Of a stretch of 64,000 bases of DNA, positions 1 to 64,000 are shown one piece after another. Within the stretch, counting starts at the first letter, position 1. Each line of letters begins with the position of its first letter. The stretch comes from Parabacteroides sp. (lineage in GTDB: Bacteria; Bacteroidota; Bacteroidia; Bacteroidales; Tannerellaceae). A program made the translations under genes and the position numbers. The stretch lies in NCBI GenBank assembly GCA_017937385.1, contig JAGBDR010000009.1, forward strand, positions 43,721 through 107,720, in the 5' to 3' direction. Below the pieces are notes generated by a model, which saw nothing but the letters and a program-made list of their open reading frames with translations, did not search any database and was not told the DNA's origin.

Positions 1-2
1 AC

Positions 3-113
3 AGGCAGACTCTTCCCGATGTTCTTCCCGCCATTTATCGGGAGTTTGAAAAAGAGACTCCGATACAATTACATGCAAAAAGGAACTATTTTATAGTATT
101 TTTGACCAATTAA
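3..113 (+). CDS. 3' end of an unidentified CDS (partial)
   Basis: An open frame enters from the left edge and stops at TAA 111-113. The 36 visible residues (including EFEKETPIQLHAKRNYF) look like ordinary protein, but no family can be named. A second frame is also open here, to TAG 94-96, so the choice is weak. The next gene starts 71 bases downstream on the same strand. Confidence 0.3.
   Translation, partial: RQTLPDVLPAIYREFEKETPIQLHAKRNYFIVFLTN
97..104 (+). promoter_or_regulatory. candidate Bacteroidota -7 box for the inositol-phosphate synthase
   Basis: TATTTTTG matches TAnnTTTG and lies 80 bases before the ATG at 185. No clear -33 TTTG partner is seen, and the box overlaps the end of the possible upstream frame, so it is tentative. 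Confidence 0.3.
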
Positions 114-184
114 GCCGACTTATAACCTTTAATGTCTCAATCAGAAATTCTAATTTTGCCCCAATATTTTGAACTTAATTTGAC

Positions 185-1477
185 ATGGAAAGAATCGAAG
201 TTAAAGAAGCCAAAGGTAAACTTGGCATTCTGGTTGTTGGAGTAGGTGGCGCTGTTGCCACTACGATGATTACAGGTACGCTGGCTGCACGCAAAGGATT
301 GGCAAAGCCAATCGGCTCCATTTCGCAGTTGGCAACCATGCGTTTGGAAAACGGAGAAGAAAAAGCGATCAAAGATATTGTACCGCTGACCGACCTGAAT
401 GACATCGTCTTCGGCGGATGGGATATTTTCCCCGACAATGCATACGAAGCAGCTATGTACGCTGAAGTTTTGAAAGAAAAAGACCTCAACGGCGTAAAAG
501 ACGAATTGGAAGCCATCAAGCCGATGCCGGCCGCATTCGACCACAACTGGGCAAAGCGTCTGAACGGTACGCATATCAAACAGGCTGCAACCCGTTGGGA
601 AATGGTTGAACAGCTCCGCCAGGACATCCGCGATTTCAAGGCTGCCAACAACTGCGACCGCATCTCCGTCCTGTGGGCAGCAAGTACGGAAATCTACATT
701 CCGCTGTCTGACGAACACATGTCGCTTGCCGCTTTGGAAAAAGCGATGAAGGAGAACAATACGGAAGTCGTTTCACCCAGTATGTGTTACGCATACGCCG
801 CTATCGCAGAAGGCGCTCCGTTCATCATGGGTGCTCCGAACCTGTGTGTAGACACTCCTGCCATGTGGGAATTCTCCCAAAAGATGAATGTGCCTATCGC
901 CGGCAAAGACTTCAAGAGCGGACAGACTTTGATGAAAACAGTCCTGGCTCCGATGTTCAAGACCCGTATGCTGGGCGTAAGCGGCTGGTTCTCCACCAAC
1001 ATCTTAGGAAACCGCGACGGCGAAGTATTGGACGATCCCGCAAACTTCAAGACAAAAGAAGTCAGCAAGCTGTCTGTCATCGACAACATCTTCGAGCCTG
1101 AGAAATTCCCCGACCTGTACAAAGACGTATATCATAAGGTACGCATCAACTACTATCCTCCCTGCAAGGACAACAAAGAGGCTTGGGACAACATCGATAT
1201 CTTCGGCTGGATGGGCTACCCGATGGAAATCAAGGTAAACTTCCTTTGCCGCGACTCCATCCTGGCTGCTCCTATCGCACTCGACTTAGTGTTGTTCAGC
1301 GATCTTGCCCTGCGTGCCGGAATGTGCGGTATCCAGACTTGGCTGTCGTTCTTCTGCAAGAGCCCGATGCACGACTTCGAACATCAGCCCGTGCATGACC
1401 TGTTCCAGCAATGGAGAATGGTTAAACAGACCTTGCGCGATATGATCGGAGAAAAAGCGCCCAGTTATCTGGACTAA
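185..1477 (+). CDS. ino1: inositol-3-phosphate synthase (MIPS)
   Basis: It converts glucose 6-phosphate to 1L-myo-inositol 1-phosphate with bound NAD, the first step of de novo inositol lipid synthesis, in the cytoplasm. The 430-residue product has the dinucleotide-binding Gly-rich stretch VVGVGGAVATT near residues 17-27. It also carries family blocks such as LWAASTEIYIP, the FKSGQTLMKT segment and GVSGWFSTNILGNRDG. The length suits the bacterial/archaeal form. The genes downstream (PgpA-like, CDP-alcohol transferase, PAP2) complete a lipid pathway known from Bacteroides thetaiotaomicron (BT_1522-BT_1526 region), which supports the role strongly. A separate promoter-like box before the next gene suggests it is not necessarily co-transcribed with the rest. 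Confidence 0.95.
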   Translation: MERIEVKEAKGKLGILVVGVGGAVATTMITGTLAARKGLAKPIGSISQLATMRLENGEEKAIKDIVPLTDLNDIVFGGWDIFPDNAYEAAMYAEVLKEKDLNGVKDELEAIKPMPAAFDHNWAKRLNGTHIKQAATRWEMVEQLRQDIRDFKAANNCDRISVLWAASTEIYIPLSDEHMSLAALEKAMKENNTEVVSPSMCYAYAAIAEGAPFIMGAPNLCVDTPAMWEFSQKMNVPIAGKDFKSGQTLMKTVLAPMFKTRMLGVSGWFSTNILGNRDGEVLDDPANFKTKEVSKLSVIDNIFEPEKFPDLYKDVYHKVRINYYPPCKDNKEAWDNIDIFGWMGYPMEIKVNFLCRDSILAAPIALDLVLFSDLALRAGMCGIQTWLSFFCKSPMHDFEHQPVHDLFQQWRMVKQTLRDMIGEKAPSYLD

Positions 1478-1500
1478 AATTCAAGGTAGTACCTATAGGG

Positions 1501-1560
1501 TTTCATAAGGATGAAACTTTAGTTCCATGCCTATGAAACTTTAGTTCCATGGGCATGGAA
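1501..1560. repeat. direct and inverted repeats between MIPS and pgpA-like gene
   Basis: ATGAAACTTTAGTTCCATG occurs twice, at 1511-1529 and 1533-1551. It is flanked by complementary pieces: TTTCAT 1501-1506 against ATGAAA 1511-1516, and TTCCATG 1545-1551 against CATGGAA 1554-1560. Alternative hairpins can therefore form. It may end MIPS transcription or act in the leader of the next operon. Confidence 0.6.
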
Positions 1561-1610
1561 TCCCTGATAGAACTTTCTCCCGGATAAGGGGGAAAGTTTT
1601 ATTATTTTTA

Positions 1611-1618
1611 TAACTTTG
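1611..1618 (+). promoter_or_regulatory. Bacteroidota -7 box (TAACTTTG) for the lipid operon
   Basis: TAACTTTG is an exact TAnnTTTG match 20 bases before the ATG at 1638, implying a very short leader. It would drive the four tightly packed genes that follow. Confidence 0.5.
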
Positions 1619-1637
1619 CATACATTTTACTGACAGG

Positions 1638-2111
1638 ATGAAACGAGTTCCATTAATTCATATTATTATTGCGACGGGCTTCGGCTCCGGTTTTTCTCCG
1701 TTTGCTCCGGGAACGGCCGGAGCGTTATTAGCCACGTTGATCTGGCTGGCATTGTCTTACGCCCTATCTCCCACTCTGCTTCTTCTCGTAACCGCTTTGC
1801 TGGCCGGTATCTTTACGGTTGCCGGTATTTGTTCGGCAAACGCAGTCGAGCCCATCTGGGGAGAAGATCCTTCGCGGGTGGTGGTAGACGAGATGGTAGG
1901 TGTCTGGATTCCGCTTTTAGCGGCACCGGCAGGCAACCTGTGGTATGCGTTGGCAGCATTCGCGTTGTTCCGCCTATTCGATATTTTCAAGCCGTTGGGC
2001 ATCCGCAAGATGGAAAGCCTCAAAGGCGGAGTCGGAGTCATGATGGATGATATCTTGGCTGGCTTATACAGCCTCATCCTGTTAATCGGTACAAGATGGT
2101 TGATTGGATAA
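1638..2111 (+). CDS. PgpA-family phosphatase (likely phosphatidylinositol-phosphate phosphatase)
   Basis: It belongs to the phosphatidylglycerophosphatase A family of membrane phosphatases. The 157-residue protein has the family blocks GFGSGFSPFAPGTAG (about 14-28), DPSRVVVDEMVG (about 77-88) and MMDDILAG (Asp pair near 137-138), plus several hydrophobic helices. In this cluster it sits between the inositol-phosphate synthase and a CDP-alcohol transferase. By analogy with the B. thetaiotaomicron inositol-lipid locus it probably removes phosphate from phosphatidylinositol phosphate rather than from phosphatidylglycerophosphate. The substrate is an inference; family membership is clear. Its end overlaps the next start by 16 bases. 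Confidence 0.88.
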   Translation: MKRVPLIHIIIATGFGSGFSPFAPGTAGALLATLIWLALSYALSPTLLLLVTALLAGIFTVAGICSANAVEPIWGEDPSRVVVDEMVGVWIPLLAAPAGNLWYALAAFALFRLFDIFKPLGIRKMESLKGGVGVMMDDILAGLYSLILLIGTRWLIG

Positions 2112-2602
2112 AAAAAAGTGCAAAAGCGTTTTCGGAGAAAGGCGGAGTGTTCACGTTCATCCGTGCCCAGTTTTCTTCGCAGGTGGCCAGTGCGACCGAC
2201 TTTCTGGTTACCATCTTGTTGGCCAAGCTATTCGGAGTGTATTACGTGTATGCGACTTTCACCGGCTCTGTCTGCGGCGGGATTGTGAATTGCATCATCA
2301 ATTACAAATGGACATTCAAATCCAAAGAATGCAAGAAACGGCACGTGATGATCAAATACCTGTTGGTCTGGATCGGCAGTATCTTGCTGAACACATGGGG
2401 AATCTACTTCATGACTGAGACGATCAGCCGGAATCCCTGGGTGCAGGAGACGCTGAAACACTACACCGACGATCTGTTTGTCTTCTCCAAGATGGTTGTT
2501 TCGCTGTTAGTCGGATTCATTTGGAACTACAATATGCAACGTGTCTTCGTCTACAAGAACTGTCGGATCAGAGGCCGTTTCCAAAGAGTGAAATCAAAAT
2601 AA
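2096..2602 (+). CDS. GtrA-like membrane protein
   Basis: A GtrA-family (PF04138) protein of 168 residues with about four hydrophobic segments. The typical first-helix region is RAQFSSQVASATDFLVTILL, followed by NYKWTFKSKE and, near the end, WNYNMQRVFVYK. GtrA proteins are thought to help move or present lipid-linked sugars; the biochemical role in this locus is unknown. The ATG at 2096 lies inside the pgpA-like gene (16-base overlap, different frame), pointing to translational coupling. The gene ends 17 bases before the CDP-alcohol transferase. Confidence 0.82.
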   Translation: MVDWIKKSAKAFSEKGGVFTFIRAQFSSQVASATDFLVTILLAKLFGVYYVYATFTGSVCGGIVNCIINYKWTFKSKECKKRHVMIKYLLVWIGSILLNTWGIYFMTETISRNPWVQETLKHYTDDLFVFSKMVVSLLVGFIWNYNMQRVFVYKNCRIRGRFQRVKSK

Positions 2603-2619
2603 AAACAAAATAACAAGAG

Positions 2620-3303
2620 ATGAGATTCAAAGTTTTTAGAGATTGGTTGCAACAGACGATCTACAAGATCATCAACCCGATCGTACATGGAATGATTAAA
2701 ATTGGGATCACTCCCAATTTTATTACAACGACAGGATTAGTCCTGAACATTGTAGTTGCCTGCATATTTCTTTATGCCGGAATGAAGGGAGAACGAGGTG
2801 ATTTCTATTACATCGGCTGGGGTGGCGGCATCATCCTGTTTGCCGGACTGTTCGACATGATGGACGGACAGGTGGCGCGTATCGGCAAAATGAGTTCCAC
2901 GTTCGGCGCCTTGTATGACTCGGTACTGGACCGCTACAGCGAGCTGACGGTTTTCTTCGGGATCTGTTTCTACCTGATCAACCAGGGATATGTAATCAGC
3001 TCGATTGTCGCGTTCGTTGCGTTGATCGGTTCCCTGATGGTCAGTTACGTCCGCGCCCGTGCCGAAGGGTTAGGACTTGAATGTAAAGTCGGTTTCATGC
3101 AGCGTCCGGAGCGTGTAGTACTGACCGGATTAGGCGCTCTCTGTTGCGGGATCTTTGCTCCCATGATGGAAAACAACGGGACATTCGAACCGATTATGCT
3201 GTTTGTCATTCCTTTGCTGATCGTTGCGGTTTTCTCGAACATCACGGCATTCGCACGCCTGAACCATTGTCGTAAACTTCTGAGCAACAAAGGAAACGAA
3301 TGA
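2620..3303 (+). CDS. CDP-alcohol phosphatidyltransferase (phosphatidylinositol-phosphate synthase type)
   Basis: A membrane enzyme that transfers a phosphatidyl group from CDP-diacylglycerol to an alcohol. The full catalytic motif D(x)2DG(x)2AR(x)8G(x)3D(x)3D is present: Asp79, Asp82, Gly83, Ala86, Arg87, Gly96, Asp100 and Asp104 of 227 residues. Several transmembrane helices follow. Beside MIPS and a PgpA-like phosphatase, the acceptor is most likely inositol 1-phosphate, giving phosphatidylinositol phosphate. Acceptor choice is inferred from context. The stop overlaps the next start (ATGA). Confidence 0.92.
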
Positions 3304-4238
3304 AAGGTCCGATTGAACTCCCGTCAAGAAAGGAAGCTGTGGCCGTTGTCAGCCTGTCAGCCTTGTTCCTCTTGCTGACAGCCGTATGTATCGGATTACG
3401 TCCGGAGCATCTGTTCATGGTCGGCCTTTACCTGCTCCTCTTTTTCGCCAGCAAGGCCACTCGCAAATTGGCTGTCGCCCTGTTGCCGTTCGCCCTTTTC
3501 GGCATTTCGTATGACTGGATGCGCGTCTTCCCGAACTACGAGGCGAACCCGATCGACGTGGAAGGCCTGTATAACCTGGAAAAAAGCCTGTTCGGTATAA
3601 ACGACAACGGGAATATCCTGATTCCTTGCGAGTATTTCGCGATCCATAATTGCCGGATCGCGAATTTCTTTGCCGGTATATTTTATCTTTGTTGGGTTCC
3701 TGTCCCGATCGCATTCGGTCTGTGGCTCTACTTCAAGGGAGAACGCAATTTGTATCTCCGTTTCTCGATGGTATTCCTGTTTGTCAATCTGATCGGCTTT
3801 GCCGGATATTATATCCATCCGGCAGCCCCGCCCTGGTATGCCATCCATTATGGTTTCGAACCGATACTCGACACGCCGGGCAATGTGGCCGGCCTCGGTA
3901 GGTTCGACGCATTGACCGGCCTTTCGATCTTCGACTCCATCTATGGCCGTAACGCGAATGTATTCGCGGCTGTTCCATCCTTGCATGCCGCGTACATGGT
4001 TGTCGCGCTATGCTACGCGATTATCGACAAATGCAACAAATATGTGATTCTCCTGTTTGCCGTCATTATGGCGGGCATTTGGGGAACGGCGGTTTATACG
4101 TCCCATCACTATATCATAGATGTGACATTGGGAATCGCTTGCGCCCTCCTGGGAATCTTGCTGTTCGAGAAAGGATTGATGAAAACCGGCTGGTTCAAGA
4201 ACTTCTTCAACCGGTATTACCAATATATCCATATATAG
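3300..4238 (+). CDS. PAP2/Aur1-like membrane enzyme (candidate inositol phosphoceramide synthase)
   Basis: A 312-residue multi-pass protein of the PAP2 superfamily resembling the Aur1 type. The blocks are PAAPPWY (164-170), PSLHAAY with His229 (226-232) and SHHYIID with His270 and Asp274 (268-274); the two His and the Asp form the expected catalytic triad. Aur1-type enzymes move phosphoinositol from phosphatidylinositol to ceramide. Bacteroidales make sphingolipids, so this last gene of the locus plausibly makes inositol phosphoceramide. It is coupled by ATGA overlap to the preceding transferase. Confidence 0.85.
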
Positions 4239-4266
4239 GATCATTTACCGGCATTCCCCAAATAGA

Positions 4267-4358
4267 CCGGACGCAGATTACGCGCTTGGGCGAGATCTGC
4301 GTCCGGTTAAGATATCCGTTATCAATTCGTGTTTGCGAGCGGACATTCAGGCAAACAC
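4267..4358. terminator. paired hairpins between convergent genes
   Basis: A perfect 12-bp stem (CCGGACGCAGAT 4267-4278 with ATCTGCGTCCGG 4295-4306) is followed by an 8-bp stem (GTGTTTGC 4329-4336 with GCAAACAC 4351-4358). The lipid operon and the minus-strand barrel gene converge here, so this is a likely bidirectional terminator. Confidence 0.65.
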
Positions 4359-4369
4359 AAGTTGTCCGG

Positions 4370-4999
4370 TCAGAATGCAAGTCCTAAACGAATCCCCCAG
4401 TTATTCAACCCGTCGATCGAATAGCTCAGGACTTCCCCTTTATTGGTCGCATAATTATAGTAGGCCGCAATGTGTGCGCCGATCTGTTTCTGAGGTGTGA
4501 AATACAGATTCAAACCGATTTCGGGAGAGACATAAAAGCCCCAGTTGCGGTCGTAGACTTTCAAGACATTCATATAAGTCGACATTTCGCTATAGCTCGC
4601 ACCCAACTGCACGCCGGCATACGGCTGGAACTGGCTTTCGGGAGCTGCGTTGTAACGGAAAGCCGCACCGAAAGGCAACTGGAAGATCGAATGTTGCTGG
4701 TCGGATGTGATAGCCGACGTAGGACTTACCGGCAACGTCTGACGGTCTATGTACTTATTGTTGGAATGATAAGAGATAAAAGCACCGACCGAGAAATTAG
4801 GAATCACATAATAACCGGCTTCCGCATGTGCACCCCAACCACTTGTCTTGTTTGAGAAATTCTGACTGAACGGGGAGTTGATCTGCCAGTCAACATTAAA
4901 ATACATATTCTTTACAACCTGGGCACCAGCCAAGGAAGGTATCGCTAAACAGGCGGCAAGTAAAGCGATTAATCTGATTGATTCATATATCTTTTTCAT
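4370..4999 (-). CDS. outer-membrane beta-barrel protein
   Basis: A 209-residue exported protein. The N-terminus has a signal peptide (hydrophobic LIALLAACLAIPSLAGA, cleavage before QVVKN). Alternating-residue strands with many Gly and aromatics follow (AGYYVIPNFSVGAFISY, FQPYAGVQLGASY, FYVSPEIGLNLYF), and the protein ends in Phe (GIRLGLAF), as small outer-membrane barrels do. The likely fold is an OmpW/porin-like small barrel; the substrate is unknown. It lies 33 bases after the DUF4136 lipoprotein gene on the same strand, so the two probably form an operon. Confidence 0.8.
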   Translation of the reverse strand: MKKIYESIRLIALLAACLAIPSLAGAQVVKNMYFNVDWQINSPFSQNFSNKTSGWGAHAEAGYYVIPNFSVGAFISYHSNNKYIDRQTLPVSPTSAITSDQQHSIFQLPFGAAFRYNAAPESQFQPYAGVQLGASYSEMSTYMNVLKVYDRNWGFYVSPEIGLNLYFTPQKQIGAHIAAYYNYATNKGEVLSYSIDGLNNWGIRLGLAF

Positions 5000-5032
5000 A
5001 CGACTCTATTTTTACTTTTCATTCATGTTCAA

Positions 5033-5695
5033 TTATTTTTTCAAGTACGGCGACTGTACGAAAGCCTGCTCGATAGCACGAGTAGAAAGTGCGATATTCA
5101 CTCGGTCGGAGCCGGACAACAAACCTGTCATATAAGCAGTCCAGAGAACCGGAAGTTTAGCATCAGCCGATTTGGGCAGCGGCGCTTTCAAGTCGACCAG
5201 TTCGACCAACAGAGAACCTACGCTATAACTGTACACGACTGGATACGGATAATACCATCCATCCCATACGCCGGTCCAGTTTCCCCAGTAGTCATACCAC
5301 CAGTTATATCCCGGATATCCCCACCACCAGTAAGGATTGTCATGATAGTTGGCAAAGTAATTTACATTCTTCACGAAAGAAACCTGCAAGCCCAAATCGG
5401 CAGATCCCTTGTCCGACACACGTGTATAGCCACAATCATCCATGCCACGGGACAAAGCCGAAACGACATCGCCTACTTCGGTTGCATCCCAGAACTCCGG
5501 TTTCTCACTATTGCCGATAACCATTATGCTATCAGGCATGTAGAATGTTGCAAACGATTCGAAACCGGCATCCTTATTGTAATCCGTGAATACGACAAAA
5601 TCATCGCTCAACTTTGACAAGTCCGGATCCTTCTGACAAGATGCCAACAAAAGGACCAATAAGCAAAAAGGAAAAATCTTTTTCATTTCATTCAA
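5033..5695 (-). CDS. DUF4136-type lipoprotein
   Basis: A 220-residue lipoprotein. The lipobox LLLASC places the acylated Cys near residue 20, followed by QKDPDLSKLSDDFVVFTDY, a typical DUF4136 start. A very aromatic stretch in the middle (around residues 114-153, rich in Trp, Tyr and Gly) is a common feature of the family. It is presumably anchored in the outer membrane and co-transcribed with the barrel gene downstream. Function is unknown. Confidence 0.85.
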   Translation of the reverse strand: MNEMKKIFPFCLLVLLLASCQKDPDLSKLSDDFVVFTDYNKDAGFESFATFYMPDSIMVIGNSEKPEFWDATEVGDVVSALSRGMDDCGYTRVSDKGSADLGLQVSFVKNVNYFANYHDNPYWWWGYPGYNWWYDYWGNWTGVWDGWYYPYPVVYSYSVGSLLVELVDLKAPLPKSADAKLPVLWTAYMTGLLSGSDRVNIALSTRAIEQAFVQSPYLKK

Positions 5696-6059
5696 TGTTT
5701 AAAACAGTTTATACTATTACTTGTACACTTATATAAGCTACTGTTATGTAAACAAGTGAAACCGGAAAAGGTTTACAGGCTGTGTATGGGGATGAGTGTG
5801 AGGTATCCCGACAGCCCCGGTTTTCCCCCAAAGAACGGACAGCTACTTTCTACTTTTCCTTCCGGAACTTATAATAAGATATACAACATCCATATTCACA
5901 TTACGATTAATAATATAAATGCCGATATTTATAACAAATCAATACAAACGATATATTTTTATACATTAAGTCACCACTTATACGACTAACATAACAAAAT
6001 GCTTTATATTTGCATTGTGATAAGACAAAAAGATAGAATAAAACAAACAGTATAGCAAA
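5696..6059. other. intergenic region between DUF4136 gene and dapF
   Basis: A 364-base AT-rich divergent promoter region. A 77-codon frame at 5756-5989 is low-complexity Ile/Asn/Tyr-rich sequence with no gene-like features, so I do not call it. The only clear signal is the -7 box for dapF at 6005-6012. Confidence 0.6.
6005..6012 (+). promoter_or_regulatory. -7 box TATATTTG for dapF-dapL
   Basis: An exact TAnnTTTG match 48 bases before the dapF ATG, in an AT-rich region. No convincing -33 TTTG is seen. Confidence 0.5.
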
Positions 6060-6887
6060 ATGACAAATTCTATTCAATTCACAAAGATGCACGGAGCCGG
6101 AAACGACTACATATATATAAATACAACCGTTTTCCCGATTCAACACCCGGAAGATCTTGCCATCAAGCTGAGTGCTCCCCATACCGGAATAGGATCAGAC
6201 GGACTGGTGCTGATCGGTTCGTCGAAGATTGCCGACTTCAGTATGCGTATTTTCAATGCGGATGGTTCTGAAGCCATGATGTGCGGAAATGCCTCCCGTT
6301 GTATTGGCAAATATGTATATGACAAGAGGTTGACCGACAAAAAAAATGTGACGTTAGAAACGTTATCCGGCATCAAGGAATTGCAGCTGACCACCCGACA
6401 ACTTTCCTCCGGTTTCCGTGAAGAGGTAACTGAAGTAACAGTCGACATGGGGTGCCCGGCTGTGGGCGAAACGGCCCTTGAAATAGAAGCCGGAGGTCAT
6501 TTTTATACGGGAACGGTAGTCTCGATGGGGAATCCGCATCTCGTTATTTTTGTTAATGATATTACGAATATAAATTTGCCGGCCGTCGGCCCTCTATTGG
6601 AATGCCATCCACTGTTCCTGGATCGTACGAATGTCGAATTTGTTCAAGTACTCCATACAGATGAAGTACGAATGAGGGTTTGGGAACGTGGTTCCGGCAT
6701 TACGCAAGCCTGCGGAACCGGAGCCTGTGCGACAGCCGTAGCGGGTGCGGTACGCGGGAAAACCGGACGGAAAACCAAAGTCATCATGGATGGAGGTCCC
6801 CTCACCATCCGTTGGGACGAAAGTTCCGGACACGTTTATATGACCGGTGGAGCGGTCAAGGTCTTTGAAGGGGAACTGGAAGTATAA
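6060..6887 (+). CDS. dapF: diaminopimelate epimerase
   Basis: It interconverts LL- and meso-diaminopimelate, supplying lysine and the peptidoglycan cross-link residue. It has 275 residues. Both catalytic Cys motifs are present: MCGNASRC near residues 74-81 and ACGTGACA in the C-terminal half. The start [14 protein letters not shown] is the usual family N-terminus. The next gene encodes LL-diaminopimelate aminotransferase, the preceding step, so the pair is a compact two-gene module with a 26-base gap. Confidence 0.96.
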
Positions 6888-6913
6888 ACACAACAAAAAA
6901 CGATTGATTGAAT

Positions 6914-8143
6914 ATGGCACTGATTAACGAACATTTCCTAAAGCTGCAAAACAATTACCTGTTCTCAGACATTGCAAAAAAGGTAAACAGTTTTAAGATT
7001 ACACATCCAAAAGAAAAAATTATCCGCATGGGTATCGGCGATGTGACACAACCGTTAGCCCCTGCCGTCATCGAAGCCATGCACAAGGCGGTCGATGAAA
7101 TGGCAAGCAAGGATACATTCCACGGATACGGCCCCGAACAAGGATATCCGTTCCTGATAGATGCCATCATCAAGAACGATTATGCCAGCCGTGGCGTCAT
7201 GCTTGAACCCAGCGAAGTCTTCGTAAGCGACGGTGCCAAAAGCGACTGCGGGAACATTGGCGATATGCTTCGCCACGACAACAGTATCGGCGTGACAGAC
7301 CCGGTCTACCCGGTCTATATCGACTCAAACGTGATGAGTGGACGGACCGGCACGCTGGAAGACGGCAAATGGAGCGACGTGGTTTACATTCCTTGCACGG
7401 AAGCCAACCATTTCGTGCCCGACCTGCCCAGCCGTCGCGTAGACATCATCTATCTTTGCTATCCGAACAATCCTACCGGAACGACCCTCACGAAAGAGGA
7501 ACTGAAGAAATGGGTAAACTACGCCCTTGCCAACGACTGCCTGATCATGTACGATTCAGCATACGAAGCCTACATCCAAGATCCCAATATTCCCCACTCG
7601 ATTTACGAGATCAAGGGTGCAAAGAAGGTGGCGATCGAATTCCGCAGTTTCTCCAAAACAGCCGGTTTCACCGGTGTGCGCTGTGGTTACACAGTTGTCC
7701 CGAAAGAGTTGAACGCCTTTACCTTGGCTGGCGAACGGGTCCCGCTGAACCGAATGTGGAACCGCCGGCAGTGCACGAAGTTCAACGGTACAAGCTACAT
7801 CACCCAACGAGGTGCCGAAGCGACCTACAGCCCGGAAGGGAAAGCACAAATCCGGAAAACAATCGACTATTATATGACTAACGCCCGTATCATGCGGGAA
7901 AGCCTCTTGAGTTGCGGGTTGAAAGTATATGGAGGCGAAAATGCCCCTTATATCTGGTTGAAAACACCGGACGGGCTCTCTTCATGGAAATTCTTTGACA
8001 AGTTGCTTTATGAAGTCAATATAGTAGGAACCCCAGGCGTAGGGTTCGGTCCCAGCGGCGAAGGTTTTCTCCGCCTCACGGCTTTCGGAGATAGAGACAA
8101 CACATTGGAGGCCATGAACAGGCTGAAGAAATGGTTGCTCTGA
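6914..8143 (+). CDS. dapL: LL-diaminopimelate aminotransferase
   Basis: A PLP enzyme that makes LL-diaminopimelate from tetrahydrodipicolinate and glutamate in one step, bypassing the acylated intermediates. The 409-residue product has the aminotransferase class I/II fold with the Schiff-base Lys in [15 protein letters not shown] and the YPNNPTGT cofactor motif. A TTG two codons upstream (6908) is in frame, but the ATG at 6914 gives the family N-terminus [17 protein letters not shown] and is preferred. It follows dapF by 26 bases. Confidence 0.95.
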
Positions 8144-8205
8144 GTTAAGGATTACAAGTCATATCCTACTGCGAGTGTTTAGGTTATCATCAAATCATTA
8201 TATTT

Positions 8206-10392
8206 ATGTCAAAGTTAAGATTCAGAGTAGTAGAGACAGCCTTCAAGAAACGGGCTGCAGAAGTACCGGCTCCAGCCGAACGTCCATCCGACTATTTCGG
8301 GCAGAACGTATTCAACCGGGCGAAGATGTTCAAATATCTTCCTGAAAAAGCGTACGAACGGATCACGGACTGTATCGACAACGGTACTCCACTTGACCGC
8401 GAAACAGCCGACGCCGTAGCCGCCGGCATGAAGAAATGGGCAATCGAAATGGGCGCGACCCACTACACGCACTGGTTTCACCCGCTGACCGAAGGAACGG
8501 CCGAAAAGCACGATGCTTTCGTCGAACACGACGGCAAAGGGGGTATGGTCGAAGAGTTCTCCGGAAAGCTGCTGATCCAACAAGAGCCCGATGCTTCCAG
8601 TTTCCCGAACGGCGGTATCCGGAACACATTCGAAGCACGCGGTTATTCCGCCTGGGATCCCTCCTCTCCCGCCTTTATCGTAGGCGACACACTCTGCATC
8701 CCGACTGTCTTCATCGCTTATACCGGTGAATCACTGGACTACAAAGCCCCTCTGCTGAAAGCCCTCGAAGCCGTCAACAAAGCTGCCACTGACGTTTGCC
8801 ATTATTTCAACCCGGATGTAAAAAAGGTGTATGCCTACTTAGGCTGGGAACAGGAATACTTTTTGGTTGACGAAGGCTTGTATGCCGCACGTCCGGACCT
8901 GCTGCTGACAGGCCGTACACTGATGGGACATGAAAGTTCGAAAAACCAGCAACTGGAAGATCACTACTTTGGCGCCATTCCGACTCGTGTCATGGAATTT
9001 ATGAAAGATCTGGAAATTGAATCACTCAAGTTAGGCATTCCTTTGAAAACACGCCACAATGAGGTAGCTCCGAACCAGTTCGAGTTAGCTCCTATCTTCG
9101 AAGAATGCAACTTGGCGAACGACCATAACCTGCTTGTCATGGCACTGATGCGCAAAATCAGCCGTAAGCACGGTTTCCGTGTCCTGCTGCATGAGAAACC
9201 ATTCAAAGGGGTAAACGGCTCCGGCAAGCATAACAACTGGTCTTTGGGAACCGATACAGGTATTCTCCTGATGGCTCCCGGCAAGACACCGGAAGAGAAC
9301 CTCCGCTTCATCACGTTCATCGTCAATGTGCTGATGGCTGTCTACCGCCACAACGGATTGCTGAAAGCCAGCATTTCAAGTGCCACCAACGCCCATCGTT
9401 TAGGAGCCAACGAAGCACCTCCTGCAATCATCTCCAGCTTCCTCGGGACACAATTGTCGAAAGTTCTGGAACACCTCGAGAAAAGCGAGCCGGAAGATCT
9501 GATGCTGGCAGGTAAACAAGGCATGAAACTCGACATCGCCCGCATCCCTGAACTGCTGATCGACAATACCGACCGTAACCGTACCTCGCCTTTTGCTTTC
9601 ACAGGTAACCGTTTCGAATTCCGTGCCGTAGGTTCCGAAGCCAACTGCGCTTCCGCCATGCTCGCCTTGAATGCAGCCGTAGCTGAACAGTTGAAGACTT
9701 TCAAAACCGAAGTCGATGCCAAAATTGCCGAGGGCAAGGAAGTATTCGCAGCGATCCTCGAAGTGCTTCGCAAAGACATCAAGGCATGTAAGGCCATCCA
9801 TTTCGACGGTAACGGCTACAGTGACGAATGGAAAGCTGAAGCGGCCCGTCGCGGACTGGACTGCGAGACAAGCGTACCGGTGATCTTTGACAATTACCTG
9901 AAGGAAAGTAGCATCCGGATGTTTGAATCCACCGGAGTCATGACACGCAAAGAACTGGAAGCCCGCAACGAAGTCAAGTGGGAAACCTATACGAAGAAAA
10001 TCCAGATCGAAGCCCGTGTACTCGGCGACCTAGCGATGAACCACATCATCCCGACCGCCACCCGGTATCAGACTTCCCTGATCGACAACGTATACAAGAT
10101 GAAAGATCTTTTCCCTGCCGATAAAGCATCCGTCCTTTCATCCCGCAACCTGGAAATCATCGAAGATATCGCCAACCGTACCAACTTTATTAAAGAAAAA
10201 GTAGACGAAATGGTAGAAGCCCGTAAGATTGCCAACAAGATCGAAAGCGAACGCGAAAAAGCAATCGCTTACCACGATAGAATTGTCCCGATGCTGGAAG
10301 CTATCCGCTACCACATCGACAAATTGGAACTGGTTGTCGACGACCAGATCTGGACATTGCCGAAATACAGGGAACTATTATTTATCAGATAG
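8206..10392 (+). CDS. glnN: glutamine synthetase type III
   Basis: An ATP-dependent glutamate-ammonia ligase of the large GSIII class (728 residues; type I enzymes are about 470). The Bacteroidota-type N-terminus (RPSDYFGQNVFNRAKM) and the catalytic-domain blocks GWEQEYFLVD, LKTRHNEVAPNQFE, KPFKGVNGSGKHNNWSL and NRTSPFAFTGNRFEFR are all visible. The protein is cytoplasmic and handles nitrogen assimilation. The 62-base gap after dapL contains no clear promoter, so read-through is possible. A strong hairpin follows the gene. Confidence 0.96.
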   Translation: MSKLRFRVVETAFKKRAAEVPAPAERPSDYFGQNVFNRAKMFKYLPEKAYERITDCIDNGTPLDRETADAVAAGMKKWAIEMGATHYTHWFHPLTEGTAEKHDAFVEHDGKGGMVEEFSGKLLIQQEPDASSFPNGGIRNTFEARGYSAWDPSSPAFIVGDTLCIPTVFIAYTGESLDYKAPLLKALEAVNKAATDVCHYFNPDVKKVYAYLGWEQEYFLVDEGLYAARPDLLLTGRTLMGHESSKNQQLEDHYFGAIPTRVMEFMKDLEIESLKLGIPLKTRHNEVAPNQFELAPIFEECNLANDHNLLVMALMRKISRKHGFRVLLHEKPFKGVNGSGKHNNWSLGTDTGILLMAPGKTPEENLRFITFIVNVLMAVYRHNGLLKASISSATNAHRLGANEAPPAIISSFLGTQLSKVLEHLEKSEPEDLMLAGKQGMKLDIARIPELLIDNTDRNRTSPFAFTGNRFEFRAVGSEANCASAMLALNAAVAEQLKTFKTEVDAKIAEGKEVFAAILEVLRKDIKACKAIHFDGNGYSDEWKAEAARRGLDCETSVPVIFDNYLKESSIRMFESTGVMTRKELEARNEVKWETYTKKIQIEARVLGDLAMNHIIPTATRYQTSLIDNVYKMKDLFPADKASVLSSRNLEIIEDIANRTNFIKEKVDEMVEARKIANKIESEREKAIAYHDRIVPMLEAIRYHIDKLELVVDDQIWTLPKYRELLFIR

Positions 10393-10418
10393 TTTTTTGT
10401 TGATTGTTTTGTGTTTAC

Positions 10419-10459
10419 AAAGGGAGCATGCTGTGAAGTATGGCTCCCTTTCTTTTTTA
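10419..10459 (+). terminator. intrinsic terminator after glnN
   Basis: AAAGGGAGC (10419-10427) pairs with GCTCCCTTT (10443-10451), followed by a T-rich run. Confidence 0.8.
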
Positions 10460-10475
10460 TTACAAAGGAATTGCA

Positions 10476-10483
10476 TACCTTTG
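10476..10483 (+). promoter_or_regulatory. -7 box TACCTTTG for the toxin-antitoxin pair
   Basis: An exact TAnnTTTG match directly after the glnN terminator, 32 bases before the ATG at 10516. Its position rules out longer upstream starts for the antitoxin. Confidence 0.6.
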
Positions 10484-10515
10484 GAGCATCATTCGACAAG
10501 AAAGGGGTTTACATC

Positions 10516-10785
10516 ATGACAGCAATGGAATTACAGCAATGGAAACAGAACTTCATCCACGACTATCTGGACGAGATAGACGACCTGGAAATAATGGAGA
10601 AACTGGAAAAGTTCACCAAACGAATATTGCATAAAAAGCCAGTAGTCTTATCTCCACTTGCTTTCAATATAGACCAAGCAAATGCAGAAATCGATATGGC
10701 AGAAAAAGAGTTAAGCGAAGGTAAAGGTATCAAAGAGACGGAAATGCATCAATTCTTTGAAGGATGGAAAAAGAAATTGAAATAA
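10516..10785 (+). CDS. antitoxin component of a RelE/ParE-type module
   Basis: A small acidic protein of 89 residues, starting MTAMELQQWKQNFIHDYL. It has a charged helical N-terminal half and a C-terminal tail (EKELSEGKGIKETEMHQFFE) as expected for an antitoxin that wraps its toxin. No DNA-binding motif is obvious by eye. The same frame is open back to 10411, but the promoter box at 10476-10483 makes ATG 10516 (or MELQQW at 10525) the sensible start. It overlaps the toxin gene by 22 bases. The assignment rests mostly on context and size. Confidence 0.75.
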   Translation: MTAMELQQWKQNFIHDYLDEIDDLEIMEKLEKFTKRILHKKPVVLSPLAFNIDQANAEIDMAEKELSEGKGIKETEMHQFFEGWKKKLK

Positions 10786-11093
10786 TCTGGGCGCCACGTG
10801 CACAAGAACAAGCTAATTTAGCCATCACCTATTGCCAGGCTCAATTCGGAAGAACTATCGCTCTCAGATTTGTAAACAAGCTTGAAAAAGATATTTTGCG
10901 CATCAAAAATAATCCTTTTATAGGAATTGTAGAACCAGCCTTTGCAAATAGAGCAAAACAATACCGATCCTTAATAGAAGGATACTACAAGATCATTTAT
11001 ACCATAGAAAATGATCATCTGATACAAATCGTTCTATTATGGGATTGCCGTCAAAATCCCGATAAGCTCAAACAATCTATAAGACAAATATAA
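10764..11093 (+). CDS. RelE/ParE-family toxin
   Basis: A 109-residue protein with the ParE/RelE core. It starts IEIIWAPRAQEQANLAITYC, has an alpha-hairpin ending KLEKDILRIKNNPFIGI, and beta strands YRSLIEGYYKIIYTIENDHLIQIVLLWDCRQNP; the WDCRQNP end is typical of ParE-like members. ParE toxins inhibit gyrase and RelE toxins cleave mRNA; this sequence alone does not decide which. It overlaps the antitoxin gene by 22 bases, in the usual antitoxin-first order. Confidence 0.85.
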   Translation: MEKEIEIIWAPRAQEQANLAITYCQAQFGRTIALRFVNKLEKDILRIKNNPFIGIVEPAFANRAKQYRSLIEGYYKIIYTIENDHLIQIVLLWDCRQNPDKLKQSIRQI

Positions 11094-11100
11094 AACGGAT

Positions 11101-13032
11101 ATGAACTACGGATTTGTAAAAGTTGCCGCCGCCGTACCGCATGTACAGGTAGCGGATTGTTTTTATAATATAGAAAAGATAGAAAGACTGATGCGAAAAG
11201 CATCGGAAAAAGGCGTACAATTGGTGGCTTTCCCCGAACTGTCCGTCACGGCCTATACCTGCCTCGACCTGTTTGCCCAGCAAACTTTACTGGATAATGC
11301 GGAAAAAGCACTGCTCCAACTGGTCGCCAGCACGAAAGACCTGGAGATTTTGGCCATCGTCGGTGCTCCTCTCCGGACGGAAAACCGGCTCATCAATGCG
11401 GCCGTAGTATTCCAAAAGGGAGAGATCTTAGGAGTCGTTCCCAAGAGCTACCTGCCCAACTACAAGGAGTTTCAGGAACAACGCTGGTTTACCTCCGCCA
11501 CTGAACTGCAAAAGTCCACAATCGAAATCGGCGGGCAGGAATATCCGCTCGGCAACCACCTGTTGTTCAAATCGGGACAGCTCTCGGTCGGTATTGAGAT
11601 ATGCGAAGATCTTTGGGTCCCCGTCCCGCCCAGCTCGCTATTGGCAATGGAAGGCGCCAACATCATTTTCAACTTGTCCGCCAGCAACGAACTGATCGGC
11701 AAACATGCTTACCTGCGTTCGCTGATCTGCCAGCAATCCGCCCGATGCATGGCGGGTTATGTCTATGCCTCCTCCGGATTCGGCGAATCGAGCACCGATC
11801 TGGTTTTTGCCGGAAACGGGATCATTGCCGAAAACGGGAACCTGCTTGCCGAATCTCCCCGTTTCACGATGGAAGAACAGCTTGTCATCAGCGAAATCGA
11901 TATAGAAACTTTACAGAATGACCGTCTGGTAAACACCAGCTTCATGTACGGAGCCTCCAGCCTGTTGCAAGGAAAAACACAGGCCATCGACTTCCGGCTC
12001 CGGGTTCCGGACGAATTCAACCTGACGCGTCCGGTCGATCCGCATCCGTTCACCCCCTCCGGAGATGCGTTGAAAGAACGCTGCGAGGAAATCTTCCACA
12101 TACAGGTTGCCGGCCTTGCCAAACGGCTGGTCCATGCTCATGCTCAAACGGCCGTTGTCGGTATTTCCGGTGGTCTGGACTCCACGTTGGCTTTGCTCGT
12201 AACCGTCATGACTTTCGATGCCCTGAAGATTCCGCGCAAACAGATCATCGGTATCACGATGCCCGGTTTCGGCACGACCGACCGTACTTATACCAATGCC
12301 TGCGACCTCATCCGGTCCCTCGGCGTCACCCTAAAAGAAATCTCGATCAAGGAAGCCTGCCTGCAACATTTCCGCGATATCGACCACGATCCGTCCGTCC
12401 ATGACGTGACCTACGAAAACAGCCAGGCACGCGAGCGGACCCAACTGCTGATGGATGTCGCCAACCAAAAGAACGGCCTCGTCATCGGCACCGGCGACCT
12501 CTCCGAACTGGCACTCGGCTGGGCGACCTACAACGGTGACCACATGTCGATGTACGGTGTGAACGGAAGCATTCCGAAAACATTGGTCCGATATCTGGTC
12601 GAATGGGTTGCCAACAACAAAGTGGACGATGCGTCCCGACTCACTTTGCTGGATATCGTCGACACGCCGATCAGCCCCGAACTGATCCCGGCAGACGAGA
12701 ACGGCAACATCAAACAGAAGACAGAAGATCTGGTCGGCCCGTACGAATTGCACGACTTCTTCCTCTATCATTTCCTGCGTTTCGGCTCCCATCCGTCCAA
12801 AATCTATTTCCTGGCGCAGAAAGCATTCGCCGGTATTTACGACAATGCGACGATCAAGAAATGGCTCTACACGTTCTTCCGCCGTTTCTTCCAACAACAG
12901 TTCAAACGCAGTTGCCTGCCGGACGGTCCCAAAGTCGGTTCCGTCAGCCTTTCGCCACGCGGAGACTGGCGTATGCCGAGCGATGCGGTGTCACGACTCT
13001 GGTTAGAAGAGATAGAAGAAAGTGTTGAATGA
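11101..13032 (+). CDS. nadE: glutamine-dependent NAD(+) synthetase
   Basis: It makes NAD from deamido-NAD, ATP and glutamine. The 643-residue protein has an N-terminal nitrilase-type glutaminase domain with the catalytic Glu in AFPELSVTAYTC, Lys in PKSYLPNYKEF and Cys in GIEICEDLWVP. A C-terminal ammonia-dependent synthetase domain carries the ATP-pyrophosphatase loop SGGLDSTLALLV. The stop overlaps the pbpC start (ATGA), so the two are translationally coupled although functionally unrelated. Confidence 0.96.
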   Translation: MNYGFVKVAAAVPHVQVADCFYNIEKIERLMRKASEKGVQLVAFPELSVTAYTCLDLFAQQTLLDNAEKALLQLVASTKDLEILAIVGAPLRTENRLINAAVVFQKGEILGVVPKSYLPNYKEFQEQRWFTSATELQKSTIEIGGQEYPLGNHLLFKSGQLSVGIEICEDLWVPVPPSSLLAMEGANIIFNLSASNELIGKHAYLRSLICQQSARCMAGYVYASSGFGESSTDLVFAGNGIIAENGNLLAESPRFTMEEQLVISEIDIETLQNDRLVNTSFMYGASSLLQGKTQAIDFRLRVPDEFNLTRPVDPHPFTPSGDALKERCEEIFHIQVAGLAKRLVHAHAQTAVVGISGGLDSTLALLVTVMTFDALKIPRKQIIGITMPGFGTTDRTYTNACDLIRSLGVTLKEISIKEACLQHFRDIDHDPSVHDVTYENSQARERTQLLMDVANQKNGLVIGTGDLSELALGWATYNGDHMSMYGVNGSIPKTLVRYLVEWVANNKVDDASRLTLLDIVDTPISPELIPADENGNIKQKTEDLVGPYELHDFFLYHFLRFGSHPSKIYFLAQKAFAGIYDNATIKKWLYTFFRRFFQQQFKRSCLPDGPKVGSVSLSPRGDWRMPSDAVSRLWLEEIEESVE

Positions 13033-15374
13033 TTAGATTTTTCTTGTTTTTCATACGGCTGCTGATCGGGATAGTCCTATATCCGACCGGTTTCCAGTCC
13101 CTTTTTCCGGAAGATTGCTCGACCTTGCTCTATGCGTCCGACGGGCAATTGATGGGGGCCCGGATCGCACCGGACGGACAATGGCGTTTTCCGCCGGCAG
13201 ATACCCTTCCCGGCAAGTTCGTGACCTGCCTATTGGCCTATGAAGACAAACGTTTCTACCGGCATCCCGGTATAGATCCGATTGCCATAACCCGTGCCAT
13301 GCGGACCAATCTGCAACGGGGGAAAGTAGTCAGCGGAGGAAGTACGATCACCATGCAACTGGCACGGATCGCACGGGGCAACCGTACCCGTACCCTATAT
13401 GAAAAGGTAGTCGAAGCCGGCTATGCCCTCCTGCTGGAAACGGCCTGTGACAAACAAGAGATCCTGAACCTCTATGCCTCGCACGCCCCGTTCGGAGGCA
13501 ATGTCGTAGGTATCGAGACAGCGGCCTGGCGGTATTTCGGGCGAAACGCCGCCGACCTCTCATGGGCCGAAAGTGCCACGCTTGCCGTATTGCCCAACTC
13601 GCCAGCCCTGATCCATCCCGGACGCAACCGCGCACGGCTGAAAGCCAAACGCGACAAACTCTTGTCCGTATTAAAGGGAATGGGGGCTTTGGACGAGACC
13701 GAGTACGAACTGTCACTCCTCGAACCGCTTCCCGAAGCTCCCGTCTCCCTGCCCAACGAGGCTCCCCACCTACTCGAACGGCTGGCGGCTAACGCCCCGG
13801 GCACCCGTATCACGACTTCCGTCAGCCGGATGTTACAACGGCAGACACAGGAGATCGTGAACCGCTACGCACGCGACTACGCCTCCAACCACATCCATAA
13901 CCTGGCCGCCCTTATTGCCGATACCGAAACGGGCGAAGTGCTTGCCTACGCCGGTAACGTCACCTTCAAGGCGGACGAACGCAAAGGAAATCAGGTAGAC
14001 ATCATCCAGTCGCCACGCAGTACGGGCAGCATCCTGAAGCCCTTCCTTTATGCCGCCATGCTGCACGACGGGCAGTTGCTTCCCGGCACACTCGTACCGG
14101 ACATACCATTGAACCTGAACGGTTTCTCTCCGCAAAACTACAACAAGACATTCTACGGGGCAGTACCGGCCCACCGGGCGATCGAACGCTCACTCAACGT
14201 CCCGCTGGTACGGATGCTAACCACCTACAACACAGGACGCTTCATGTCGCTCCTGAAAAAGGCGGGAATGACCACGCTCCGTTTCTCCGAAGAACATTAC
14301 GGGGCTTCGCTGATTTTAGGAGGAGCGGAAGGGACATTATGGGACCTAACGGGTATGTATGCATCCTTAGCACGTACACTCGTACACTACCGGACTTACA
14401 ACGGGCGGTATAACCCGACGGATATTCATCCGCTCACCCCTTTCCCGGCTTCTGCCGTCGAACCGATCCGTTCGATTGCAGACAAAAGGCTCACAGACAA
14501 ACCGCTTCTCTCCTCCGCCGCCATCTGGTTCGCTTTCGAAGCCATGTCGGCACTGGACCGCCCCGAAGAAGAAGCGGACTGGCAACAGTTCGGTTCCATG
14601 AAACGAGTCGCCTGGAAAACAGGGACAAGCTACGGCGGCCGGGATGCCTGGGCGATCGGGACAACCCCTCGCTATACGATCGGCGTATGGGTGGGAAATG
14701 CTTCGGGAGAAGGCCGGCCGGGACTGACCGGAGTGGGCAATGCCGCTCCTGTCCTGTTCGACCTGTTCTCGCTTCTTCCGGAAACAGGTTGGTTCGACAT
14801 GCCATACGACGAACTTGAACCGATGGTGGTCTGCCGCCTCAGCGGGCACAAGGCTTCTGCCATCTGTGACCAAGTGGACACACTTTATATGCCCCAAACA
14901 GCCGACAAAACGGAGGTTTGCCCCTACCATCGGCTTGTCCATCTTTCGGAAGACGGGCGTTTTCAGGTAAACAGCTCGTGCGAATCTGTCGACCGGATGA
15001 TCACACGTCCGTGGTTCGTATTGCCACCTTCCGAAGAATATTATTACCGGAACTATCACATCGACTACACTCCTCTGCCACCCGTAAAACCAGGATGTGG
15101 TGAAGACCGTGGACGACAGATCGAACTGATCTATCCGGAACAGAACGCCCTCCTCTACCTCCCGAAAGGCTTCTCCGGCCGACAGGAACAATTTGTCTTC
15201 AAAGCTGCCCATGCCCGTCCGGATGCCACCCTCTACTGGCATCTGGACGCAACCTACATCGGCGAAACAACGGAGCATCACCAAATCAGTTGCTCCGCCC
15301 CTCCCGGTAAACACCGCCTGACACTAATCGACGACCGGGGCAATCGGAAGACGATATCGTTTGAGGTGAAATAA
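13029..15374 (+). CDS. pbpC: penicillin-binding protein 1C
   Basis: A bifunctional class A PBP: glycan polymerisation plus transpeptidation in the periplasm. It has 781 residues with an N-terminal membrane anchor. The transglycosylase motifs are YEDKRFYRHPGIDP and GGSTITMQLARI; the transpeptidase motifs are STGSILKP (SxxK type), SLN and KTGTSYGG. A C-terminal PBP1C-type beta domain covers about the last 90 residues. The alpha-2-macroglobulin gene that often neighbours pbpC in other bacteria is not adjacent here; nadE is. Confidence 0.93.
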   Translation: MIRFFLFFIRLLIGIVLYPTGFQSLFPEDCSTLLYASDGQLMGARIAPDGQWRFPPADTLPGKFVTCLLAYEDKRFYRHPGIDPIAITRAMRTNLQRGKVVSGGSTITMQLARIARGNRTRTLYEKVVEAGYALLLETACDKQEILNLYASHAPFGGNVVGIETAAWRYFGRNAADLSWAESATLAVLPNSPALIHPGRNRARLKAKRDKLLSVLKGMGALDETEYELSLLEPLPEAPVSLPNEAPHLLERLAANAPGTRITTSVSRMLQRQTQEIVNRYARDYASNHIHNLAALIADTETGEVLAYAGNVTFKADERKGNQVDIIQSPRSTGSILKPFLYAAMLHDGQLLPGTLVPDIPLNLNGFSPQNYNKTFYGAVPAHRAIERSLNVPLVRMLTTYNTGRFMSLLKKAGMTTLRFSEEHYGASLILGGAEGTLWDLTGMYASLARTLVHYRTYNGRYNPTDIHPLTPFPASAVEPIRSIADKRLTDKPLLSSAAIWFAFEAMSALDRPEEEADWQQFGSMKRVAWKTGTSYGGRDAWAIGTTPRYTIGVWVGNASGEGRPGLTGVGNAAPVLFDLFSLLPETGWFDMPYDELEPMVVCRLSGHKASAICDQVDTLYMPQTADKTEVCPYHRLVHLSEDGRFQVNSSCESVDRMITRPWFVLPPSEEYYYRNYHIDYTPLPPVKPGCGEDRGRQIELIYPEQNALLYLPKGFSGRQEQFVFKAAHARPDATLYWHLDATYIGETTEHHQISCSAPPGKHRLTLIDDRGNRKTISFEVK

Positions 15375-15449
15375 CCCGTTCTCCAACAAGAGTATCATCA
15401 TCGCCGGTTGCTCCTTCTGTTTTCGTCAAAAGTAAATTGTTAAAAATGA

Positions 15450-15930
15450 CAATATCCCTTATTTTCGCGTTTTTCTATTTTGAAAGAAATCCCGGACCAT
15501 TTATCTCTGACTTTTTTCCTGCTTAAACCGGAATAAACAAACAACCGATAAAACGGGAACGGCAAGAAATTGAAAAACGAGCTTCTTTTGTCAGAGAAAA
15601 GCAAGAAATCCTGACATTGTGATAAAGCTAAACTCCCGGAGAGTCGCTTGTAGCAAACAAAAGTTTCCTACGTTCCGAATATCGCAAAAGGAATTTTACC
15701 TTTTTCCGCCATGAGGAGGGACTTCATCGCCGTGACGACCGTCTTCATGGCTCCCGAAGTCGGACTTCAGGGTCCATGAACTCGGACTTCACGGCGACGA
15801 CGACCGTCTTCAAGGCAAAAAACTGCGCACTTCACGAGAAAAAGTTCCCTTTTCACCTGCAAATAACGGGATTTCCAGCAATTCATAAAGACTGTGTATG
15901 CTTGTTAAAGAAACAATAATATACAATAAG
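15450..15930 (+). repeat. dispersed intergenic repeat of about 480 bp, copy 1
   Basis: It aligns almost without gaps to 46314-46795: positions differ by 30865 at every block I checked between 15605 and 15930. It contains the palindrome GAAGTCGGACTTC (15756-15768) and an inverted repeat TCGCCGTGA (15727-15735) / TCACGGCGA (15789-15797). It ends in ACAATAATATACAATAAG. The minus-strand frame that is open in copy 2 is interrupted by stops here, so the repeat is not clearly coding. Confidence 0.8.
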
Positions 15931-16019
15931 ATATGCTTTTGCAAGTCTTTAAAACCATAAAGAACGATTCCAGGGTGTGAAACAGTTTCTAAAAAGGAAA
16001 CTTTCTGTAAAGTTTTTAC

Positions 16020-16027
16020 TACCTTTG
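16020..16027 (+). promoter_or_regulatory. -7 box TACCTTTG for the kor operon
   Basis: An exact TAnnTTTG match 52 bases before the ferredoxin-subunit ATG. Confidence 0.55.
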
Positions 16028-16079
16028 GCAGTCACAAACGTGATTAGTTAGTATTACATTAGATTTAAATATAAAAATT

Positions 16080-16313
16080 ATGGCGAAGATAAAAGGAGCT
16101 GTTGTTGTCAACACAGAACGATGCAAAGGATGCAACCTTTGTGTAGTAGCCTGTCCGTCGGATGTACTTGAATTGCATCCGCGCGAAGTAAACAACAAGG
16201 GATACCATTATGTGTACATGAAAAACCCCGACAACTGCATCGGTTGTGCAAGTTGTGGGTTGGTTTGTCCGGACGGATGTTTAACCATCTACAAAAAGAA
16301 AATTGACAATTGA
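16080..16313 (+). CDS. korD: 2-oxoacid:ferredoxin oxidoreductase, delta (2x[4Fe-4S] ferredoxin) subunit
   Basis: A 77-residue ferredoxin-type subunit with two CxxCxxCxxxCP clusters (CKGCNLCVVACP near the start, CIGCASCGLVCP later). It carries electrons between the catalytic subunits and external ferredoxin. It leads an operon with the alpha, beta and gamma subunits. The last codons and stop (KIDN-stop) are made by the ATTGACA-type repeat that fills the following gap. Confidence 0.9.
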   Translation: MAKIKGAVVVNTERCKGCNLCVVACPSDVLELHPREVNNKGYHYVYMKNPDNCIGCASCGLVCPDGCLTIYKKKIDN

Positions 16314-16412
16314 CGATGCACAATTGACAATTCAACATAACAAACAGAAAAAGAATCAGAATATTAATCACAAAAACAAAATTGTCAATTGCCAATTGTC
16401 AATTGTCAATTC
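16301..16412. repeat. ATTGACA/ATTGTCA repeat pair around the korD-korA gap
   Basis: Heptamer-type repeats of ATTGACA occupy 16301-16333, and their complement (ATTGTCA type) occupies 16380-16411, so the gap can fold into a long hairpin. The left arm includes the korD stop codon. Whether this lowers read-through into korA is unknown. Confidence 0.7.
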
Positions 16413-16421
16413 ATAAAGAGT

Positions 16422-17504
16422 ATGGCAGAAGAAGTAAAATTAATGAAGGGTAACGAAGCCATCGCCCACGCGGCTATCCGCTATGGCGTAGACGGTTACT
16501 TCGGCTACCCGATCACTCCGCAGTCGGAGATACTCGAAACCCTAATGGCCGAAATGCCGTGGGAAAAAACCGGAATGGTCGTGCTGCAAGCGGAAAGCGA
16601 AGTGGCAGCTATCAATATGGTATATGGAGGTGCCGGTACAGGCAAACGGGTGATGACCTCCTCGTCCAGCCCGGGTGTCAGTCTGAAACAAGAGGGTATT
16701 TCCTATCTTGCAGGAGCCGAACTGCCCTGTCTGGTCGTGAACGTGATGCGTGGCGGTCCCGGTTTAGGGACAATCCAGCCCAGCCAAGCGGACTATTTCC
16801 AGACCGTCAAAGGTGGCGGACACGGCGATTATCGCCTGATCACGCTTGCCCCCTCTTCCGTACAGGAAATGGCGGATTTCGTCGGTTTAGGTTTTGAACT
16901 GGCTTTCAAATATAGCAATCCTGCCATTATTCTGGCTGATGGCATCATCGGCCAGATGATGGAAAAAGTGGTGTTGCCTCCTTTCCACCCACGCCGCACA
17001 GAGGAAGAAATCATCGCTGAATGCCCATGGGCTGCACGGGGAAAAACAGCCGGCCGCAAACCGAATGTCATTACTTCATTAGAGCTGGATCCGGCAAAGA
17101 TGGAAGAAAACAACATCCGCTTCCAGGCAAAATACCGGAAGATCGAAGAAAATGAAGTCCGCTACGAAGAGTTCCAATGCGAAGATGCCGAATATCTGTT
17201 GATCGCTTTCGGTTCCTCCGCCCGCATTTGCCAGAAAGTGGTGGAAAACGCACGTGCGAAAGGCATCAAACTCGGCTTGCTCCGCCCCATCACCTTGTGG
17301 CCGTTCCCCAAAAAGGTGATTGCCGCTTATGCCGACAAGGTGAAAGGTATGCTTTCCGTCGAGCTGAACGCCGGACAGATGGTCGAAGACGTACGCCTGG
17401 CCGTAAACGGCAAAGTAAAAGTGGAACATTTCGGCCGCCTCGGAGGTATCGTGTTCACGCCGGATGAAGTACTGGAAGCGCTGAAAAAGAATTTTGAATT
17501 ATAA
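16422..17504 (+). CDS. korA: 2-oxoacid:ferredoxin oxidoreductase, alpha subunit
   Basis: A 360-residue catalytic subunit of the 2-oxoglutarate/3-methyl-2-oxobutanoate ferredoxin oxidoreductase family (KorA/VorB). With the beta subunit it decarboxylates a 2-oxoacid to an acyl-CoA while reducing ferredoxin. Typical blocks are GVDGYFGYPITPQSEI, VMTSSSSPGVSLKQEG and the MRGGPGLGTIQPSQADY segment. The ATG at 16422 (MAEEVKLMKGNEA) is preferred over an in-frame TTG at 16389 inside the repeat. Confidence 0.93.
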   Translation: MAEEVKLMKGNEAIAHAAIRYGVDGYFGYPITPQSEILETLMAEMPWEKTGMVVLQAESEVAAINMVYGGAGTGKRVMTSSSSPGVSLKQEGISYLAGAELPCLVVNVMRGGPGLGTIQPSQADYFQTVKGGGHGDYRLITLAPSSVQEMADFVGLGFELAFKYSNPAIILADGIIGQMMEKVVLPPFHPRRTEEEIIAECPWAARGKTAGRKPNVITSLELDPAKMEENNIRFQAKYRKIEENEVRYEEFQCEDAEYLLIAFGSSARICQKVVENARAKGIKLGLLRPITLWPFPKKVIAAYADKVKGMLSVELNAGQMVEDVRLAVNGKVKVEHFGRLGGIVFTPDEVLEALKKNFEL

Positions 17505-17513
17505 ATCAACAAC

Positions 17514-17684
17514 ATGCGTGGAAGTAAAATTGATACGATATTGACCTGGTTATTCATGGTTTTGGCGATAGCGGCAGTAATCTGTTACTTTGCTTTTCCT
17601 GAAAACCGGTTGCCGTTCCTATATTGCGGCGGTGCAGCGATCTGTTTCCGCTTGGTTCAATATCTGGTGAGATTCATACATTAA
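17514..17684 (+). CDS. small membrane protein in the kor operon
   Basis: A 56-residue frame between korA and korB, starting MRGSKIDTILTWLFMVLAIA. It has two hydrophobic helices (about residues 9-28 and 34-50) separated by FPENRLP. It begins 10 bases after korA, and its base composition is like its neighbours. I know no function; its place inside the operon suggests co-expression, perhaps membrane docking of the soluble oxidoreductase, which is a guess. Confidence 0.7.
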   Translation: MRGSKIDTILTWLFMVLAIAAVICYFAFPENRLPFLYCGGAAICFRLVQYLVRFIH

Positions 17685-17775
17685 TAATATGCCGATAACA
17701 ACAGGAAGGAATCATTCATTGCGACTTTCCGCCATTGGCAAATTATCTCATTAACGCATTGAAAAATTATTCTTT

Positions 17776-18540
17776 ATGGAAGTCAACGAAATAATAAAAC
17801 CGGAGAACCTGGTATACGAAAAGCCCAGGTTGATGAATGAAAATCCCATGCACTACTGTCCCGGTTGCAGCCACGGCGTGATACACAAGCTGATTGCCGA
17901 AGTGATCGCCGAGATGGGCATGGAGGATAAAACAATCGGTATCTCTCCTGTCGGATGTGCCGTATTTGCCTATAATTACATCGACATCGACTGGATCGAA
18001 GCGGCTCACGGACGTGCACCGGCTATCGCGACAGCCGTCAAACGGCTGAATCCGGACAAGATGGTATTCACTTATCAAGGCGACGGCGACCTGGCCGCCA
18101 TCGGTACAGCCGAAACCATCCATGCCGCCAACCGGGGAGAAAACATCGTAATCGTATTTGTCAACAACGCCATCTATGGCATGACAGGCGGACAGATGGC
18201 CCCTACTACACTGGAAGGTATGCCGACGGCAACCTGCCCGTACGGACGTAACATCGCCCTGAACGGTTATCCGTTGAAGATCGGCGATCTACTTGCCCAA
18301 CTGGAAGGAACCTGCCTGGTTACCCGCCAGAGCGTACAGACTGCCGCAGCCGTCCGCAAAGCGAAGAAGATGCTTCGCAAAGCATTCGAAAATTCAATGG
18401 CTGGCAAAGGTACTTCGATTGTCGAATTTGTTTCCACCTGTTCATCCGGTTGGAAAATGACACCAGAGAAGGCAAACAAATGGATGGAAGAGAACATGTT
18501 CCCGTTCTATCCGTTAGGAGATCTCAAGAATAAAGAATAA
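17776..18540 (+). CDS. korB: 2-oxoacid:ferredoxin oxidoreductase, beta (TPP) subunit
   Basis: The thiamine-pyrophosphate subunit, 254 residues. The CPGC motif (HYCPGCSHGVIHKL) and the TPP-binding GDGDLAAIG followed by the NNAIYGMTGGQ stretch are clear. It works with the alpha, gamma and delta subunits of this operon. A 91-base gap separates it from the small membrane ORF, and 17 bases separate it from the gamma subunit. Confidence 0.94.
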   Translation: MEVNEIIKPENLVYEKPRLMNENPMHYCPGCSHGVIHKLIAEVIAEMGMEDKTIGISPVGCAVFAYNYIDIDWIEAAHGRAPAIATAVKRLNPDKMVFTYQGDGDLAAIGTAETIHAANRGENIVIVFVNNAIYGMTGGQMAPTTLEGMPTATCPYGRNIALNGYPLKIGDLLAQLEGTCLVTRQSVQTAAAVRKAKKMLRKAFENSMAGKGTSIVEFVSTCSSGWKMTPEKANKWMEENMFPFYPLGDLKNKE

Positions 18541-18557
18541 TCATCACATTATCAACA

Positions 18558-19109
18558 ATGAAACAAGAAATTATAATAGCCGGTTTCGGTGGACAAGGGG
18601 TTTTGTCGATGGGTAAGATTCTGGCCTATTCCGGCCTGATGGAAGGGAAAGAAGTCAGCTGGATGCCTTCTTACGGTCCCGAACAACGAGGAGGTACGGC
18701 CAACGTAACCGTTATCCTGAGTGACGACCGCATCAGTTCTCCCGTACTGAACGAATATGATATTGCCATCATCCTGAACCAACCTTCGATGGACAAGTTT
18801 GAGGACAAGGTGAAAAAAGGAGGTATCATCATTTATGACGGATATGGAATCCATACGCCGGTGAAACGGACCGACGTCAAGGTATATCGCGTGGACGCCA
18901 TGGACGCCGCCACTGAAATGAAGAACGAAAAAGCGTTCAATATGTTGATCCTCGGCGGACTACTGAAAATCGTCCCGATGGTGAAACTGGAAAACGTACT
19001 GTTAGGCCTGAAGAAATCTCTGCCCGAACGCCACCACAAGCTCATCCCGATGAATGAGGCGGCCATCAAAAAGGGTATGGAGATCATAACCCCTATGCAA
19101 ATAGGATAA
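18558..19109 (+). CDS. korC: 2-oxoacid:ferredoxin oxidoreductase, gamma subunit
   Basis: A 183-residue gamma subunit with the N-terminal GFGGQGVLSMGKILAYSGL block and the SYGPEQRGGTANVTV stretch that define the family. It is the last gene of the operon and is followed by a strong hairpin. Confidence 0.93.
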   Translation: MKQEIIIAGFGGQGVLSMGKILAYSGLMEGKEVSWMPSYGPEQRGGTANVTVILSDDRISSPVLNEYDIAIILNQPSMDKFEDKVKKGGIIIYDGYGIHTPVKRTDVKVYRVDAMDAATEMKNEKAFNMLILGGLLKIVPMVKLENVLLGLKKSLPERHHKLIPMNEAAIKKGMEIITPMQIG

Positions 19110-19123
19110 GGTGCCAAGAGCAT

Positions 19124-19182
19124 GTGCCAATATGCCAATTGAAGAATGTGCCCGCAACATTCATTAATTGGCATATTGGCAC
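19124..19182. terminator. 17-bp perfect hairpin after korC
   Basis: GTGCCAATATGCCAATT (19124-19140) pairs exactly with AATTGGCATATTGGCAC (19166-19182). The loop itself carries GAATG/CATTC. Further TTGGCACATT repeats follow to 19200. No long T-run follows. Confidence 0.65.
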
Positions 19183-19206
19183 ATTGGCTTATTGGCACAT
19201 TATTAT

Positions 19207-19214
19207 TATCTTTG
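19207..19214 (+). promoter_or_regulatory. -7 box TATCTTTG next to the porin start
   Basis: An exact TAnnTTTG match only 6 bases before the ATG at 19221. If used, the transcript would have almost no leader. Confidence 0.4.
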
Positions 19215-19220
19215 CCCCCC

Positions 19221-21332
19221 ATGAAGCATAGCTTATACATATTATTACTCTTGATAATATCCGTTTCGGCTCTGCATGCGCAACGCCGACCGGGTGGAGA
19301 CCGGAAAGGATTCTCACTCGGAAACCTATCCAAAGCCAAGCAGGAGGTTCCCGACAGCCTACTGATTCCTGACAGTACAGCAACGAACAACAGACGTATC
19401 ACGGCCTACCGGCTCACACCGTTGTTGGGTGAACCTTACATTACGCCATTGGACACGCATAAACTGAATTTCGCCAACAGCACGCTTGTGGAATCCCAAT
19501 CGCTGGCAGTCGGCTACTTAGCCAATACGGGAGCACCCGCACAAAGCCGCATCTTCTCCGAACGCAAGGAACCGCGGGATTTCCTGTTTGCCGATGCGCA
19601 CGACTATTATATCACAGATCCCCGGAACGCACAGTTTTACAATACAAAAGTCCCTTATACAAATGTGATGTACACGACTATGGGGGGAAACGAAAGCAAA
19701 AACGAACAACTGAAAGGCACGTTGACCATGAACTTCGGCCCGAAGATCAACGTCGGTGGCGATCTGGATTATATCTACAGCCGCGGATATTACAAGAATA
19801 ACGGCAACAAACTGTTAAGCTACCGCCTTTTCGGCAGCTACAAGTCTGACCGTTACGAAGCGTATGCTTACCTGAGCAACTTCAATTTCCTCTACTACGA
19901 AAACGGGGGATTGGCCAACGACTCGGTAATTACCCACCCGGACCAGTACTTTGCCGGCGAAAGGAACCAGGACGACACGAAAGCGTTCGACACACGCTAT
20001 CCGATCAAGGCGTGGAACCGTGTACGGGGCAAACAGTATTTCCTGAGCCACCATTACAACCTCGGATTCGAACGCGAATTGGGAGGAGAAGTGGACACGT
20101 TGGGAAACCCCACGAAGCTATTTGTTCCCGTTTCCAGCATCATCCACACGCTGGAGTATCAGGACAACCGCCGCCGTTTCCACTCGGAAGCGGACAAAAA
20201 CCTGAACGAATGCTACCTGACTCCGGATGGGAACCCGCGCGTATTCGGCCTGGAAAACGGTTCGCGTGTCGACGACCGCACTTCCTATTGGAACCTGCGC
20301 AACACCTTCGGGCTTTCTCTCCGCGAAGGTTTTCAGGACTGGGCCAAGTTTGGCATCACAGCCTTTGCGACTTTCGACAAACGCCGATTCCAGTTGCCGG
20401 CCCTGATAGCCGGGCTTTCTTACGATCCCGAATATGGAAGCGGGTTAAACGCCTCTCCCTCCACGATCGAATTTCCGGTTGCGCAAATATACGACGAATT
20501 TTCAACGTATATCGGAGCCGAAATCTCCAAACGACAAGGGAACATCCTGACCTATAATGCCCGTGGAGAACTGTGCGTAGTAGGTGACGATCTCGGGGAA
20601 TTCCGGGCGACAGGAAACCTGCAGACCAAGTTCAAGTTATTCAAGAAAGACGCGACGATCAGCGCGGAAGGGTACATCAAGAATGTCACCCCCTCTTTCT
20701 ATATGCGCCATTTCCATTCCCGCTATTTCTGGTGGGACAACCGGAATATGAACATGATCCAGCAAATCTATGCCGGAGCCAAGATCGACCTGGAATCCAC
20801 ACGGACACAATTGTCTGCCGGGATTGAAAGCATACAGAACTATGTATTCTTCAACCAAAAAGGAATGCCGGAACAGAAAAACGGAAACTTGCAGGTGATA
20901 AACGCCCGCATCAGGCAGGATGTCATGTACCGCGCTTTCGGATGGGAAAACGAAGTGGCCTATCAGTTGAGCAGCGACAAAAGCGTACTGCCTTTGCCCC
21001 AGATCAGCCTGTACACCAATATGTACCTGCAATTTAAGGTAGCCAAAGTATTGACCATGCAGTTGGGAGCCAATATGTACTATCACACGTCTTACTACGC
21101 CCCTTATTACGAACCGGCGACACAGCAGTTCCAGGTGCAGGATGAAGTGAAAGTCGGCAATTATCCGCTTATCAATGCCTATGTTAATTTCCATCTGAAA
21201 CAGGCACGATTCTTTGTAATGGGCTACAACTTAGGTTCCAAGTTCGTCAATCCGAACTATTTTTCACTGGCGCATTATCCACTGGACCCGTTCGTCCTGA
21301 AAATGGGTGTGGCTGTCACATTCAACAACTGA
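19221..21332 (+). CDS. putative porin (Porin_10-like outer-membrane protein)
   Basis: A 703-residue exported protein. The ATG at 19221 gives a clean signal peptide (MKHSLYILLLLIISVSALHA, cleavage before QRRPGG); the frame is open further upstream, but that part lies inside the korC hairpin. Aromatic-rich alternating strands (FGSYKSDRYEAYAYLSNF, IYAGAKIDLESTRTQLSAGI, MQLGANMYYHTSYYAPYY) run to the end of the protein, which finishes LKMGVAVTFNN. It matches the Bacteroidota putative porin family in size and layout. Substrate is unknown. The next gene starts 4 bases later. Confidence 0.75.
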   Translation: MKHSLYILLLLIISVSALHAQRRPGGDRKGFSLGNLSKAKQEVPDSLLIPDSTATNNRRITAYRLTPLLGEPYITPLDTHKLNFANSTLVESQSLAVGYLANTGAPAQSRIFSERKEPRDFLFADAHDYYITDPRNAQFYNTKVPYTNVMYTTMGGNESKNEQLKGTLTMNFGPKINVGGDLDYIYSRGYYKNNGNKLLSYRLFGSYKSDRYEAYAYLSNFNFLYYENGGLANDSVITHPDQYFAGERNQDDTKAFDTRYPIKAWNRVRGKQYFLSHHYNLGFERELGGEVDTLGNPTKLFVPVSSIIHTLEYQDNRRRFHSEADKNLNECYLTPDGNPRVFGLENGSRVDDRTSYWNLRNTFGLSLREGFQDWAKFGITAFATFDKRRFQLPALIAGLSYDPEYGSGLNASPSTIEFPVAQIYDEFSTYIGAEISKRQGNILTYNARGELCVVGDDLGEFRATGNLQTKFKLFKKDATISAEGYIKNVTPSFYMRHFHSRYFWWDNRNMNMIQQIYAGAKIDLESTRTQLSAGIESIQNYVFFNQKGMPEQKNGNLQVINARIRQDVMYRAFGWENEVAYQLSSDKSVLPLPQISLYTNMYLQFKVAKVLTMQLGANMYYHTSYYAPYYEPATQQFQVQDEVKVGNYPLINAYVNFHLKQARFFVMGYNLGSKFVNPNYFSLAHYPLDPFVLKMGVAVTFNN

Positions 21333-21336
21333 TTGC

Positions 21337-22173
21337 ATGAAATCGAGGAAACTGATAAGAGTCTACGCCGGCTTATTGACAATCACCGTTGCCACCATGC
21401 TTATGCTGTGGCGCCTGAAAAACCGGCCAAAGACAGGGATGCTCCCACGCGACTATCCGGAGATCCGGGAAGAGGGCGTCCTGCGGTTAGTGACCGAATA
21501 CAACCAGTCGGGTTATTACGTGACAGGCGACACGATAGCCGGTTTCCAATACGAACTGAGCCAAGCCATCTCCCAACTGTCAGGCCTGGAGGTACAGATG
21601 CTTCTGGAAATGAGCCTGGCCGAAAGTTTCGATATGCTCGAAGAAGGGAAATGCGATATCATCGCACGTAACATCCCTATCACCAGCGAAATCAAAGAAC
21701 AATACCGGTTCACCGAACCGATCGTTCTCGACAAACAAGTCCTGATACAACGGACGGAGAAAGCCAACAACGGGCTTAAACCCATCCGCAACCAACTCGA
21801 TCTGGCAGGCAAGACGCTCTATATACCGAAAGATTCCCCGGCCCAACTCCGGCTCCAGAATTTAGGACATGAGATCGGCGATACGATCTACGTGATCGAA
21901 GACGAACTCTATTCCGGAGAGCAGCTCGCCATCCTGGTAGCCAAAGGAGATATCGATTATGCCGTCTGCGACCAGCAGACAGCCGTCCTTTCCCAAAAAC
22001 AACTCCCGGAAATCGACATCCAGACAGACATAAGCTTCACGCAACTCCAATCCTGGGCAGTCCGCAAAGACTCCCCGATCCTTCTCGACAGCCTGAACAA
22101 CTGGCTGAACCGGATACGCAAGAACGGTACATTCGACAAAATATACAGAAAATACTACCGGCAGCATCATTAA
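21337..22173 (+). CDS. family 3 extracellular solute-binding protein, membrane-anchored
   Basis: A 278-residue protein with one N-terminal hydrophobic segment (YAGLLTITVATMLMLW) and a periplasmic SBP_bac_3 domain (EEGVLRLVTEYNQSGYY, then GFQYELSQAISQLSGLEVQM, ending NGTFDKIYRKYY). The domain resembles the N-terminal half of MltF-type lytic enzymes, but no lytic domain follows. No ABC transporter genes are adjacent, so it may be a sensor or accessory rather than part of an importer. ATG 21337 is preferred over an in-frame start at 21307 inside the porin gene. Confidence 0.8.
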   Translation: MKSRKLIRVYAGLLTITVATMLMLWRLKNRPKTGMLPRDYPEIREEGVLRLVTEYNQSGYYVTGDTIAGFQYELSQAISQLSGLEVQMLLEMSLAESFDMLEEGKCDIIARNIPITSEIKEQYRFTEPIVLDKQVLIQRTEKANNGLKPIRNQLDLAGKTLYIPKDSPAQLRLQNLGHEIGDTIYVIEDELYSGEQLAILVAKGDIDYAVCDQQTAVLSQKQLPEIDIQTDISFTQLQSWAVRKDSPILLDSLNNWLNRIRKNGTFDKIYRKYYRQHH

Positions 22174-22241
22174 ATCCCGAAAAAACAACACTTTTAAAAG
22201 AAGAGCGGCATTCTATGTACTGAATATTGCTAAATATTATC

Positions 22242-22249
22242 TACCTTTA
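22242..22249 (+). promoter_or_regulatory. near-consensus -7 box (TACCTTTA) for the helicase
   Basis: One mismatch to TAnnTTTG, 21 bases before the ATG at 22271. Confidence 0.3.
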
Positions 22250-22270
22250 CGGAGTATTTAATGATGAAAA

Positions 22271-23551
22271 ATGAGATTTGACGAATTGGACTTAGAGGAG
22301 GCTGTATTGGATGGCCTCGACGCAATGAATTTTCGGGAGGCCACTCCGGTACAGGAGCGAACCATTCCGGTTATCCTGGAAGGGAAAGACATTATCGCCT
22401 GTGCACAGACCGGTACAGGAAAAACAGCAGCCTATGTGTTGCCGGTGATCAATGAACTGAGCAAAGGATTGCATCCGGACAACGCGATCAATGCCGTTAT
22501 CATGGCACCCACGCGCGAACTGGCACAACAGATCGACCAGCAAATCGAGGGATTCACCTATTTTGTCCCGGTTTCCGCTGTCGCTGTCTACGGGGGTACG
22601 GATGGTATTACTTGGGAACAGCAAAAGCGTGGAATGGAAATGGGAGCCGACATTGTAATCGCAACCCCCGGACGTCTGTTATCACATATCAAGTTGGGAT
22701 CTGTTGACCTGTCGCAGGTTTCCTTTTTCGTCCTGGACGAAGCGGACCGGATGCTCGACATGGGATTTTATGATGACATCATGCAGGTCTACAAACTATT
22801 ACCGAAGACTTGCCAGACCATCATGTTCTCCGCCACAATGCCCCCCAAGATCCGGACACTGGCCCAAACGATCCTGAAAAATCCGGAAGAAGTCAAGATC
22901 GCCATCTCCCGTCCACCCGAAACCATCATGCAAACGGCCTATGTCTGCCACGACATGCAGAAATTGCGCATACTGGAAGACCTGTTCGCACAGAGCCGCC
23001 CGCAACGTGTCATCATTTTTTCATCCTCAAAAATGAAAGTCAAAGAGTTATCTTCCACTCTCAAGCGGATGAAGTTCAACGTCGCAGCCATGCACTCGGA
23101 CCTCGAGCAGGCACAGCGTGAAGAGGTGATGAAAGAATTCAAGAACGGCCATATCGACATCCTCGTTGCCACCGATGTCGTCTCACGTGGTATTGACATC
23201 AACGACATCAAGCTGGTAGTCAATTTCGACATACCTCACGACCCGGAAGACTACGTGCACCGCATCGGCCGTACCGCCCGTGGAACAAACGGTGAAGGAT
23301 TGGCCATTACTTTCATTTCAACCGAAGAACAATTCCAATTCAAACGGATCGAAGAATTTCTGGACAAGGAGGTCTATAAAATACCGGTCGATCCCAAATT
23401 CGGTGAAACCCCTTTATATGAACCTGAAAAATATGCCAACGTGCGCCGTGGCAGAGGACGTCCCCGCAAAGACAGCGGAAAAGGGACAACCAACCGGCCG
23501 GCCGGTAACAACGGCCAACGCCGCAGAGGAAGACCAAGAAAGGATGCCTAA
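22271..23551 (+). CDS. DEAD-box ATP-dependent RNA helicase
   Basis: A 426-residue RNA helicase of the RhlE/CsdA-like type. The motifs are in order: Q motif region, AQTGTGKT (I), PTRELAQQ (Ia), VIATPGRL (Ib), DEAD in VLDEADRMLDMG (II), FSATMP (III), VATDVVSRGIDI (V) and HRIGRTAR (VI). A short basic tail RRGRGRPRKDSGKG...RRRGRPRKDA has two AT-hook-like GRP repeats that could bind nucleic acid. Roles in cold adaptation or ribosome assembly are usual for the family. Confidence 0.93.
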   Translation: MRFDELDLEEAVLDGLDAMNFREATPVQERTIPVILEGKDIIACAQTGTGKTAAYVLPVINELSKGLHPDNAINAVIMAPTRELAQQIDQQIEGFTYFVPVSAVAVYGGTDGITWEQQKRGMEMGADIVIATPGRLLSHIKLGSVDLSQVSFFVLDEADRMLDMGFYDDIMQVYKLLPKTCQTIMFSATMPPKIRTLAQTILKNPEEVKIAISRPPETIMQTAYVCHDMQKLRILEDLFAQSRPQRVIIFSSSKMKVKELSSTLKRMKFNVAAMHSDLEQAQREEVMKEFKNGHIDILVATDVVSRGIDINDIKLVVNFDIPHDPEDYVHRIGRTARGTNGEGLAITFISTEEQFQFKRIEEFLDKEVYKIPVDPKFGETPLYEPEKYANVRRGRGRPRKDSGKGTTNRPAGNNGQRRRGRPRKDA

Positions 23552-23649
23552 ACGTAAGGGTGCCAGGATGGGCATTATAAGGTTCTATGGATGGGCATTA
23601 TAAGGTTGCTTGAATAGGCATTGTAAGGACCTGTCAACAGGCATTCTAT
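23544..23649. repeat. decaying 23-bp tandem repeat
   Basis: Three units of 23 bases (23568-23590, 23591-23613, 23614-23636), a partial fourth (23637-23649) and a weak unit 23544-23567 overlapping the helicase stop share the core GGCATT(A/G)TAAGG. Units diverge progressively away from the first pair. Confidence 0.7.
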
Positions 23650-23700
23650 ATTTCCCGTGGATTTGCGACTATCATGACGACTATCCTATAAAAAAATAAA

Positions 23701-23740
23701 GAGCCGTATCAAACTTGCTTTAAGCATGATACGGCTCTTT
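23701..23740. terminator. bidirectional terminator between helicase and rho
   Basis: GAGCCGTATCA (23701-23711) pairs with TGATACGGCTC (23727-23737), flanked by an A-run on the left and TTT on the right. It suits the two convergent genes. Confidence 0.85.
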
Positions 23741-23763
23741 TCAAAATTCCATCTCTTTACTTT

Positions 23764-25797
23764 TTATCCATTCATCGAAGCCAGGAACTCCATATTGTCG
23801 AACGTTTGCTCCATACGTTTCTTGACAAATTCCATCGCCTCCATTGAATTCATATCGGCCAGATATTTGCGTAAGATCCACATACGGTTTACGGTATTCT
23901 CATCCTGCAACAAGTCGTCACGACGTGTGCTGGAAGCCGTAATATCGACAGCCGGATAAACCCGTTTGTTCGCCAGCTTACGATCCAATTGCAATTCCAT
24001 ATTACCCGTACCCTTGAATTCTTCAAAGATCACATCGTCCATCTTCGAACCGGTTTCAGTCAATGCAGTTGCCAGGATCGTCAAGCTACCGCCGTTTTCG
24101 ATGTTACGGGCAGCACCGAAGAAACGTTTCGGCTTCTGCAAAGCGTTTGCATCCACACCACCGGAGAGCACCTTTCCGGAAGCCGGCTGAACCGTATTGT
24201 AGGCACGTGCCAGACGTGTGATGGAATCCAACAGGATCACAACATCATGACCGCATTCCACCATCCGCTTAGCCTTGTTCAAGACGATTTCAGCAATCTT
24301 CACATGACGTTCAGCCGGTTCGTCGAACGTAGAAGCAATCACTTCCGCATCCACACTACGGGCCATATCGGTCACCTCTTCAGGACGTTCGTCGATCAAC
24401 AGGATAATCATATACACTTCCGGATGATTGGCAGCAATCGCATTGGCAATGTCTTTCAACAACATGGTCTTACCGGTCTTCGGCTGTGCCACGATCAGAC
24501 CGCGCTGTCCTTTACCGATCGGAGAAAACAGGTCGACGACACGCACGGCGATATTATCATATACCTTCGGAGACTTGCGGGCTGTCAGCATGAATTTTTC
24601 GTCCGGGAAAAGCGGAGTCAGATGGTCGAAAGGAACACGGTCGCGAACCTCTTCCGGCGTACGGCCATTGATCTTGTCCACCTTGACAAGCGGGAAATAT
24701 TTTTCACCTTCCTTCGGAGGCCGGATCGCACCTTCCACCACGTCGCCGGTCTTCAGACCGAACAGCTTGATTTGCGACTGCGATACATAAATATCATCCG
24801 GGGAAGTCAAGTAGTTATAATCGGAAGAACGCAGGAAACCATATCCGTCAGGCATCATTTCCAACACACCAACACCCGTCAATATGCCGTCAAACTCATA
24901 CTGTTTTTCCTGCGCATTATTATTGTTGTTATTATTATTGTTACGCTGATTGTTGTGGTTATTCTGATTGTTCTGACGGTTGTTGTTCTGACGAGGATTA
25001 TTCTGTTGGGCAGTTGCCGGTTGTTCCTCCCGCACTTTCGGTTCCGGTTTGGCTGACGTAGAAGAGAACGGGAATAGCTGGTCAAGGACCGATTTGGTAT
25101 CCGGATGACGGAATACCACCCGTTTAGATTCTCCCGACGGAGCTGGAGTCGCAGCAGCAGGTGTTTCTGCAACAACCGGTTCTTCCGCTACATAAGTAGC
25201 ATTGGAAGGGAATTCCCCATTACCAGACTCTGCCACGACAGGAGGAAGCAACGGTTTCTCTATGGTTTTATCTGTTTTCTTGACCTCTTTCTTTACATCC
25301 GGTTTTACAGCTTCTGGAACGGCAGCGGCAACAGTATCAGCAGCCGGGAGTTCGGAAACAGGGGCATTGGCTGAAACCAGTTTTTTAGGAGCAACAACCT
25401 CTTCGCTTTGCTGAACAGGAACAGTAGCCTCAGCCACTTTTTCTTTCTTGTCGATACGTATCCGCTTTTTACGTTCCGTCTTTTCCGGAGCCGCGGCAAC
25501 CGTCTCCTCTACCGGAGCATTAACAGAGGTATCGGAGGGAACGGCCTGTGTTTTGTCATCGGCTTTTACGTCATTCGAAACAGCGGCTTTTGGTTTCCGG
25601 CCTCTTTTCTTTGCGACCTTTTCTTTTTCCTTTTCAGCCTGGATACCTGCATATGAAATAGCCTGTTCGTCAAGAATTCTGTATATAAGTTCTTCTTTTC
25701 TAAGAGCACTTACTTTTTTAATACCCAGCTCTTCCGCTATACTTTGCAACTCAGGAAGGAGCTTTTCATTTAGTTCAAGAATGTTATATTTTTGCAT
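23764..25797 (-). CDS. rho: transcription termination factor Rho with long disordered insert
   Basis: A hexameric RNA-dependent ATPase that ends transcription. The protein has 677 residues, against about 420 in E. coli. An N-terminal Rho_N helical domain (residues 1-45) is followed by about 250 residues of charged, Ala/Pro/Val-rich and then Asn-rich low-complexity sequence. Next come the RNA-binding OB domain ([13 protein letters not shown]) and the ATPase core with Walker A AQPKTGKT and Walker B VVILLDS. Such inserts are known in Bacteroidota Rho; in B. thetaiotaomicron the insert promotes phase separation. The leader from the promoter at 25964-25971 is about 160 bases, long enough for autoregulation. 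Confidence 0.96.
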
Positions 25798-25963
25798 AAT
25801 GCGAAGTGAATAATAAAAATGGCGTACTATACAACCTGATAACGGCGTATGTACAACTCAATCATTGTATCTTTTATAATTTGATAATTAATAATTTCAT
25901 GTGAAAACCAGACTGTTGAGCTAATTTGAATCATTAGTAACACATCTGCGGAGTAAATCTTTG

Positions 25964-25971
25964 CAAATGTA
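25964..25971 (-). promoter_or_regulatory. -7 box TACATTTG for rho
   Basis: Minus-strand TACATTTG lies just beyond the tilS stop and about 165 bases before the rho ATG. Confidence 0.5.
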
Positions 25972-25980
25972 AGAATATTT

Positions 25981-27315
25981 TTACTTACTCCCACTCTTTA
26001 CCGGAAAAAAATTCACAACCAAGACTGTTTTAGTAGTTTTATCCAAACAAAAACGGTTATCGGGACGTTCACCAACCAACCAGATAACAGCGTCTCCACT
26101 ACATAAAAGCCAGGCCCGTTCCTTATCGAAACGGCTGAACTTATGATCCGAGAAATAATCGCTCAATTTCTTCCGCCCTTTCATACCAAAGGGGATGAAC
26201 CAATCTCCCTCTTTCCAGGTACGCAAAGTAAGCGGGAAATTCAGCTTGTCGTAATCAAAATAGGCGACATTCTTGTCTTTCCGGATATGGAAATCTTCTT
26301 GAATAACAACCTTCCTGAAAGAAAGTTCAACAGGACCGGACCAAAAGCTCTCGTCGCCCGCCAACGTATATTCGCAAGCGTCTTCTTTCACAAGAGAAGA
26401 CAGCAACAAATACCCCCGGTCCTTTACCAACCGATGTGTAGAAGAGAAAAAGATCTTGCCTGATTCTTTCGTCAGGGATAAATAAACAGTTTCCGCCACC
26501 GGACGGGTAAAGCCATAAGTTTTAAGTAACTCATATAAAATCGCATCGGGTGATGGATAACGCATCAAGGCAGCAATAGAAAGCCGGTCTCCTGGCTCAA
26601 TCACGGTGCTCCTCGCCTCCTCCACCACATGCAGATAAACTGCCTCGGCCGCCGACAGATGTTCGGCAGTACGAGCGATTGATTCTTTCACAGAAGGATT
26701 GATCTCTTCCAAAAGCGGCAGGACACGCAGACGAATAAAATTGCGCGTATAGGCATCGGAAAGGTTAGTGCTGTCGGTCACATACGTCAAATCACGTCCG
26801 GCAAGCCATTTCAAAATATCCGCACGGCTCACAGCAAGCAAAGGACGTACCACAAAGCCGTTCTTAGGACGAATCCCGCTCATGCCCCGGATACCGGTTC
26901 CACGGACCAGATTCATCAAAAGCGTCTCCACACTATCATCACGATGATGAGCCACCGCAACAGCCTGTGAACCGGTTGCAACCCGTTGTTCTTCAAACCA
27001 GCCATACCGTAACTCACGAGCTGCCATCTCAATGGAAAGATGATGGTCGGCCGCGTATTTCCGCGTATCGAAATCCGTCATCAGGAAAAGGACATGCAAC
27101 TTCCGGGCATACTCGCATACAAACTGTTCGTCACGCCGGGATTCCTCCCCGCGCAGATGAAAATTACAGTGTGCCGCAATACAGGAATAGCCCAACTCCA
27201 CCAAAAGGGAGAGTAGGGCTATTGAATCAGCTCCGCCGCTTACACCGACCAAAACCGGACGGTCTTCCGTAAGCAACCGGTATTTCTCTATATATGCACG
27301 GACAACGTCGCGCAT
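25981..27315 (-). CDS. tilS: tRNA(Ile)-lysidine synthase
   Basis: It converts C34 of the CAU-anticodon isoleucine tRNA to lysidine, so that the tRNA reads AUA. The 444-residue protein has the N-terminal PP-loop GVSGGADSIALLS, the middle substrate domain and a C-terminal TilS domain (GMKGRKKLSDYFSDHKFS). It is the last gene of a minus-strand run aspS-nif3-zinc ribbon-tilS, starting 4 bases after the zinc-ribbon gene. Confidence 0.95.
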   Translation of the reverse strand: MRDVVRAYIEKYRLLTEDRPVLVGVSGGADSIALLSLLVELGYSCIAAHCNFHLRGEESRRDEQFVCEYARKLHVLFLMTDFDTRKYAADHHLSIEMAARELRYGWFEEQRVATGSQAVAVAHHRDDSVETLLMNLVRGTGIRGMSGIRPKNGFVVRPLLAVSRADILKWLAGRDLTYVTDSTNLSDAYTRNFIRLRVLPLLEEINPSVKESIARTAEHLSAAEAVYLHVVEEARSTVIEPGDRLSIAALMRYPSPDAILYELLKTYGFTRPVAETVYLSLTKESGKIFFSSTHRLVKDRGYLLLSSLVKEDACEYTLAGDESFWSGPVELSFRKVVIQEDFHIRKDKNVAYFDYDKLNFPLTLRTWKEGDWFIPFGMKGRKKLSDYFSDHKFSRFDKERAWLLCSGDAVIWLVGERPDNRFCLDKTTKTVLVVNFFPVKSGSK

Positions 27316-27319
27316 CCGA

Positions 27320-28084
27320 TTATTCTTCTACGCCGGCCAATTCCGGATCGATCATGATACGACCACAGTATTCGCAAACGATAATCTTCTTACGCAATTT
27401 AATGTCCAACTGTTTCTGAGGCGGGATCTTATTGAAACAGCCGCCACAGGCACCACGCTGCACATAAACGACAGCCAACCCGTTACGAGCTCCTTTACGG
27501 ATACGTTTAAAAGCTGCCAACAAACGCGGTTCGATATTCACTTCCAGCTTCTTGACCTTTTCACGCAATTTTTCTTCATCCTGTTTGGTTTCAGAAATAA
27601 TCTGTTCCAGTTCATTCCGCTTCTGGATCAAGTCAGCCTTACGGCCTTCCAATCTTTCGGACAGTTCGGCGATATCATTCTTCTTATTGTTGATGGCTTC
27701 ACCGAACTCACGGATTTTCTTTTCAGAGAATTCGATTTCAAGTCCTTGGAATTCTATTTCTTTTGACAAGTTATCGAACTCACGGTTGTTACGCACATTA
27801 TCCAACTGCGTTTTATATCTTTCAATCAGACCGGTTGACTCCGTAATCCTATGTTTCTGTTCTACAACAGCATTCTCAAAATCTTTAATTTCTGACTGAT
27901 AGTTCTGAAGACGTGTCTCCAGACCTGCGATCTCGTCTTCCAGATCCTGCACTTCCAAAGGAAGTTCGCCACGAAGTGTTTTGATCTTGTCAATTTCAGT
28001 CATCATCGCCTGAAGCTGATACAGCGTAGAAAGTCTTTCTTCAACTGTAATCTCTTTTTCAGCAGATTGTTTATCTGTAGCCAT
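27320..28084 (-). CDS. coiled-coil protein with C4-type zinc ribbon
   Basis: A 254-residue protein of the zf-RING_7/CdsZ-like family. A long heptad-rich coiled coil (about residues 15-195, Glu/Lys/Arg/Leu-rich) is followed by a zinc ribbon with CGGC and CEYC Cys pairs near residues 212-242. The biochemical role is not settled; homologues have been linked to nucleic-acid binding or translation-related functions. The gene is packed between nif3 (1-base gap) and tilS (4-base gap). Confidence 0.88.
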   Translation of the reverse strand: MATDKQSAEKEITVEERLSTLYQLQAMMTEIDKIKTLRGELPLEVQDLEDEIAGLETRLQNYQSEIKDFENAVVEQKHRITESTGLIERYKTQLDNVRNNREFDNLSKEIEFQGLEIEFSEKKIREFGEAINNKKNDIAELSERLEGRKADLIQKRNELEQIISETKQDEEKLREKVKKLEVNIEPRLLAAFKRIRKGARNGLAVVYVQRGACGGCFNKIPPQKQLDIKLRKKIIVCEYCGRIMIDPELAGVEE

Positions 28085-28085
28085 T

Positions 28086-29180
28086 CTATAAATATTTTAC
28101 CGGGTTTGAATTAACATTCGAAAAATGTACTGCAAAGGTAGGGAATTTTTTCGATATTATGTTATAAAAGATATCTTTTGTACAGACCTCGCTTTCATAA
28201 TGGCCAATAACCGCCAGCAGAATCCGGTCTTCCACATCATAAAAATCATTATACTTAGCCTCTCCCGTTATGAAAACGTCTGCACCGTAATGGATAGCGT
28301 CCTTAATCAGGAAAGCACCACTCCCACCGCACAAAGCGACCTCCCGTACCGGCTTGCCGGTCAAAGCGGAATGCTTCACACATCCAACCTGAAACAGCTC
28401 CTTGATCCGCCGCAGGAAAGCCAGTTCGTCCTCTTCCTCGGGCAACTCTCCCACAACTCCCGAACCGACCTGGTTCCAAGCGTTATCCAATGGATAGAAA
28501 TCGAACGCCGGTTCTTCATAAGGATGAACGGAAAGCAAGGCGCGAGTCACCGTCGATTTACGGAAAGCCGGCAGTATCATTTCAATACGGACTTCCGGCT
28601 CCACATGCAACTCACCGATTTCGCCACAGAACGGATTCGTCCCCTCGCCGGCACGGAAAGTCCCGCTTCCCGGCAAGTTGAAACTACAGGAATCGTAGTT
28701 ACCGATCGTCCCGGCTCCTGCATTGAACAAGGTGGTCCTCACCAAATCGGCGTATGCTTCCGGCACGAAAGTGACCAATTTCAGCAACGCTTCCTTCTGC
28801 GGGCTCAGGACACGGACATTTTCCAACCCGATCAGTTCCGCCAGACGGAAGTTCACGCCTCCCGCCGCATTATCGAGATTGGTATGGGCAGCATAGACCA
28901 CCAGGTCATATTTGCAGGCTTTCATCATGCACCGCTCAATATAAGTCGAACCGGTCAGCGACTTGAATGCTTTAAAGGCCAAAGGATGATGAGAGATAAT
29001 CAGATTACACCCCAACTCTATCGCCTCATCCACAACCTCCTCGGTGACGTCGAGGCAAAGAAGCGCACCGGTGGCAGGCTGGTTCACATCACCGACCTGC
29101 ACACCTGCATTGTCAAAACTTTCCTGCAATGGCAACGGAGCGTATTGCTCGATTTCTTTCAGTATATCCCTTATACGCAT
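28086..29180 (-). CDS. Nif3-like dinuclear metal-binding protein
   Basis: A 364-residue NIF3/YqfO-type protein (GTP cyclohydrolase I type 2 superfamily). An N-terminal half with DVTEEVVDEAIELGCNLIISHHP supplies metal-binding His residues. A PII-like insert (LVTFVPEAYADLVRTTLF) and a C-terminal half with GGSGAFLIKDAIHYGADVF and GHYESE complete the fold. The function is uncertain. ATG 29180 (MRIRDILKEI) is chosen over an in-frame TTG at 29207, which lies in the ATTGACA-type repeat. Confidence 0.9.
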   Translation of the reverse strand: MRIRDILKEIEQYAPLPLQESFDNAGVQVGDVNQPATGALLCLDVTEEVVDEAIELGCNLIISHHPLAFKAFKSLTGSTYIERCMMKACKYDLVVYAAHTNLDNAAGGVNFRLAELIGLENVRVLSPQKEALLKLVTFVPEAYADLVRTTLFNAGAGTIGNYDSCSFNLPGSGTFRAGEGTNPFCGEIGELHVEPEVRIEMILPAFRKSTVTRALLSVHPYEEPAFDFYPLDNAWNQVGSGVVGELPEEEDELAFLRRIKELFQVGCVKHSALTGKPVREVALCGGSGAFLIKDAIHYGADVFITGEAKYNDFYDVEDRILLAVIGHYESEVCTKDIFYNIISKKFPTFAVHFSNVNSNPVKYL

Positions 29181-29202
29181 AAAAACTTCGTTTCTTCTAA
29201 TT

Positions 29203-29229
29203 GCCAATTATCAATTGTCAATTGTCAAA
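29203..29229. repeat. ATTGACA-type repeat at the aspS stop
   Basis: On the minus strand it reads TTGACAATTGACAATTGATAATTGGC. The aspS codons for Thr-Ile-Asp-Asn and the stop TGA are part of the repeat. Confidence 0.7.
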
Positions 29230-30962
29230 TGCAGTTCTTCCAACTGCGAATCATCCAATTGTCCGGGTGCATCCAGCATAACATCACGGCCGGAATTGTT
29301 TTTCGGGAACGCGATACAGTCACGGATAGAATCCAGGCCGGCAAACAGAGATACCCAACGGTCGAGACCGTAAGCCAGACCTCCGTGAGGTGGCGCACCA
29401 TATTTGAAGGCATTCATCAGGAAGCCGAAACGTTCCTGCGCCTTTTCTTCTGTGAAGCCTAACAACTGGAACATCTTGTCCTGTAACTTGCTGTCGTGGA
29501 TACGGATGGAACCGCCACCCACTTCGACACCATTGATCACCATGTCGTATGCATTCGCACGGACAGCCCCCGTATCACTGTCTAATAGCGGGATGTCTTC
29601 CGGCTTGGGAGAGGTGAACGGATGGTGCATTGCATAGAAACGCTGGTCCTCTTCGCTCCACTCGAACAGCGGGAAGTCGATCACCCACAGGCAAGCGAAC
29701 TTGTTCTTGTCGCGCAAACCCAACTGACCGGCCACTTCCAGACGCAATTCGCAAAGTTGCTTACGTGTCTTCATTGCGTCGTCGCCGGAAAGAATCAGGA
29801 TCAAGTCACCCGGCTTGGCACCGAAAGCGTCCTTCATCTGCTGCAAGACTTCCTGTGTATAGAATTTGTCCACACTCGACTTGACATTGCCGTCAGCTTC
29901 CACGCGGGCATAGACCATACCCTTTGCGCCGATCTGCGGACGTTTCACAAACTCGGTCAGCGCATCCAACTGTTTACGTGTATAAGTGGCCGCCCCTTCC
30001 GCACAGATACCACCGATATACGCAGCGTTATCGAATACGGAGAAGCCATGTCCTTTCATGATGTCCATCAGCTCGACGAACTTCATGTCAAAACGCAAGT
30101 CCGGCTTGTCGCTTCCGTAATATTTCATGGCATCGTGCCAGCTCATACGCGGGAATGCCTCTTTAATATCGATACCGCGAATCACCTTGAACAGATGTTT
30201 CGCCATTCCTTCAAAAATATTCAGCACATCTTCCTGCTCCACGAAACTCATTTCACAGTCGATCTGCGTAAATTCGGGCTGACGGTCCGCACGCAAGTCT
30301 TCGTCGCGGAAGCACTTCACGATCTGGAAGTAACGGTCGAAACCGGAAACCATCAGCAATTGCTTCAATGTCTGCGGAGATTGCGGCAGGGCGTAGAACT
30401 GTCCGGGATTCATGCGGGAAGGCACGACAAAGTCACGGGCTCCTTCAGGTGTGGAGTTCACCAACACCGGAGTTTCCACTTCCAGGAATCCCTGTTTGTC
30501 CAGATAGTTACGGACTTCAAATGCCATCCGGTGACGCAATTCCAGGTTCTTGCGGACAGCATTGCGGCGCAAATCCAGATAGCGGTATTTCATACGCAGG
30601 TCGTCACCTCCATCCGTATCGTCTTCAATCGTGAAAGGAGGAGTCACGGCCGCATTCAGGACATTCAGTTCCGAAACAATGATTTCGATCTCACCGGTCG
30701 GGATATTCGGGTTTTTACTGGAACGTTCACGAACGGTTCCCGTCACCTGAATAACATATTCGCGTCCCAGTTTATTTGCTTTTTCACAAAGAGTGGCATC
30801 CACCTCCTGGTTAAACACCAATTGCGTAATACCGTAACGGTCACGGATATCCACAAACGTCATGCCACCCATCTTACGGGTTTTCTGTACCCAGCCGGCC
30901 AGCGTAACCACCAAGCCTTCATCGGCCATGCGCAGGTCGCCACATGTTCTTGTTCTATACAT
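29211..30962 (-). CDS. aspS: aspartyl-tRNA synthetase
   Basis: A class II synthetase of 583 residues, the bacterial form with a GAD insertion. The anticodon-binding OB domain is at the start ([24 protein letters not shown]). Class II motif 2 ([18 protein letters not shown]) and motif 3 ([15 protein letters not shown]) are clear. It heads the run aspS-nif3-zinc ribbon-tilS. The last residues TIDN come from the ATTGACA-type repeat. Confidence 0.97.
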
Positions 30963-31002
30963 TATATAATATGGATTAAACTGTTTTTCAAAATTCCGAG
31001 TG

Positions 31003-31010
31003 CAAATTTA
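31003..31010 (-). promoter_or_regulatory. -7 box TAAATTTG for aspS
   Basis: An exact TAnnTTTG match on the minus strand, about 40 bases before the aspS ATG. Confidence 0.55.
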
Positions 31011-31050
31011 CACAAAAACCAAAACTTGTACCAGACTTATATAAAAAAAG

Positions 31051-31076
31051 AACTCCCGTTTTCACAAACGAGAGTT
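31051..31076. terminator. hairpin in the aspS/NUDIX divergent region
   Basis: AACTCCCGTTT pairs with AAACGAGAGTT around a TCAC loop, with one internal mismatch. Neither flanking gene ends here, so it is not an ordinary gene terminator. Confidence 0.5.
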
Positions 31077-31094
31077 CCAACCAAAACCTTAACT

Positions 31095-31175
31095 ATGAAA
31101 AAATCGGTCATCATCTTTTCAATGATGATCTTTACGTGCCACAAAGGTAACTACTTTTTTCTAATCTGCAAATAA
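31095..31175 (+). CDS. possible 26-residue leader peptide
   Basis: A short frame starting MKKSVIIFSMMIFTCHKG and ending LICK-stop, 19 bases after the hairpin. Its own sequence contains the inverted repeat TCATCAT/ATGATGA (31108-31114 / 31122-31128). The hydrophobic start resembles a truncated signal peptide. It may be non-coding. Confidence 0.3.
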   Translation: MKKSVIIFSMMIFTCHKGNYFFLICK

Positions 31176-31193
31176 AAAAGCAACATTTTACTC

Positions 31194-31251
31194 TACCTTT
31201 GCTCCGGATATCACTATTTATTGGCAAAGACAACCTTATTCTCTACCTTTG
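31194..31251 (+). promoter_or_regulatory. two tandem -7 boxes for the NUDIX gene
   Basis: CTCTACCTTTG occurs twice; the TACCTTTG cores lie at 31194-31201 and 31244-31251. The second lies 19 bases before the ATG, and TTGGC at 31221 may serve as its -33 element. Confidence 0.55.
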
Positions 31252-31270
31252 TATCTAAAATCAAAAAGCA

Positions 31271-31762
31271 ATGAAAGAAGAATGGTTCCCTTTAGTCAAT
31301 GAAGAGGGAGAGACAATAGGAAAAGCGACCCGCAAAGAGTGTCACAGCGGCTCGAAGATGCTACATCCGGTCGTGCATCTGCATATTTTCAATAAGGCAG
31401 GCGGCCTCTACCTGCAAAAACGTTCGATGAACAAAGACATCCAACCCGGTAAATGGGATACGGCCGTGGGAGGCCACATCGACTACGGCGAGACGGTCGA
31501 AGAGGCCCTTCGTCGGGAAGTACGGGAAGAATTGGGGATCACAGAATTTGTCCCGCAATTCATCACCCGTTATGTATTCGAATCGGCGGTAGAGAAAGAG
31601 TTGGTCAACACCTACCGTACCACTTACGAAGGGCCTATCACCCCTGACCCTTCCGAACTGGACGGCGGACGTTTCTGGTCACCTTCCGAAATTCTTGAAA
31701 ACATGGGAAAAGGTGTTTTCACGCCTAACTTCGAAGGAGAATATAAACGGTTATTCTTGTAA
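31271..31762 (+). CDS. NUDIX hydrolase (isopentenyl-diphosphate isomerase-like/YfcD type)
   Basis: A 163-residue NUDIX protein with the box GGHIDYGETVEEALRREVREELGI, matching GX5EX7REUXEEXGU. The start EWFPLVNEEGETIGKATRKECH and the QKRSMNKDIQPGKWDTAVGGH run resemble the YfcD/IDI-like subgroup. The substrate is a small nucleoside-diphosphate-linked molecule that cannot be told from sequence. It is followed by a very strong hairpin shared with glmM. Confidence 0.92.
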   Translation: MKEEWFPLVNEEGETIGKATRKECHSGSKMLHPVVHLHIFNKAGGLYLQKRSMNKDIQPGKWDTAVGGHIDYGETVEEALRREVREELGITEFVPQFITRYVFESAVEKELVNTYRTTYEGPITPDPSELDGGRFWSPSEILENMGKGVFTPNFEGEYKRLFL

Positions 31763-31831
31763 ACAACAAAATGGTATTCACGGAGACATCGGTTATCCAC
31801 TAAACCGGAACCCCTGGCTCCTGAAAAGAAA

Positions 31832-31880
31832 AAGGAAGTGTGTCGAAAAGCGCTGTAGGCGCTTTTTGACACACTTCCTT
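31832..31880. terminator. long hairpin between NUDIX gene and glmM
   Basis: AAGGAAGTGTGTC...AAAAGCGC (from 31832) pairs with GCGCTTTT...GACACACTTCCTT (to 31880), a stem of about 21 bp with a TGTAG loop. The central GTCGAAAAGCGCTGTAGGC recurs at 46193. Confidence 0.85.
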
Positions 31881-31900
31881 CTTTTTATCTCGATGAAAGA

Positions 31901-33289
31901 TTATTTACACATATCGCGAATGATCTGGATCAGTTCGTCGCCGATTTCTTCAGCTTCCTGCATCGTGTGAGCTTCGGAATAAATACGGATGATCGGTTCC
32001 GTATTGCTCTTGCGCAGATGAACCCATTTTTCAGGGAAGTCAATCTTCACACCGTCAATATCCGTGATATCATACTGGGCGAATTTTTCTTTCACCTTGG
32101 CCAGGATCGCATCGACATTAATATCCGGAGTCAGTTCCACTTTCTTCTTGGAGATGAAGTACGGAGGATAAGAAGCACGCAGTTCGCTTGTCTTCATCTG
32201 TTTCTTTGCCAGATGAGTCAGGAACAAAGCGATACCGACCAAGGCATCACGACCGTAGTGGCTGGCCGGATAGATCACACCGCCATTCCCCTCACCACCG
32301 ATAATGGCGTTGGTTGCTTTCATTTTTGTCACGACATTCACTTCGCCTACGGCAGCCGCATTATACTCACAGCCATGAGCACGGGTAACATCACGCAGCG
32401 CACGGCTTGAGCTCAGGTTGCTGACCGTATTGCCCGGTGTATGGCTCAGGACGTAGTCGCTGACTGCCACCAAAGTATATTCCTCACCGAACATTTCTCC
32501 GTCTTCGCAGATAATAGCCAAACGGTCTACATCCGGGTCTACCACAAAACCGACATCAGCTTTGGCATGCTTCATCAAGTCGGAAATTTCCGTCAGGTTT
32601 TCAGGAATCGGTTCCGGATTGTGTGCAAAGTTACCGTGAGGAGCACAATGCAACTTGAAAATTTCCTTTACACCCAAAGCTGAAAGCAATTCAGGAATAA
32701 CGATACCGCCTACCGAATTCACACAGTCGACAGCGACACGGAAATTAGCGGCCTTGATAGCTTCGACATCTACCAAATCCAACTTCAACACGCTTTCAAT
32801 ATGCTTCTGGTTGCAGGCATTGTTGACATAGACTTTTCCTAAACTGTCGACATCGGCAAATTCGAAACTCTCTTCGGCCGCGATCTTCAGCACCTCGGCA
32901 CCTTCGGCTGCGTTCAGGAATTCACCCCGTTCGTTCAGCAATTTCAGCGCATTCCATTGTTTCGGATTATGGCTGGCGGTCAAAATGATCCCTCCACAAG
33001 CTTCTTCCCACACAACAGCCAGCTCGGTAGTCGGAGTAGTAGCGAGGTCGATGTCAACCACATCAAAGCCCATTCCGGTCAGTGTACCAAGAACGACTTG
33101 TTTTACCATCAGACCGGAAAGACGTGCATCACGACCTACCACGATCTTGTTTGTTGTCACCTTTGTGTTTTTCTTAATGAATGTAGCATAAGCAGCCACA
33201 AACTTGACAATAGCCAACGGATTGAGTCCGTCTTCAGGATTTCCGCCTATTGTTCCACGAATACCGGAAATAGATTTAATCAGTGTCAT
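31901..33289 (-). CDS. glmM: phosphoglucosamine mutase
   Basis: A 462-residue alpha-D-phosphohexomutase. The phosphoserine loop is TASHNPKQWNALK, the Mg site is DPDVDRLAII, the sugar-binding loop is GGEGNGGVIYP, and the C-terminal phosphate site is RKSNTEPIIRIYSEA. It is expected to interconvert glucosamine 6- and 1-phosphate for UDP-GlcNAc. A phosphomannomutase or phosphoglucomutase role cannot be excluded from the loop sequence. It follows the DUF4827 gene by 15 bases. Confidence 0.87.
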   Translation of the reverse strand: MTLIKSISGIRGTIGGNPEDGLNPLAIVKFVAAYATFIKKNTKVTTNKIVVGRDARLSGLMVKQVVLGTLTGMGFDVVDIDLATTPTTELAVVWEEACGGIILTASHNPKQWNALKLLNERGEFLNAAEGAEVLKIAAEESFEFADVDSLGKVYVNNACNQKHIESVLKLDLVDVEAIKAANFRVAVDCVNSVGGIVIPELLSALGVKEIFKLHCAPHGNFAHNPEPIPENLTEISDLMKHAKADVGFVVDPDVDRLAIICEDGEMFGEEYTLVAVSDYVLSHTPGNTVSNLSSSRALRDVTRAHGCEYNAAAVGEVNVVTKMKATNAIIGGEGNGGVIYPASHYGRDALVGIALFLTHLAKKQMKTSELRASYPPYFISKKKVELTPDINVDAILAKVKEKFAQYDITDIDGVKIDFPEKWVHLRKSNTEPIIRIYSEAHTMQEAEEIGDELIQIIRDMCK

Positions 33290-33304
33290 TTCGTTAGATT
33301 TATT

Positions 33305-33880
33305 TTATAGAAATACATATCTTACTTTCTCAAAGTAAACAGGAGTTCCCGTACTCTGAAAATCACTACTCAACAATTTAAATGGAACAATCAGTTTCAC
33401 TTCGCCGCCGTCTCCCACATAAGGAAGTCCGGCTCCTAACCCTTCGCTGATAAACATATCCCATGAGTAAGTATAATCCGGGTTCATAGTTGTAAAGTAG
33501 CCGTATCTGAATTCAACCGGAAAAGTCCCGTTGGAATGCGGACCCAACAGATCAATCACAGTCGTCCCCATACTACTTTCTTCCATAAACAGATTCGCGA
33601 TGAAACGCGACTGGATTCCTTGTCCGACAGCAGCCCGCTTGCTGTCTCCCTTTTTTATGATATTCAAATAAACACCATTATCCAACTCTACAAATTCATT
33701 TTCCTTGAAAACGCTATCTGCCGGAAATTCATCCAAAAAGACCAAACCACTATCTGCACGCAGACGATTAATGGCTTTCTCTTGAGCTTTCAACATATCG
33801 GTGTATGACTTTGTCTTGTCACACGACACCGCCATCAAGGCAGTGAACACAATCAACAGGATATAAAAACCTTTCTTCAT
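33305..33880 (-). CDS. DUF4827-type lipoprotein
   Basis: A 191-residue lipoprotein: a signal segment with lipobox AVSC (Cys about residue 20), followed by DKTKSYTDMLKAQEKAINRL. The C-terminal half (LDNGVYLNIIKKGDSKRAAVGQ; FRYGYFTTMN; VPFKLLSSDFQSTGTPVYFEKVRY) resembles a peptidyl-prolyl-isomerase-like fold, as in other DUF4827 proteins. Function is unknown. It is probably transcribed with glmM from the -7 box at 33909-33916. Confidence 0.8.
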   Translation of the reverse strand: MKKGFYILLIVFTALMAVSCDKTKSYTDMLKAQEKAINRLRADSGLVFLDEFPADSVFKENEFVELDNGVYLNIIKKGDSKRAAVGQGIQSRFIANLFMEESSMGTTVIDLLGPHSNGTFPVEFRYGYFTTMNPDYTYSWDMFISEGLGAGLPYVGDGGEVKLIVPFKLLSSDFQSTGTPVYFEKVRYVFL

Positions 33881-33908
33881 CTGTTACGTATTTATTGTAA
33901 ATGAATGG

Positions 33909-33916
33909 CAAATGTA
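33909..33916 (-). promoter_or_regulatory. -7 box TACATTTG for DUF4827-glmM
   Basis: An exact TAnnTTTG match on the minus strand, about 29 bases before the DUF4827 ATG. Confidence 0.55.
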
Positions 33917-33934
33917 TACAATCTCTGCCAAATC

Positions 33935-34984
33935 TCAGGCATGTTTATTTAAATCTTCTGTTTTATTAGGATTAAATTCCTTTAAACCTTTCTCAAACAC
34001 GGCAACCGCATCGGCCAACGAGCCATAAAATTCTCCCCCAGAAGCATTTTTATGTCCACCGCCATTGAAATAGCGGCTTGCGAACTGGTTGCAGGGGAAG
34101 TCTCCGACAGACCGAAGCGAGATCTTCACATAATCCTTATCTTCACGGATAAAGACGCTGAACGCCACATTCTCGATGCTTAACGGCAGGTTGACAAACC
34201 CCTCCGTATCGCCCGTCACATAATGAAAACGGTTCATCTCTTTCAGCGAAAGTGTAATCAATGCAGCATGTTGCTCCGGATAAACCTTCATCTTTTCATA
34301 CAGGACATACCCCATCATACGCAAACGGCTTTCCGAATAGACCTGATTCACATTCCTATATATCAAATCCTTATCGATACCTTTCTTGATCAGTTCGCTT
34401 ATAATCGTATAAATCTCCGGCTTATTCGAATTGTAAGTAAACGAACCGGTATCCGTCATCATACCCGTATAAATGCAGACGGCACAATCTTTATTGATCA
34501 GATCGAACATTCCCATACGGCAGATGAAACGGAAAACCATCTCGCTCGTAGACGACATTTCCGGGTATGAAATCGTAACCCGGCAAAAATCGGCCGGATT
34601 CAGATGGTGGTCAATCATTACCTTACGTCCCTCTGCCGCCACAACAGCCGGCGCCAGTTTTTCTATACGCTTGGGTTCGTTGAAATCGAGGCAGAATATG
34701 ACATCCGCTTCCCGAATCAACTGTTCGGCAAAATCAGGATACTTCTCATGAATGATGATTTCCTTATGCCCCGGCATCCACTTGTAAAACTGTGGAAAAT
34801 CGTTGGGGACCACAACTGACACGTTGTCTTTTCCATAGGCTGTCAAAAAATGGTACAGTCCCAGCGCGGAACCTATCGCATCCCCGTCTGGGGTAACATG
34901 TGTCACGATCACAAAACTTTCGCCGTTCTCGACGTACTTCTTGGCTTTCTGAATTTTCTCTTCGTGAATGATTTTCGTAATCAT
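33935..34984 (-). CDS. DHH-family phosphoesterase (NrnA-like nanoRNase/pAp phosphatase)
   Basis: A 349-residue DHH/DHHA1 protein. The N-terminal motifs are THVTPDGDAIGSALGL, FCLDFN and the DHH signature MIDHHLNP; the C-terminal substrate motif is GGGHKNASGG. NrnA-type enzymes degrade very short RNAs and 3'-phosphoadenosine 5'-phosphate. ATG 34984 (MITKIIHEEK) is chosen because a -7 box lies at 35006-35013; the frame is open beyond it into comEC. Confidence 0.9.
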   Translation of the reverse strand: MITKIIHEEKIQKAKKYVENGESFVIVTHVTPDGDAIGSALGLYHFLTAYGKDNVSVVVPNDFPQFYKWMPGHKEIIIHEKYPDFAEQLIREADVIFCLDFNEPKRIEKLAPAVVAAEGRKVMIDHHLNPADFCRVTISYPEMSSTSEMVFRFICRMGMFDLINKDCAVCIYTGMMTDTGSFTYNSNKPEIYTIISELIKKGIDKDLIYRNVNQVYSESRLRMMGYVLYEKMKVYPEQHAALITLSLKEMNRFHYVTGDTEGFVNLPLSIENVAFSVFIREDKDYVKISLRSVGDFPCNQFASRYFNGGGHKNASGGEFYGSLADAVAVFEKGLKEFNPNKTEDLNKHA

Positions 34985-35005
34985 ATATTCTCTTGTTTTC
35001 AAAGA

Positions 35006-35013
35006 CAAAGGTA
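35006..35013 (-). promoter_or_regulatory. -7 box TACCTTTG for the nrnA-like gene
   Basis: An exact match on the minus strand just before the comEC stop, 22 bases upstream of the chosen ATG. Confidence 0.6.
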
Positions 35014-35022
35014 CGACTTTTT

Positions 35023-36312
35023 TTAGATTCCACACAGTTTTAAATTTCCAATCACCCGGACAAGAAGCATAATTAACAACAAAAACAGCAAGACAAACAG
35101 ATAGCGGGAACGTCCGGTATGGCCATACAATAAGGCGGACAGGAGCATTCCATAGGCTACCGACATCGTAAAGAAATCGAACCGGAAAGAAAACACCGCT
35201 CCCGGCACCTGGCTAAAAGAGTCCACGATCCAAAGCAAACGGTGCGTAAGCCATTCCACAACAGCCTGCAACCACTCAGTGCCCGGAAAGCCTGCCGGCA
35301 GCAACATCCAGACCAGACAGATCGGGACCAACAGGGTTGCCAATAGGGTAAGCGGCAGATTCGTCAACAAAAAGACGGTTGAAAACTGGCCGAAATAATA
35401 GAGGCAAAGAAAGGTCGTGCCGACCTGCGCCGACAAGGTCACGGTAATCCATCTCCACGGAACCAGCAAAAACGGATTGCGGATTTTCAGCAAACGCTGC
35501 AACCGGGGCTGGAAATACAAAATGGATAACACCGCCAAATAGCTTAATTGAAAACCGATATCGAACAAATAGAGCGGTTCATACACCAACATGCCGAAAG
35601 CTGAAGCCGCCCAAATATTATACCGCTCCGTCAGCCTCCCCAAAGCGGCACCGGTCAGAAACAGCGTCAACATCAAACCCGCCCGAACAGCCGAAACGGC
35701 AAACCCGGCCACCGCAACGAAAGCCCACAGCCATACAACGGTCAACAGATACCGGATCCACTTACCCACCCCATTCCGCGGAAGAAAAGACAGAAGAAAA
35801 GACAAAAAGCCACAGACGATCGCCACATGAAAACCGCTCACAGCCAGTATATGCGCAACCCCCGCAACCGAAAAACGATTTCTCAAGTCCCGGTTCATGG
35901 CCTGTCTATACCCCACGGTAACAGTAGCCAATACTGTTTTTTCTTCATCGGTCAGATTCAGTTTCGCGATCGGTTCCAATAATCGTTGTTGCTCTTCCCG
36001 GGCCCAACGGGAAAGAGCGGAAACCGGATATTCATATTCCGAAACGGATTCAAACTGCGAACAGGCCGTCTTCTGTATCGAAAGGAAAAGCAACAGGGAC
36101 AAGAAAACCGCCCCCCAGAGCCAACGGGTTTCATAACAAAAATACACCCGCCCGCTTCCAACGGAACCGGATGCAGCCAGGACAACAACCGGAAACAACA
36201 ACAATATCCAGGAATAAGCGCAGCACGAGAAAACGGTCTGCAGCACAATCCCTACTATCCAGACAAGCAGCGGACGTGCAAAAGGACGGATCTGTAATTC
36301 TTTTATCATCAT
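35023..36312 (-). CDS. ComEC/Rec2-type membrane protein lacking the nuclease domain
   Basis: A multi-pass membrane protein of 429 residues with the Competence domain (VAGVAHILAVSGFHVAIVCGFLSFLL). ComEC forms the DNA uptake channel in naturally competent bacteria. Here the protein ends soon after the membrane domain, with no metallo-beta-lactamase-like C-terminus. Whether it moves DNA is unknown. ATG 36312 (MMIKELQIRPFARPLL) is preferred over 36348, which lies almost on a hairpin stem. It lies downstream of rpe. Confidence 0.82.
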   Translation of the reverse strand: MMIKELQIRPFARPLLVWIVGIVLQTVFSCCAYSWILLLFPVVVLAASGSVGSGRVYFCYETRWLWGAVFLSLLLFLSIQKTACSQFESVSEYEYPVSALSRWAREEQQRLLEPIAKLNLTDEEKTVLATVTVGYRQAMNRDLRNRFSVAGVAHILAVSGFHVAIVCGFLSFLLSFLPRNGVGKWIRYLLTVVWLWAFVAVAGFAVSAVRAGLMLTLFLTGAALGRLTERYNIWAASAFGMLVYEPLYLFDIGFQLSYLAVLSILYFQPRLQRLLKIRNPFLLVPWRWITVTLSAQVGTTFLCLYYFGQFSTVFLLTNLPLTLLATLLVPICLVWMLLPAGFPGTEWLQAVVEWLTHRLLWIVDSFSQVPGAVFSFRFDFFTMSVAYGMLLSALLYGHTGRSRYLFVLLFLLLIMLLVRVIGNLKLCGI

Positions 36313-36355
36313 GTAAGGTTTTGAAATTAACGGTTTCAGATTATACATTACAAAT

Positions 36356-36413
36356 GAAGATTTATGGGACCGCCTCTCTGCATGACATCATTCGGCATTC
36401 CCCATAAATCTTC
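36356..36413. terminator. hairpin between rpe and comEC
   Basis: GAAGATTTATGGG (36356-36368) pairs with CCCATAAATCTTC (36401-36413), a perfect 13-bp stem with a 32-base loop. It may end or attenuate rpe transcription into comEC. Confidence 0.55.
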
Positions 36414-36424
36414 ACGTATCAATA

Positions 36425-37075
36425 TCATAATGCTTTTAACTCCCGAATCGTCTTCAGCGGGTCGGGAGAACGGAAGACAAAACTACCTGCGACCAGCACA
36501 TCCGCCCCTACCTCAAGCAAAGGTTTTGCCGTCTGCATATTCACTCCGCCATCCACTTCGATCAAGGTGTCCAATCCTTTCGCCAAGATCATTTCTTTCA
36601 GACGAGCCGTTTTGTCTATCGAATGTTCAATGAACTTCTGTCCGCCATAACCCGGATTCACAGACATGAGCAACACCATATCCAAATCCGGCAGGATATC
36701 TTCCAACAAGGAAACCGGCGTATGCGGATTCAATGTAACAGCCGCTTTCATCCCGGCCTCCTTGATCGCCGCCACCGTACGGTGCAGATGCGTACAAGCC
36801 TCATAATGCACATTCATCATATATGCGCCTACAGCCGCCACTTCGGGTATGAATTTCTGCGGCTCCACGATCATCAGATGCACATCCATCGGTTTCTTGC
36901 AGATCGGTTTCAATGCTTCCAGAACCGGAAAACCAAACGATATATTCGGAACGAATACCCCGTCCATGATATCCAAATGCAACCAATCGGCATCACTCTT
37001 GTTAATCATTTCCACCTCTCGCTGCAAGTTCAGAAAATCAGCTGCCAACAAAGAGGGTGCAATTTTATGTTCCAT
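36425..37075 (-). CDS. rpe: ribulose-phosphate 3-epimerase
   Basis: It interconverts ribulose 5-phosphate and xylulose 5-phosphate in the pentose phosphate pathway. It is a 216-residue TIM barrel with SLLAADFLNLQREV, the metal-binding HLDIMDGVFVPNISFG, VHLMIVEP, SVNPGYGGQKF and EVDGGVNMQTAKPLLEVGAD. It starts 30 bases after a small frame that follows the sigma factor gene. Confidence 0.96.
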   Translation of the reverse strand: MEHKIAPSLLAADFLNLQREVEMINKSDADWLHLDIMDGVFVPNISFGFPVLEALKPICKKPMDVHLMIVEPQKFIPEVAAVGAYMMNVHYEACTHLHRTVAAIKEAGMKAAVTLNPHTPVSLLEDILPDLDMVLLMSVNPGYGGQKFIEHSIDKTARLKEMILAKGLDTLIEVDGGVNMQTAKPLLEVGADVLVAGSFVFRSPDPLKTIRELKAL

Positions 37076-37105
37076 AACACTTTCCGCGTTTTTACAAGCG
37101 TGACA

Positions 37106-37282
37106 TCAGTTCATTACAAAACCACAAAATTCCGTACGCAAAGCCGGTTCCGAATGATAAACCCGCGCAAACTGAGTCAGGAAATCAAGGGTCTGCCGAC
37201 GCGGTGCCGTTTTTCTTTCTTTCCGGTTTCCGTCAGTCTTATTTTCTATTTCATCCATACATTGAGTAGAAAGTCTCTTCAT
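37106..37282 (-). CDS. small hypothetical protein between sigma factor and rpe
   Basis: A 58-residue frame starting MKRLSTQCMDEIENKTDG. It has a basic middle (GNRKERKTAPRRQ) and an amphipathic end with LDFLTQFARVYHSEP and FCGFVMN. The C-terminal stretch looks like a real helical protein element, and the gene lies on the same strand between the sigma factor and rpe. No function is known; by position, a partner of the sigma factor is possible but unsupported. Confidence 0.5.
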   Translation of the reverse strand: MKRLSTQCMDEIENKTDGNRKERKTAPRRQTLDFLTQFARVYHSEPALRTEFCGFVMN

Positions 37283-37373
37283 AGGCAATTCGTTTTTATC
37301 TTGTTTGATAATAAAACGAAGAGGCTTTCCCCTTATTGTATGACAAGAAAATAAATTTTCGACTTTTTTATGT

Positions 37374-37967
37374 TCAAGCCATCGACAACTCGATGCTGTT
37401 TTCTTCCGCCATACGACGCATATTCAGGATCGCATAACGCATACGTCCCAAAGCCGTATTGATGCTCACACCGGTAATATCAGCAATTTCCTTAAAACTA
37501 AGATCTTGATAATAACGCATTTCAAGCACCTCACGTTGATTATCGGGAAGATGTTTCACCAGTTTTTTCACATCAGACAATACCTGATGGCGCACGATGC
37601 TGTCCTCGATCGTACCATCGCAAAGTTTGATATTATTGAAAAGATCTACATCCACCTCATCATTGGAAACTGTATTTTCGCTACGCTCCTGACGGAAATT
37701 ATCGATAATCAGATTATGGGCAATGCGGGTAATCCAGGCTTTAAACTTACCGTTTTCAGTATAACGGCCCTGCTTGATAGTCATGATCACCTTGACAAAA
37801 GTCTCCTGAAAGATATCTTCTGTGAGATCTTTGTTATGGACAATAAAGTAAATATAGGAATGTAAGCTACTTTTATAACGATTCAACAATACATCGAAAG
37901 CAGCATTATTACCTTCTGCATAAAGAACAACCAACTCTTCGTCAGTCTTCATCCTTAAAGTCTTCAT
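37374..37967 (-). CDS. RNA polymerase sigma-70 family (ECF-type) factor
   Basis: A 197-residue ECF sigma factor. Region 2 has LYAEGNNAAFDVLLNRYK and DIFQETFVKVIM with the WITRIAHNLIIDNFR segment; region 4 has LPDNQREVLEMRYYQDLSFK and the helix-turn-helix SFKEIADITGVSINTALGRM. No FecR-type anti-sigma gene is adjacent, unlike the factors near 47-50 kb, so it is probably a housekeeping-type ECF factor whose control is not visible here. Confidence 0.92.
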   Translation of the reverse strand: MKTLRMKTDEELVVLYAEGNNAAFDVLLNRYKSSLHSYIYFIVHNKDLTEDIFQETFVKVIMTIKQGRYTENGKFKAWITRIAHNLIIDNFRQERSENTVSNDEVDVDLFNNIKLCDGTIEDSIVRHQVLSDVKKLVKHLPDNQREVLEMRYYQDLSFKEIADITGVSINTALGRMRYAILNMRRMAEENSIELSMA

Positions 37968-38111
37968 TACTTCTATGTTTTTTAATTTTTCTTGAGTAAT
38001 GTTATGCTATAGGCAACGGGTTTTTAAATTGTTAGACAATATTCATATTCACGAAGACAAAAGAACGAAAAGTATTTCAATTAGGCAAACTTTTCCATCC
38101 TTTTTTTACCT

Positions 38112-38158
38112 AAAAAGCCCCCTGTCCGTATGTTTTCTGTACGAACAGGGGGCTTTTT
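38112..38158. terminator. strong terminator after the FadL-like gene
   Basis: AAAAAGCCCCCTGT (38112-38125) pairs with ACAGGGGGCTTTTT (38145-38158); the T-run on the minus strand ends the FadL operon. Confidence 0.9.
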
Positions 38159-38174
38159 CAAACAAACTATGTTT

Positions 38175-39851
38175 TTAGAACTTGTATCCCAATGTAAGGG
38201 AAACCTGGGTCGTATTTGTTTTCAGCCCTATTGCGTCCGAATCGACAAGTGTATGAAGGCCTTCATCATCTCCTACAACCACTTTGGAGAACGTATAGGC
38301 ATCTTCCTTATATTGACGATAAACACAAGCTAAATCCATATAGAAATTGGGCGTAAAACGATACCCCAAACCTACGGAATACGAACTCACTCCTTTATCC
38401 AGCGTGTAATGGGCAACCGTTCCTGCCGGGAATACTTCAAAAGCCCCTTCTCTAAACTCCTTTTTCATCGGGCTTGTCCGCCAATTGGCACCCGCACGAA
38501 CCGCAAATTGAGGAGTTACCTTTATTTCCGTCCCCAATTTTATTGTATGGGCATAACCGAAATCTTTCTTAATCAAATTTTTATTTACATCTTCAAACTC
38601 GTAGCCATCTTGATCGGAAAGTTTCATAAAACCATAATTGCCCAATTCATAGTCCAAACTGATCAACGCGGTTTGCCCGATAATACCGGCCACACTGAAA
38701 ATCCACTTATCCGCGGTACGAAGTCTATATAATGTATAAGGATCCGGATTGCTCGGAGTTGCCCCATTGGCTTTTGCCGGATCAAAATTTCCATTTAAAG
38801 TTTCCGAACTTCCAAAATAATAGTCTGTCAACTTATACCAAATAGGAGAATTGTAAGCGACCCCTAAACGCAGGTAATCCGTAGGACGGACAATCGCCCC
38901 GACATTAAACGCATACCCTGTCCCATCGGTTTTCAGCTCATTATCCCAATGCAAATAATCCGTAGAACCATTCGTGTAATAAAATTCCTCCGTATATTCA
39001 GAATGCATCCGGTAATTAAAATCGGTCACAGAAACAGTCGCACCCAAAAACAACCGGTTGGAAATATTGGTAGCAAACGAAAAGTCATACTGGTCTATTG
39101 CCCCTCTCTCGCTCACCTCCAACCCGGAAAAATCCGGACGGCTATCCGGATACCACGTCTGATTGGCCTCGTCCCACTCTGCAAAAGTCGAATGATACAT
39201 ATCATCATTTGCATTCGCCATATTCGCCCCAATCATACCGGACTGATAAGCCAGCCCCGGCAACCAAACTCCGCCTAACTGATTATAAGCACTATGGGAA
39301 TCACTATTTATCTGGTTAAAGGGAGGCATATCATTTTCTTTCACCCCGAACCAACCGCCATTATTATCCGTTCCGACATAAGACGCCTTCGCCGCAGCAT
39401 AATCGGCCAACGAGTAGTTTTGCATACCCCGCAAACGATAATTGCGATTGAAATTCTTCACCCGGTTATAGGAGAACCCGACATTCCAGCCGACCAACCC
39501 GTCGTCATTTCCGGTAGGAAAATATCCGACATAGGCGATATTATCAAAATTGAATTTCATCTTATCGGCATCAGCTTCCGACCCTTTCCAATCTGATTTA
39601 GCCTTGATCGATGACAGACTCAAAGTGGTAACGACTTCCGAGCTGCGATAAATCCCCAATCCGGCCGGATTAGAAGACATGGACGAAATATCGCCTCCCA
39701 ATGCGCCGAATGCACCTCCCATACCCATATAACGGGCCGTACCATTCAATTCATTCAGGGAATACCGGTAAGCCTCCAACTCACCTTGCGCAAATGCAAC
39801 ACCACTGCTCAACAAAGATGCTGAAACCAACAAACCTATTATTCTATTCAT
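38175..39851 (-). CDS. OmpP1/FadL-family outer-membrane barrel
   Basis: A 558-residue outer-membrane transport protein. It has a signal peptide (LLVSASLLSSGVAFA) and then the FadL-type N-terminal hatch (ELNGTARYMGMGGAFGALGGDISSMSSNPAGLGIY). Repeated aromatic strands follow, to the terminal VSLTLGYKF with C-terminal Phe. The family carries hydrophobic compounds such as fatty acids or aromatics across the outer membrane. It follows the aromatic/Ser-rich gene by 52 bases, probably in one operon. Confidence 0.88.
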   Translation of the reverse strand: MNRIIGLLVSASLLSSGVAFAQGELEAYRYSLNELNGTARYMGMGGAFGALGGDISSMSSNPAGLGIYRSSEVVTTLSLSSIKAKSDWKGSEADADKMKFNFDNIAYVGYFPTGNDDGLVGWNVGFSYNRVKNFNRNYRLRGMQNYSLADYAAAKASYVGTDNNGGWFGVKENDMPPFNQINSDSHSAYNQLGGVWLPGLAYQSGMIGANMANANDDMYHSTFAEWDEANQTWYPDSRPDFSGLEVSERGAIDQYDFSFATNISNRLFLGATVSVTDFNYRMHSEYTEEFYYTNGSTDYLHWDNELKTDGTGYAFNVGAIVRPTDYLRLGVAYNSPIWYKLTDYYFGSSETLNGNFDPAKANGATPSNPDPYTLYRLRTADKWIFSVAGIIGQTALISLDYELGNYGFMKLSDQDGYEFEDVNKNLIKKDFGYAHTIKLGTEIKVTPQFAVRAGANWRTSPMKKEFREGAFEVFPAGTVAHYTLDKGVSSYSVGLGYRFTPNFYMDLACVYRQYKEDAYTFSKVVVGDDEGLHTLVDSDAIGLKTNTTQVSLTLGYKF

Positions 39852-39903
39852 CTCTTTTTTTCTTTTGCTTCACTATTAATACGAAGATATGTCACAAATC
39901 GAT

Positions 39904-41298
39904 TCAACGACGGCCACCGCCACTTCTGCTACTTCCACCTCCCGAGCGGCCACCGCCTCCGCTATAAGAACCGCCACCATAAGAGCTGCTGCTACTGCTG
40001 CTACTTCTCGAAGGTGTATAGGTACTTCTTGAAGATGTATTCATATTTTGACTTCTCGATTGATAGGAACGGGTTTCATTGTTATTGTAACTACTTCGGC
40101 TGCTACTTCTTGCCGGAGCCGTATACTGCCGGCTGGAAGAACGTGTGGTGGACGAACCTACCGTATTGGAATCGCTCCGACGATTCACCCGTGTTCTTGT
40201 TGAAATATTGGCAGATGACGGGCGAGTAGTCACAGAACCGCTATTCCCATTCCGAATCACACTTTGAGAAGAAGAGGGACGTCCGGAACGATTACTTCTA
40301 TCGGAAGTGGCGACGGAACTGCTTCCGGTTCCCCTCAAAGAGGTAGCCGATCCTTCATAACGGCTTCGCGAAGACTGCCGATAGATCGAATTTCTGCCAC
40401 CGCTTCCCCTATAACTATTTGCATAAGAGGTCGAACGGCCTGCATTCGTGCGGTAATACGGGGTTGCATAATAATGGTGGTGGTGGTGATGTCCCCAATA
40501 ACCACCCCAGTAACCACCGCCCCAATAACCGGGACCCCAATAACTCGGCCCCCAATAACTCGGCCCCCAGCCCCAGGACGGCCCCCAGTAGCCGGCATAG
40601 AAACCACCCCAGCCCCAGCCGAAGCCGAAGGACGGGCCGTAACCCCAATAACGCGCCGGACTGTAGAACCACGGATCATACCAGCCGCCGTACCAACCAC
40701 CGTACCAGCCGCTATACCACGGATCATAGTAACCATACCAGCCATTGCCGATGTTCACATTGACACTGACGTTGGCACTTCCATTGGAATAATCCGTGTC
40801 GTAGCCATATCCATAATACCCGTCACTCAAATACAGATCGACCTGGTCTGCCCCGGCAATCGTAATCTTGCTCGGCGAGTGGTAACGGATGATACGCTCG
40901 GTATATTCCGTATCCGAACGGCGTTCTCTCTTAGCAACGGAAGCTGCCGTTCTCTCCTGGTCCATATCGTCGGTATACTCGGCCAGGATTTCCCCGTCCG
41001 AATCTTCATCATACGGTTCTTGCACGTCAACCGACGCATAGCGGCGGTTATATTCATCCACATCACGTTCTTCATCGGACACCGTACTTTTTCTTTTGCT
41101 GGTGCTGTATGTAGACACCATTGTCGTACGCTCGGCTTTCTCCTTTTCCTTTGGCTGTATGACTTTCTCTTCTGTTTTTTCTTTCTTTTCTTTTTTGCTG
41201 GAAGAGAAATAGACATCATCAAAGAACTCCTCTTGAGCTGCAGCACTGAAGCCAATCAAGAGCATCACCATCAAAGATGTTAATTTCATGGGTTTCAT
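39904..41298 (-). CDS. exported low-complexity Gly/Tyr/Trp- and Ser-rich protein
   Basis: A 464-residue protein I cannot assign to a family. A signal peptide (LTSLMVMLLIGFSAAA) leads to a Lys/Glu-rich section. A short folded-looking part ends near IAGADQVDLYLSDGYYGYG. Next is a Trp/Tyr/Gly/Pro-rich tract (about residues 185-275) with repeats of the type YWGPS and a run of six His, and last a Ser/Arg/Asn/Thr-rich tail ending in Gly-Arg. The ribosome site GAGGAG lies 7 bases before the ATG. It is upstream of the FadL-like barrel, so an envelope role is likely. Confidence 0.75.
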   Translation of the reverse strand: MKPMKLTSLMVMLLIGFSAAAQEEFFDDVYFSSSKKEKKEKTEEKVIQPKEKEKAERTTMVSTYSTSKRKSTVSDEERDVDEYNRRYASVDVQEPYDEDSDGEILAEYTDDMDQERTAASVAKRERRSDTEYTERIIRYHSPSKITIAGADQVDLYLSDGYYGYGYDTDYSNGSANVSVNVNIGNGWYGYYDPWYSGWYGGWYGGWYDPWFYSPARYWGYGPSFGFGWGWGGFYAGYWGPSWGWGPSYWGPSYWGPGYWGGGYWGGYWGHHHHHHYYATPYYRTNAGRSTSYANSYRGSGGRNSIYRQSSRSRYEGSATSLRGTGSSSVATSDRSNRSGRPSSSQSVIRNGNSGSVTTRPSSANISTRTRVNRRSDSNTVGSSTTRSSSRQYTAPARSSSRSSYNNNETRSYQSRSQNMNTSSRSTYTPSRSSSSSSSSYGGGSYSGGGGRSGGGSSRSGGGRR

Positions 41299-42008
41299 AT
41301 TCGTTTCTCCTCTACTTTAATAATATTTCTACTTTTTAGACTAAATGCAAGGAGGCAGGTTTAATCCCCTTTCCGCCTCATTCATAAAGACTATCCATTT
41401 TATTTACAAAAATAGCTGTTTCCAAATAACTTCCAAGCATTTATATATACTTTAACCATCCGGGCAGCTACATTAACCGATAATCCCCATTTTATAGATA
41501 AAGATGCTTCAAGAATACAAAACGCTGCACGCCCGTTCTGTTTCCCTCCTGATGCGGAATTCATTATATGACAACGCCTCAAACCACCTCGTTCCCATGC
41601 TTGACGCGAACTCGCATCCAACCAGTTCGTATCAACATTTGACAGATAGTAACAGTGAACAAAAACGCCCTGTAAAAACATACAAAAACGACAAGAACCC
41701 CCACTAAAAAGAGAATACCCCTTATTTCACTATCTCCCAGACCTTTATAAAAAAAGGCTGTTTCTTAAAAAATATTACCATTGCGGGTAAATTGAAATAC
41801 ATGGGGTAGAAAATCGAATTAGACGGGGTAGTAGTTTCGATTTGAACCAATCGGAAATCAAGGGATTTATACAATAAGGTAGAGACATTGTACACCCTCC
41901 CAATAGTACGTTACCAATATCAAGAGGTATCCGGCAATTTTATGCAACACTTCCGAAATCAACTTCCTCTCACATAAAAACAGACGTAGATAAAGACTAC
42001 TCTTTAGC
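41299..42008. other. AT-rich non-coding region before the acyltransferase
   Basis: A 710-base region. A 93-codon minus-strand frame (41400-41681) has no start context or recognisable domain and I leave it uncalled. An 8-bp inverted repeat AAATCGAA/TTCGATTT (41811-41818 / 41836-41843) and a repeated GGGGTAG are the only structures noted. Confidence 0.5.
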
Positions 42009-43010
42009 TCATTTCAACCCCAACCATCCACTTATTTTCTTACCACAAATTTTGTTGCCGATATAGCAACAGCCCCAACTTATCAAGACAACCATAAACG
42101 AAGTGAAAGGATATGAGAGAGTGGTATAGTAAGGGATTCGCCGTAGAACCATTATCACCATAATATGACACAAATAGATACCAAATGAATAGTCACCAAG
42201 CGAACGCAAAAATTTACTTTTCACATCGATATCCGGTTTGTTCAAAAGGGTATAAACGATAAGAAGGAATAATGTACTTGTTAAAAATGAAGTTAGCTTA
42301 ACTTGTGTTCCACAATTTGCTTCACCAAGTAACAACCATCCATATCCTTCAGCCATTTGCAACAAGATAGATACGAGGTATAACAATATCAAGGTTTTCA
42401 GCGAATAGTCTGGTTTAATAATTCGATTGCCCAAAAGCAGTCCTAAATAATAATAAGTAAACCACCCAAGACATACGTCAGACCATAAAAGTGAAACATA
42501 CGCATTAGGTTCAATCCCAGTCAACAAGCCGCTATACTTGAAAATTATCATAGAAATTGGAGCAATCAGCCATCCCCAATGACGATGTTTGGATTTGGCC
42601 AATTGCGCCAACCAAGGAGTGAGTAAAACAAATTGTATATATACGAATATATAATACATTGCCACTGTAGCTTTTGCAGTAATAAGGTTCTTGACTATTA
42701 CCAATATGCCATCACCCGAAAAAATAGGAGGTAATGTGTAAAATATAGTCCATATAATATAAGGGATAATGACTCGAATGATTCTCTTTTTGCAGAAAGC
42801 AAACCAATTATCATTTTCAATCTTCGTCAAATAACCGGAAAGAAATAAGAATGTAGCAACCGAAAAATTGATAAATGGCCTACAAAACACTTGCCATTCT
42901 CCTGATGGAGTGGTATGAATCATAACGACAGCAATAATAGATAAGGCTCGAAATATCTGTATCATATTATTTCGAGTTTTCTTTGTGAGTTTACAAGTGT
43001 GTGTTGTCAT
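42009..43010 (-). CDS. acyltransferase 3 family membrane protein
   Basis: A 333-residue multi-pass protein (about ten helices) of the Acyltransferase_3 family, with the typical start NMIQIFRALSIIAVVMIHTT and PFINFSVATFLFLSGYL. These enzymes O-acetylate surface sugars or peptidoglycan. The gene is clearly more AT-rich than the housekeeping genes around it and stands alone, which suggests horizontal gain. The acceptor is unknown. Confidence 0.85.
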   Translation of the reverse strand: MTTHTCKLTKKTRNNMIQIFRALSIIAVVMIHTTPSGEWQVFCRPFINFSVATFLFLSGYLTKIENDNWFAFCKKRIIRVIIPYIIWTIFYTLPPIFSGDGILVIVKNLITAKATVAMYYIFVYIQFVLLTPWLAQLAKSKHRHWGWLIAPISMIIFKYSGLLTGIEPNAYVSLLWSDVCLGWFTYYYLGLLLGNRIIKPDYSLKTLILLYLVSILLQMAEGYGWLLLGEANCGTQVKLTSFLTSTLFLLIVYTLLNKPDIDVKSKFLRSLGDYSFGIYLCHIMVIMVLRRIPYYTTLSYPFTSFMVVLISWGCCYIGNKICGKKISGWLGLK

Positions 43011-43188
43011 TGTCTTAAAAGTGTCAAATCTATCAAATCCAACGTAGTATACCTACCAACTTTCACTCTTTCCAATGGGAAAGAGCGCAATGCGAATGAG
43101 ATGATTACAAAATTAATGCTTTTTTCAAAAACAGAAAAAACATTAGTAGAATATTAACCTACATTCCTTTGAAGTTAGAAAAAATCCA

Positions 43189-43196
43189 TATCTTTG
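43189..43196 (+). promoter_or_regulatory. -7 box TATCTTTG for the kinase-like gene
   Basis: It sits in a 19-base block (43178-43196) repeated exactly at 43996-44014. A TTTG at 43168-43171 may be the -33 element. Confidence 0.6.
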
Positions 43197-43217
43197 CGAA
43201 CAAACCAATAAAATAGA

Positions 43218-43907
43218 ATGAATGAAAATCGCTCTAAACGAATATCACAAAAAATCAAATGCCGAGAAACTCAAGTCAATGGCCTCTTGGAAAAAGCTGA
43301 AACTTTCGCACGAAGAGTGCTTGAATCAATTCAAGCGCTTGCGGGAACAACGGCTTGCAAGGGAGTCCAAATTGCAAGGTTGAAAGAGTGGGCCATTGAT
43401 AATGGTTGTTGGGTTGATTCGATAAATGAACTTGGAACTTTTGTGGACCGGGGTTCCGAGAATGAAGTTTATATGTCAAAAATAGATAACAAACTTGTGT
43501 ATAAACTGAATGATTTTCGTTATTCGGATGATAATCTTTCTCCCTTTTTCTTTCGATTGAAAGCTCAACAAATATTATTCCCGGATTGTAGCTATACGTT
43601 CATGGGCTTCTCTATAAACAGGAATGGGAAAATATGTGCGTTATTAACTCAGCAGTATGTCATTTCAGAACGTGAAGCTACAGAAGATGAAATTCATAAT
43701 GAATTTTTAAAACTCGGCTTTCATCCGGAAATGAATGGAGAATATTATACGAATGGAAAGTATGATATATTCGATGCATCTCCCAATAACGTACTCGTGG
43801 GGATAGATGGCAATCTATACTTTATTGACACGATAATTTATAAGTCGAATGAAGTAAATCTATCTGTTTATAAAAGCCAATCTCCTAAGTATTCAACTAA
43901 CGGATAA
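43218..43907 (+). CDS. polyvalent-protein-type kinase domain protein
   Basis: A 229-residue protein resembling the protein-kinase-like domain found in phage and conjugative-element polyvalent proteins (Kinase-PolyVal). The motifs are a nucleotide-loop-like RGSENEVY (78-85), a Lys in YKLND (95-99) and a catalytic-loop-like DASPNNVL (186-193, with Asp186 and Asn191). The metal-binding-like Asp204 in YFIDT completes the set. Such domains usually sit in mobile elements; here the gene stands alone beside an AT-rich acyltransferase gene. The target is unknown. A terminator follows it directly. Confidence 0.65.
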   Translation: MNENRSKRISQKIKCRETQVNGLLEKAETFARRVLESIQALAGTTACKGVQIARLKEWAIDNGCWVDSINELGTFVDRGSENEVYMSKIDNKLVYKLNDFRYSDDNLSPFFFRLKAQQILFPDCSYTFMGFSINRNGKICALLTQQYVISEREATEDEIHNEFLKLGFHPEMNGEYYTNGKYDIFDASPNNVLVGIDGNLYFIDTIIYKSNEVNLSVYKSQSPKYSTNG

Positions 43908-43928
43908 ATCTTAATTGGAATATAAATC

Positions 43929-43968
43929 AACTCCCCGAACTGGAGATTTCCCGGTCCGGGGAGTTTTA
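43929..43968 (+). terminator. terminator after the kinase-like gene
   Basis: AACTCCCCG (43929-43937) pairs with CGGGGAGTT (43957-43965), followed by TTTATTTTTG. Confidence 0.85.
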
Positions 43969-44006
43969 TTTTTGTTTGCCTCTCTTTAGTGTTAAGAAAA
44001 AATCCA

Positions 44007-44014
44007 TATCTTTG
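44007..44014 (+). promoter_or_regulatory. -7 box TATCTTTG for the leader RNA
   Basis: Part of the 19-base block shared with the kinase-gene promoter; predicted transcript start is near 44020. Confidence 0.6.
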
Positions 44015-44019
44015 TTCCG

Positions 44020-44303
44020 TTCTCACGCCGATTATTGAGGGGTGGGAGCAGACATATATTTGAAAGGCGTTTATTGACGTCTTGTCTTCTACGTTCCAAA
44101 CTTCGCAACTTTGACACAAGAGGAGACAGGGCAGCGGTAGATGTCTGCGTAGGTTGTATCGTAATGTTTCATGTGCTCAGAAAAGCGCATGGATTAGTTG
44201 CATACATATCGGCGTGGGCTTCAACGTTGCTTATCCTCTTGTGTAGGCAATGCGAAGGCCTGGGACGTGGGATAAGTGGCAGACGAATCCCGCGCTTTTT
44301 TTT
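44020..44303 (+). ncRNA. candidate structured RNA leader/attenuator
   Basis: Nested helices seen by eye are: CTCACGCCGAT 44022-44032 with ATCGGCGTGGG 44208-44218 (one wobble); GCAGACAT 44048-44055 with ATGTCTGC 44141-44148; and TGTCTTCT 44083-44090 with AGGAGACA 44121-44128. The 3' end has a terminator, CGTGGGAT 44266-44273 with ATCCCGCG 44287-44294, then eight Ts. Competing with it, CTTATCC 44230-44236 pairs with GGATAAG 44270-44276. An alternative 11-bp pairing joins 44114-44124 to 44234-44244. I recognise no named RNA family. Confidence 0.55.
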
Positions 44304-44365
44304 GTTTATGCTGGTTTATGAAAGTGGAAGAACATAATTATTAACCTTTTAATAGTATAAATCAG

Positions 44366-45142
44366 ATGAGTACAAAAAGTATTTTTCTTTCGTGTTTGTG
44401 CCTTTGGGTTACCTATTTTGCACAAGCGCAAGTGCCTCAACTTATCAGTTATCAGGCGGTAGCAAGAGACTTGACAGGAAAAGTCCTGTCTGAAAAAGCA
44501 ATCTCCGTGCAGGTGGAAATTTTACAGGGAAGCAATTCCGGTTCGGCGGCTTATGCAGAATCACACGCATTGACCACCACCAAGACAGGAACTATCAACC
44601 TTTTGATTGGTGGTGGTGATGCAATCAATGGTACCTTTACCAATATTGATTGGGGTAATGGTCCGTATTTCATGAAGCTGAGTATGAAACAGGACGGGGA
44701 AACGGAATATAAGGAAGTATCAAATACTCAAATGATTTCAGTCCCCTATGCGTTGTATGCGGAAAAGGCCGGAACGGTTGTGAATGGAGGAAATAGCGGC
44801 AATTCTGAAAATATGCCTAAGTTTACATTTGTTGTATCGGACATAAATAATACAGAAGATGATCTTTATTGTATACTTTCCGGAAATTTGAGTGGGTCTA
44901 CCTCTATTTCTTTGGAATTTACAATCGTATATTTGGATGGGCAAGATCAAGAGTTAATGGTTTCTATTGATGGATTATCGGATGATGATCCGAAGATTGG
45001 CCAGTCAAGTTGTGCCGGTCGTATGTTTTATCTGCGTTATGAAGATGTTCCTGACGGAGATTACAAATTAGTTGTAAGTGACAAGGATGGAAATGTTGTA
45101 AAAGAATATCCTTTTACATTTAAAGCGCAGAAAGACTCATAA
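44366..45142 (+). CDS. secreted protein of unknown function
   Basis: A 258-residue exported protein with signal peptide (IFLSCLCLWVTYFAQA before QVPQL). The N-terminal domain (ISYQAVARDLTGKVLSEKAI, TTKTGTINLLIGGGDAI, ISVPYALYAEKA) is of a type common at the start of Bacteroidota surface and cell-wall-attached proteins. The C-terminal part (about residues 150-258) looks like a beta-sandwich of unknown type. It is followed after 4 bases by the sorting-domain gene, so the two are a unit behind the structured leader. Confidence 0.7.
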   Translation: MSTKSIFLSCLCLWVTYFAQAQVPQLISYQAVARDLTGKVLSEKAISVQVEILQGSNSGSAAYAESHALTTTKTGTINLLIGGGDAINGTFTNIDWGNGPYFMKLSMKQDGETEYKEVSNTQMISVPYALYAEKAGTVVNGGNSGNSENMPKFTFVVSDINNTEDDLYCILSGNLSGSTSISLEFTIVYLDGQDQELMVSIDGLSDDDPKIGQSSCAGRMFYLRYEDVPDGDYKLVVSDKDGNVVKEYPFTFKAQKDS

Positions 45143-45146
45143 TGTT

Positions 45147-46178
45147 ATGCTTATGAAACAATATTTATCCTTATTCATATTATCAGCCTTTCTATTTGGC
45201 ACATTCCCTCTCTCCGCCCAAACCCTTGACGGCTCTTTCTCCTGCCAAAGGGAAGAGTTGGTCGGGACAGGTGATATTACGGTGACGGCTATTGCCGGGC
45301 AATCGTTTGAGGGGACGAAAGACGGTTCGCCTTTGTCGTATGGCTTTATTGAATCGGTTTCTACCGCTAATGAGTTTACGAATATAACGGCGTTTGTACT
45401 GTCGCAACAGGAAGCGGCGTTGGAAGTTGGGGAACAATTGGAATTGTCGGTGGCATTCTCACCGGAAGAGGTGGATAACGCCTCGGTCGTGTGGTCATCT
45501 TCTGATCCGGAAGTGGCAACGGTGCAGGATGGTGTGGTTTCTGTATTGGAAGCCGGCGAGGCAACGATTTGTGCGGTTTCGGCTTGTGGGGTTTATGCGG
45601 ACCAGTGTGTGATTACTGTAACAAAATCCGAGCCGGATCCGGAACCTGAACCGGAGCCCGAGCCCGAGCCTGAACCCGAACCGGAGCCTGAACCAATCCT
45701 TGTTACCGGAGTTTCCTTAGAGCCGGAAGAGGCCACGTTGGAGATTGGCGAAACGCTTGAATTGGAAGCAACCGTCCTGCCACGAGATGCGGATGACAAA
45801 CGGGTGGAATGAGATTCTTCGGATGAACTTGTTGCTACGGTGCGCGATGGAGTTGTGACGGCGATAGGAACCGGAACCGCTACAATCCGTGTCGCAACGG
45901 TCGATGGCGGATATGAAGCGACCTGTACGGTCACGGTCACAGAAGATCCGACTTCGATTGAGGAGGTGGCCGACGGTAACCGGATTTCCTTTGTGGACGG
46001 CTTTTTATATTTGGAATTGCAGAAGCCGCAAACGGTATCTGTCTGGAATGTGAACGGACAAATCTGTACCCTTATTGAAGGGCAACCCGGATTGAATGTC
46101 CGCTCCTTGCAAACATATCCGGCCGGTGTCTATTTTGTCCGGACAGAAAGCCGGGTAGTCAAGATAGTCAAACGGTAA
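45147..46178 (+). pseudogene. BIG2-repeat surface protein with T9SS sorting domain, broken by in-frame TGA
   Basis: A single frame of 343 codons interrupted by TGA at 45810-45812. It has a signal peptide (ending FPLSA) and a first Ig-like BIG2 domain with VVWSSSDPEVATV. An acidic (Glu-Pro)n linker encoded at about 45630-45695 follows. The second BIG2 domain carries the stop exactly where the first copy has Trp (VVW vs RVE-stop, then DSSDELVATV). After the stop the same frame continues through the rest of the domain to a type IX secretion C-terminal domain (YPAGVYFVRTESRVVKIVKR). A TGG to TGA change explains it. The truncated product would lose its sorting signal. Confidence 0.85.
45630..45695 (+). 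repeat. Glu-Pro coding hexanucleotide repeat
   Basis: About ten GARCCN-type hexamers encode an alternating Glu-Pro linker. Such tracts can change length by slippage. Confidence 0.8.
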
Positions 46179-46192
46179 ACAAAAGGAGGTAC

Positions 46193-46260
46193 GTCGAAAG
46201 GCGCTGTAGGCGCTTCGCATAATAGGAGGGTGTGTTGAAAGGCGCCACTTAGCACCCTCC
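46193..46260. repeat. REP-like palindromes
   Basis: GTCGAAAGGCGCTGTAGGC starting at 46193 matches, with one difference, the core of the hairpin at 31842. GGAGGGTG (46225-46232) then pairs with CACCCTCC (46253-46260), and the arm between carries a second GTTGAAAGGCGC. Confidence 0.65.
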
Positions 46261-46313
46261 TCCCGCCAGCTTCCTGTAAGGACACACGCAAATAGATGAA
46301 TGATCAAAACATA

Positions 46314-46795
46314 CAATAACCCTTTATTGGGCGTTTTTCTATTTGACATGAAATTTTGGACGATTTTTGCCTGACATTATTCTCTTTCAGACCGAACTTT
46401 AGAAACAATCAGTTAAACAAACACAACTGAAAATCGAAAAAACCCTCCCCTTTTATTACTAAAAGACCAGAAATCCTGACATTGTGGAAAAGCTAAACTT
46501 CCGGAGAATCGCTTGTAGCAAACGAAAGTTTCCACCGCTCCGAATATCGCAAAAGAAAATTCCCCCTTTTTTGCCCTGAGAAGGGACTTCATCGCCGTGA
46601 CGACCGTCTTCAGGGTTACCGAAGTCGGACTTCCAGGTCTATGAAGTCCGACTTCACGGCGATAAAGACCGTCTTTGAGGCAAAAAACTGCGCACCTCAC
46701 GGCAGAATTTCCTCTTTCACCGATCAAAAACCGGAATTTGCCGTCTTTTGTAAAGGATATATATTCTTGTTAAGAAAACAATAATATACAATAAG
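46314..46795 (+). repeat. dispersed intergenic repeat of about 480 bp, copy 2
   Basis: The counterpart of 15450-15930 in the same orientation. Palindromes GAAGTCGGACTTC (46621-46633) and GAAGTCCGACTTC (46643-46655), and inverted repeat TCGCCGTGA (46592-46600) / TCACGGCGA (46654-46662), are conserved. A 104-codon minus-strand frame (46413-46727) is open in this copy only. Confidence 0.8.
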
Positions 46796-46817
46796 TCCAT
46801 CCAAATCCAAGGAAAAC

Positions 46818-46868
46818 CCTATGCATCATGCCTTCTAACCCATCGGGTTACGGGGGCTAAAGCATAGG
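46818..46868. terminator. terminator for the minus-strand sigma gene
   Basis: CCTATGC (46818-46824) pairs with GCATAGG (46862-46868), with an inner stem AACCC (46837-46841) / GGGTT (46845-46849). Confidence 0.5.
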
Positions 46869-46921
46869 ATTTGTCATGCTAAAGTTATGCTTTGTTTCTT
46901 TCCCTGAAACCACTTGCTCTC

Positions 46922-47488
46922 TCAATCCCCGGTTTCATTTATATAACGTGCCAGCATATCCCGCATCCGACCGACCGCTTTCTGCACTTGCGTATCGACC
47001 GTATTGACACTTATGCCCAAATCTCGGGCGACTTCGGCATAGGACTGTTTCTCTTCACGCACACGGATAAAGATTTCACGGCAGCGCTCCGGCAATCGGT
47101 CAAGCGCCTTGACGTAATGGGCAAAAAGCTCTTCGCTGACCAAGATCTCTTCAGGCGACTCGCCGGACACAGCCGTACCATCGTCAAAAGCGTCTGCCAT
47201 CAGGTCTTTCCGGCGTTGTTCTTTTTCAAGATAGTTCAGGGAGGCGTTCTTAATCGTGATAAAGAAATAATCTTCCAGGTTGGCGATGTGGTGCAAGGAG
47301 TCGCGGCGTTCCCATATTTTCAGAAAAACATCGAGGACAACCTCCTGTGCCCACTCTTCCGTATGCAGGTAGTAATAGGCGATCCGGAAAAAACGGTCGA
47401 AGCAAAGATCATAAAAGCGACGCAGAGCCGTCTGGGAGCAATCTTCTTCGATCTGCCTCAAATATTTTCTTATCTCCTGCTCTGTCAT
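46922..47488 (-). CDS. ECF sigma factor (FecI type)
   Basis: A 188-residue ECF sigma factor starting MTEQEIRKYLRQIEEDCSQ. Region 2 has ALRRFYDLCFDRFFRIAYYY and EVVLDVFLKIWERR; region 4 has RLPERCREIFIRVREEKQSY and the SYAEVARDLGISVNTVDTQV helix-turn-helix. Upstream in-frame starts would add a Cys/Phe-rich stretch with no family match. It is divergent from the CarboxypepD_reg gene at 47625. No FecR gene follows it; the only one in the module is at 49508. Confidence 0.9.
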   Translation of the reverse strand: MTEQEIRKYLRQIEEDCSQTALRRFYDLCFDRFFRIAYYYLHTEEWAQEVVLDVFLKIWERRDSLHHIANLEDYFFITIKNASLNYLEKEQRRKDLMADAFDDGTAVSGESPEEILVSEELFAHYVKALDRLPERCREIFIRVREEKQSYAEVARDLGISVNTVDTQVQKAVGRMRDMLARYINETGD

Positions 47489-47624
47489 CGTCTCATCTTC
47501 TATAGCCGGCACAAAAATAGTCAATGGCTGACAAAGAAAAAAATTAAAAAAACATAGGGTATTTGCAAGCTGAACCATCTTAGTCATGTAAACACGAATA
47601 TTAACGTATTAAATTATAGAAGAT

Positions 47625-48893
47625 ATGAAAACAAAGTACAAACAACTATGGGGATGCTTGCTCATCACACTGTTGTTAGCCGGACTCACTCCGCTACAAG
47701 CGCAAACCGGTTCAACGGATGAAGAAAGTTACATCACGGTCAGTGGCATTGTCAAAGACAAGAGGAGCAAAAAGAATCTGGAATACGTCAACATTTCCAT
47801 TCCGGGCAGCACAATCGGAACAGTCACGAATGCCGACGGCGAATTTTCCCTTAAGATAAGGGAATCCATTCAAGCCAAAGAGGTAGAGATTTCGCATCTC
47901 GGATATTTCAACGGCCAAATAGAACTCGACGGCAAGGATGTGGAAGGCCGGACCGTATGGCTGGTCCCCAACACGAATATGCTGGACGAAGTGATCGTCC
48001 ATGCCCGTAGCCCGCGTTACTTGGTAGAGGAAGCCATTAAAAAGATTCCGGCCAACTACAATTCGAAACACAGCCTCCTGACCGGCTTCTACCGCGAGAC
48101 AGCCCAGAAAGGACGCCGGTATATCAACATCTCGGAGGCGGTGATCGATATCTACAAGACACCTTACAACGAGGGGGTAGACCGCGACCGCGTACAAATA
48201 TTCAAAGGGCGCAAGTTGCTCAGCCAGAAAGCGAGCGACACATTGGCAGTCAAACTACTGGGCGGCCCCAACCTATCCGTCTATGTGGACGTGGTGAAGA
48301 ACCCGGATATCCTGCTCGACCTGGAAAGCCTGCCTTACTATAAATTCTGGTTGGAAGAATCGACAACAATCAACGACAGGCCGCAATATGTAATCAATTT
48401 CGAACCGCAAGCCATATTGCCCTATGCGCTTTATTACGGAAAACTGTACATCGACAAAGAACGGCTCTCTTTTACGCGGGCCGAGTTCTTCCTCGACATG
48501 AACGACCGCAACAAGGCCACACAAGCCATCCTCCGGAAAAAGCCGTTCGGGTTGCAGTTCAAACCGGTCGAAGTCTCGTTCTTAGTCAACTACAAGGAGC
48601 GTGACGGACTGACTTACCTAAGTTACATCCGCAACGGCGTCCGCTTCAAATGCGACTGGAAACGCAAGTTGTTCTCGACAAACTACACCATCCTTTCGGA
48701 AATGGTCGTGACCGACAGCAAAGAAAGTAGCACGAACACCATCCCCTACAAGATGGCATTCAAGCAAAACCAGTCCCTGTCGGACAAGGTCTCCAACTTC
48801 GCCGACGAAGATTTCTGGGGCTCTTACAACATCATCGAACCGACAGAGTCGCTGGAACATGCGGTCAACAAACTGAAGAAGCAACATAAGTAA
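47625..48893 (+). CDS. CarboxypepD_reg-like domain surface protein
   Basis: A 422-residue exported protein. It has a signal peptide (ending LTPLQA before QTGST) and then a CarboxypepD_reg-like beta-sandwich (VSGIVKDKRSKKNLEYVNIS, GTVTNADGEFSLKI, VEISHLGYFNGQI). A C-terminal domain of about 290 residues (SLLTGFYRETAQKGRRYINI ... EDFWGSYNIIEPTESLEHAV) is shared with the protein at 50400. No TonB-dependent barrel follows. It is divergent from one sigma gene and upstream of another. Confidence 0.8.
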   Translation: MKTKYKQLWGCLLITLLLAGLTPLQAQTGSTDEESYITVSGIVKDKRSKKNLEYVNISIPGSTIGTVTNADGEFSLKIRESIQAKEVEISHLGYFNGQIELDGKDVEGRTVWLVPNTNMLDEVIVHARSPRYLVEEAIKKIPANYNSKHSLLTGFYRETAQKGRRYINISEAVIDIYKTPYNEGVDRDRVQIFKGRKLLSQKASDTLAVKLLGGPNLSVYVDVVKNPDILLDLESLPYYKFWLEESTTINDRPQYVINFEPQAILPYALYYGKLYIDKERLSFTRAEFFLDMNDRNKATQAILRKKPFGLQFKPVEVSFLVNYKERDGLTYLSYIRNGVRFKCDWKRKLFSTNYTILSEMVVTDSKESSTNTIPYKMAFKQNQSLSDKVSNFADEDFWGSYNIIEPTESLEHAVNKLKKQHK

Positions 48894-48959
48894 TCAGCAT
48901 GCAGCGATTAAATGACAGGCAAATTTGCCCATAAATGGATTAATGTATACATTAGCGAC

Positions 48960-49511
48960 ATGAAAGACCTGCTTATACTTACAAAGATCAAAAATGGAGA
49001 TGTCAAAGCTTTTGAACAAGTTTTCCGTCTGTATTATATGCCTCTTTGTATGTATGCAGCCGGCATAACCGGGAGAATGGATATTGCGGAAGAGATCGTA
49101 CAGGAGCTATTCTATGTGTTTTGGAAAGAACGGGAGCGGTTGCAATTATTCCATACGATCAAAAGCTATCTGTATGGTGCCGTGCGCAACCAGTCCCTCC
49201 AGTATCGGGAACATCAAGACGTACGCAATCGCTATCGGGATGCCGTTCTCTCCCATCCGGACAAAGACGACCTGCAACAGGGCGATCCGCAGGAACAGAT
49301 CGAATACAAAGAGCTGGAAGCCCTGATAAACCGGACACTCCAAAAACTCCCCGAACGTCGCCTCCGCATATTCCGGATGCATCGTTTCGAAGGCAAGAAA
49401 TATGCGGAAATCGCTTCCCTCCTCTCCCTGTCGGTCAAGACCGTCGAGGCGGAAATGACAAAAGCACTCCGGACATTACGGAACGAATTGGAAATTTACA
49501 TGAAATTATGA
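48960..49511 (+). CDS. ECF sigma factor (FecI type)
   Basis: A 183-residue ECF sigma factor with KIKNGDVKAFEQVFRLYYMP, EEIVQELFYVFWKERE and the C-terminal helix-turn-helix KYAEIASLLSLSVKTVEAEM. ATG 48960 (MKDLLILTKIKNGD) is chosen over 48912. The stop overlaps the FecR start (ATGA), the standard sigma/anti-sigma arrangement. Confidence 0.92.
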   Translation: MKDLLILTKIKNGDVKAFEQVFRLYYMPLCMYAAGITGRMDIAEEIVQELFYVFWKERERLQLFHTIKSYLYGAVRNQSLQYREHQDVRNRYRDAVLSHPDKDDLQQGDPQEQIEYKELEALINRTLQKLPERRLRIFRMHRFEGKKYAEIASLLSLSVKTVEAEMTKALRTLRNELEIYMKL

Positions 49512-50362
49512 TGGAAACAGAAAGAAATAGAAGAAAAACAGACCGGGCCTGGGACAGGCTGTACCAACGCTTGGATGAAGAGGGGTTGCTTCCTGAAAGG
49601 CCGGCTGCGCCGGTCAGAAGCCTCCTCGTATGGAAAGGAGGCGTTGCCGCTGCCGTCGCGCTTCTTTGCCTGCTTGTATCGCTTGTCTATCTGAACAGGT
49701 CCGGACAGGAAGCAGACCGGAATTTGCTTACCTGCCGGAACAACGAGACGACAACGACATTGGTGACCACACTCGAGGATGGCTCCGTGGTCTACCTGGC
49801 AGGAAATACGGCCTTGATGTTTCCCGAACATTTCTCTTCCGACCGGCGGGAAGTGAGTTTGCAGGGGAATGCCTTGTTTGACGTAACCGGCAACCGCAAA
49901 CAGCCGTTCGTGATCGAGACCGAAGATACACGCATCGAGGTGTTAGGAACCGCTTTCCAGGTGAAAAGCAACGGCGGTTCACCTTTCGAACTATCCGTAC
50001 AACGGGGAGAAGTGAAAGTGACTTGGAAGAAGAACGGACAAGACATCCATGTAAAAGCCGGGGAAACCGTCACGCTCCTCTCCCGAAGCATGCAATTGAG
50101 CACGACATCCGACCCGGCACAGTTCGACCGCTATACCGAACGGATCCGGTTCAAGGATGAAAAGTTAGCCAATATCCTGCGAGTGCTCAACCTGCAAAAT
50201 CCGGATATCCGGTTGGAGGCAGCACCGGAGTTATGGGACCGGACGCTTACTGTCACTTTCTCCAACGATACGCCCGAAGCGATGGCCGAACTGATCTGCC
50301 TTGCCCTCGACCTGAGACAGACACGGCAGGACGATGTGATACTTTTATCAATTGACAATTGA
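49508..50362 (+). CDS. FecR-family anti-sigma factor
   Basis: A 284-residue single-pass protein. The N-terminal cytoplasmic part (about residues 1-45) would bind the sigma factor; a hydrophobic helix (KGGVAAAVALLCLLVSLVYL) follows, then the periplasmic FecR domain (TTTLVTTLEDGSVVYLAGN, RREVSLQGNALFDV, IEVLGTAFQV, SVQRGEVKVTW). A C-terminal DUF4974-like part (IRFKDEKLANILRVLN) ends it. It is coupled to the sigma gene by ATGA. The last residues SIDN and the stop come from the ATTGACA-type repeat. Confidence 0.93.
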   Translation: MMETERNRRKTDRAWDRLYQRLDEEGLLPERPAAPVRSLLVWKGGVAAAVALLCLLVSLVYLNRSGQEADRNLLTCRNNETTTTLVTTLEDGSVVYLAGNTALMFPEHFSSDRREVSLQGNALFDVTGNRKQPFVIETEDTRIEVLGTAFQVKSNGGSPFELSVQRGEVKVTWKKNGQDIHVKAGETVTLLSRSMQLSTTSDPAQFDRYTERIRFKDEKLANILRVLNLQNPDIRLEAAPELWDRTLTVTFSNDTPEAMAELICLALDLRQTRQDDVILLSIDN

Positions 50363-50390
50363 TAATTGACAATTGACAATTGACAATTAC
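50350..50390. repeat. ATTGACA-type repeat at the fecR stop
   Basis: About five ATTGACA/ATTGATA units in a row cover the end of fecR and most of the gap to the next gene. Confidence 0.75.
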
Positions 50391-50399
50391 TGATATATT

Positions 50400-51971
50400 A
50401 TGGAGAGGTTATTGGTTTTGGGGAGACGTTTTCTTTTTTTGTGTACTTGGATGTCTTTGCTTCCGGCAGGCCTGCTATGCGCAAAGGAAGACGGTGATGT
50501 GCTGGCACGCATGGTCCATTTATCCAAAGAAAAAAACACCGTTTACCGCCTGCTCGACAAAGTATCGGAACAAACCGGCTTTCTCTTCATCTATGACAGT
50601 AAACTGATTGACAACGAGAAAACGGTACGCATCCCGAAAGGTGACTATACCATCCGGCAGGCTATCGGCCTGATCGTAGGGAATAAAGGGCTGGAATTGC
50701 GTGTCATAGGTAATCATATCCTGCTCTCCGGCACACATCCGGCCGGCCCAATTGCTCTTTCCGATACCGTCTTGCCGAAAGAGGCAGACCACCATTTCAT
50801 CGTCAAAGGGACCCTGCTGGACAGACAGACGAATGAACCGATCGAGGCAGGCACGATAGGAGTCCTTAACACCTCGATCGGCAGTATCAGCAACGCAAAC
50901 GGAGAATTCCGGCTCACACTCCCCGACTCGCTCCACCGGTCCACGCTCTACTTCTCCCATTTGGGCTACGAACCCCGCCAGATAGAAGCCTCCCTCCTCG
51001 CCGGGCAAAACACGGTGATCACGCTCAATGCCAAAGTCATCCCGATCCAGGAGGTTGTCGTGCGCATCACCAACCCGCTCCGCCTGCTCCGCGACATGAA
51101 AGACAATATCCGGAAGAATTATCCGCAATCACCCGCTTACCTGACGACTTTCTACCGGGAAGGCATCGAGCGGAAAAACAAATTCGTCGGATTGACGGAA
51201 GCCGTATTCAAAGTTTACAAATCCGCCTACAAATCCAATCCGGCACCGGACCAAGTCAAACTACTCAAAATGCGCCGGATCATCAGCCAACAGGAAAAGG
51301 ACACACTCATCGCCCGGATAAAATCAGGAATCAACGCCAGCCTAAACTTGGACCTGATAAAAGAATGGCCCGACTTTCTCCTGACAGACGAAAAGATAGA
51401 ACCGTATCTATACACCACCACCGACATTGCCGTGATCGACGACCGGCTGGCCCATGTGGTTTATTTCGAGCAAAAAGAACAGATAAACTCCGCCCTCTAT
51501 CAAGGAGAGCTGTATATCGATACGGAAAACAACGCATTGATCCGCGCCCGCTTCGAAATCAATCCGAAACATATCAAACAGGCTACCGGAATGCTGGTGG
51601 AGAAAAAAAGCCGTAACTTGAAAATCACGCCCCAGAAAGTAATTTATACCGTGACCTACAAACCCTACAACCACCAATATTACATCCATCATGTCCGGGG
51701 CGACCTCTTTTTCAAGATAAAAAGAAACAAACAACTGTTCGGGACATCTCCGCTGCATACCTGGTTCGAAATGGTTACCTGCAAAATAGACACCAACCGG
51801 GTAAACCGCTTCACCCGTACCGAAACGATTCCGACACGGACCATCTTTGCGGAAACCCAATTTACGTATGATGAAAAATTCTGGGGAAACTTCAACGTGA
51901 TCCCACCGGAAGAAAGGCTCAACGATGCGATCAGCAAAATATCATCCAAAATAGAAGAGACAGAAGAATGA
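50400..51971 (+). CDS. STN plus CarboxypepD_reg domain protein
   Basis: A 523-residue exported protein with signal peptide (ending PAGLLC). An STN-type domain (KNTVYRLLDKVSEQTGFLFI, IPKGDYTIRQAIGLIVGNKG) is followed by a CarboxypepD_reg domain (VKGTLLDRQTNEPIEAGTIG, GSISNANGEFRLTL). The C-terminal domain is shared with the protein at 47625 (YLTTFYREGIERKNKFVGL ... EKFWGNFNVIPPEERLNDAI). STN domains normally sit at the N-terminus of signalling TonB receptors and contact FecR; here the barrel is absent. It is probably the periplasmic input for the adjacent FecR, which is an inference. Confidence 0.85.
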   Translation: MERLLVLGRRFLFLCTWMSLLPAGLLCAKEDGDVLARMVHLSKEKNTVYRLLDKVSEQTGFLFIYDSKLIDNEKTVRIPKGDYTIRQAIGLIVGNKGLELRVIGNHILLSGTHPAGPIALSDTVLPKEADHHFIVKGTLLDRQTNEPIEAGTIGVLNTSIGSISNANGEFRLTLPDSLHRSTLYFSHLGYEPRQIEASLLAGQNTVITLNAKVIPIQEVVVRITNPLRLLRDMKDNIRKNYPQSPAYLTTFYREGIERKNKFVGLTEAVFKVYKSAYKSNPAPDQVKLLKMRRIISQQEKDTLIARIKSGINASLNLDLIKEWPDFLLTDEKIEPYLYTTTDIAVIDDRLAHVVYFEQKEQINSALYQGELYIDTENNALIRARFEINPKHIKQATGMLVEKKSRNLKITPQKVIYTVTYKPYNHQYYIHHVRGDLFFKIKRNKQLFGTSPLHTWFEMVTCKIDTNRVNRFTRTETIPTRTIFAETQFTYDEKFWGNFNVIPPEERLNDAISKISSKIEETEE

Positions 51972-51989
51972 CCACCCCCTTAAAATCAT

Positions 51990-52023
51990 AAAGAGGACCT
52001 TTTCTCAAAGGTCCTCTTTATTG
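51990..52023 (+). terminator. intrinsic terminator after the STN protein gene
   Basis: AAAGAGGACCTTT (51990-52002) pairs perfectly with AAAGGTCCTCTTT (52007-52019) around a TCTC loop. Confidence 0.9.
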
Positions 52024-52402
52024 TTTTTAAATAGGTATTAGCCTCCAAGGCAAAAAGATTGTTTAGGTTATCTGCTTGCAAAGATGAGGTATTTTAAATT
52101 ACTGAACAAATAAAAAAAGATATTATAAAACATATTTTTAAGATTATCGAAACTTATTTGCAGCTTCTTCTGCTTTTTAACGATACCGGATTTCGGCTGG
52201 AATAGCGGACTCAAGGCAAGAAAACAACAACAAAATTCTGATTACAAAGCAAATAAACGAATAATATTCTTATCTCGCAATAAAAAGAGGTATTTTCCCA
52301 ATCGTTCCTCTTTTCGCCATTGTTTTAAAGACATACAAACAGATACAGACTTTTTTAGTATTTCAATCTCGCAAACACAGCTTCCGGACTCGATTTTTTC
52401 CG

Positions 52403-52410
52403 TAAATTTG
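52403..52410 (+). promoter_or_regulatory. -7 box TAAATTTG for queD-queE
   Basis: An exact TAnnTTTG match 59 bases before the queD ATG. Confidence 0.55.
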
Positions 52411-52469
52411 TGCCCCGTACCGAGGTGACATTAGGTGCAGACATAACATTTTAAAACAGTTTTATCATT

Positions 52470-52802
52470 ATGTATACCGTTATCAAACGTATGGAGATTT
52501 CGGCAGCCCACAGCCTGTCGCTTTCCTATCCGAGCAAATGTGAAAATCTGCATGGTCACAACTGGATGATCACCGTGTATTGCCGTTCCAAAGAATTAAA
52601 CGCAGATGGCATGGTGATCGATTTCAGCCACATCAAGCGGATTGTAAAAGAACAACTCGACCACCGGAACCTCAATGAGGTGCTCCCTTTCAACCCGACG
52701 GCCGAACATATCGCCCGATGGATATGCGACCAGATCCCGACCTGTTATAAAGTGGAAGTTCAAGAATCAGAAGGAAACACAGCGATCTATGAGAAAGATT
52801 AA
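52470..52802 (+). CDS. queD: 6-carboxytetrahydropterin synthase
   Basis: The second step of queuosine/7-deazaguanine synthesis: it converts dihydroneopterin triphosphate to 6-carboxytetrahydropterin. A 110-residue protein with zinc ligands in ISAAHSL and HGHNW, the catalytic region FSHIKRIVKEQLDHRNLN, and the C-terminal PTAEHIARWI. It overlaps queE by 14 bases. Confidence 0.95.
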   Translation: MYTVIKRMEISAAHSLSLSYPSKCENLHGHNWMITVYCRSKELNADGMVIDFSHIKRIVKEQLDHRNLNEVLPFNPTAEHIARWICDQIPTCYKVEVQESEGNTAIYEKD

Positions 52803-53331
52803 CGAGATATTCTACAGCCTTCAAGGTGAAGGTTTCCATACCGGGACTCCTGCCGTCTTCGTCCGCTTCTCCGGATGCAACTTGAAATGCGGCTTTTGCG
52901 ATACCCGGCATGAGGAGGGAACTTTAATGTCGGATGAAGAGATTCTGCAAGAAATTTCAGTTTTCCCATCCAATGTCGTAATCCTGACCGGGGGCGAACC
53001 TTCGCTTTGGATCGACCAGGCTTTTATCGACCGGCTACACCGGGCAGGAAAATATATTTGCATCGAAACTAACGGGACAAACCCGTTGCCGGAAAACATT
53101 GACTGGATAACCTGTTCCCCCAAAGGAGCTCCTTTGCGCCTGACGCACATGGATGAGGTCAAAGTGGTCTATACGGGACAGGACCTGACGGAATATGCCG
53201 AGCTGAAAGCCACCTGGCATTTCCTCCAACCCTGTTCCTGCCAAAACACAAAAGAGGTGGTAGAGTACATCCTCCACCACCCCCAATGGCGCCTCAGCTT
53301 GCAAACGCACAAACTGATACACATTAATTGA
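52789..53331 (+). CDS. queE: 7-carboxy-7-deazaguanine synthase
   Basis: A radical SAM enzyme that contracts the ring of 6-carboxytetrahydropterin, the step after QueD. It has 180 residues. The cluster motif CNLKCGFC is CX3CX2C. The FYSLQGEGFHTGTPAVFVRF start and GGEPSLW are family features. ATG 52789 (MRKINEIFYSLQGEG) is the correct start, inside queD. Confidence 0.95.
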   Translation: MRKINEIFYSLQGEGFHTGTPAVFVRFSGCNLKCGFCDTRHEEGTLMSDEEILQEISVFPSNVVILTGGEPSLWIDQAFIDRLHRAGKYICIETNGTNPLPENIDWITCSPKGAPLRLTHMDEVKVVYTGQDLTEYAELKATWHFLQPCSCQNTKEVVEYILHHPQWRLSLQTHKLIHIN

Positions 53332-53403
53332 ATTGACAATGGACAATTGACAATTAATAGAACGTGAAACCAATTGTCAATTGTCAATTGTCCATTGTCA
53401 ATT
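53331..53403. terminator. perfect 25-bp hairpin of the ATTGACA family between queE and pyrC
   Basis: The arm 53331-53355 pairs exactly with 53379-53403 around a 23-base loop. The stop codons of both convergent genes touch or lie in the arms (queE TGA 53329-53331, pyrC stop 53398-53400). Confidence 0.8.
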
Positions 53404-54738
53404 ATATCGGGTTTCTTTCCCGCGCACTCCATCATTCACCTGTCCATTGTCATAGGCCAGTTGACCGTTGACGAATGTTTTCCAGACGGCATGATGGAAT
53501 GTATAGCCCTCAAAGGGAGACCAGCCACATTTATATAGTATATTCTCTTTCGCCACTGTCCAGGTTTCTTTCGGATCGACCAGGACCAGATCGGCATAAT
53601 AGCCCGGACGGATATAGCCACGGCGATCTATACGGAAAAGCTCGGCCGGCATGTGCGCCATCTTCTCCACCACTTTCTCGTAAGTGAAACGACCTTCCAT
53701 CGCCAACTCCAGCATGATGATAAGCGAATGTTGGATCAGCGGACCTCCGGAAGCGGCTTTCAGGCAGCTGCCCTCTTTCTCGGAAAGAAGATGCGGGGCA
53801 TGGTCGGTCGCCACAATATCGATCGTGTTGTTGTTTACGGCTTCGCGCAGCGCCGTACGGTCCGCCAGCGTCTTGATCGACGGGTTCCATTTGATACGGT
53901 TGCCGAACTGTTCATAATCGCCATCATGGAACCAGAGATGATGCACACATACCTCACCCGTGATCTTCTTTTCGCTGAGCGGACATTGATTGCTCAACAG
54001 AGAAAGTTCTTTTGCCGTCGAAAGATGCAGGATATGCAGACGGGAACCGAGACGGTCAGCCAGTTCGACCGCTTCGGACGAGGAGGCATAACAGGCTTCC
54101 TCACTACGGATCTTGCTATGGAAAGAGATATCCAGATCCTCACCATACAACCCCGTATAATGAGCGATGTTCCGTTTGATGACCTCTTCCTTTTCGGCAT
54201 GGATAGCGATAAGCATCCCGGCTTCACTGAAAATACGTTCCAGGCTTTCTTTCTTATCGACCAACATATTACCGGTAGATGAGCCGAGGAAAAGTTTCAG
54301 CCCCGGCACACGGCTTCGGTCCAGTTTACGGATTTCATCCATATTCTCGTTCGTCCCGCCAAAAAAGAAAGAATAGTTGGCAACCGACGTTTCCGCTGCC
54401 CGCTGCCATTTCCATTCCAGATCGGCAAGGGTCGTTGTCTGAGGCTTCGTATTCGGCATATCCATGAAAGTGGTGACTCCGCCGGCAACGGCAGCCCGGC
54501 TTTCGCTGGCGATATCGCCCTTATGCGTCAGCCCCGGTTCGCGAAAATGTACCTGGTCATCAATAACACCCGGAAGCAGAAACTTTCCGGTCGCATCTAT
54601 CACGGTCGCATCATCTGCCGAGGCAGGAACCGCCCCTTCATATACGGCGGCAATCTTATCCCCCTCGATCAGTACTGAGCCGGTGAAAGTGCGGCCTTCG
54701 TTGATGATGGAGGCGTTTTTTATCCATGTTCTATTCAT
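53398..54738 (-). CDS. pyrC: dihydroorotase
   Basis: The third step of pyrimidine synthesis: cyclisation of carbamoyl-aspartate. A 446-residue amidohydrolase with [13 protein letters not shown] (Lys that can be carbamylated), metal His in [10 protein letters not shown] and [10 protein letters not shown], and catalytic Asp in VATDHAPHL. The first metal motif reads [10 protein letters not shown], with Gln where most enzymes have the first His of HxH. The -7 box at 54760-54767 lies 22 bases before the ATG. Confidence 0.9.
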
Positions 54739-54759
54739 ATCGCTTTATTTTAGTTGTGA

Positions 54760-54767
54760 CAAAAGTA
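54760..54767 (-). promoter_or_regulatory. -7 box TACTTTTG for pyrC
   Basis: An exact TAnnTTTG match on the minus strand, about 22 bases before the ATG. Confidence 0.6.
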
Positions 54768-54853
54768 CGAAAATCTCCCATTTCTTACTCCGTGGTCCCC
54801 TGTTCTTTCCGTTCGTCCCCATCTTTCCAGTAGCCAATCGCCATAAAAAAAGA

Positions 54854-54893
54854 AATGCATGGTCATGAAATGAAAATTCCATGACCATGCATT
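54854..54893. terminator. terminator after the class A PBP gene
   Basis: AATGCATGGTCATG (54854-54867) pairs with CATGACCATGCATT (54880-54893), a perfect 14-bp stem; T-runs follow on the minus strand. Confidence 0.8.
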
Positions 54894-54928
54894 CTTATAT
54901 CGAATATATCGAAAAGCAAAACCGCTCT

Positions 54929-57274
54929 TTATTCAAACATCTTATCGATTCCCTCCACATCCGTCGGAGTCTGTTTCCGTTCCTCTTCAGAGGTCATCTT
55001 ACAGGGGTTCTGATATTGTTCGGGGATCTCAAAATCTTCTTCCTGCGAATACCCCAATGTTTTATCGGCATAAACCTTCTGCATATAAAGCCCATAGATC
55101 GGCAGAGCCATACTGGCTCCCTGTCCCTCCGACATCCGGTCGAAGTGGATGGAACGGTCTTCACCACCGACCCAGACACCGGACACCAAGCTCGGCGTAA
55201 AGCCCATGAACCAACCATCGGAGTTATTTTGGGTCGTACCGGTCTTTCCGCCCATCGGCGCTTTGATGCCATAACGGAAACGGACACGGCTACCGGTACC
55301 GCCGTCTATCACGTTTTTCAGCATGTGAAGCATTTTATAGGAAGCATCTTCCGTCAACACCTCGCTCATTTGAGGGTTGAAATTGACAATCGTATTTCCG
55401 GACATATCCTCTATGCGGGTTACATACAGCGGTTCGACCCGTATTCCCTTGTTGGCGAAAGTCGTATAGGCACTTACCATTTCGCCCACCGACACATCCG
55501 GAGTACCCAGGCAGATCGAAATGACCGGATCCATCTCGTTCTTCAAGCCGAACGAATGGAGCAGACGAACAAATGTATAAGGAGACAACTGCCCCATCAG
55601 CCAAGCCGTCACCCAGTTGTCCGAATTTTGCAATCCCCATTGTACGGAAACCATCTCGCCAACAAGTTTCTTATTGGCATTACGGGGTTCCCAAAGCTTG
55701 CCGTTCTCATCGGTCAGCCGTTGTTGCACATGCAACATTTCATCGCAAGGACTGATCCCTTCGATCATCGCCAGCGAATAAAGGAAAGGTTTGATAGTCG
55801 AACCGATCTGACGACGTCCGCCATTTACCATATCGTACTGAAAGTTATTATAATCGATGCCTCCCACATACGCCTTTACATGGCCGGTACGCGGATCCAT
55901 CGACATAAATCCGGTACGCAGGAAACTCTTATGATAACGAATCGAATCCATGGGCGACATGATCGTATCGATCGCCCCGTTCCAACTGAACACACGCATT
56001 TCGACTGGTTTGTTGAAAGCCGCCTTTATCTCTTTCTCGCTTGCCCCGCCTTTCTTCATCGCGCGATAACGATCGGTCTGGTGCATGGCCCGCATAAAAA
56101 TCGTATCCACTTCACCCTGCCGCAAATCACGTGAGAACGGAGCATAGCTCTTGCCTTTTTTCTCTTTGAAAAAGGCCGATTGCAAATACCCTCCGATATG
56201 CTCACGGACAGCATCTTCGGCATATCTCTGCATACGGGAATCGATCGTCGTATAGATTTTCAATCCATCCGTATACAAATTATAGAACTCTCCATCCGGT
56301 TTCTTGTTCTTGTTACACCAACCATACATCGGGTTTGTTTCCCACGCAAGCGAATCTTCCTTAAACTGCTGCATCTGCCATCCTCTGTAATTTTTGCGTT
56401 CTGGCTTTTTGGCAGTCAAAGTCAAACGTAAGAATTCACGGAAATAGGGAGCCAGACCATCTTTATGGTCCATGCGGCTGAAATGTACGGCAAGAGGTAA
56501 TTTTTTCAGGGAGTCACACTCGGCCGGCGTGATGAAACCGGCTTTCTGCATTTGTTCCAGAACCGTGTTCCGACGTCCGCGCGTCCGGTCATTGTGGCGC
56601 ACAGGATTAAAATAAGAAGGATTCTTACACATCCCGACCAGCGTAGCGGCTTCCTCGATCTTCAATGTCTTGGGAGTTTTCCCGAAATAAACACGGGCAG
56701 CCGATTGTATGCCGACCGCATTATAAAGGAAGTCGAACTTGTTCAGATACATATTGATAATCTCTTCCTTCGTATAAAAACGTTCCAACTGTACCGCAAT
56801 CACCCATTCGATCGGTTTCTGGAACAAACGCTCCATCACATTGTCCGCACTCGGCGAGAAAAGCTGTTTGGCCAATTGCTGCGTAATGGTACTGCCGCCA
56901 CCGCCGCTTTTCTGCATCAGAATCCCACGTTTCACAACCGCACGAAACAACCCTTGCGCATCAATACCGCTATGCTCGGCAAAACGGACGTCCTCAGTTG
57001 CAATCAAAGCTTTCACCAAATCAGGCGAAAGGTCGTTATAGTTGACGAATATACGGTTATCCTGACTATGGGCATAAGTTGCAAGCGTCTTCCCATCGGA
57101 AGAGATTACCTGTGAAGCATATTTATCAATCGGATTTTCAAGCTGTTCGACCGGCGGCATATAACCGATCGAACCATTGGCGATTGCCGAAAACAATAAA
57201 ACAACAGCGCCTACTGCCACGGCAAACAGCACCCAGAATGAGATTATAATACCTTTTGTTATCTTTGAAGCCAC
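54929..57274 (-). CDS. mrcA: class A penicillin-binding protein (PBP1A-like)
   Basis: A bifunctional peptidoglycan synthase in the inner membrane. It has 781 residues with an N-terminal helix (GIIISFWVLFAVAVGAVVLLF). The transglycosylase motifs are ATEDVRFAEHSGID and GGSTITQQLAKQLFSP; the transpeptidase motifs are IGSTIKPFLY (SxxK), SDN in LQNSDNWVT and GKTGTTQNNSDGW. It is the second class A PBP in the window, after the PBP1C-like protein at 13029. Confidence 0.93.
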   Translation of the reverse strand: MASKITKGIIISFWVLFAVAVGAVVLLFSAIANGSIGYMPPVEQLENPIDKYASQVISSDGKTLATYAHSQDNRIFVNYNDLSPDLVKALIATEDVRFAEHSGIDAQGLFRAVVKRGILMQKSGGGGSTITQQLAKQLFSPSADNVMERLFQKPIEWVIAVQLERFYTKEEIINMYLNKFDFLYNAVGIQSAARVYFGKTPKTLKIEEAATLVGMCKNPSYFNPVRHNDRTRGRRNTVLEQMQKAGFITPAECDSLKKLPLAVHFSRMDHKDGLAPYFREFLRLTLTAKKPERKNYRGWQMQQFKEDSLAWETNPMYGWCNKNKKPDGEFYNLYTDGLKIYTTIDSRMQRYAEDAVREHIGGYLQSAFFKEKKGKSYAPFSRDLRQGEVDTIFMRAMHQTDRYRAMKKGGASEKEIKAAFNKPVEMRVFSWNGAIDTIMSPMDSIRYHKSFLRTGFMSMDPRTGHVKAYVGGIDYNNFQYDMVNGGRRQIGSTIKPFLYSLAMIEGISPCDEMLHVQQRLTDENGKLWEPRNANKKLVGEMVSVQWGLQNSDNWVTAWLMGQLSPYTFVRLLHSFGLKNEMDPVISICLGTPDVSVGEMVSAYTTFANKGIRVEPLYVTRIEDMSGNTIVNFNPQMSEVLTEDASYKMLHMLKNVIDGGTGSRVRFRYGIKAPMGGKTGTTQNNSDGWFMGFTPSLVSGVWVGGEDRSIHFDRMSEGQGASMALPIYGLYMQKVYADKTLGYSQEEDFEIPEQYQNPCKMTSEEERKQTPTDVEGIDKMFE

Positions 57275-57300
57275 TTTTTCTATCTTTCTTGTTTTGGGCG

Positions 57301-57308
57301 CAAAGGTA
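57301..57308 (-). promoter_or_regulatory. -7 box TACCTTTG for the PBP1A-like gene
   Basis: An exact match on the minus strand, 27 bases before the ATG. Confidence 0.6.
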
Positions 57309-57353
57309 ATAATTTATAAGACACACCTTCACCCCTGTATCAAGCAATTTATG

Positions 57354-58400
57354 TTAAACCAGATACTTCGCCAACAAATAGCCGCCGCCCAACAACCAAA
57401 CATACAATACCGCCGCCAAGATAAAAGGCTTTGCTCCGGCTTTCTTGAACTTCTCGATACTGGTTTCCGTACCCAATGCCGTCATTGCCATCGTCAACAT
57501 GAATGTATCGATCTGATTGATCCCGTCCACAACCGTGTGAGGCAATAAGTCAAAGGAATTGAAACCGATCACGGCCAGGAAACCGAAGGCGAACCAGGGA
57601 ATCGTGATCTTACCCCGCTTTGCAGTAGCGGAAGCCGTTTCCTTTGCACCGCCGGATACAACTTTGACGGCAGTACGAGCCAAAGCGAAACTCATAATCA
57701 CCAGGACGGGCGCCAACATCATAACACGAATCATTTTCACGATAATGGCCGTGTCCGAGATTTCTTTCCCCATCGCATTACCGGCTCCTACGACATGCGC
57801 TACTTCATGCAAGGTCGATCCGGTATAAAGCCCCACCTGCTCAGGTGTCAGATCCAATATACCGGCACGGTACAGGGCCGGATAAATAAACATCGACAAC
57901 GTTCCGAAAATGACGACCGTCGAAACGGCAACCGCTGTTTTATGCGGTTCACTTTTCACAACCGGTTCAGCCCCCAATACGGCGGCCGCTCCACAGATCG
58001 CACTACCGGTTGATGTCAGCAATGCAAGATCTCTATCCATTTTCAGCAAACGCCCGACAAGCAAACCGATGAATATAGTAGCCGCCACTATAATCGCATC
58101 AATCCATATAGCCGGAAGTCCGATCTCGATCACACTTTGGAACGTCAGTCTGAAGCCATACAATACGATACCGGCACGCAACACCTGCTTCGTACAAAAC
58201 AAAATACCGGGCACCCATGTCTCAGGCAAATGGTTACGCAAACTATTCGCATACACCATACCCAACAAGATACCGACAATCAGCGGACTGAAAGATAGAT
58301 TTTTGACAAAAGGGAACTCTGCGATGTAGAACGCAGAACAAGAGAAAAGGGCGATCAACAGAATGCCATGAAGTACGTTACTCCTTTTTTCGCTAAACAT
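57354..58400 (-). CDS. YeiH/UPF0324 family membrane protein
   Basis: A 348-residue protein with about ten helices of the YeiH (putative sulfate exporter) family. Family stretches are LSFSPLIVGILLGMVYANSL, LRAGIVLYGFRLTFQ, TSTGSAICGAAAVLGAEPVV and GLYTGSTLHEVAHVVGAGNA. The real substrate is not established. ATG 58400 is chosen over an in-frame TTG at 58406. It starts 28 bases after the arabinofuranosidase gene, probably in one transcript though functionally unrelated. Confidence 0.88.
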   Translation of the reverse strand: MFSEKRSNVLHGILLIALFSCSAFYIAEFPFVKNLSFSPLIVGILLGMVYANSLRNHLPETWVPGILFCTKQVLRAGIVLYGFRLTFQSVIEIGLPAIWIDAIIVAATIFIGLLVGRLLKMDRDLALLTSTGSAICGAAAVLGAEPVVKSEPHKTAVAVSTVVIFGTLSMFIYPALYRAGILDLTPEQVGLYTGSTLHEVAHVVGAGNAMGKEISDTAIIVKMIRVMMLAPVLVIMSFALARTAVKVVSGGAKETASATAKRGKITIPWFAFGFLAVIGFNSFDLLPHTVVDGINQIDTFMLTMAMTALGTETSIEKFKKAGAKPFILAAVLYVWLLGGGYLLAKYLV

Positions 58401-58428
58401 ATTCAATCAAATTTAAAATACCACATCT

Positions 58429-60381
58429 TCACAACTTGATCCGATAGACAGAGAAACTAAGAGGCCTCAAAATCACTTCGGCTTGCGGAGCCTCCATCTC
58501 GATCTCGGAAACGATCGGAACTACCACCGAAGGATTGTCCAAAGTATTCTTGGCTTCCAGATCGGAAGCATGGAGCAACGTAAGCGTTCCTTTATGCTTG
58601 CCGGTCGAAAGACCGTTCATGTTCAGCTTGATCCGTTTGTTTCGAATTCCGGTATTGGCAACTTTGACGATCAGCTCGTTCGAATGCTTGTCGATCGCCG
58701 CGGTAGCATACAAATCCTGCTGGCCGGTGACCGGTTCGCCCTGCATAGTCAGCGGAATAACATTCGTTCCGGCATTATGGCCATATAGTTGCTGCACATA
58801 ATAGTTCGGCGTCTTGACCAACGAAAGATTGTCAAACCAGATCAGGTCCGGGCGCCACTGCCAAGCATCCACATGAGCGAAAAGCGGGGCATACGTACAT
58901 AAATGAACCACATCCGCATTCCGTTCGAAACCGGTCATAAAAGCGGCTTCACACAAGGCGGTCAGGAAACTGTTCTCCCGATTGCCCGGATGGCAGGCAT
59001 ATTCGCCGGCAAACACTTTCGGTCCTTGGCGGTCATACGAATCATAGCGTTTGGCTCCGTTCAAGAACCATTCGGGAGACCGGTAGAAATGTTCGTCTAC
59101 CAAATCCACTTGCAGGCGTTTCATTTCCGGCCAAAGATAATCGAAATCCTCTCCTTCCGATTGCGGTCCGGAACTACCGATGATCTGTATCTCCGGATAC
59201 CGGGCACGGATCGCTTTGACAAACGGTTCGAGACGTTCGGGATAAAGCGGTCCCCACTGTTCGTTTCCGATGGCAATGAACTTCAAGTTAAAAGGAGCCG
59301 GATGTCCCATATCGGCACGTATCTTTCCCCACTTGCTGGTCACCGGACCGTTGGCAAACTCAATCAAGTCGAGAGCGTCATCGATATAAGGTTGCAGCTT
59401 GTCTACCGGACAATTCTCATTCGGATCTTCGTTTTCATACTGGCAAGAAAGGCCGCAGTTCAGCACGGGAAGCGGCTCCGCACCGATATCTTCGCTCAAC
59501 TGGAAATATTCGAAAAATCCCAAGCCATAGGATTGGTAATAATCCGGAAACTTCTTATTCGAGAACGTATAATTCCAACGATTGATATTGATCGGACGAT
59601 TCTCGACCGGCCCGATCGTGTTTTTCCACTGATAACGGGTAGCCTTGTTCGTTCCCTCCACAATACAACCGCCAGGGAAACGGAATACACCCGGTTTCAG
59701 CTCTTTCAATGCCTGTGCCAAGTCGGCACGCATACCATTCGGACGGTTGTTGAAAGTTTTTTGCGGAAACAATGAAATGTGTTCAAGATCGACAGTCCCT
59801 TTCGTCTCCATCGTTATACGCAAGCGGGATCGGGCCTCCGTCGCTCCCGGCGTCAGGACAACCGTATATTTCTTCCACTCCTTGCCACTCACTTCGATTT
59901 CTTTTTGCTCAAACAAATCGTTCCGGCTGTTCACCAAGTTTATACGTAGCTTGATCGGCATAGCGGACTGGGTACGGGCATATAAAGAAAGGTCGTACTT
60001 CTCCCCTTTCCGGACACCGATACCCTTGAAGCCTTCATTGTCGAGACCAGTTCCAGTCAGCTCTTTTTCATAAGAAAGACGGACATAATGCGGATTACGG
60101 TCGAAACAAGGATTCTTGGTCTGCACACTGACATTCCCAAAAGGCGTCCAGCCTCCGAAAGGATTTTCAAACTCAAAAGAACGGTTCTTGATCAATTCGG
60201 CATACAGACCGCCGTCGGCCCCGAAATTGATATCTTCAAAAAAAATCCCGTACATGGTCGACTGGATAGGTGCACCGGTTTTCTGTACATCTATCTTAAA
60301 TTCGGTACTTTGTGCCATTACATTAACAACGCCCAGACTAAGCAGACACAGGCAAATGGCTTTTTTCATACTTTTCATCAT
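58429..60381 (-). CDS. alpha-L-arabinofuranosidase, GH51
   Basis: It removes arabinofuranose side groups from plant polysaccharides or arabino-oligosaccharides. The 650-residue protein has a signal peptide (ICLCLLSLGVVNVMA), the N-terminal GIFFEDINFGADGGLYAELI block and a jelly-roll section around residues 90-190. A TIM barrel with FIAIGNEQWG (acid/base Glu) and LVDEHFYRSPEWF, and a C-terminal beta domain, complete it. No SusC/D pair is adjacent, so it is not part of an obvious utilisation locus. Confidence 0.92.
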   Translation of the reverse strand: MMKSMKKAICLCLLSLGVVNVMAQSTEFKIDVQKTGAPIQSTMYGIFFEDINFGADGGLYAELIKNRSFEFENPFGGWTPFGNVSVQTKNPCFDRNPHYVRLSYEKELTGTGLDNEGFKGIGVRKGEKYDLSLYARTQSAMPIKLRINLVNSRNDLFEQKEIEVSGKEWKKYTVVLTPGATEARSRLRITMETKGTVDLEHISLFPQKTFNNRPNGMRADLAQALKELKPGVFRFPGGCIVEGTNKATRYQWKNTIGPVENRPININRWNYTFSNKKFPDYYQSYGLGFFEYFQLSEDIGAEPLPVLNCGLSCQYENEDPNENCPVDKLQPYIDDALDLIEFANGPVTSKWGKIRADMGHPAPFNLKFIAIGNEQWGPLYPERLEPFVKAIRARYPEIQIIGSSGPQSEGEDFDYLWPEMKRLQVDLVDEHFYRSPEWFLNGAKRYDSYDRQGPKVFAGEYACHPGNRENSFLTALCEAAFMTGFERNADVVHLCTYAPLFAHVDAWQWRPDLIWFDNLSLVKTPNYYVQQLYGHNAGTNVIPLTMQGEPVTGQQDLYATAAIDKHSNELIVKVANTGIRNKRIKLNMNGLSTGKHKGTLTLLHASDLEAKNTLDNPSVVVPIVSEIEMEAPQAEVILRPLSFSVYRIKL

Positions 60382-60421
60382 CGGTATGTGTTTTTCAGTG
60401 AATAAAAAGATTATTTAGTTG

Positions 60422-60429
60422 CAAATATA
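60422..60429 (-). promoter_or_regulatory. -7 box TATATTTG for the GH51 gene
   Basis: An exact TAnnTTTG match on the minus strand, about 41 bases before the ATG. Confidence 0.55.
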
Positions 60430-60570
60430 CACTAATAATTCCGATTGAAAGGGGAGAAATCGCCCATTTTAGCAAACAAAAAGCCGTTTTATGCTATAAA
60501 ACATCTTTAAAGTAGTACATGAATACAAAGAAGAGAGTAATTTTACACACAATTTTGAAACTATATTTAC

Positions 60571-61650
60571 ATGAAGAACGAAAGTACACTGTCTGGCTTG
60601 ACTGTTGCGAACTTCAGCAAGCAAATAGACGGCAAAGAAACGATGCTATGTATCCTTACAAATAACAAAGGTGCAGAACTTACCATTACCAACTACGGTG
60701 CAAAGATTGTATCGCTTATGGTACCGGATCGGTCCGGGAAGTTAACCGATGTAGTGACAGGACACAATTCCATAGATGAATACCTGGTTTCCGAAGAGCC
60801 CTATTTCGGGGCGATATGCGGGCGATATGCCAACCGTATCGCAGGCGGGAAATTCACGTTGGATGGTGTTGTGTATGACAAGCTGGCTCTCAATAACGGG
60901 CCGAACAGCTTGCATGGCGGTTTGAAAGGATTCAATTTCATGGTGTGGGACCTGAACAAAATCGACAACCAGACGGTCGAGTTGAAATACACGTCTGCCG
61001 ACGGTGAAGAAGGTTTCCCCGGAAAGCTGGATACGACCGTCACATACCACCTGTCCGACGACAACGAAGTTGTCATCTCGTATCATGCGGTAACAGACAA
61101 ACCGACCATCCTGAACTTGACCAACCACTCCTACTTCAACCTCTCCGGACAGGGCGATCCTTCCGTATATGATCACAAACTGACCATCAATGCGGATTAT
61201 TATCTGCCGACCGATAATACCTCCATTCCTTACGGTCCGAAAGAAAAAGTGGAAGGGACTCCGATGGACTTCCGTACTCCGCATGAAGTGGGCGAACGTA
61301 TCGATGAAGATTTCGAAGCGTTGAATTTCGGAAAAGGATACGACCATACCTATATATTAAATAAGAAAGAGGAAAACGAACTGTCGCTCTGTGCCCGTTG
61401 CGTATCGCCCAAAACCGGCATCGTAATGGAATGCTACACGACACAGCCGGGCGTACAATTATACACAGGGAACTGGATGACGGGCAATTTCGTCGGCAAG
61501 AACGGACAACGCTATCCGGCACGCGCCGCTCTTTGTCTGGAAACACAGCACTATCCCGACAGTCCCAACAAACCGGAATATCCGTCGACCGTTCTGCGTC
61601 CGGGCGAAGTGTTCCAAAGCAAGACGATCTATAAATTCTCGGTCGAGTAA
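60571..61650 (+). CDS. galM: aldose 1-epimerase (galactose mutarotase)
   Basis: It converts beta- to alpha-galactose, feeding galactokinase. A 359-residue beta-sandwich with NYGAKIVSLMVPDRSGKLTD, the substrate-binding FGAICGRYANRIAGGKF, NGPNSLHGG, the catalytic His in LNLTNHSYFNLSG and the C-terminal Glu in ALCLETQHYPDSPN. It leads the galM-transporter-galK operon. Confidence 0.95.
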   Translation: MKNESTLSGLTVANFSKQIDGKETMLCILTNNKGAELTITNYGAKIVSLMVPDRSGKLTDVVTGHNSIDEYLVSEEPYFGAICGRYANRIAGGKFTLDGVVYDKLALNNGPNSLHGGLKGFNFMVWDLNKIDNQTVELKYTSADGEEGFPGKLDTTVTYHLSDDNEVVISYHAVTDKPTILNLTNHSYFNLSGQGDPSVYDHKLTINADYYLPTDNTSIPYGPKEKVEGTPMDFRTPHEVGERIDEDFEALNFGKGYDHTYILNKKEENELSLCARCVSPKTGIVMECYTTQPGVQLYTGNWMTGNFVGKNGQRYPARAALCLETQHYPDSPNKPEYPSTVLRPGEVFQSKTIYKFSVE

Positions 61651-61703
61651 TCAATAACGATAACAATAACAAATTAATAATTACAATCTAAAAAAATTCA
61701 AAC

Positions 61704-62990
61704 ATGTCACAGCAAAACAAACAAAACTACATGCTGCCCATTATCATTATGGTGTTCTTGTTCGGTATGATCTCATTTGTCACCAACTTGGCGGCACCCA
61801 TGGGCAAAATTTTAACAACTCAGTTCAACGTTTCCCCGGCAATGGGGCTTTTGGGTAACTTGGCAAACTTCATTGCGTATGCCGTAATGGGTATTCCCGG
61901 CGGTATCATGCTTGAAAAATTCGGTTTCAAGAAAACAGCCTTGACAGCGATCGTAATCGGTCTGGTCGGTGTGTTCATCCAGTACTTGTCCGGCGGACAG
62001 CAGAGCTTCCTGATCTATCTGGTCGGAGCTTTCGTTTCCGGTTTCTCCATGTGTCTGCTCAACATGGTGGTCAACCCGATGTTGAACACACTCGGTGGTG
62101 GTGGCAACAAAGGTAACCAGCTGATCCAGATCGGAGGTTCATTCAACTCCGTAATGGGAACATTGACTCCGATGTTGGTCGGTGTATTGGTCGGTGAAAT
62201 CACGAAGCAGACCAGTATCGCAGACGTTTATCCGGTTCTCTTCATCGCGATGGGCGTATTTGCATTCGCATTCGTTGTCCTGTTCTTCTCCCAGTTGCCC
62301 GAACCGCACTCTGAAAAGGCAAAGGAACCGCTGTCTACACTTATGTCTGGCGCTCTGAAATTCCGCCACTTCGTTTTAGGTGCAATCGCTATCTTCGTTT
62401 ATGTAGGCGTCGAAGTCGGTACACCGGGTGTATTGGATATGTGGTTGGTAAAAGAAATCGGTATCGCCCCGACAATCGCCGGTTTCGTATGCGGTACTTA
62501 CTGGTTCTTGATGTTGATCGGCCGTCTGGTTGGAGCATCCATCGGTAGCAAAGTTTCAAGCCGTGTCATGTTGATGGTGACTTCGGCCGTAGGTCTTGTA
62601 TTGGTAGGTCTTGCCATGATTTTGCCGGTCAGCACACAAGTCAGCGTCCCGGTATTGCAGACTGATGCAGTCGGAGCTTTAGGATTCGGCCTGGCAGAAG
62701 TGCCTATCAACGCTCTTTTGCTGTTGCTCGTCGGATTGTGTACATCCATCATGTGGGGTGGAATCTTCAACCTGGCTGTTGAAGGATTGGGTAAATATCT
62801 GGCAGCAGCATCCGGAATCTTCATGGTGCTGGTTTGCGGTGGCGGTATTCTGCCTTGGATCCAGGGTCTGATCGTTGACATCGCAGGCTATCAATTCTCT
62901 TACATCGTCATCTTGCTGGCATTGGCTTACCTGCTGTATTATGCTTTAATCGGCAGCAAGAACGTAAACAAAGATATTCCCGTAGAATAA
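61704..62990 (+). CDS. MFS sugar transporter (likely galactose/glucose)
   Basis: A 428-residue, 12-helix major facilitator protein of the fucose/glucose-galactose permease type (start YMLPIIIMVFLFGMISFVTN; GYQFSYIVILLALAYLLYYA at the end). Flanked by galM and galK, galactose import is the natural role; specificity is inferred from position. It lies 53 bases after galM. Confidence 0.88.
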   Translation: MSQQNKQNYMLPIIIMVFLFGMISFVTNLAAPMGKILTTQFNVSPAMGLLGNLANFIAYAVMGIPGGIMLEKFGFKKTALTAIVIGLVGVFIQYLSGGQQSFLIYLVGAFVSGFSMCLLNMVVNPMLNTLGGGGNKGNQLIQIGGSFNSVMGTLTPMLVGVLVGEITKQTSIADVYPVLFIAMGVFAFAFVVLFFSQLPEPHSEKAKEPLSTLMSGALKFRHFVLGAIAIFVYVGVEVGTPGVLDMWLVKEIGIAPTIAGFVCGTYWFLMLIGRLVGASIGSKVSSRVMLMVTSAVGLVLVGLAMILPVSTQVSVPVLQTDAVGALGFGLAEVPINALLLLLVGLCTSIMWGGIFNLAVEGLGKYLAAASGIFMVLVCGGGILPWIQGLIVDIAGYQFSYIVILLALAYLLYYALIGSKNVNKDIPVE

Positions 62991-63008
62991 AAGAAGTATA
63001 ACAAGAAG

Positions 63009-63052
63009 AAGGTGTATCAAAATCATGGCACAAATGAATTTTGATACACCTT
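63009..63052 (+). terminator. 15-bp hairpin between transporter and galK
   Basis: AAGGTGTATCAAAAT (63009-63023) pairs perfectly with ATTTTGATACACCTT (63038-63052). No long T-run follows, so it may reduce rather than stop read-through. Confidence 0.6.
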
Positions 63053-63084
63053 CATTTCATAACCTAATTAAAAACAAATCTATC

Positions 63085-64000
63085 ATGAGACAAAGAATCA
63101 GAAATAAATTTCAGGAGTTATTCTCTACAGAAGGTAGTGTGTATGCATCGCCGGGCCGTATTAACCTGATTGGCGAACATACCGATTATAACGGCGGCTT
63201 CGTATTTCCGGGAGCTATCGATAAAGGCATGATTGCCGAAATCAAACCAAACGGAACAGGGAAAGTCCGTGCTTTCTCAGTGGACCTGAACGACTATGCC
63301 GAATTTGGCCTGAACGAAGAAGACGCACCCAAAGCAAGCTGGGCAAGATACATTTTCGGTGTTTGCCGCGAAATCATCAAACGGGGCGGACAGATCCAGG
63401 GATTCGACACCGTGTTTGCAGGCGATGTACCGTTAGGTGCAGGCATGTCCTCTTCCGCTGCCTTGGAAAGTACATACGCATTTGCTTTGAACGATCTGTT
63501 CTCCCTGAACATCGATAAATTCGAATTGGCTAAGATCGGCCAGTCAACGGAACACAACTATTGCGGTGTAAACTGCGGTATCATGGACCAGTTCGCTTCC
63601 GTATTCGGAAAAGAAGGAAGTTTGATCCGCTTGGACTGCCGTTCACTCGAATACAAATATTTCCCGTTCCATCCGGTCGGCTATAAATTGGTATTGCTGG
63701 ATTCAGTCGTTAAACACGAACTGGCCTCTTCGGCCTACAACAAACGCCGCCAGTCTTGTGAACATGCCGCTGCCGCAATCCGCCGCAACCATCCGGAAGT
63801 CGAATTCCTGCGCGATGCGACAATGGATATGCTGAACGAAGTGAAAGGCGACATTAGTGCAGAAGATTATATGCGTGCCGAATATGTGATCGAAGAAGTA
63901 CAGCGCGTGCTCGACGTTTGCGACGCTCTGGAAAAAGACGATTACGAAACAGTAGGAAAGAAGATGTATGAAACGCATCACGGCATGAGCAAACTGTATG
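63085..64000 (+). CDS. galK: galactokinase (partial, cut by window end)
   Basis: It phosphorylates alpha-galactose to galactose 1-phosphate. The visible 305 residues begin MRQRIRNKFQELFSTEGSVY. They contain the galactokinase signature GRINLIGEHTDYNGGFVFP, the ATP-loop GDVPLGAGMSSSAALE and NCGIMDQFASVFG. The C-terminal end lies beyond the window. Confidence 0.95.
   Translation, partial: MRQRIRNKFQELFSTEGSVYASPGRINLIGEHTDYNGGFVFPGAIDKGMIAEIKPNGTGKVRAFSVDLNDYAEFGLNEEDAPKASWARYIFGVCREIIKRGGQIQGFDTVFAGDVPLGAGMSSSAALESTYAFALNDLFSLNIDKFELAKIGQSTEHNYCGVNCGIMDQFASVFGKEGSLIRLDCRSLEYKYFPFHPVGYKLVLLDSVVKHELASSAYNKRRQSCEHAAAAIRRNHPEVEFLRDATMDMLNEVKGDISAEDYMRAEYVIEEVQRVLDVCDALEKDDYETVGKKMYETHHGMSKLY

Follow-up and report, generated by a model that had tools for sequence, protein, structure and literature searches.

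Attenuators of the trp type follow a pairing logic of 1:2, 2:3 and 3:4 among four leader strands. The leader RNA analysed here resembles them in having four strands with alternative pairings, with a 3:4 stem followed by a U tract. It differs from them in having no conserved leader peptide, in carrying extra loop-loop helices and in preceding diverse genes. In the copy control of pT181 and in the RNAI/RNAII system of ColE1, kissing loops nucleate pairing, and the loop sequence sets identity and prevents cross-talk. Our leader shares with these antisense attenuators both the kissing loops and the use of loop sequence as identity; unlike them, it carries both loops on one RNA, is multi-copy and has no plasmid match. 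Antitoxin RNA paralogues of the Sib type have variable target-recognition segments that pair in trans with a separate mRNA. Paralogues of the leader are likewise told apart by short hypervariable pairing segments, whereas both halves of the code lie within one leader.

Among the small RNAs of Bacteroides, FopS and GibS are multi-copy paralogues with canonical promoters, and FopS combines a single-stranded 5' stretch with a terminator hairpin and binds susC-type mRNAs (PMC11697453). The leader is similar in being multi-copy and paralogous and in having a Bacteroidales promoter box. It differs from FopS, as described there, in its length of ~280 nt, its two-hairpin or rod fold and its fixed position upstream of genes. 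Identity with FopS was considered and rejected, as a folded leader of ~280 nt with no Rfam match does not fit the layout of single-stranded seed plus terminator given in PMC11697453. Structured RNAs of Bacteroidetes also include Bacteroidales-1, Bacteroid-trp, 6S-flavo and other motifs (PMC2864571). The leader differs in having no gathering-score match in Rfam 15, either in the window or at the leaders of 30 further loci.

Here we describe the family to which the leader belongs, its helices and their compensatory changes, its orientation and spacing relative to the next gene, and its private loop codes. The leader is probably a cis-acting RNA, about 280 nt long up to the terminator, with a bistable fold that would control read-through into the next gene.

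The locus and its relatives

The window, the whole stretch of 64,000 nucleotides of Parabacteroides sp. DNA that was analysed, contains the leader region at 44007-44303. The promoter box, about 280 nt of helices, the eight-T terminator and a gene start 62 nt further on, all pointed out in an earlier note on this DNA, were confirmed in the sequence (Table 1). Transcription would start near 44020, judging from the promoter box. The first downstream protein scored 36.7 bits against NF053851, under that model's cut-off of 60. Its neighbour has a Big_2 domain in the piece before the in-frame stop and a T9SS sorting domain in the piece after it, and the split may reflect a pseudogene, a sequencing error or read-through. 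The description of the leader as standing before a secreted-protein pair thus holds here, with the second gene broken by a stop, and is not general in the family. The upstream gene (43218-43975, 229 aa) has no NCBIfam match and is followed by a terminator-like hairpin with a T-rich stretch (about 43930-43975). The window contains no tRNA or tmRNA.

Table 1. Coordinates of the leader and the genes downstream of it (window positions)
Feature	Position	Strand	Partner, content or basis
Promoter box TATCTTTG (TAnnTTTG type)	44007-44014	+	sequence
5' hairpin	44023-44045	+	predicted fold; alternative partner 44208-44218, putative antiterminator
Strand a	44066-44089	+	pairs with b (local hairpin H1) or d (rod)
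x1, private code	44091-44098	+	pairs with 44261-44268
Mini-hairpin 1, CAAA-CUUCGCAAC-UUUG	44097-44113	+	y1 (44101-44107) in its loop
w1, private code	44114-44124	+	pairs with 44234-44244
Strand b	44122-44149	+	pairs with a (H1) or c (rod)
Central hairpin, sequence variable	44168-44193	+	10/10 pairs with changes on both sides (alignment A2)
Strand c (c1 44212-44218, c2 44227-44236)	44212-44236	+	pairs with d (as 5' arm of H2) or b
w2	44234-44244	+	covariation, swap tests, alignment A2
Mini-hairpin 2, AGGC-AAUGCGAAG-GCCU	44245-44261	+	y2 (44251-44257) in its loop, complementary to y1
x2	44261-44268	+	covariation, swap tests, alignment A2
Small terminator stem (44266-44273 with 44287-44294)	44266-44295	+	8 bp
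3' arm d1	44289-44295	+	within terminator region; c1 a further partner
U8 tract (T8)	44296-44303	+	sequence
First downstream gene, secreted-type protein, 258 aa	44366-45142	+	N-terminus resembles NF053851
Second gene of the pair, two in-frame pieces	45147-46178	+	TGA 45810-45812 between the pieces

The leader belongs to an apparently undescribed RNA family of gut Bacteroidales. None of the 4227 models of Rfam 15 gave a gathering-score match in the window, in line with the earlier note, which had recognised no named family; at E values up to 10, region 43900-44450 had five matches, all weak and unrelated. The leaders of 30 further loci (20 + 10) also had no match above gathering score. A TPP riboswitch exceeded that score at L037 (1546-1638), away from the leader of that locus. 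In the open-licence PMC literature, judged mostly by listings, we recognised no description of this family. The region is not conserved as coding: in each of the 23 other rows of alignment A2, a stop codon interrupts the frame of 100 codons at 44035-44337. A leader-peptide attenuator was also considered and rejected. Within the stretch examined, an ATG frame of at least 8 codons was present in only 38 of 84 copies and no short ORF was conserved; 23 of the 84 had ATGs at -10 to -1 of the GGCGTTTAC anchor, yet these opened frames of 1 to 80 codons in differing registers.

BLAST detected homologous DNA in 24 of 59 genomes when the window's own is counted, and in 23 of the 58 others; there were up to nine matching pieces in a genome, some of which are parts of one site. 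A degenerate pattern on the most conserved part, whose positions are therefore conserved by construction in all loci collected with it, matched at least 118 stretches in the set genome_contigs; the matches listed include Prevotella, Paraprevotella, Bacteroides, Phocaeicola, Parabacteroides, Alistipes and Muribaculaceae, with the strains Paraprevotella clara YIT 11840, Phocaeicola massiliensis DSM 17679 and Parabacteroides distasonis NM39_I3 among them. Six matches (L060, L072, L081, L092, L142 and L145) lie in bins labelled Firmicutes, Clostridia, Lachnospiraceae, Clostridiales or Eubacteriales, and are probably on mis-binned Bacteroidales contigs. A covariance model of the leader's 3' half (R1) matched 76 of 393 Bacteroidales genomes and, among 345 genomes drawn across the phylum, the window's own genome only; both counts come from scans under stricter filters that scored few candidates in each genome. 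On fuller scoring, 12 genomes picked for having R1 matches had 6 to 11 each, of which at least two in the set were the second strand of a site. The window's own genome had 3 strong and 8 weaker R1 matches. The many matches to a further model, R2, outside the genus (~38-57 bits among those listed) were not counted as family members. The pattern had no match on plasmids and one exact match among viral contigs (L153, IMGVR_UViG_3300021319_000137), perhaps a mis-called host segment; this copy precedes genes for an EF-Tu-like GTPase and an Hsp70-like protein. Phages gave one partial match, in an unannotated 4.3-kb record.

The orientation of the leader and its spacing to the next gene are cis-like. 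In the set of 144 pattern copies, the nearest downstream gene was co-oriented with the leader in 117 of 124 cases, compared with 70 to 49 for upstream genes. Of 121 copies with enough sequence, 106 had a co-directional ATG frame of at least 80 aa that began no more than 250 nt after the terminator (median gap 69.5 nt), against 26 of 115 in a control reading away upstream. A promoter box precedes most leaders: in 76 of 105 anchored copies TAnnTTTG lies 40-99 nt before the anchor, most often at 60-79. The stretch from terminator to gene has such a box in only 3 of 106 copies and in 0 of 20 leaders of the type II branch described below. Homologues of the first downstream gene (E 1e-20) occurred in 11 genomes of the genus, and the leader stood upstream of them in seven (G000, G004, G009, G013, G018, G027 and G030), the match in G013 being weak at 31.5 bits. 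The homologues of G016, G029 and G031 sit at the ends of contigs, as does one in G003, which also has a distant homologue with no leader.

These data bear on two readings in which the RNA fold would be incidental. Multiple copies, a long imperfect inverted repeat and several matches that stop at contig ends, as repeats do, are what a mobile palindromic DNA element (MITE-like) or a recombination site carrying a promoter would give, with the fold as a by-product of the inverted repeat. The fixed orientation and distance to the next gene, a layout conserved from promoter through start codon and the company of the same gene in seven genomes of the genus make this very improbable. We give even less credence to an ordinary terminator of the upstream transcript next to an unrelated 5' UTR: a hairpin with a U tract is present, but the upstream gene already has a terminator-like hairpin of its own, and conservation extends over the promoter and the 280 nt of helices as a single unit.

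The genes downstream have no dominant family and no evident common pathway. In a Pfam sample of 108 of 118 first genes, and of 87 of 95 second genes plus that of the window, LRR_5 was found in 5 of 108 and LytTR in 4 of 108 first genes (best 25 of 53 families), and radical SAM in 6 of 88 second genes (best 25 of 78 families). By eye, the downstream genes listed include lipoproteins, sets of phosphatase-, kinase- and tubulin-like genes, and restriction-modification-like genes. Leaders stand before radical SAM enzymes at L059, L063, L068, L072, L103, L110 and L128, several with a short Cys-rich peptide between; by eye these are likely peptide-modification operons. At L171, L173 and L183 the next genes are methyltransferase-, restriction- or helicase-like, and look by eye like defence cargo.

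Pairing and compensatory change

The predicted fold of the leader has an energy of -116.5 kcal/mol compared with -80.9 ± 4.9 for shuffled sequences (z -7.3), and 0 of 200 shuffles were as good. When column pairs of 129 copies were ranked by mutual information, pairs in x, y, w and c:d came out at the top. Covariation was detected in mini-hairpin 1, at 44097-44113 and 44098-44112. Column 44097 covaries both with 44113 and with one column between 44235 and 44273; we take the latter to be its x2 partner, and hence the column to have two exclusive partners.

We used an alignment-free swap test in which RNAduplex energies of two segments from one copy are compared with those of segments exchanged among copies. 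Of the 144 copies, 130 had enough flank and 95 of these were parsed, with 27, 1 and 7 lost to a missing anchor; one locus is present twice in the set (L005 = L044), and the shuffle tests take no account of relatedness. The private helices gave the strongest signals. The native energy of x1:x2 was -9.6 kcal versus -2.6 ± 0.2 for swaps (z -36), and it beat nearest-neighbour chimeras in 92 of 95 copies. For w1:w2 the values were -11.4 versus -4.4 ± 0.2 (z -30) and 93 of 95. The 11-bp pairing that the earlier note had seen between 44114-44124 and 44234-44244 is this helix w, perfect in the window and the second strongest covarying helix. Mini-hairpin 1 reached z -13.5 (95 copies; 68 better and 17 worse than chimeras). 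Among the strands, a2:b2 (-11.6), c2:d2 (-9.4) and d1:e (-9.4) formed a strong group in the 95 copies, followed by a1:b1 (-6.5), c1:d1 (-5.5), b1:c1 (-4.7) and a1:d1 (-4.2), and then by a2:d2 (-3.1) and the nearly invariant b2:c2 (-0.8). Nonsense pairings used as controls gave -2.3 (b1:e), -0.3 and +0.6 to +2.9. Against nearest-neighbour chimeras the local stems were better and worse about equally often (a2:b2 49/45, c2:d2 39/42, c1:d1 46/43; n = 95), and their signal therefore stems from deeper splits.

Alignments agreed with these tests. The c:d hairpin together with mini-hairpin 2 was paired in 97.9% of cells across 60 diverse copies, with 10 pairs changed on both sides, and 0 of 500 shuffles scored as high. 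In alignment A2, 99.5% of cells were paired for a1:b1, 97.9% for a2:b2 and 100% for y1:y2. Pairing in 24 closer copies reached 93.5% of cells for the local state, x and w included, and 90.0% for the rod, against 33-48% in slid controls. The two models have x, w and the central hairpin in common, and most double changes lie there. Outside these parts, the local state has 8 pairs changed on both sides, whereas in a:d and b:c of the rod only 2 of 20 pairs changed in this way, and y adds 2 more. Two local hairpins, terminator stems included, and the helices that join their loops are thus supported by compensatory changes, which are abundant in homologues. In the competing rod the loop helices covary strongly and the outer strands little.

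A nested energy model, covering 93 copies, favoured the rod at equilibrium: c1:d1 formed in 0 of 93 and c2:d2 in 1 of 93. The rod was predicted in 90-92 of 93, b:c was predicted to form in 90 of 93 when only the RNA preceding strand d was present, and a:d2 had at least 4 expected pairs in 64 of 93. In the window the long rod is the predicted equilibrium fold and, when the 3' 50 nt are left out, its b:c part persists. Since the nested model favours the rod, the terminator would have to win kinetically or with help; since the strands specific to the rod are little compensated, the case for the rod as an exclusive second state draws more on conservation and energy. A leader with one stable state and no switch, either two hairpins joined by y, x and w in a kissing complex or the rod only, might act in mRNA stability, protein binding or constitutive partial termination. 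It would fit the small number of compensated rod pairs (2 of 20; b2:c2 z -0.8), x, y and w could form alongside the local hairpins, at least in principle, and the nested model yields the rod in nearly all copies. We consider a single state unlikely, as column 44097 covaries with two exclusive partners, and d1 covaries with c1, with the local stem and with a post-terminator hairpin in mutually exclusive uses.

These uses of the terminator arm extend what the earlier note had described. Its 7-bp pairing of GGATAAG (44270-44276) with CTTATCC (44230-44236) and its small terminator stem of 8 bp are both present, and the stem covaries in relatives (native -10.7 versus swap -9.1 ± 0.15; z -10.7); a small terminator hairpin of -5 kcal or better occurs in 121 of 130 copies, and the U tract is short or broken in some. 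The idea of competing partners for the terminator arm stands, but there are more than two: pairings were found for d1 with c1, in the local stem, in the rod and, in many relatives, with a post-terminator loop. The last of these gave 16.9 against 14.28 ± 0.23 (112 of 135 copies parsed) and can form only after read-through. The hairpin concerned precedes the start codon in many relatives, where it is also part of the leader, and is absent from the window's subfamily. It may be a second level of control, at translation. A loop of the GGGGAACT type lies in the hairpin just before the start codon, for example at L011, L013 and L020, and covaries with the terminator arm. Two further pairings are putative: one that joins the 5' end to 44208-44218, with 11 bp in the window and a weak z of 3.0 against the swap control (77 of 130 parsed), and one of 44051-44060 with a stretch after the terminator, about 3 sd over the swap control (69 of 130 parsed). 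The exclusive uses of the terminator arm in the stem with c1, in the small stem and in the post-terminator hairpin all covary relative to swap controls. The comparisons support a structured leader with competing helices and no named family, from which regulation would follow, as the earlier note had itself put it, by inference.

The terminated RNA of ~280 nt might instead be the product, a trans-acting sRNA that might, for instance, use its private loops to recognise the mRNA or the nascent transcripts of the locus encoding it, in the manner of the antisense RNAs of plasmid copy control. Its own promoter and terminator would suit such a role, as would loops private to the locus, if recognition is locus-specific, and the covarying complementarity between the terminator arm and the hairpin before the start codon. 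However, co-orientation and a short gap with few promoter boxes suggest that the gene depends on read-through, and cis pairing alone explains the covarying pairs. We regard a trans-acting product as doubtful, a shade more so than a single-state leader. The free-standing small RNA that the earlier note had offered as an option is likewise weakened, because only 3 of 106 copies have a promoter box between terminator and gene.

Private loop codes

The weaker R1 matches in the window's own genome represent a second branch, type II, with the same architecture and different sequence, in which the y1/y2 kissing loop itself changes with compensation. Four type II copies of this genome align closely from upstream of the promoter to the gene start, and they differ mainly in the central hairpin and in x, y and w. 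A BLAST query with one of these copies detected nine long copies in its genome: the query itself and others that were 83-88% identical to it along about 430 nt. Of 38 genomes of the genus, 19 had matches to this query. DUF6383 forms the end of the proteins, 1039-1286 aa long, that are encoded by the four downstream genes scanned. At L188, L190, L193 and L194 of this genome, giant DUF6383 genes have a nearly common promoter, leader and signal-peptide start. The bodies of these four genes are unrelated, like those of exchangeable surface-antigen families.

The loop-loop helices are copy-private, which was unexpected. We compared native and crossed loop-loop pairs in three sets of paralogues, each from a single genome, with 9, 8 and 7 copies (24 of 24 parsed). 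Native energies averaged -28.7, -30.2 and -29.2, compared with -12.6, -11.5 and -15.3 for cross pairs, and 0 of 72, 0 of 56 and 0 of 42 cross pairs (0 of 170 in total) were as good as the native pair of either partner. We also took 28 copies from one genome, for which 51 R2 matches had been counted with second-strand and weak ones included. Each loop of these had its own partner as the best one (28 of 28), which none of the cross pairs matched (0 of 756). No two copies within the three paralogue sets have both x and w in common. Exceptions for single helices are L160 and L268 of the window's genome, which have the same x, two copies in genome G026 likewise, and the type I copies L156 and L157 of the window's genome, whose w appears by eye to be common.

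Within genomes, identity was 0.87-0.92 in the promoter stretch and 0.88-0.95 in b and c, 0.74-0.77 past the second loop and 0.57-0.74 in the central hairpin, and only 0.29-0.48 in 7-mers of x and w (compared gaplessly, with one x2 mis-cut). Strands a-d barely change, and x, y, w and the central hairpin change faster than the promoter, b and c. We infer that fast loops on slow strands are the signature of a switch with two halves that locate one another through loops specific to the copy. Insulation of the copies from one another may be the purpose for which the codes were selected; compensatory drift alone could also scatter them if the flanks are under a constraint not seen here.

A riboswitch or attenuator that binds a metabolite or a protein, with the y1/y2 core (CAAACUUCGCAACUUUG facing GGGCAAUGCGAAGGCCU) as its sensor, would account for the conserved core between free helices in type I and for the attenuator-like geometry. 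Unlike an aptamer, though, the y loops of the diverged branch change with compensation; the search pattern itself fixes some of the core, and the downstream genes have no evident common pathway. Ligand sensing by this core therefore seems to us improbable, much as a single-state leader does.

Discussion

We propose that RNA polymerase, starting from the leader's own promoter, would make strands a, b, c and d in turn, each of strands a-d having two possible partners and changing little. In the putative off state, a:b and c:d would be paired, and the c:d stem with the U tract would stop transcription; in the window's branch, the small stem 44266-44273/44287-44294 may serve as an alternative terminator before the U tract. 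In the putative on state, the rod of b:c and a:d would remove the terminator arms and the gene would be transcribed. The apical loops y1/y2 and the helices x and w would join the two halves, acting as nucleation site and lock, and the copy-specific x, y and w would prevent cross-pairing among the many similar leaders in a genome. Sequence comparison is the basis on which we predict termination, a working role for the rod and the direction of the switch.

More tentatively, a Bacteroidales genome might hold up to tens of such self-recognising bistable attenuators, each insulated by a private three-part x/y/w code that changes much faster than the surrounding promoter and strands under selection against cross-pairing, so that individual surface-protein (DUF6383-type) or accessory genes are switched independently, possibly with locus-specific RNA feedback in trans; we put this forward as a possibility distinctly below the cis-acting switch in likelihood.

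If this reading is right, gut Bacteroidales have a widespread RNA switch, unnamed in Rfam and present in many copies per genome, which precedes surface, lipoprotein, peptide-modification and defence-like genes. It would make it simple to test how many RNA switches of a similar kind can exist side by side without cross-talk, with orthogonal loop-loop codes apparently made by nature, and would yield a set of natural orthogonal RNA parts. It would also give a handle on the control of the giant DUF6383 surface proteins in relatives of Parabacteroides.
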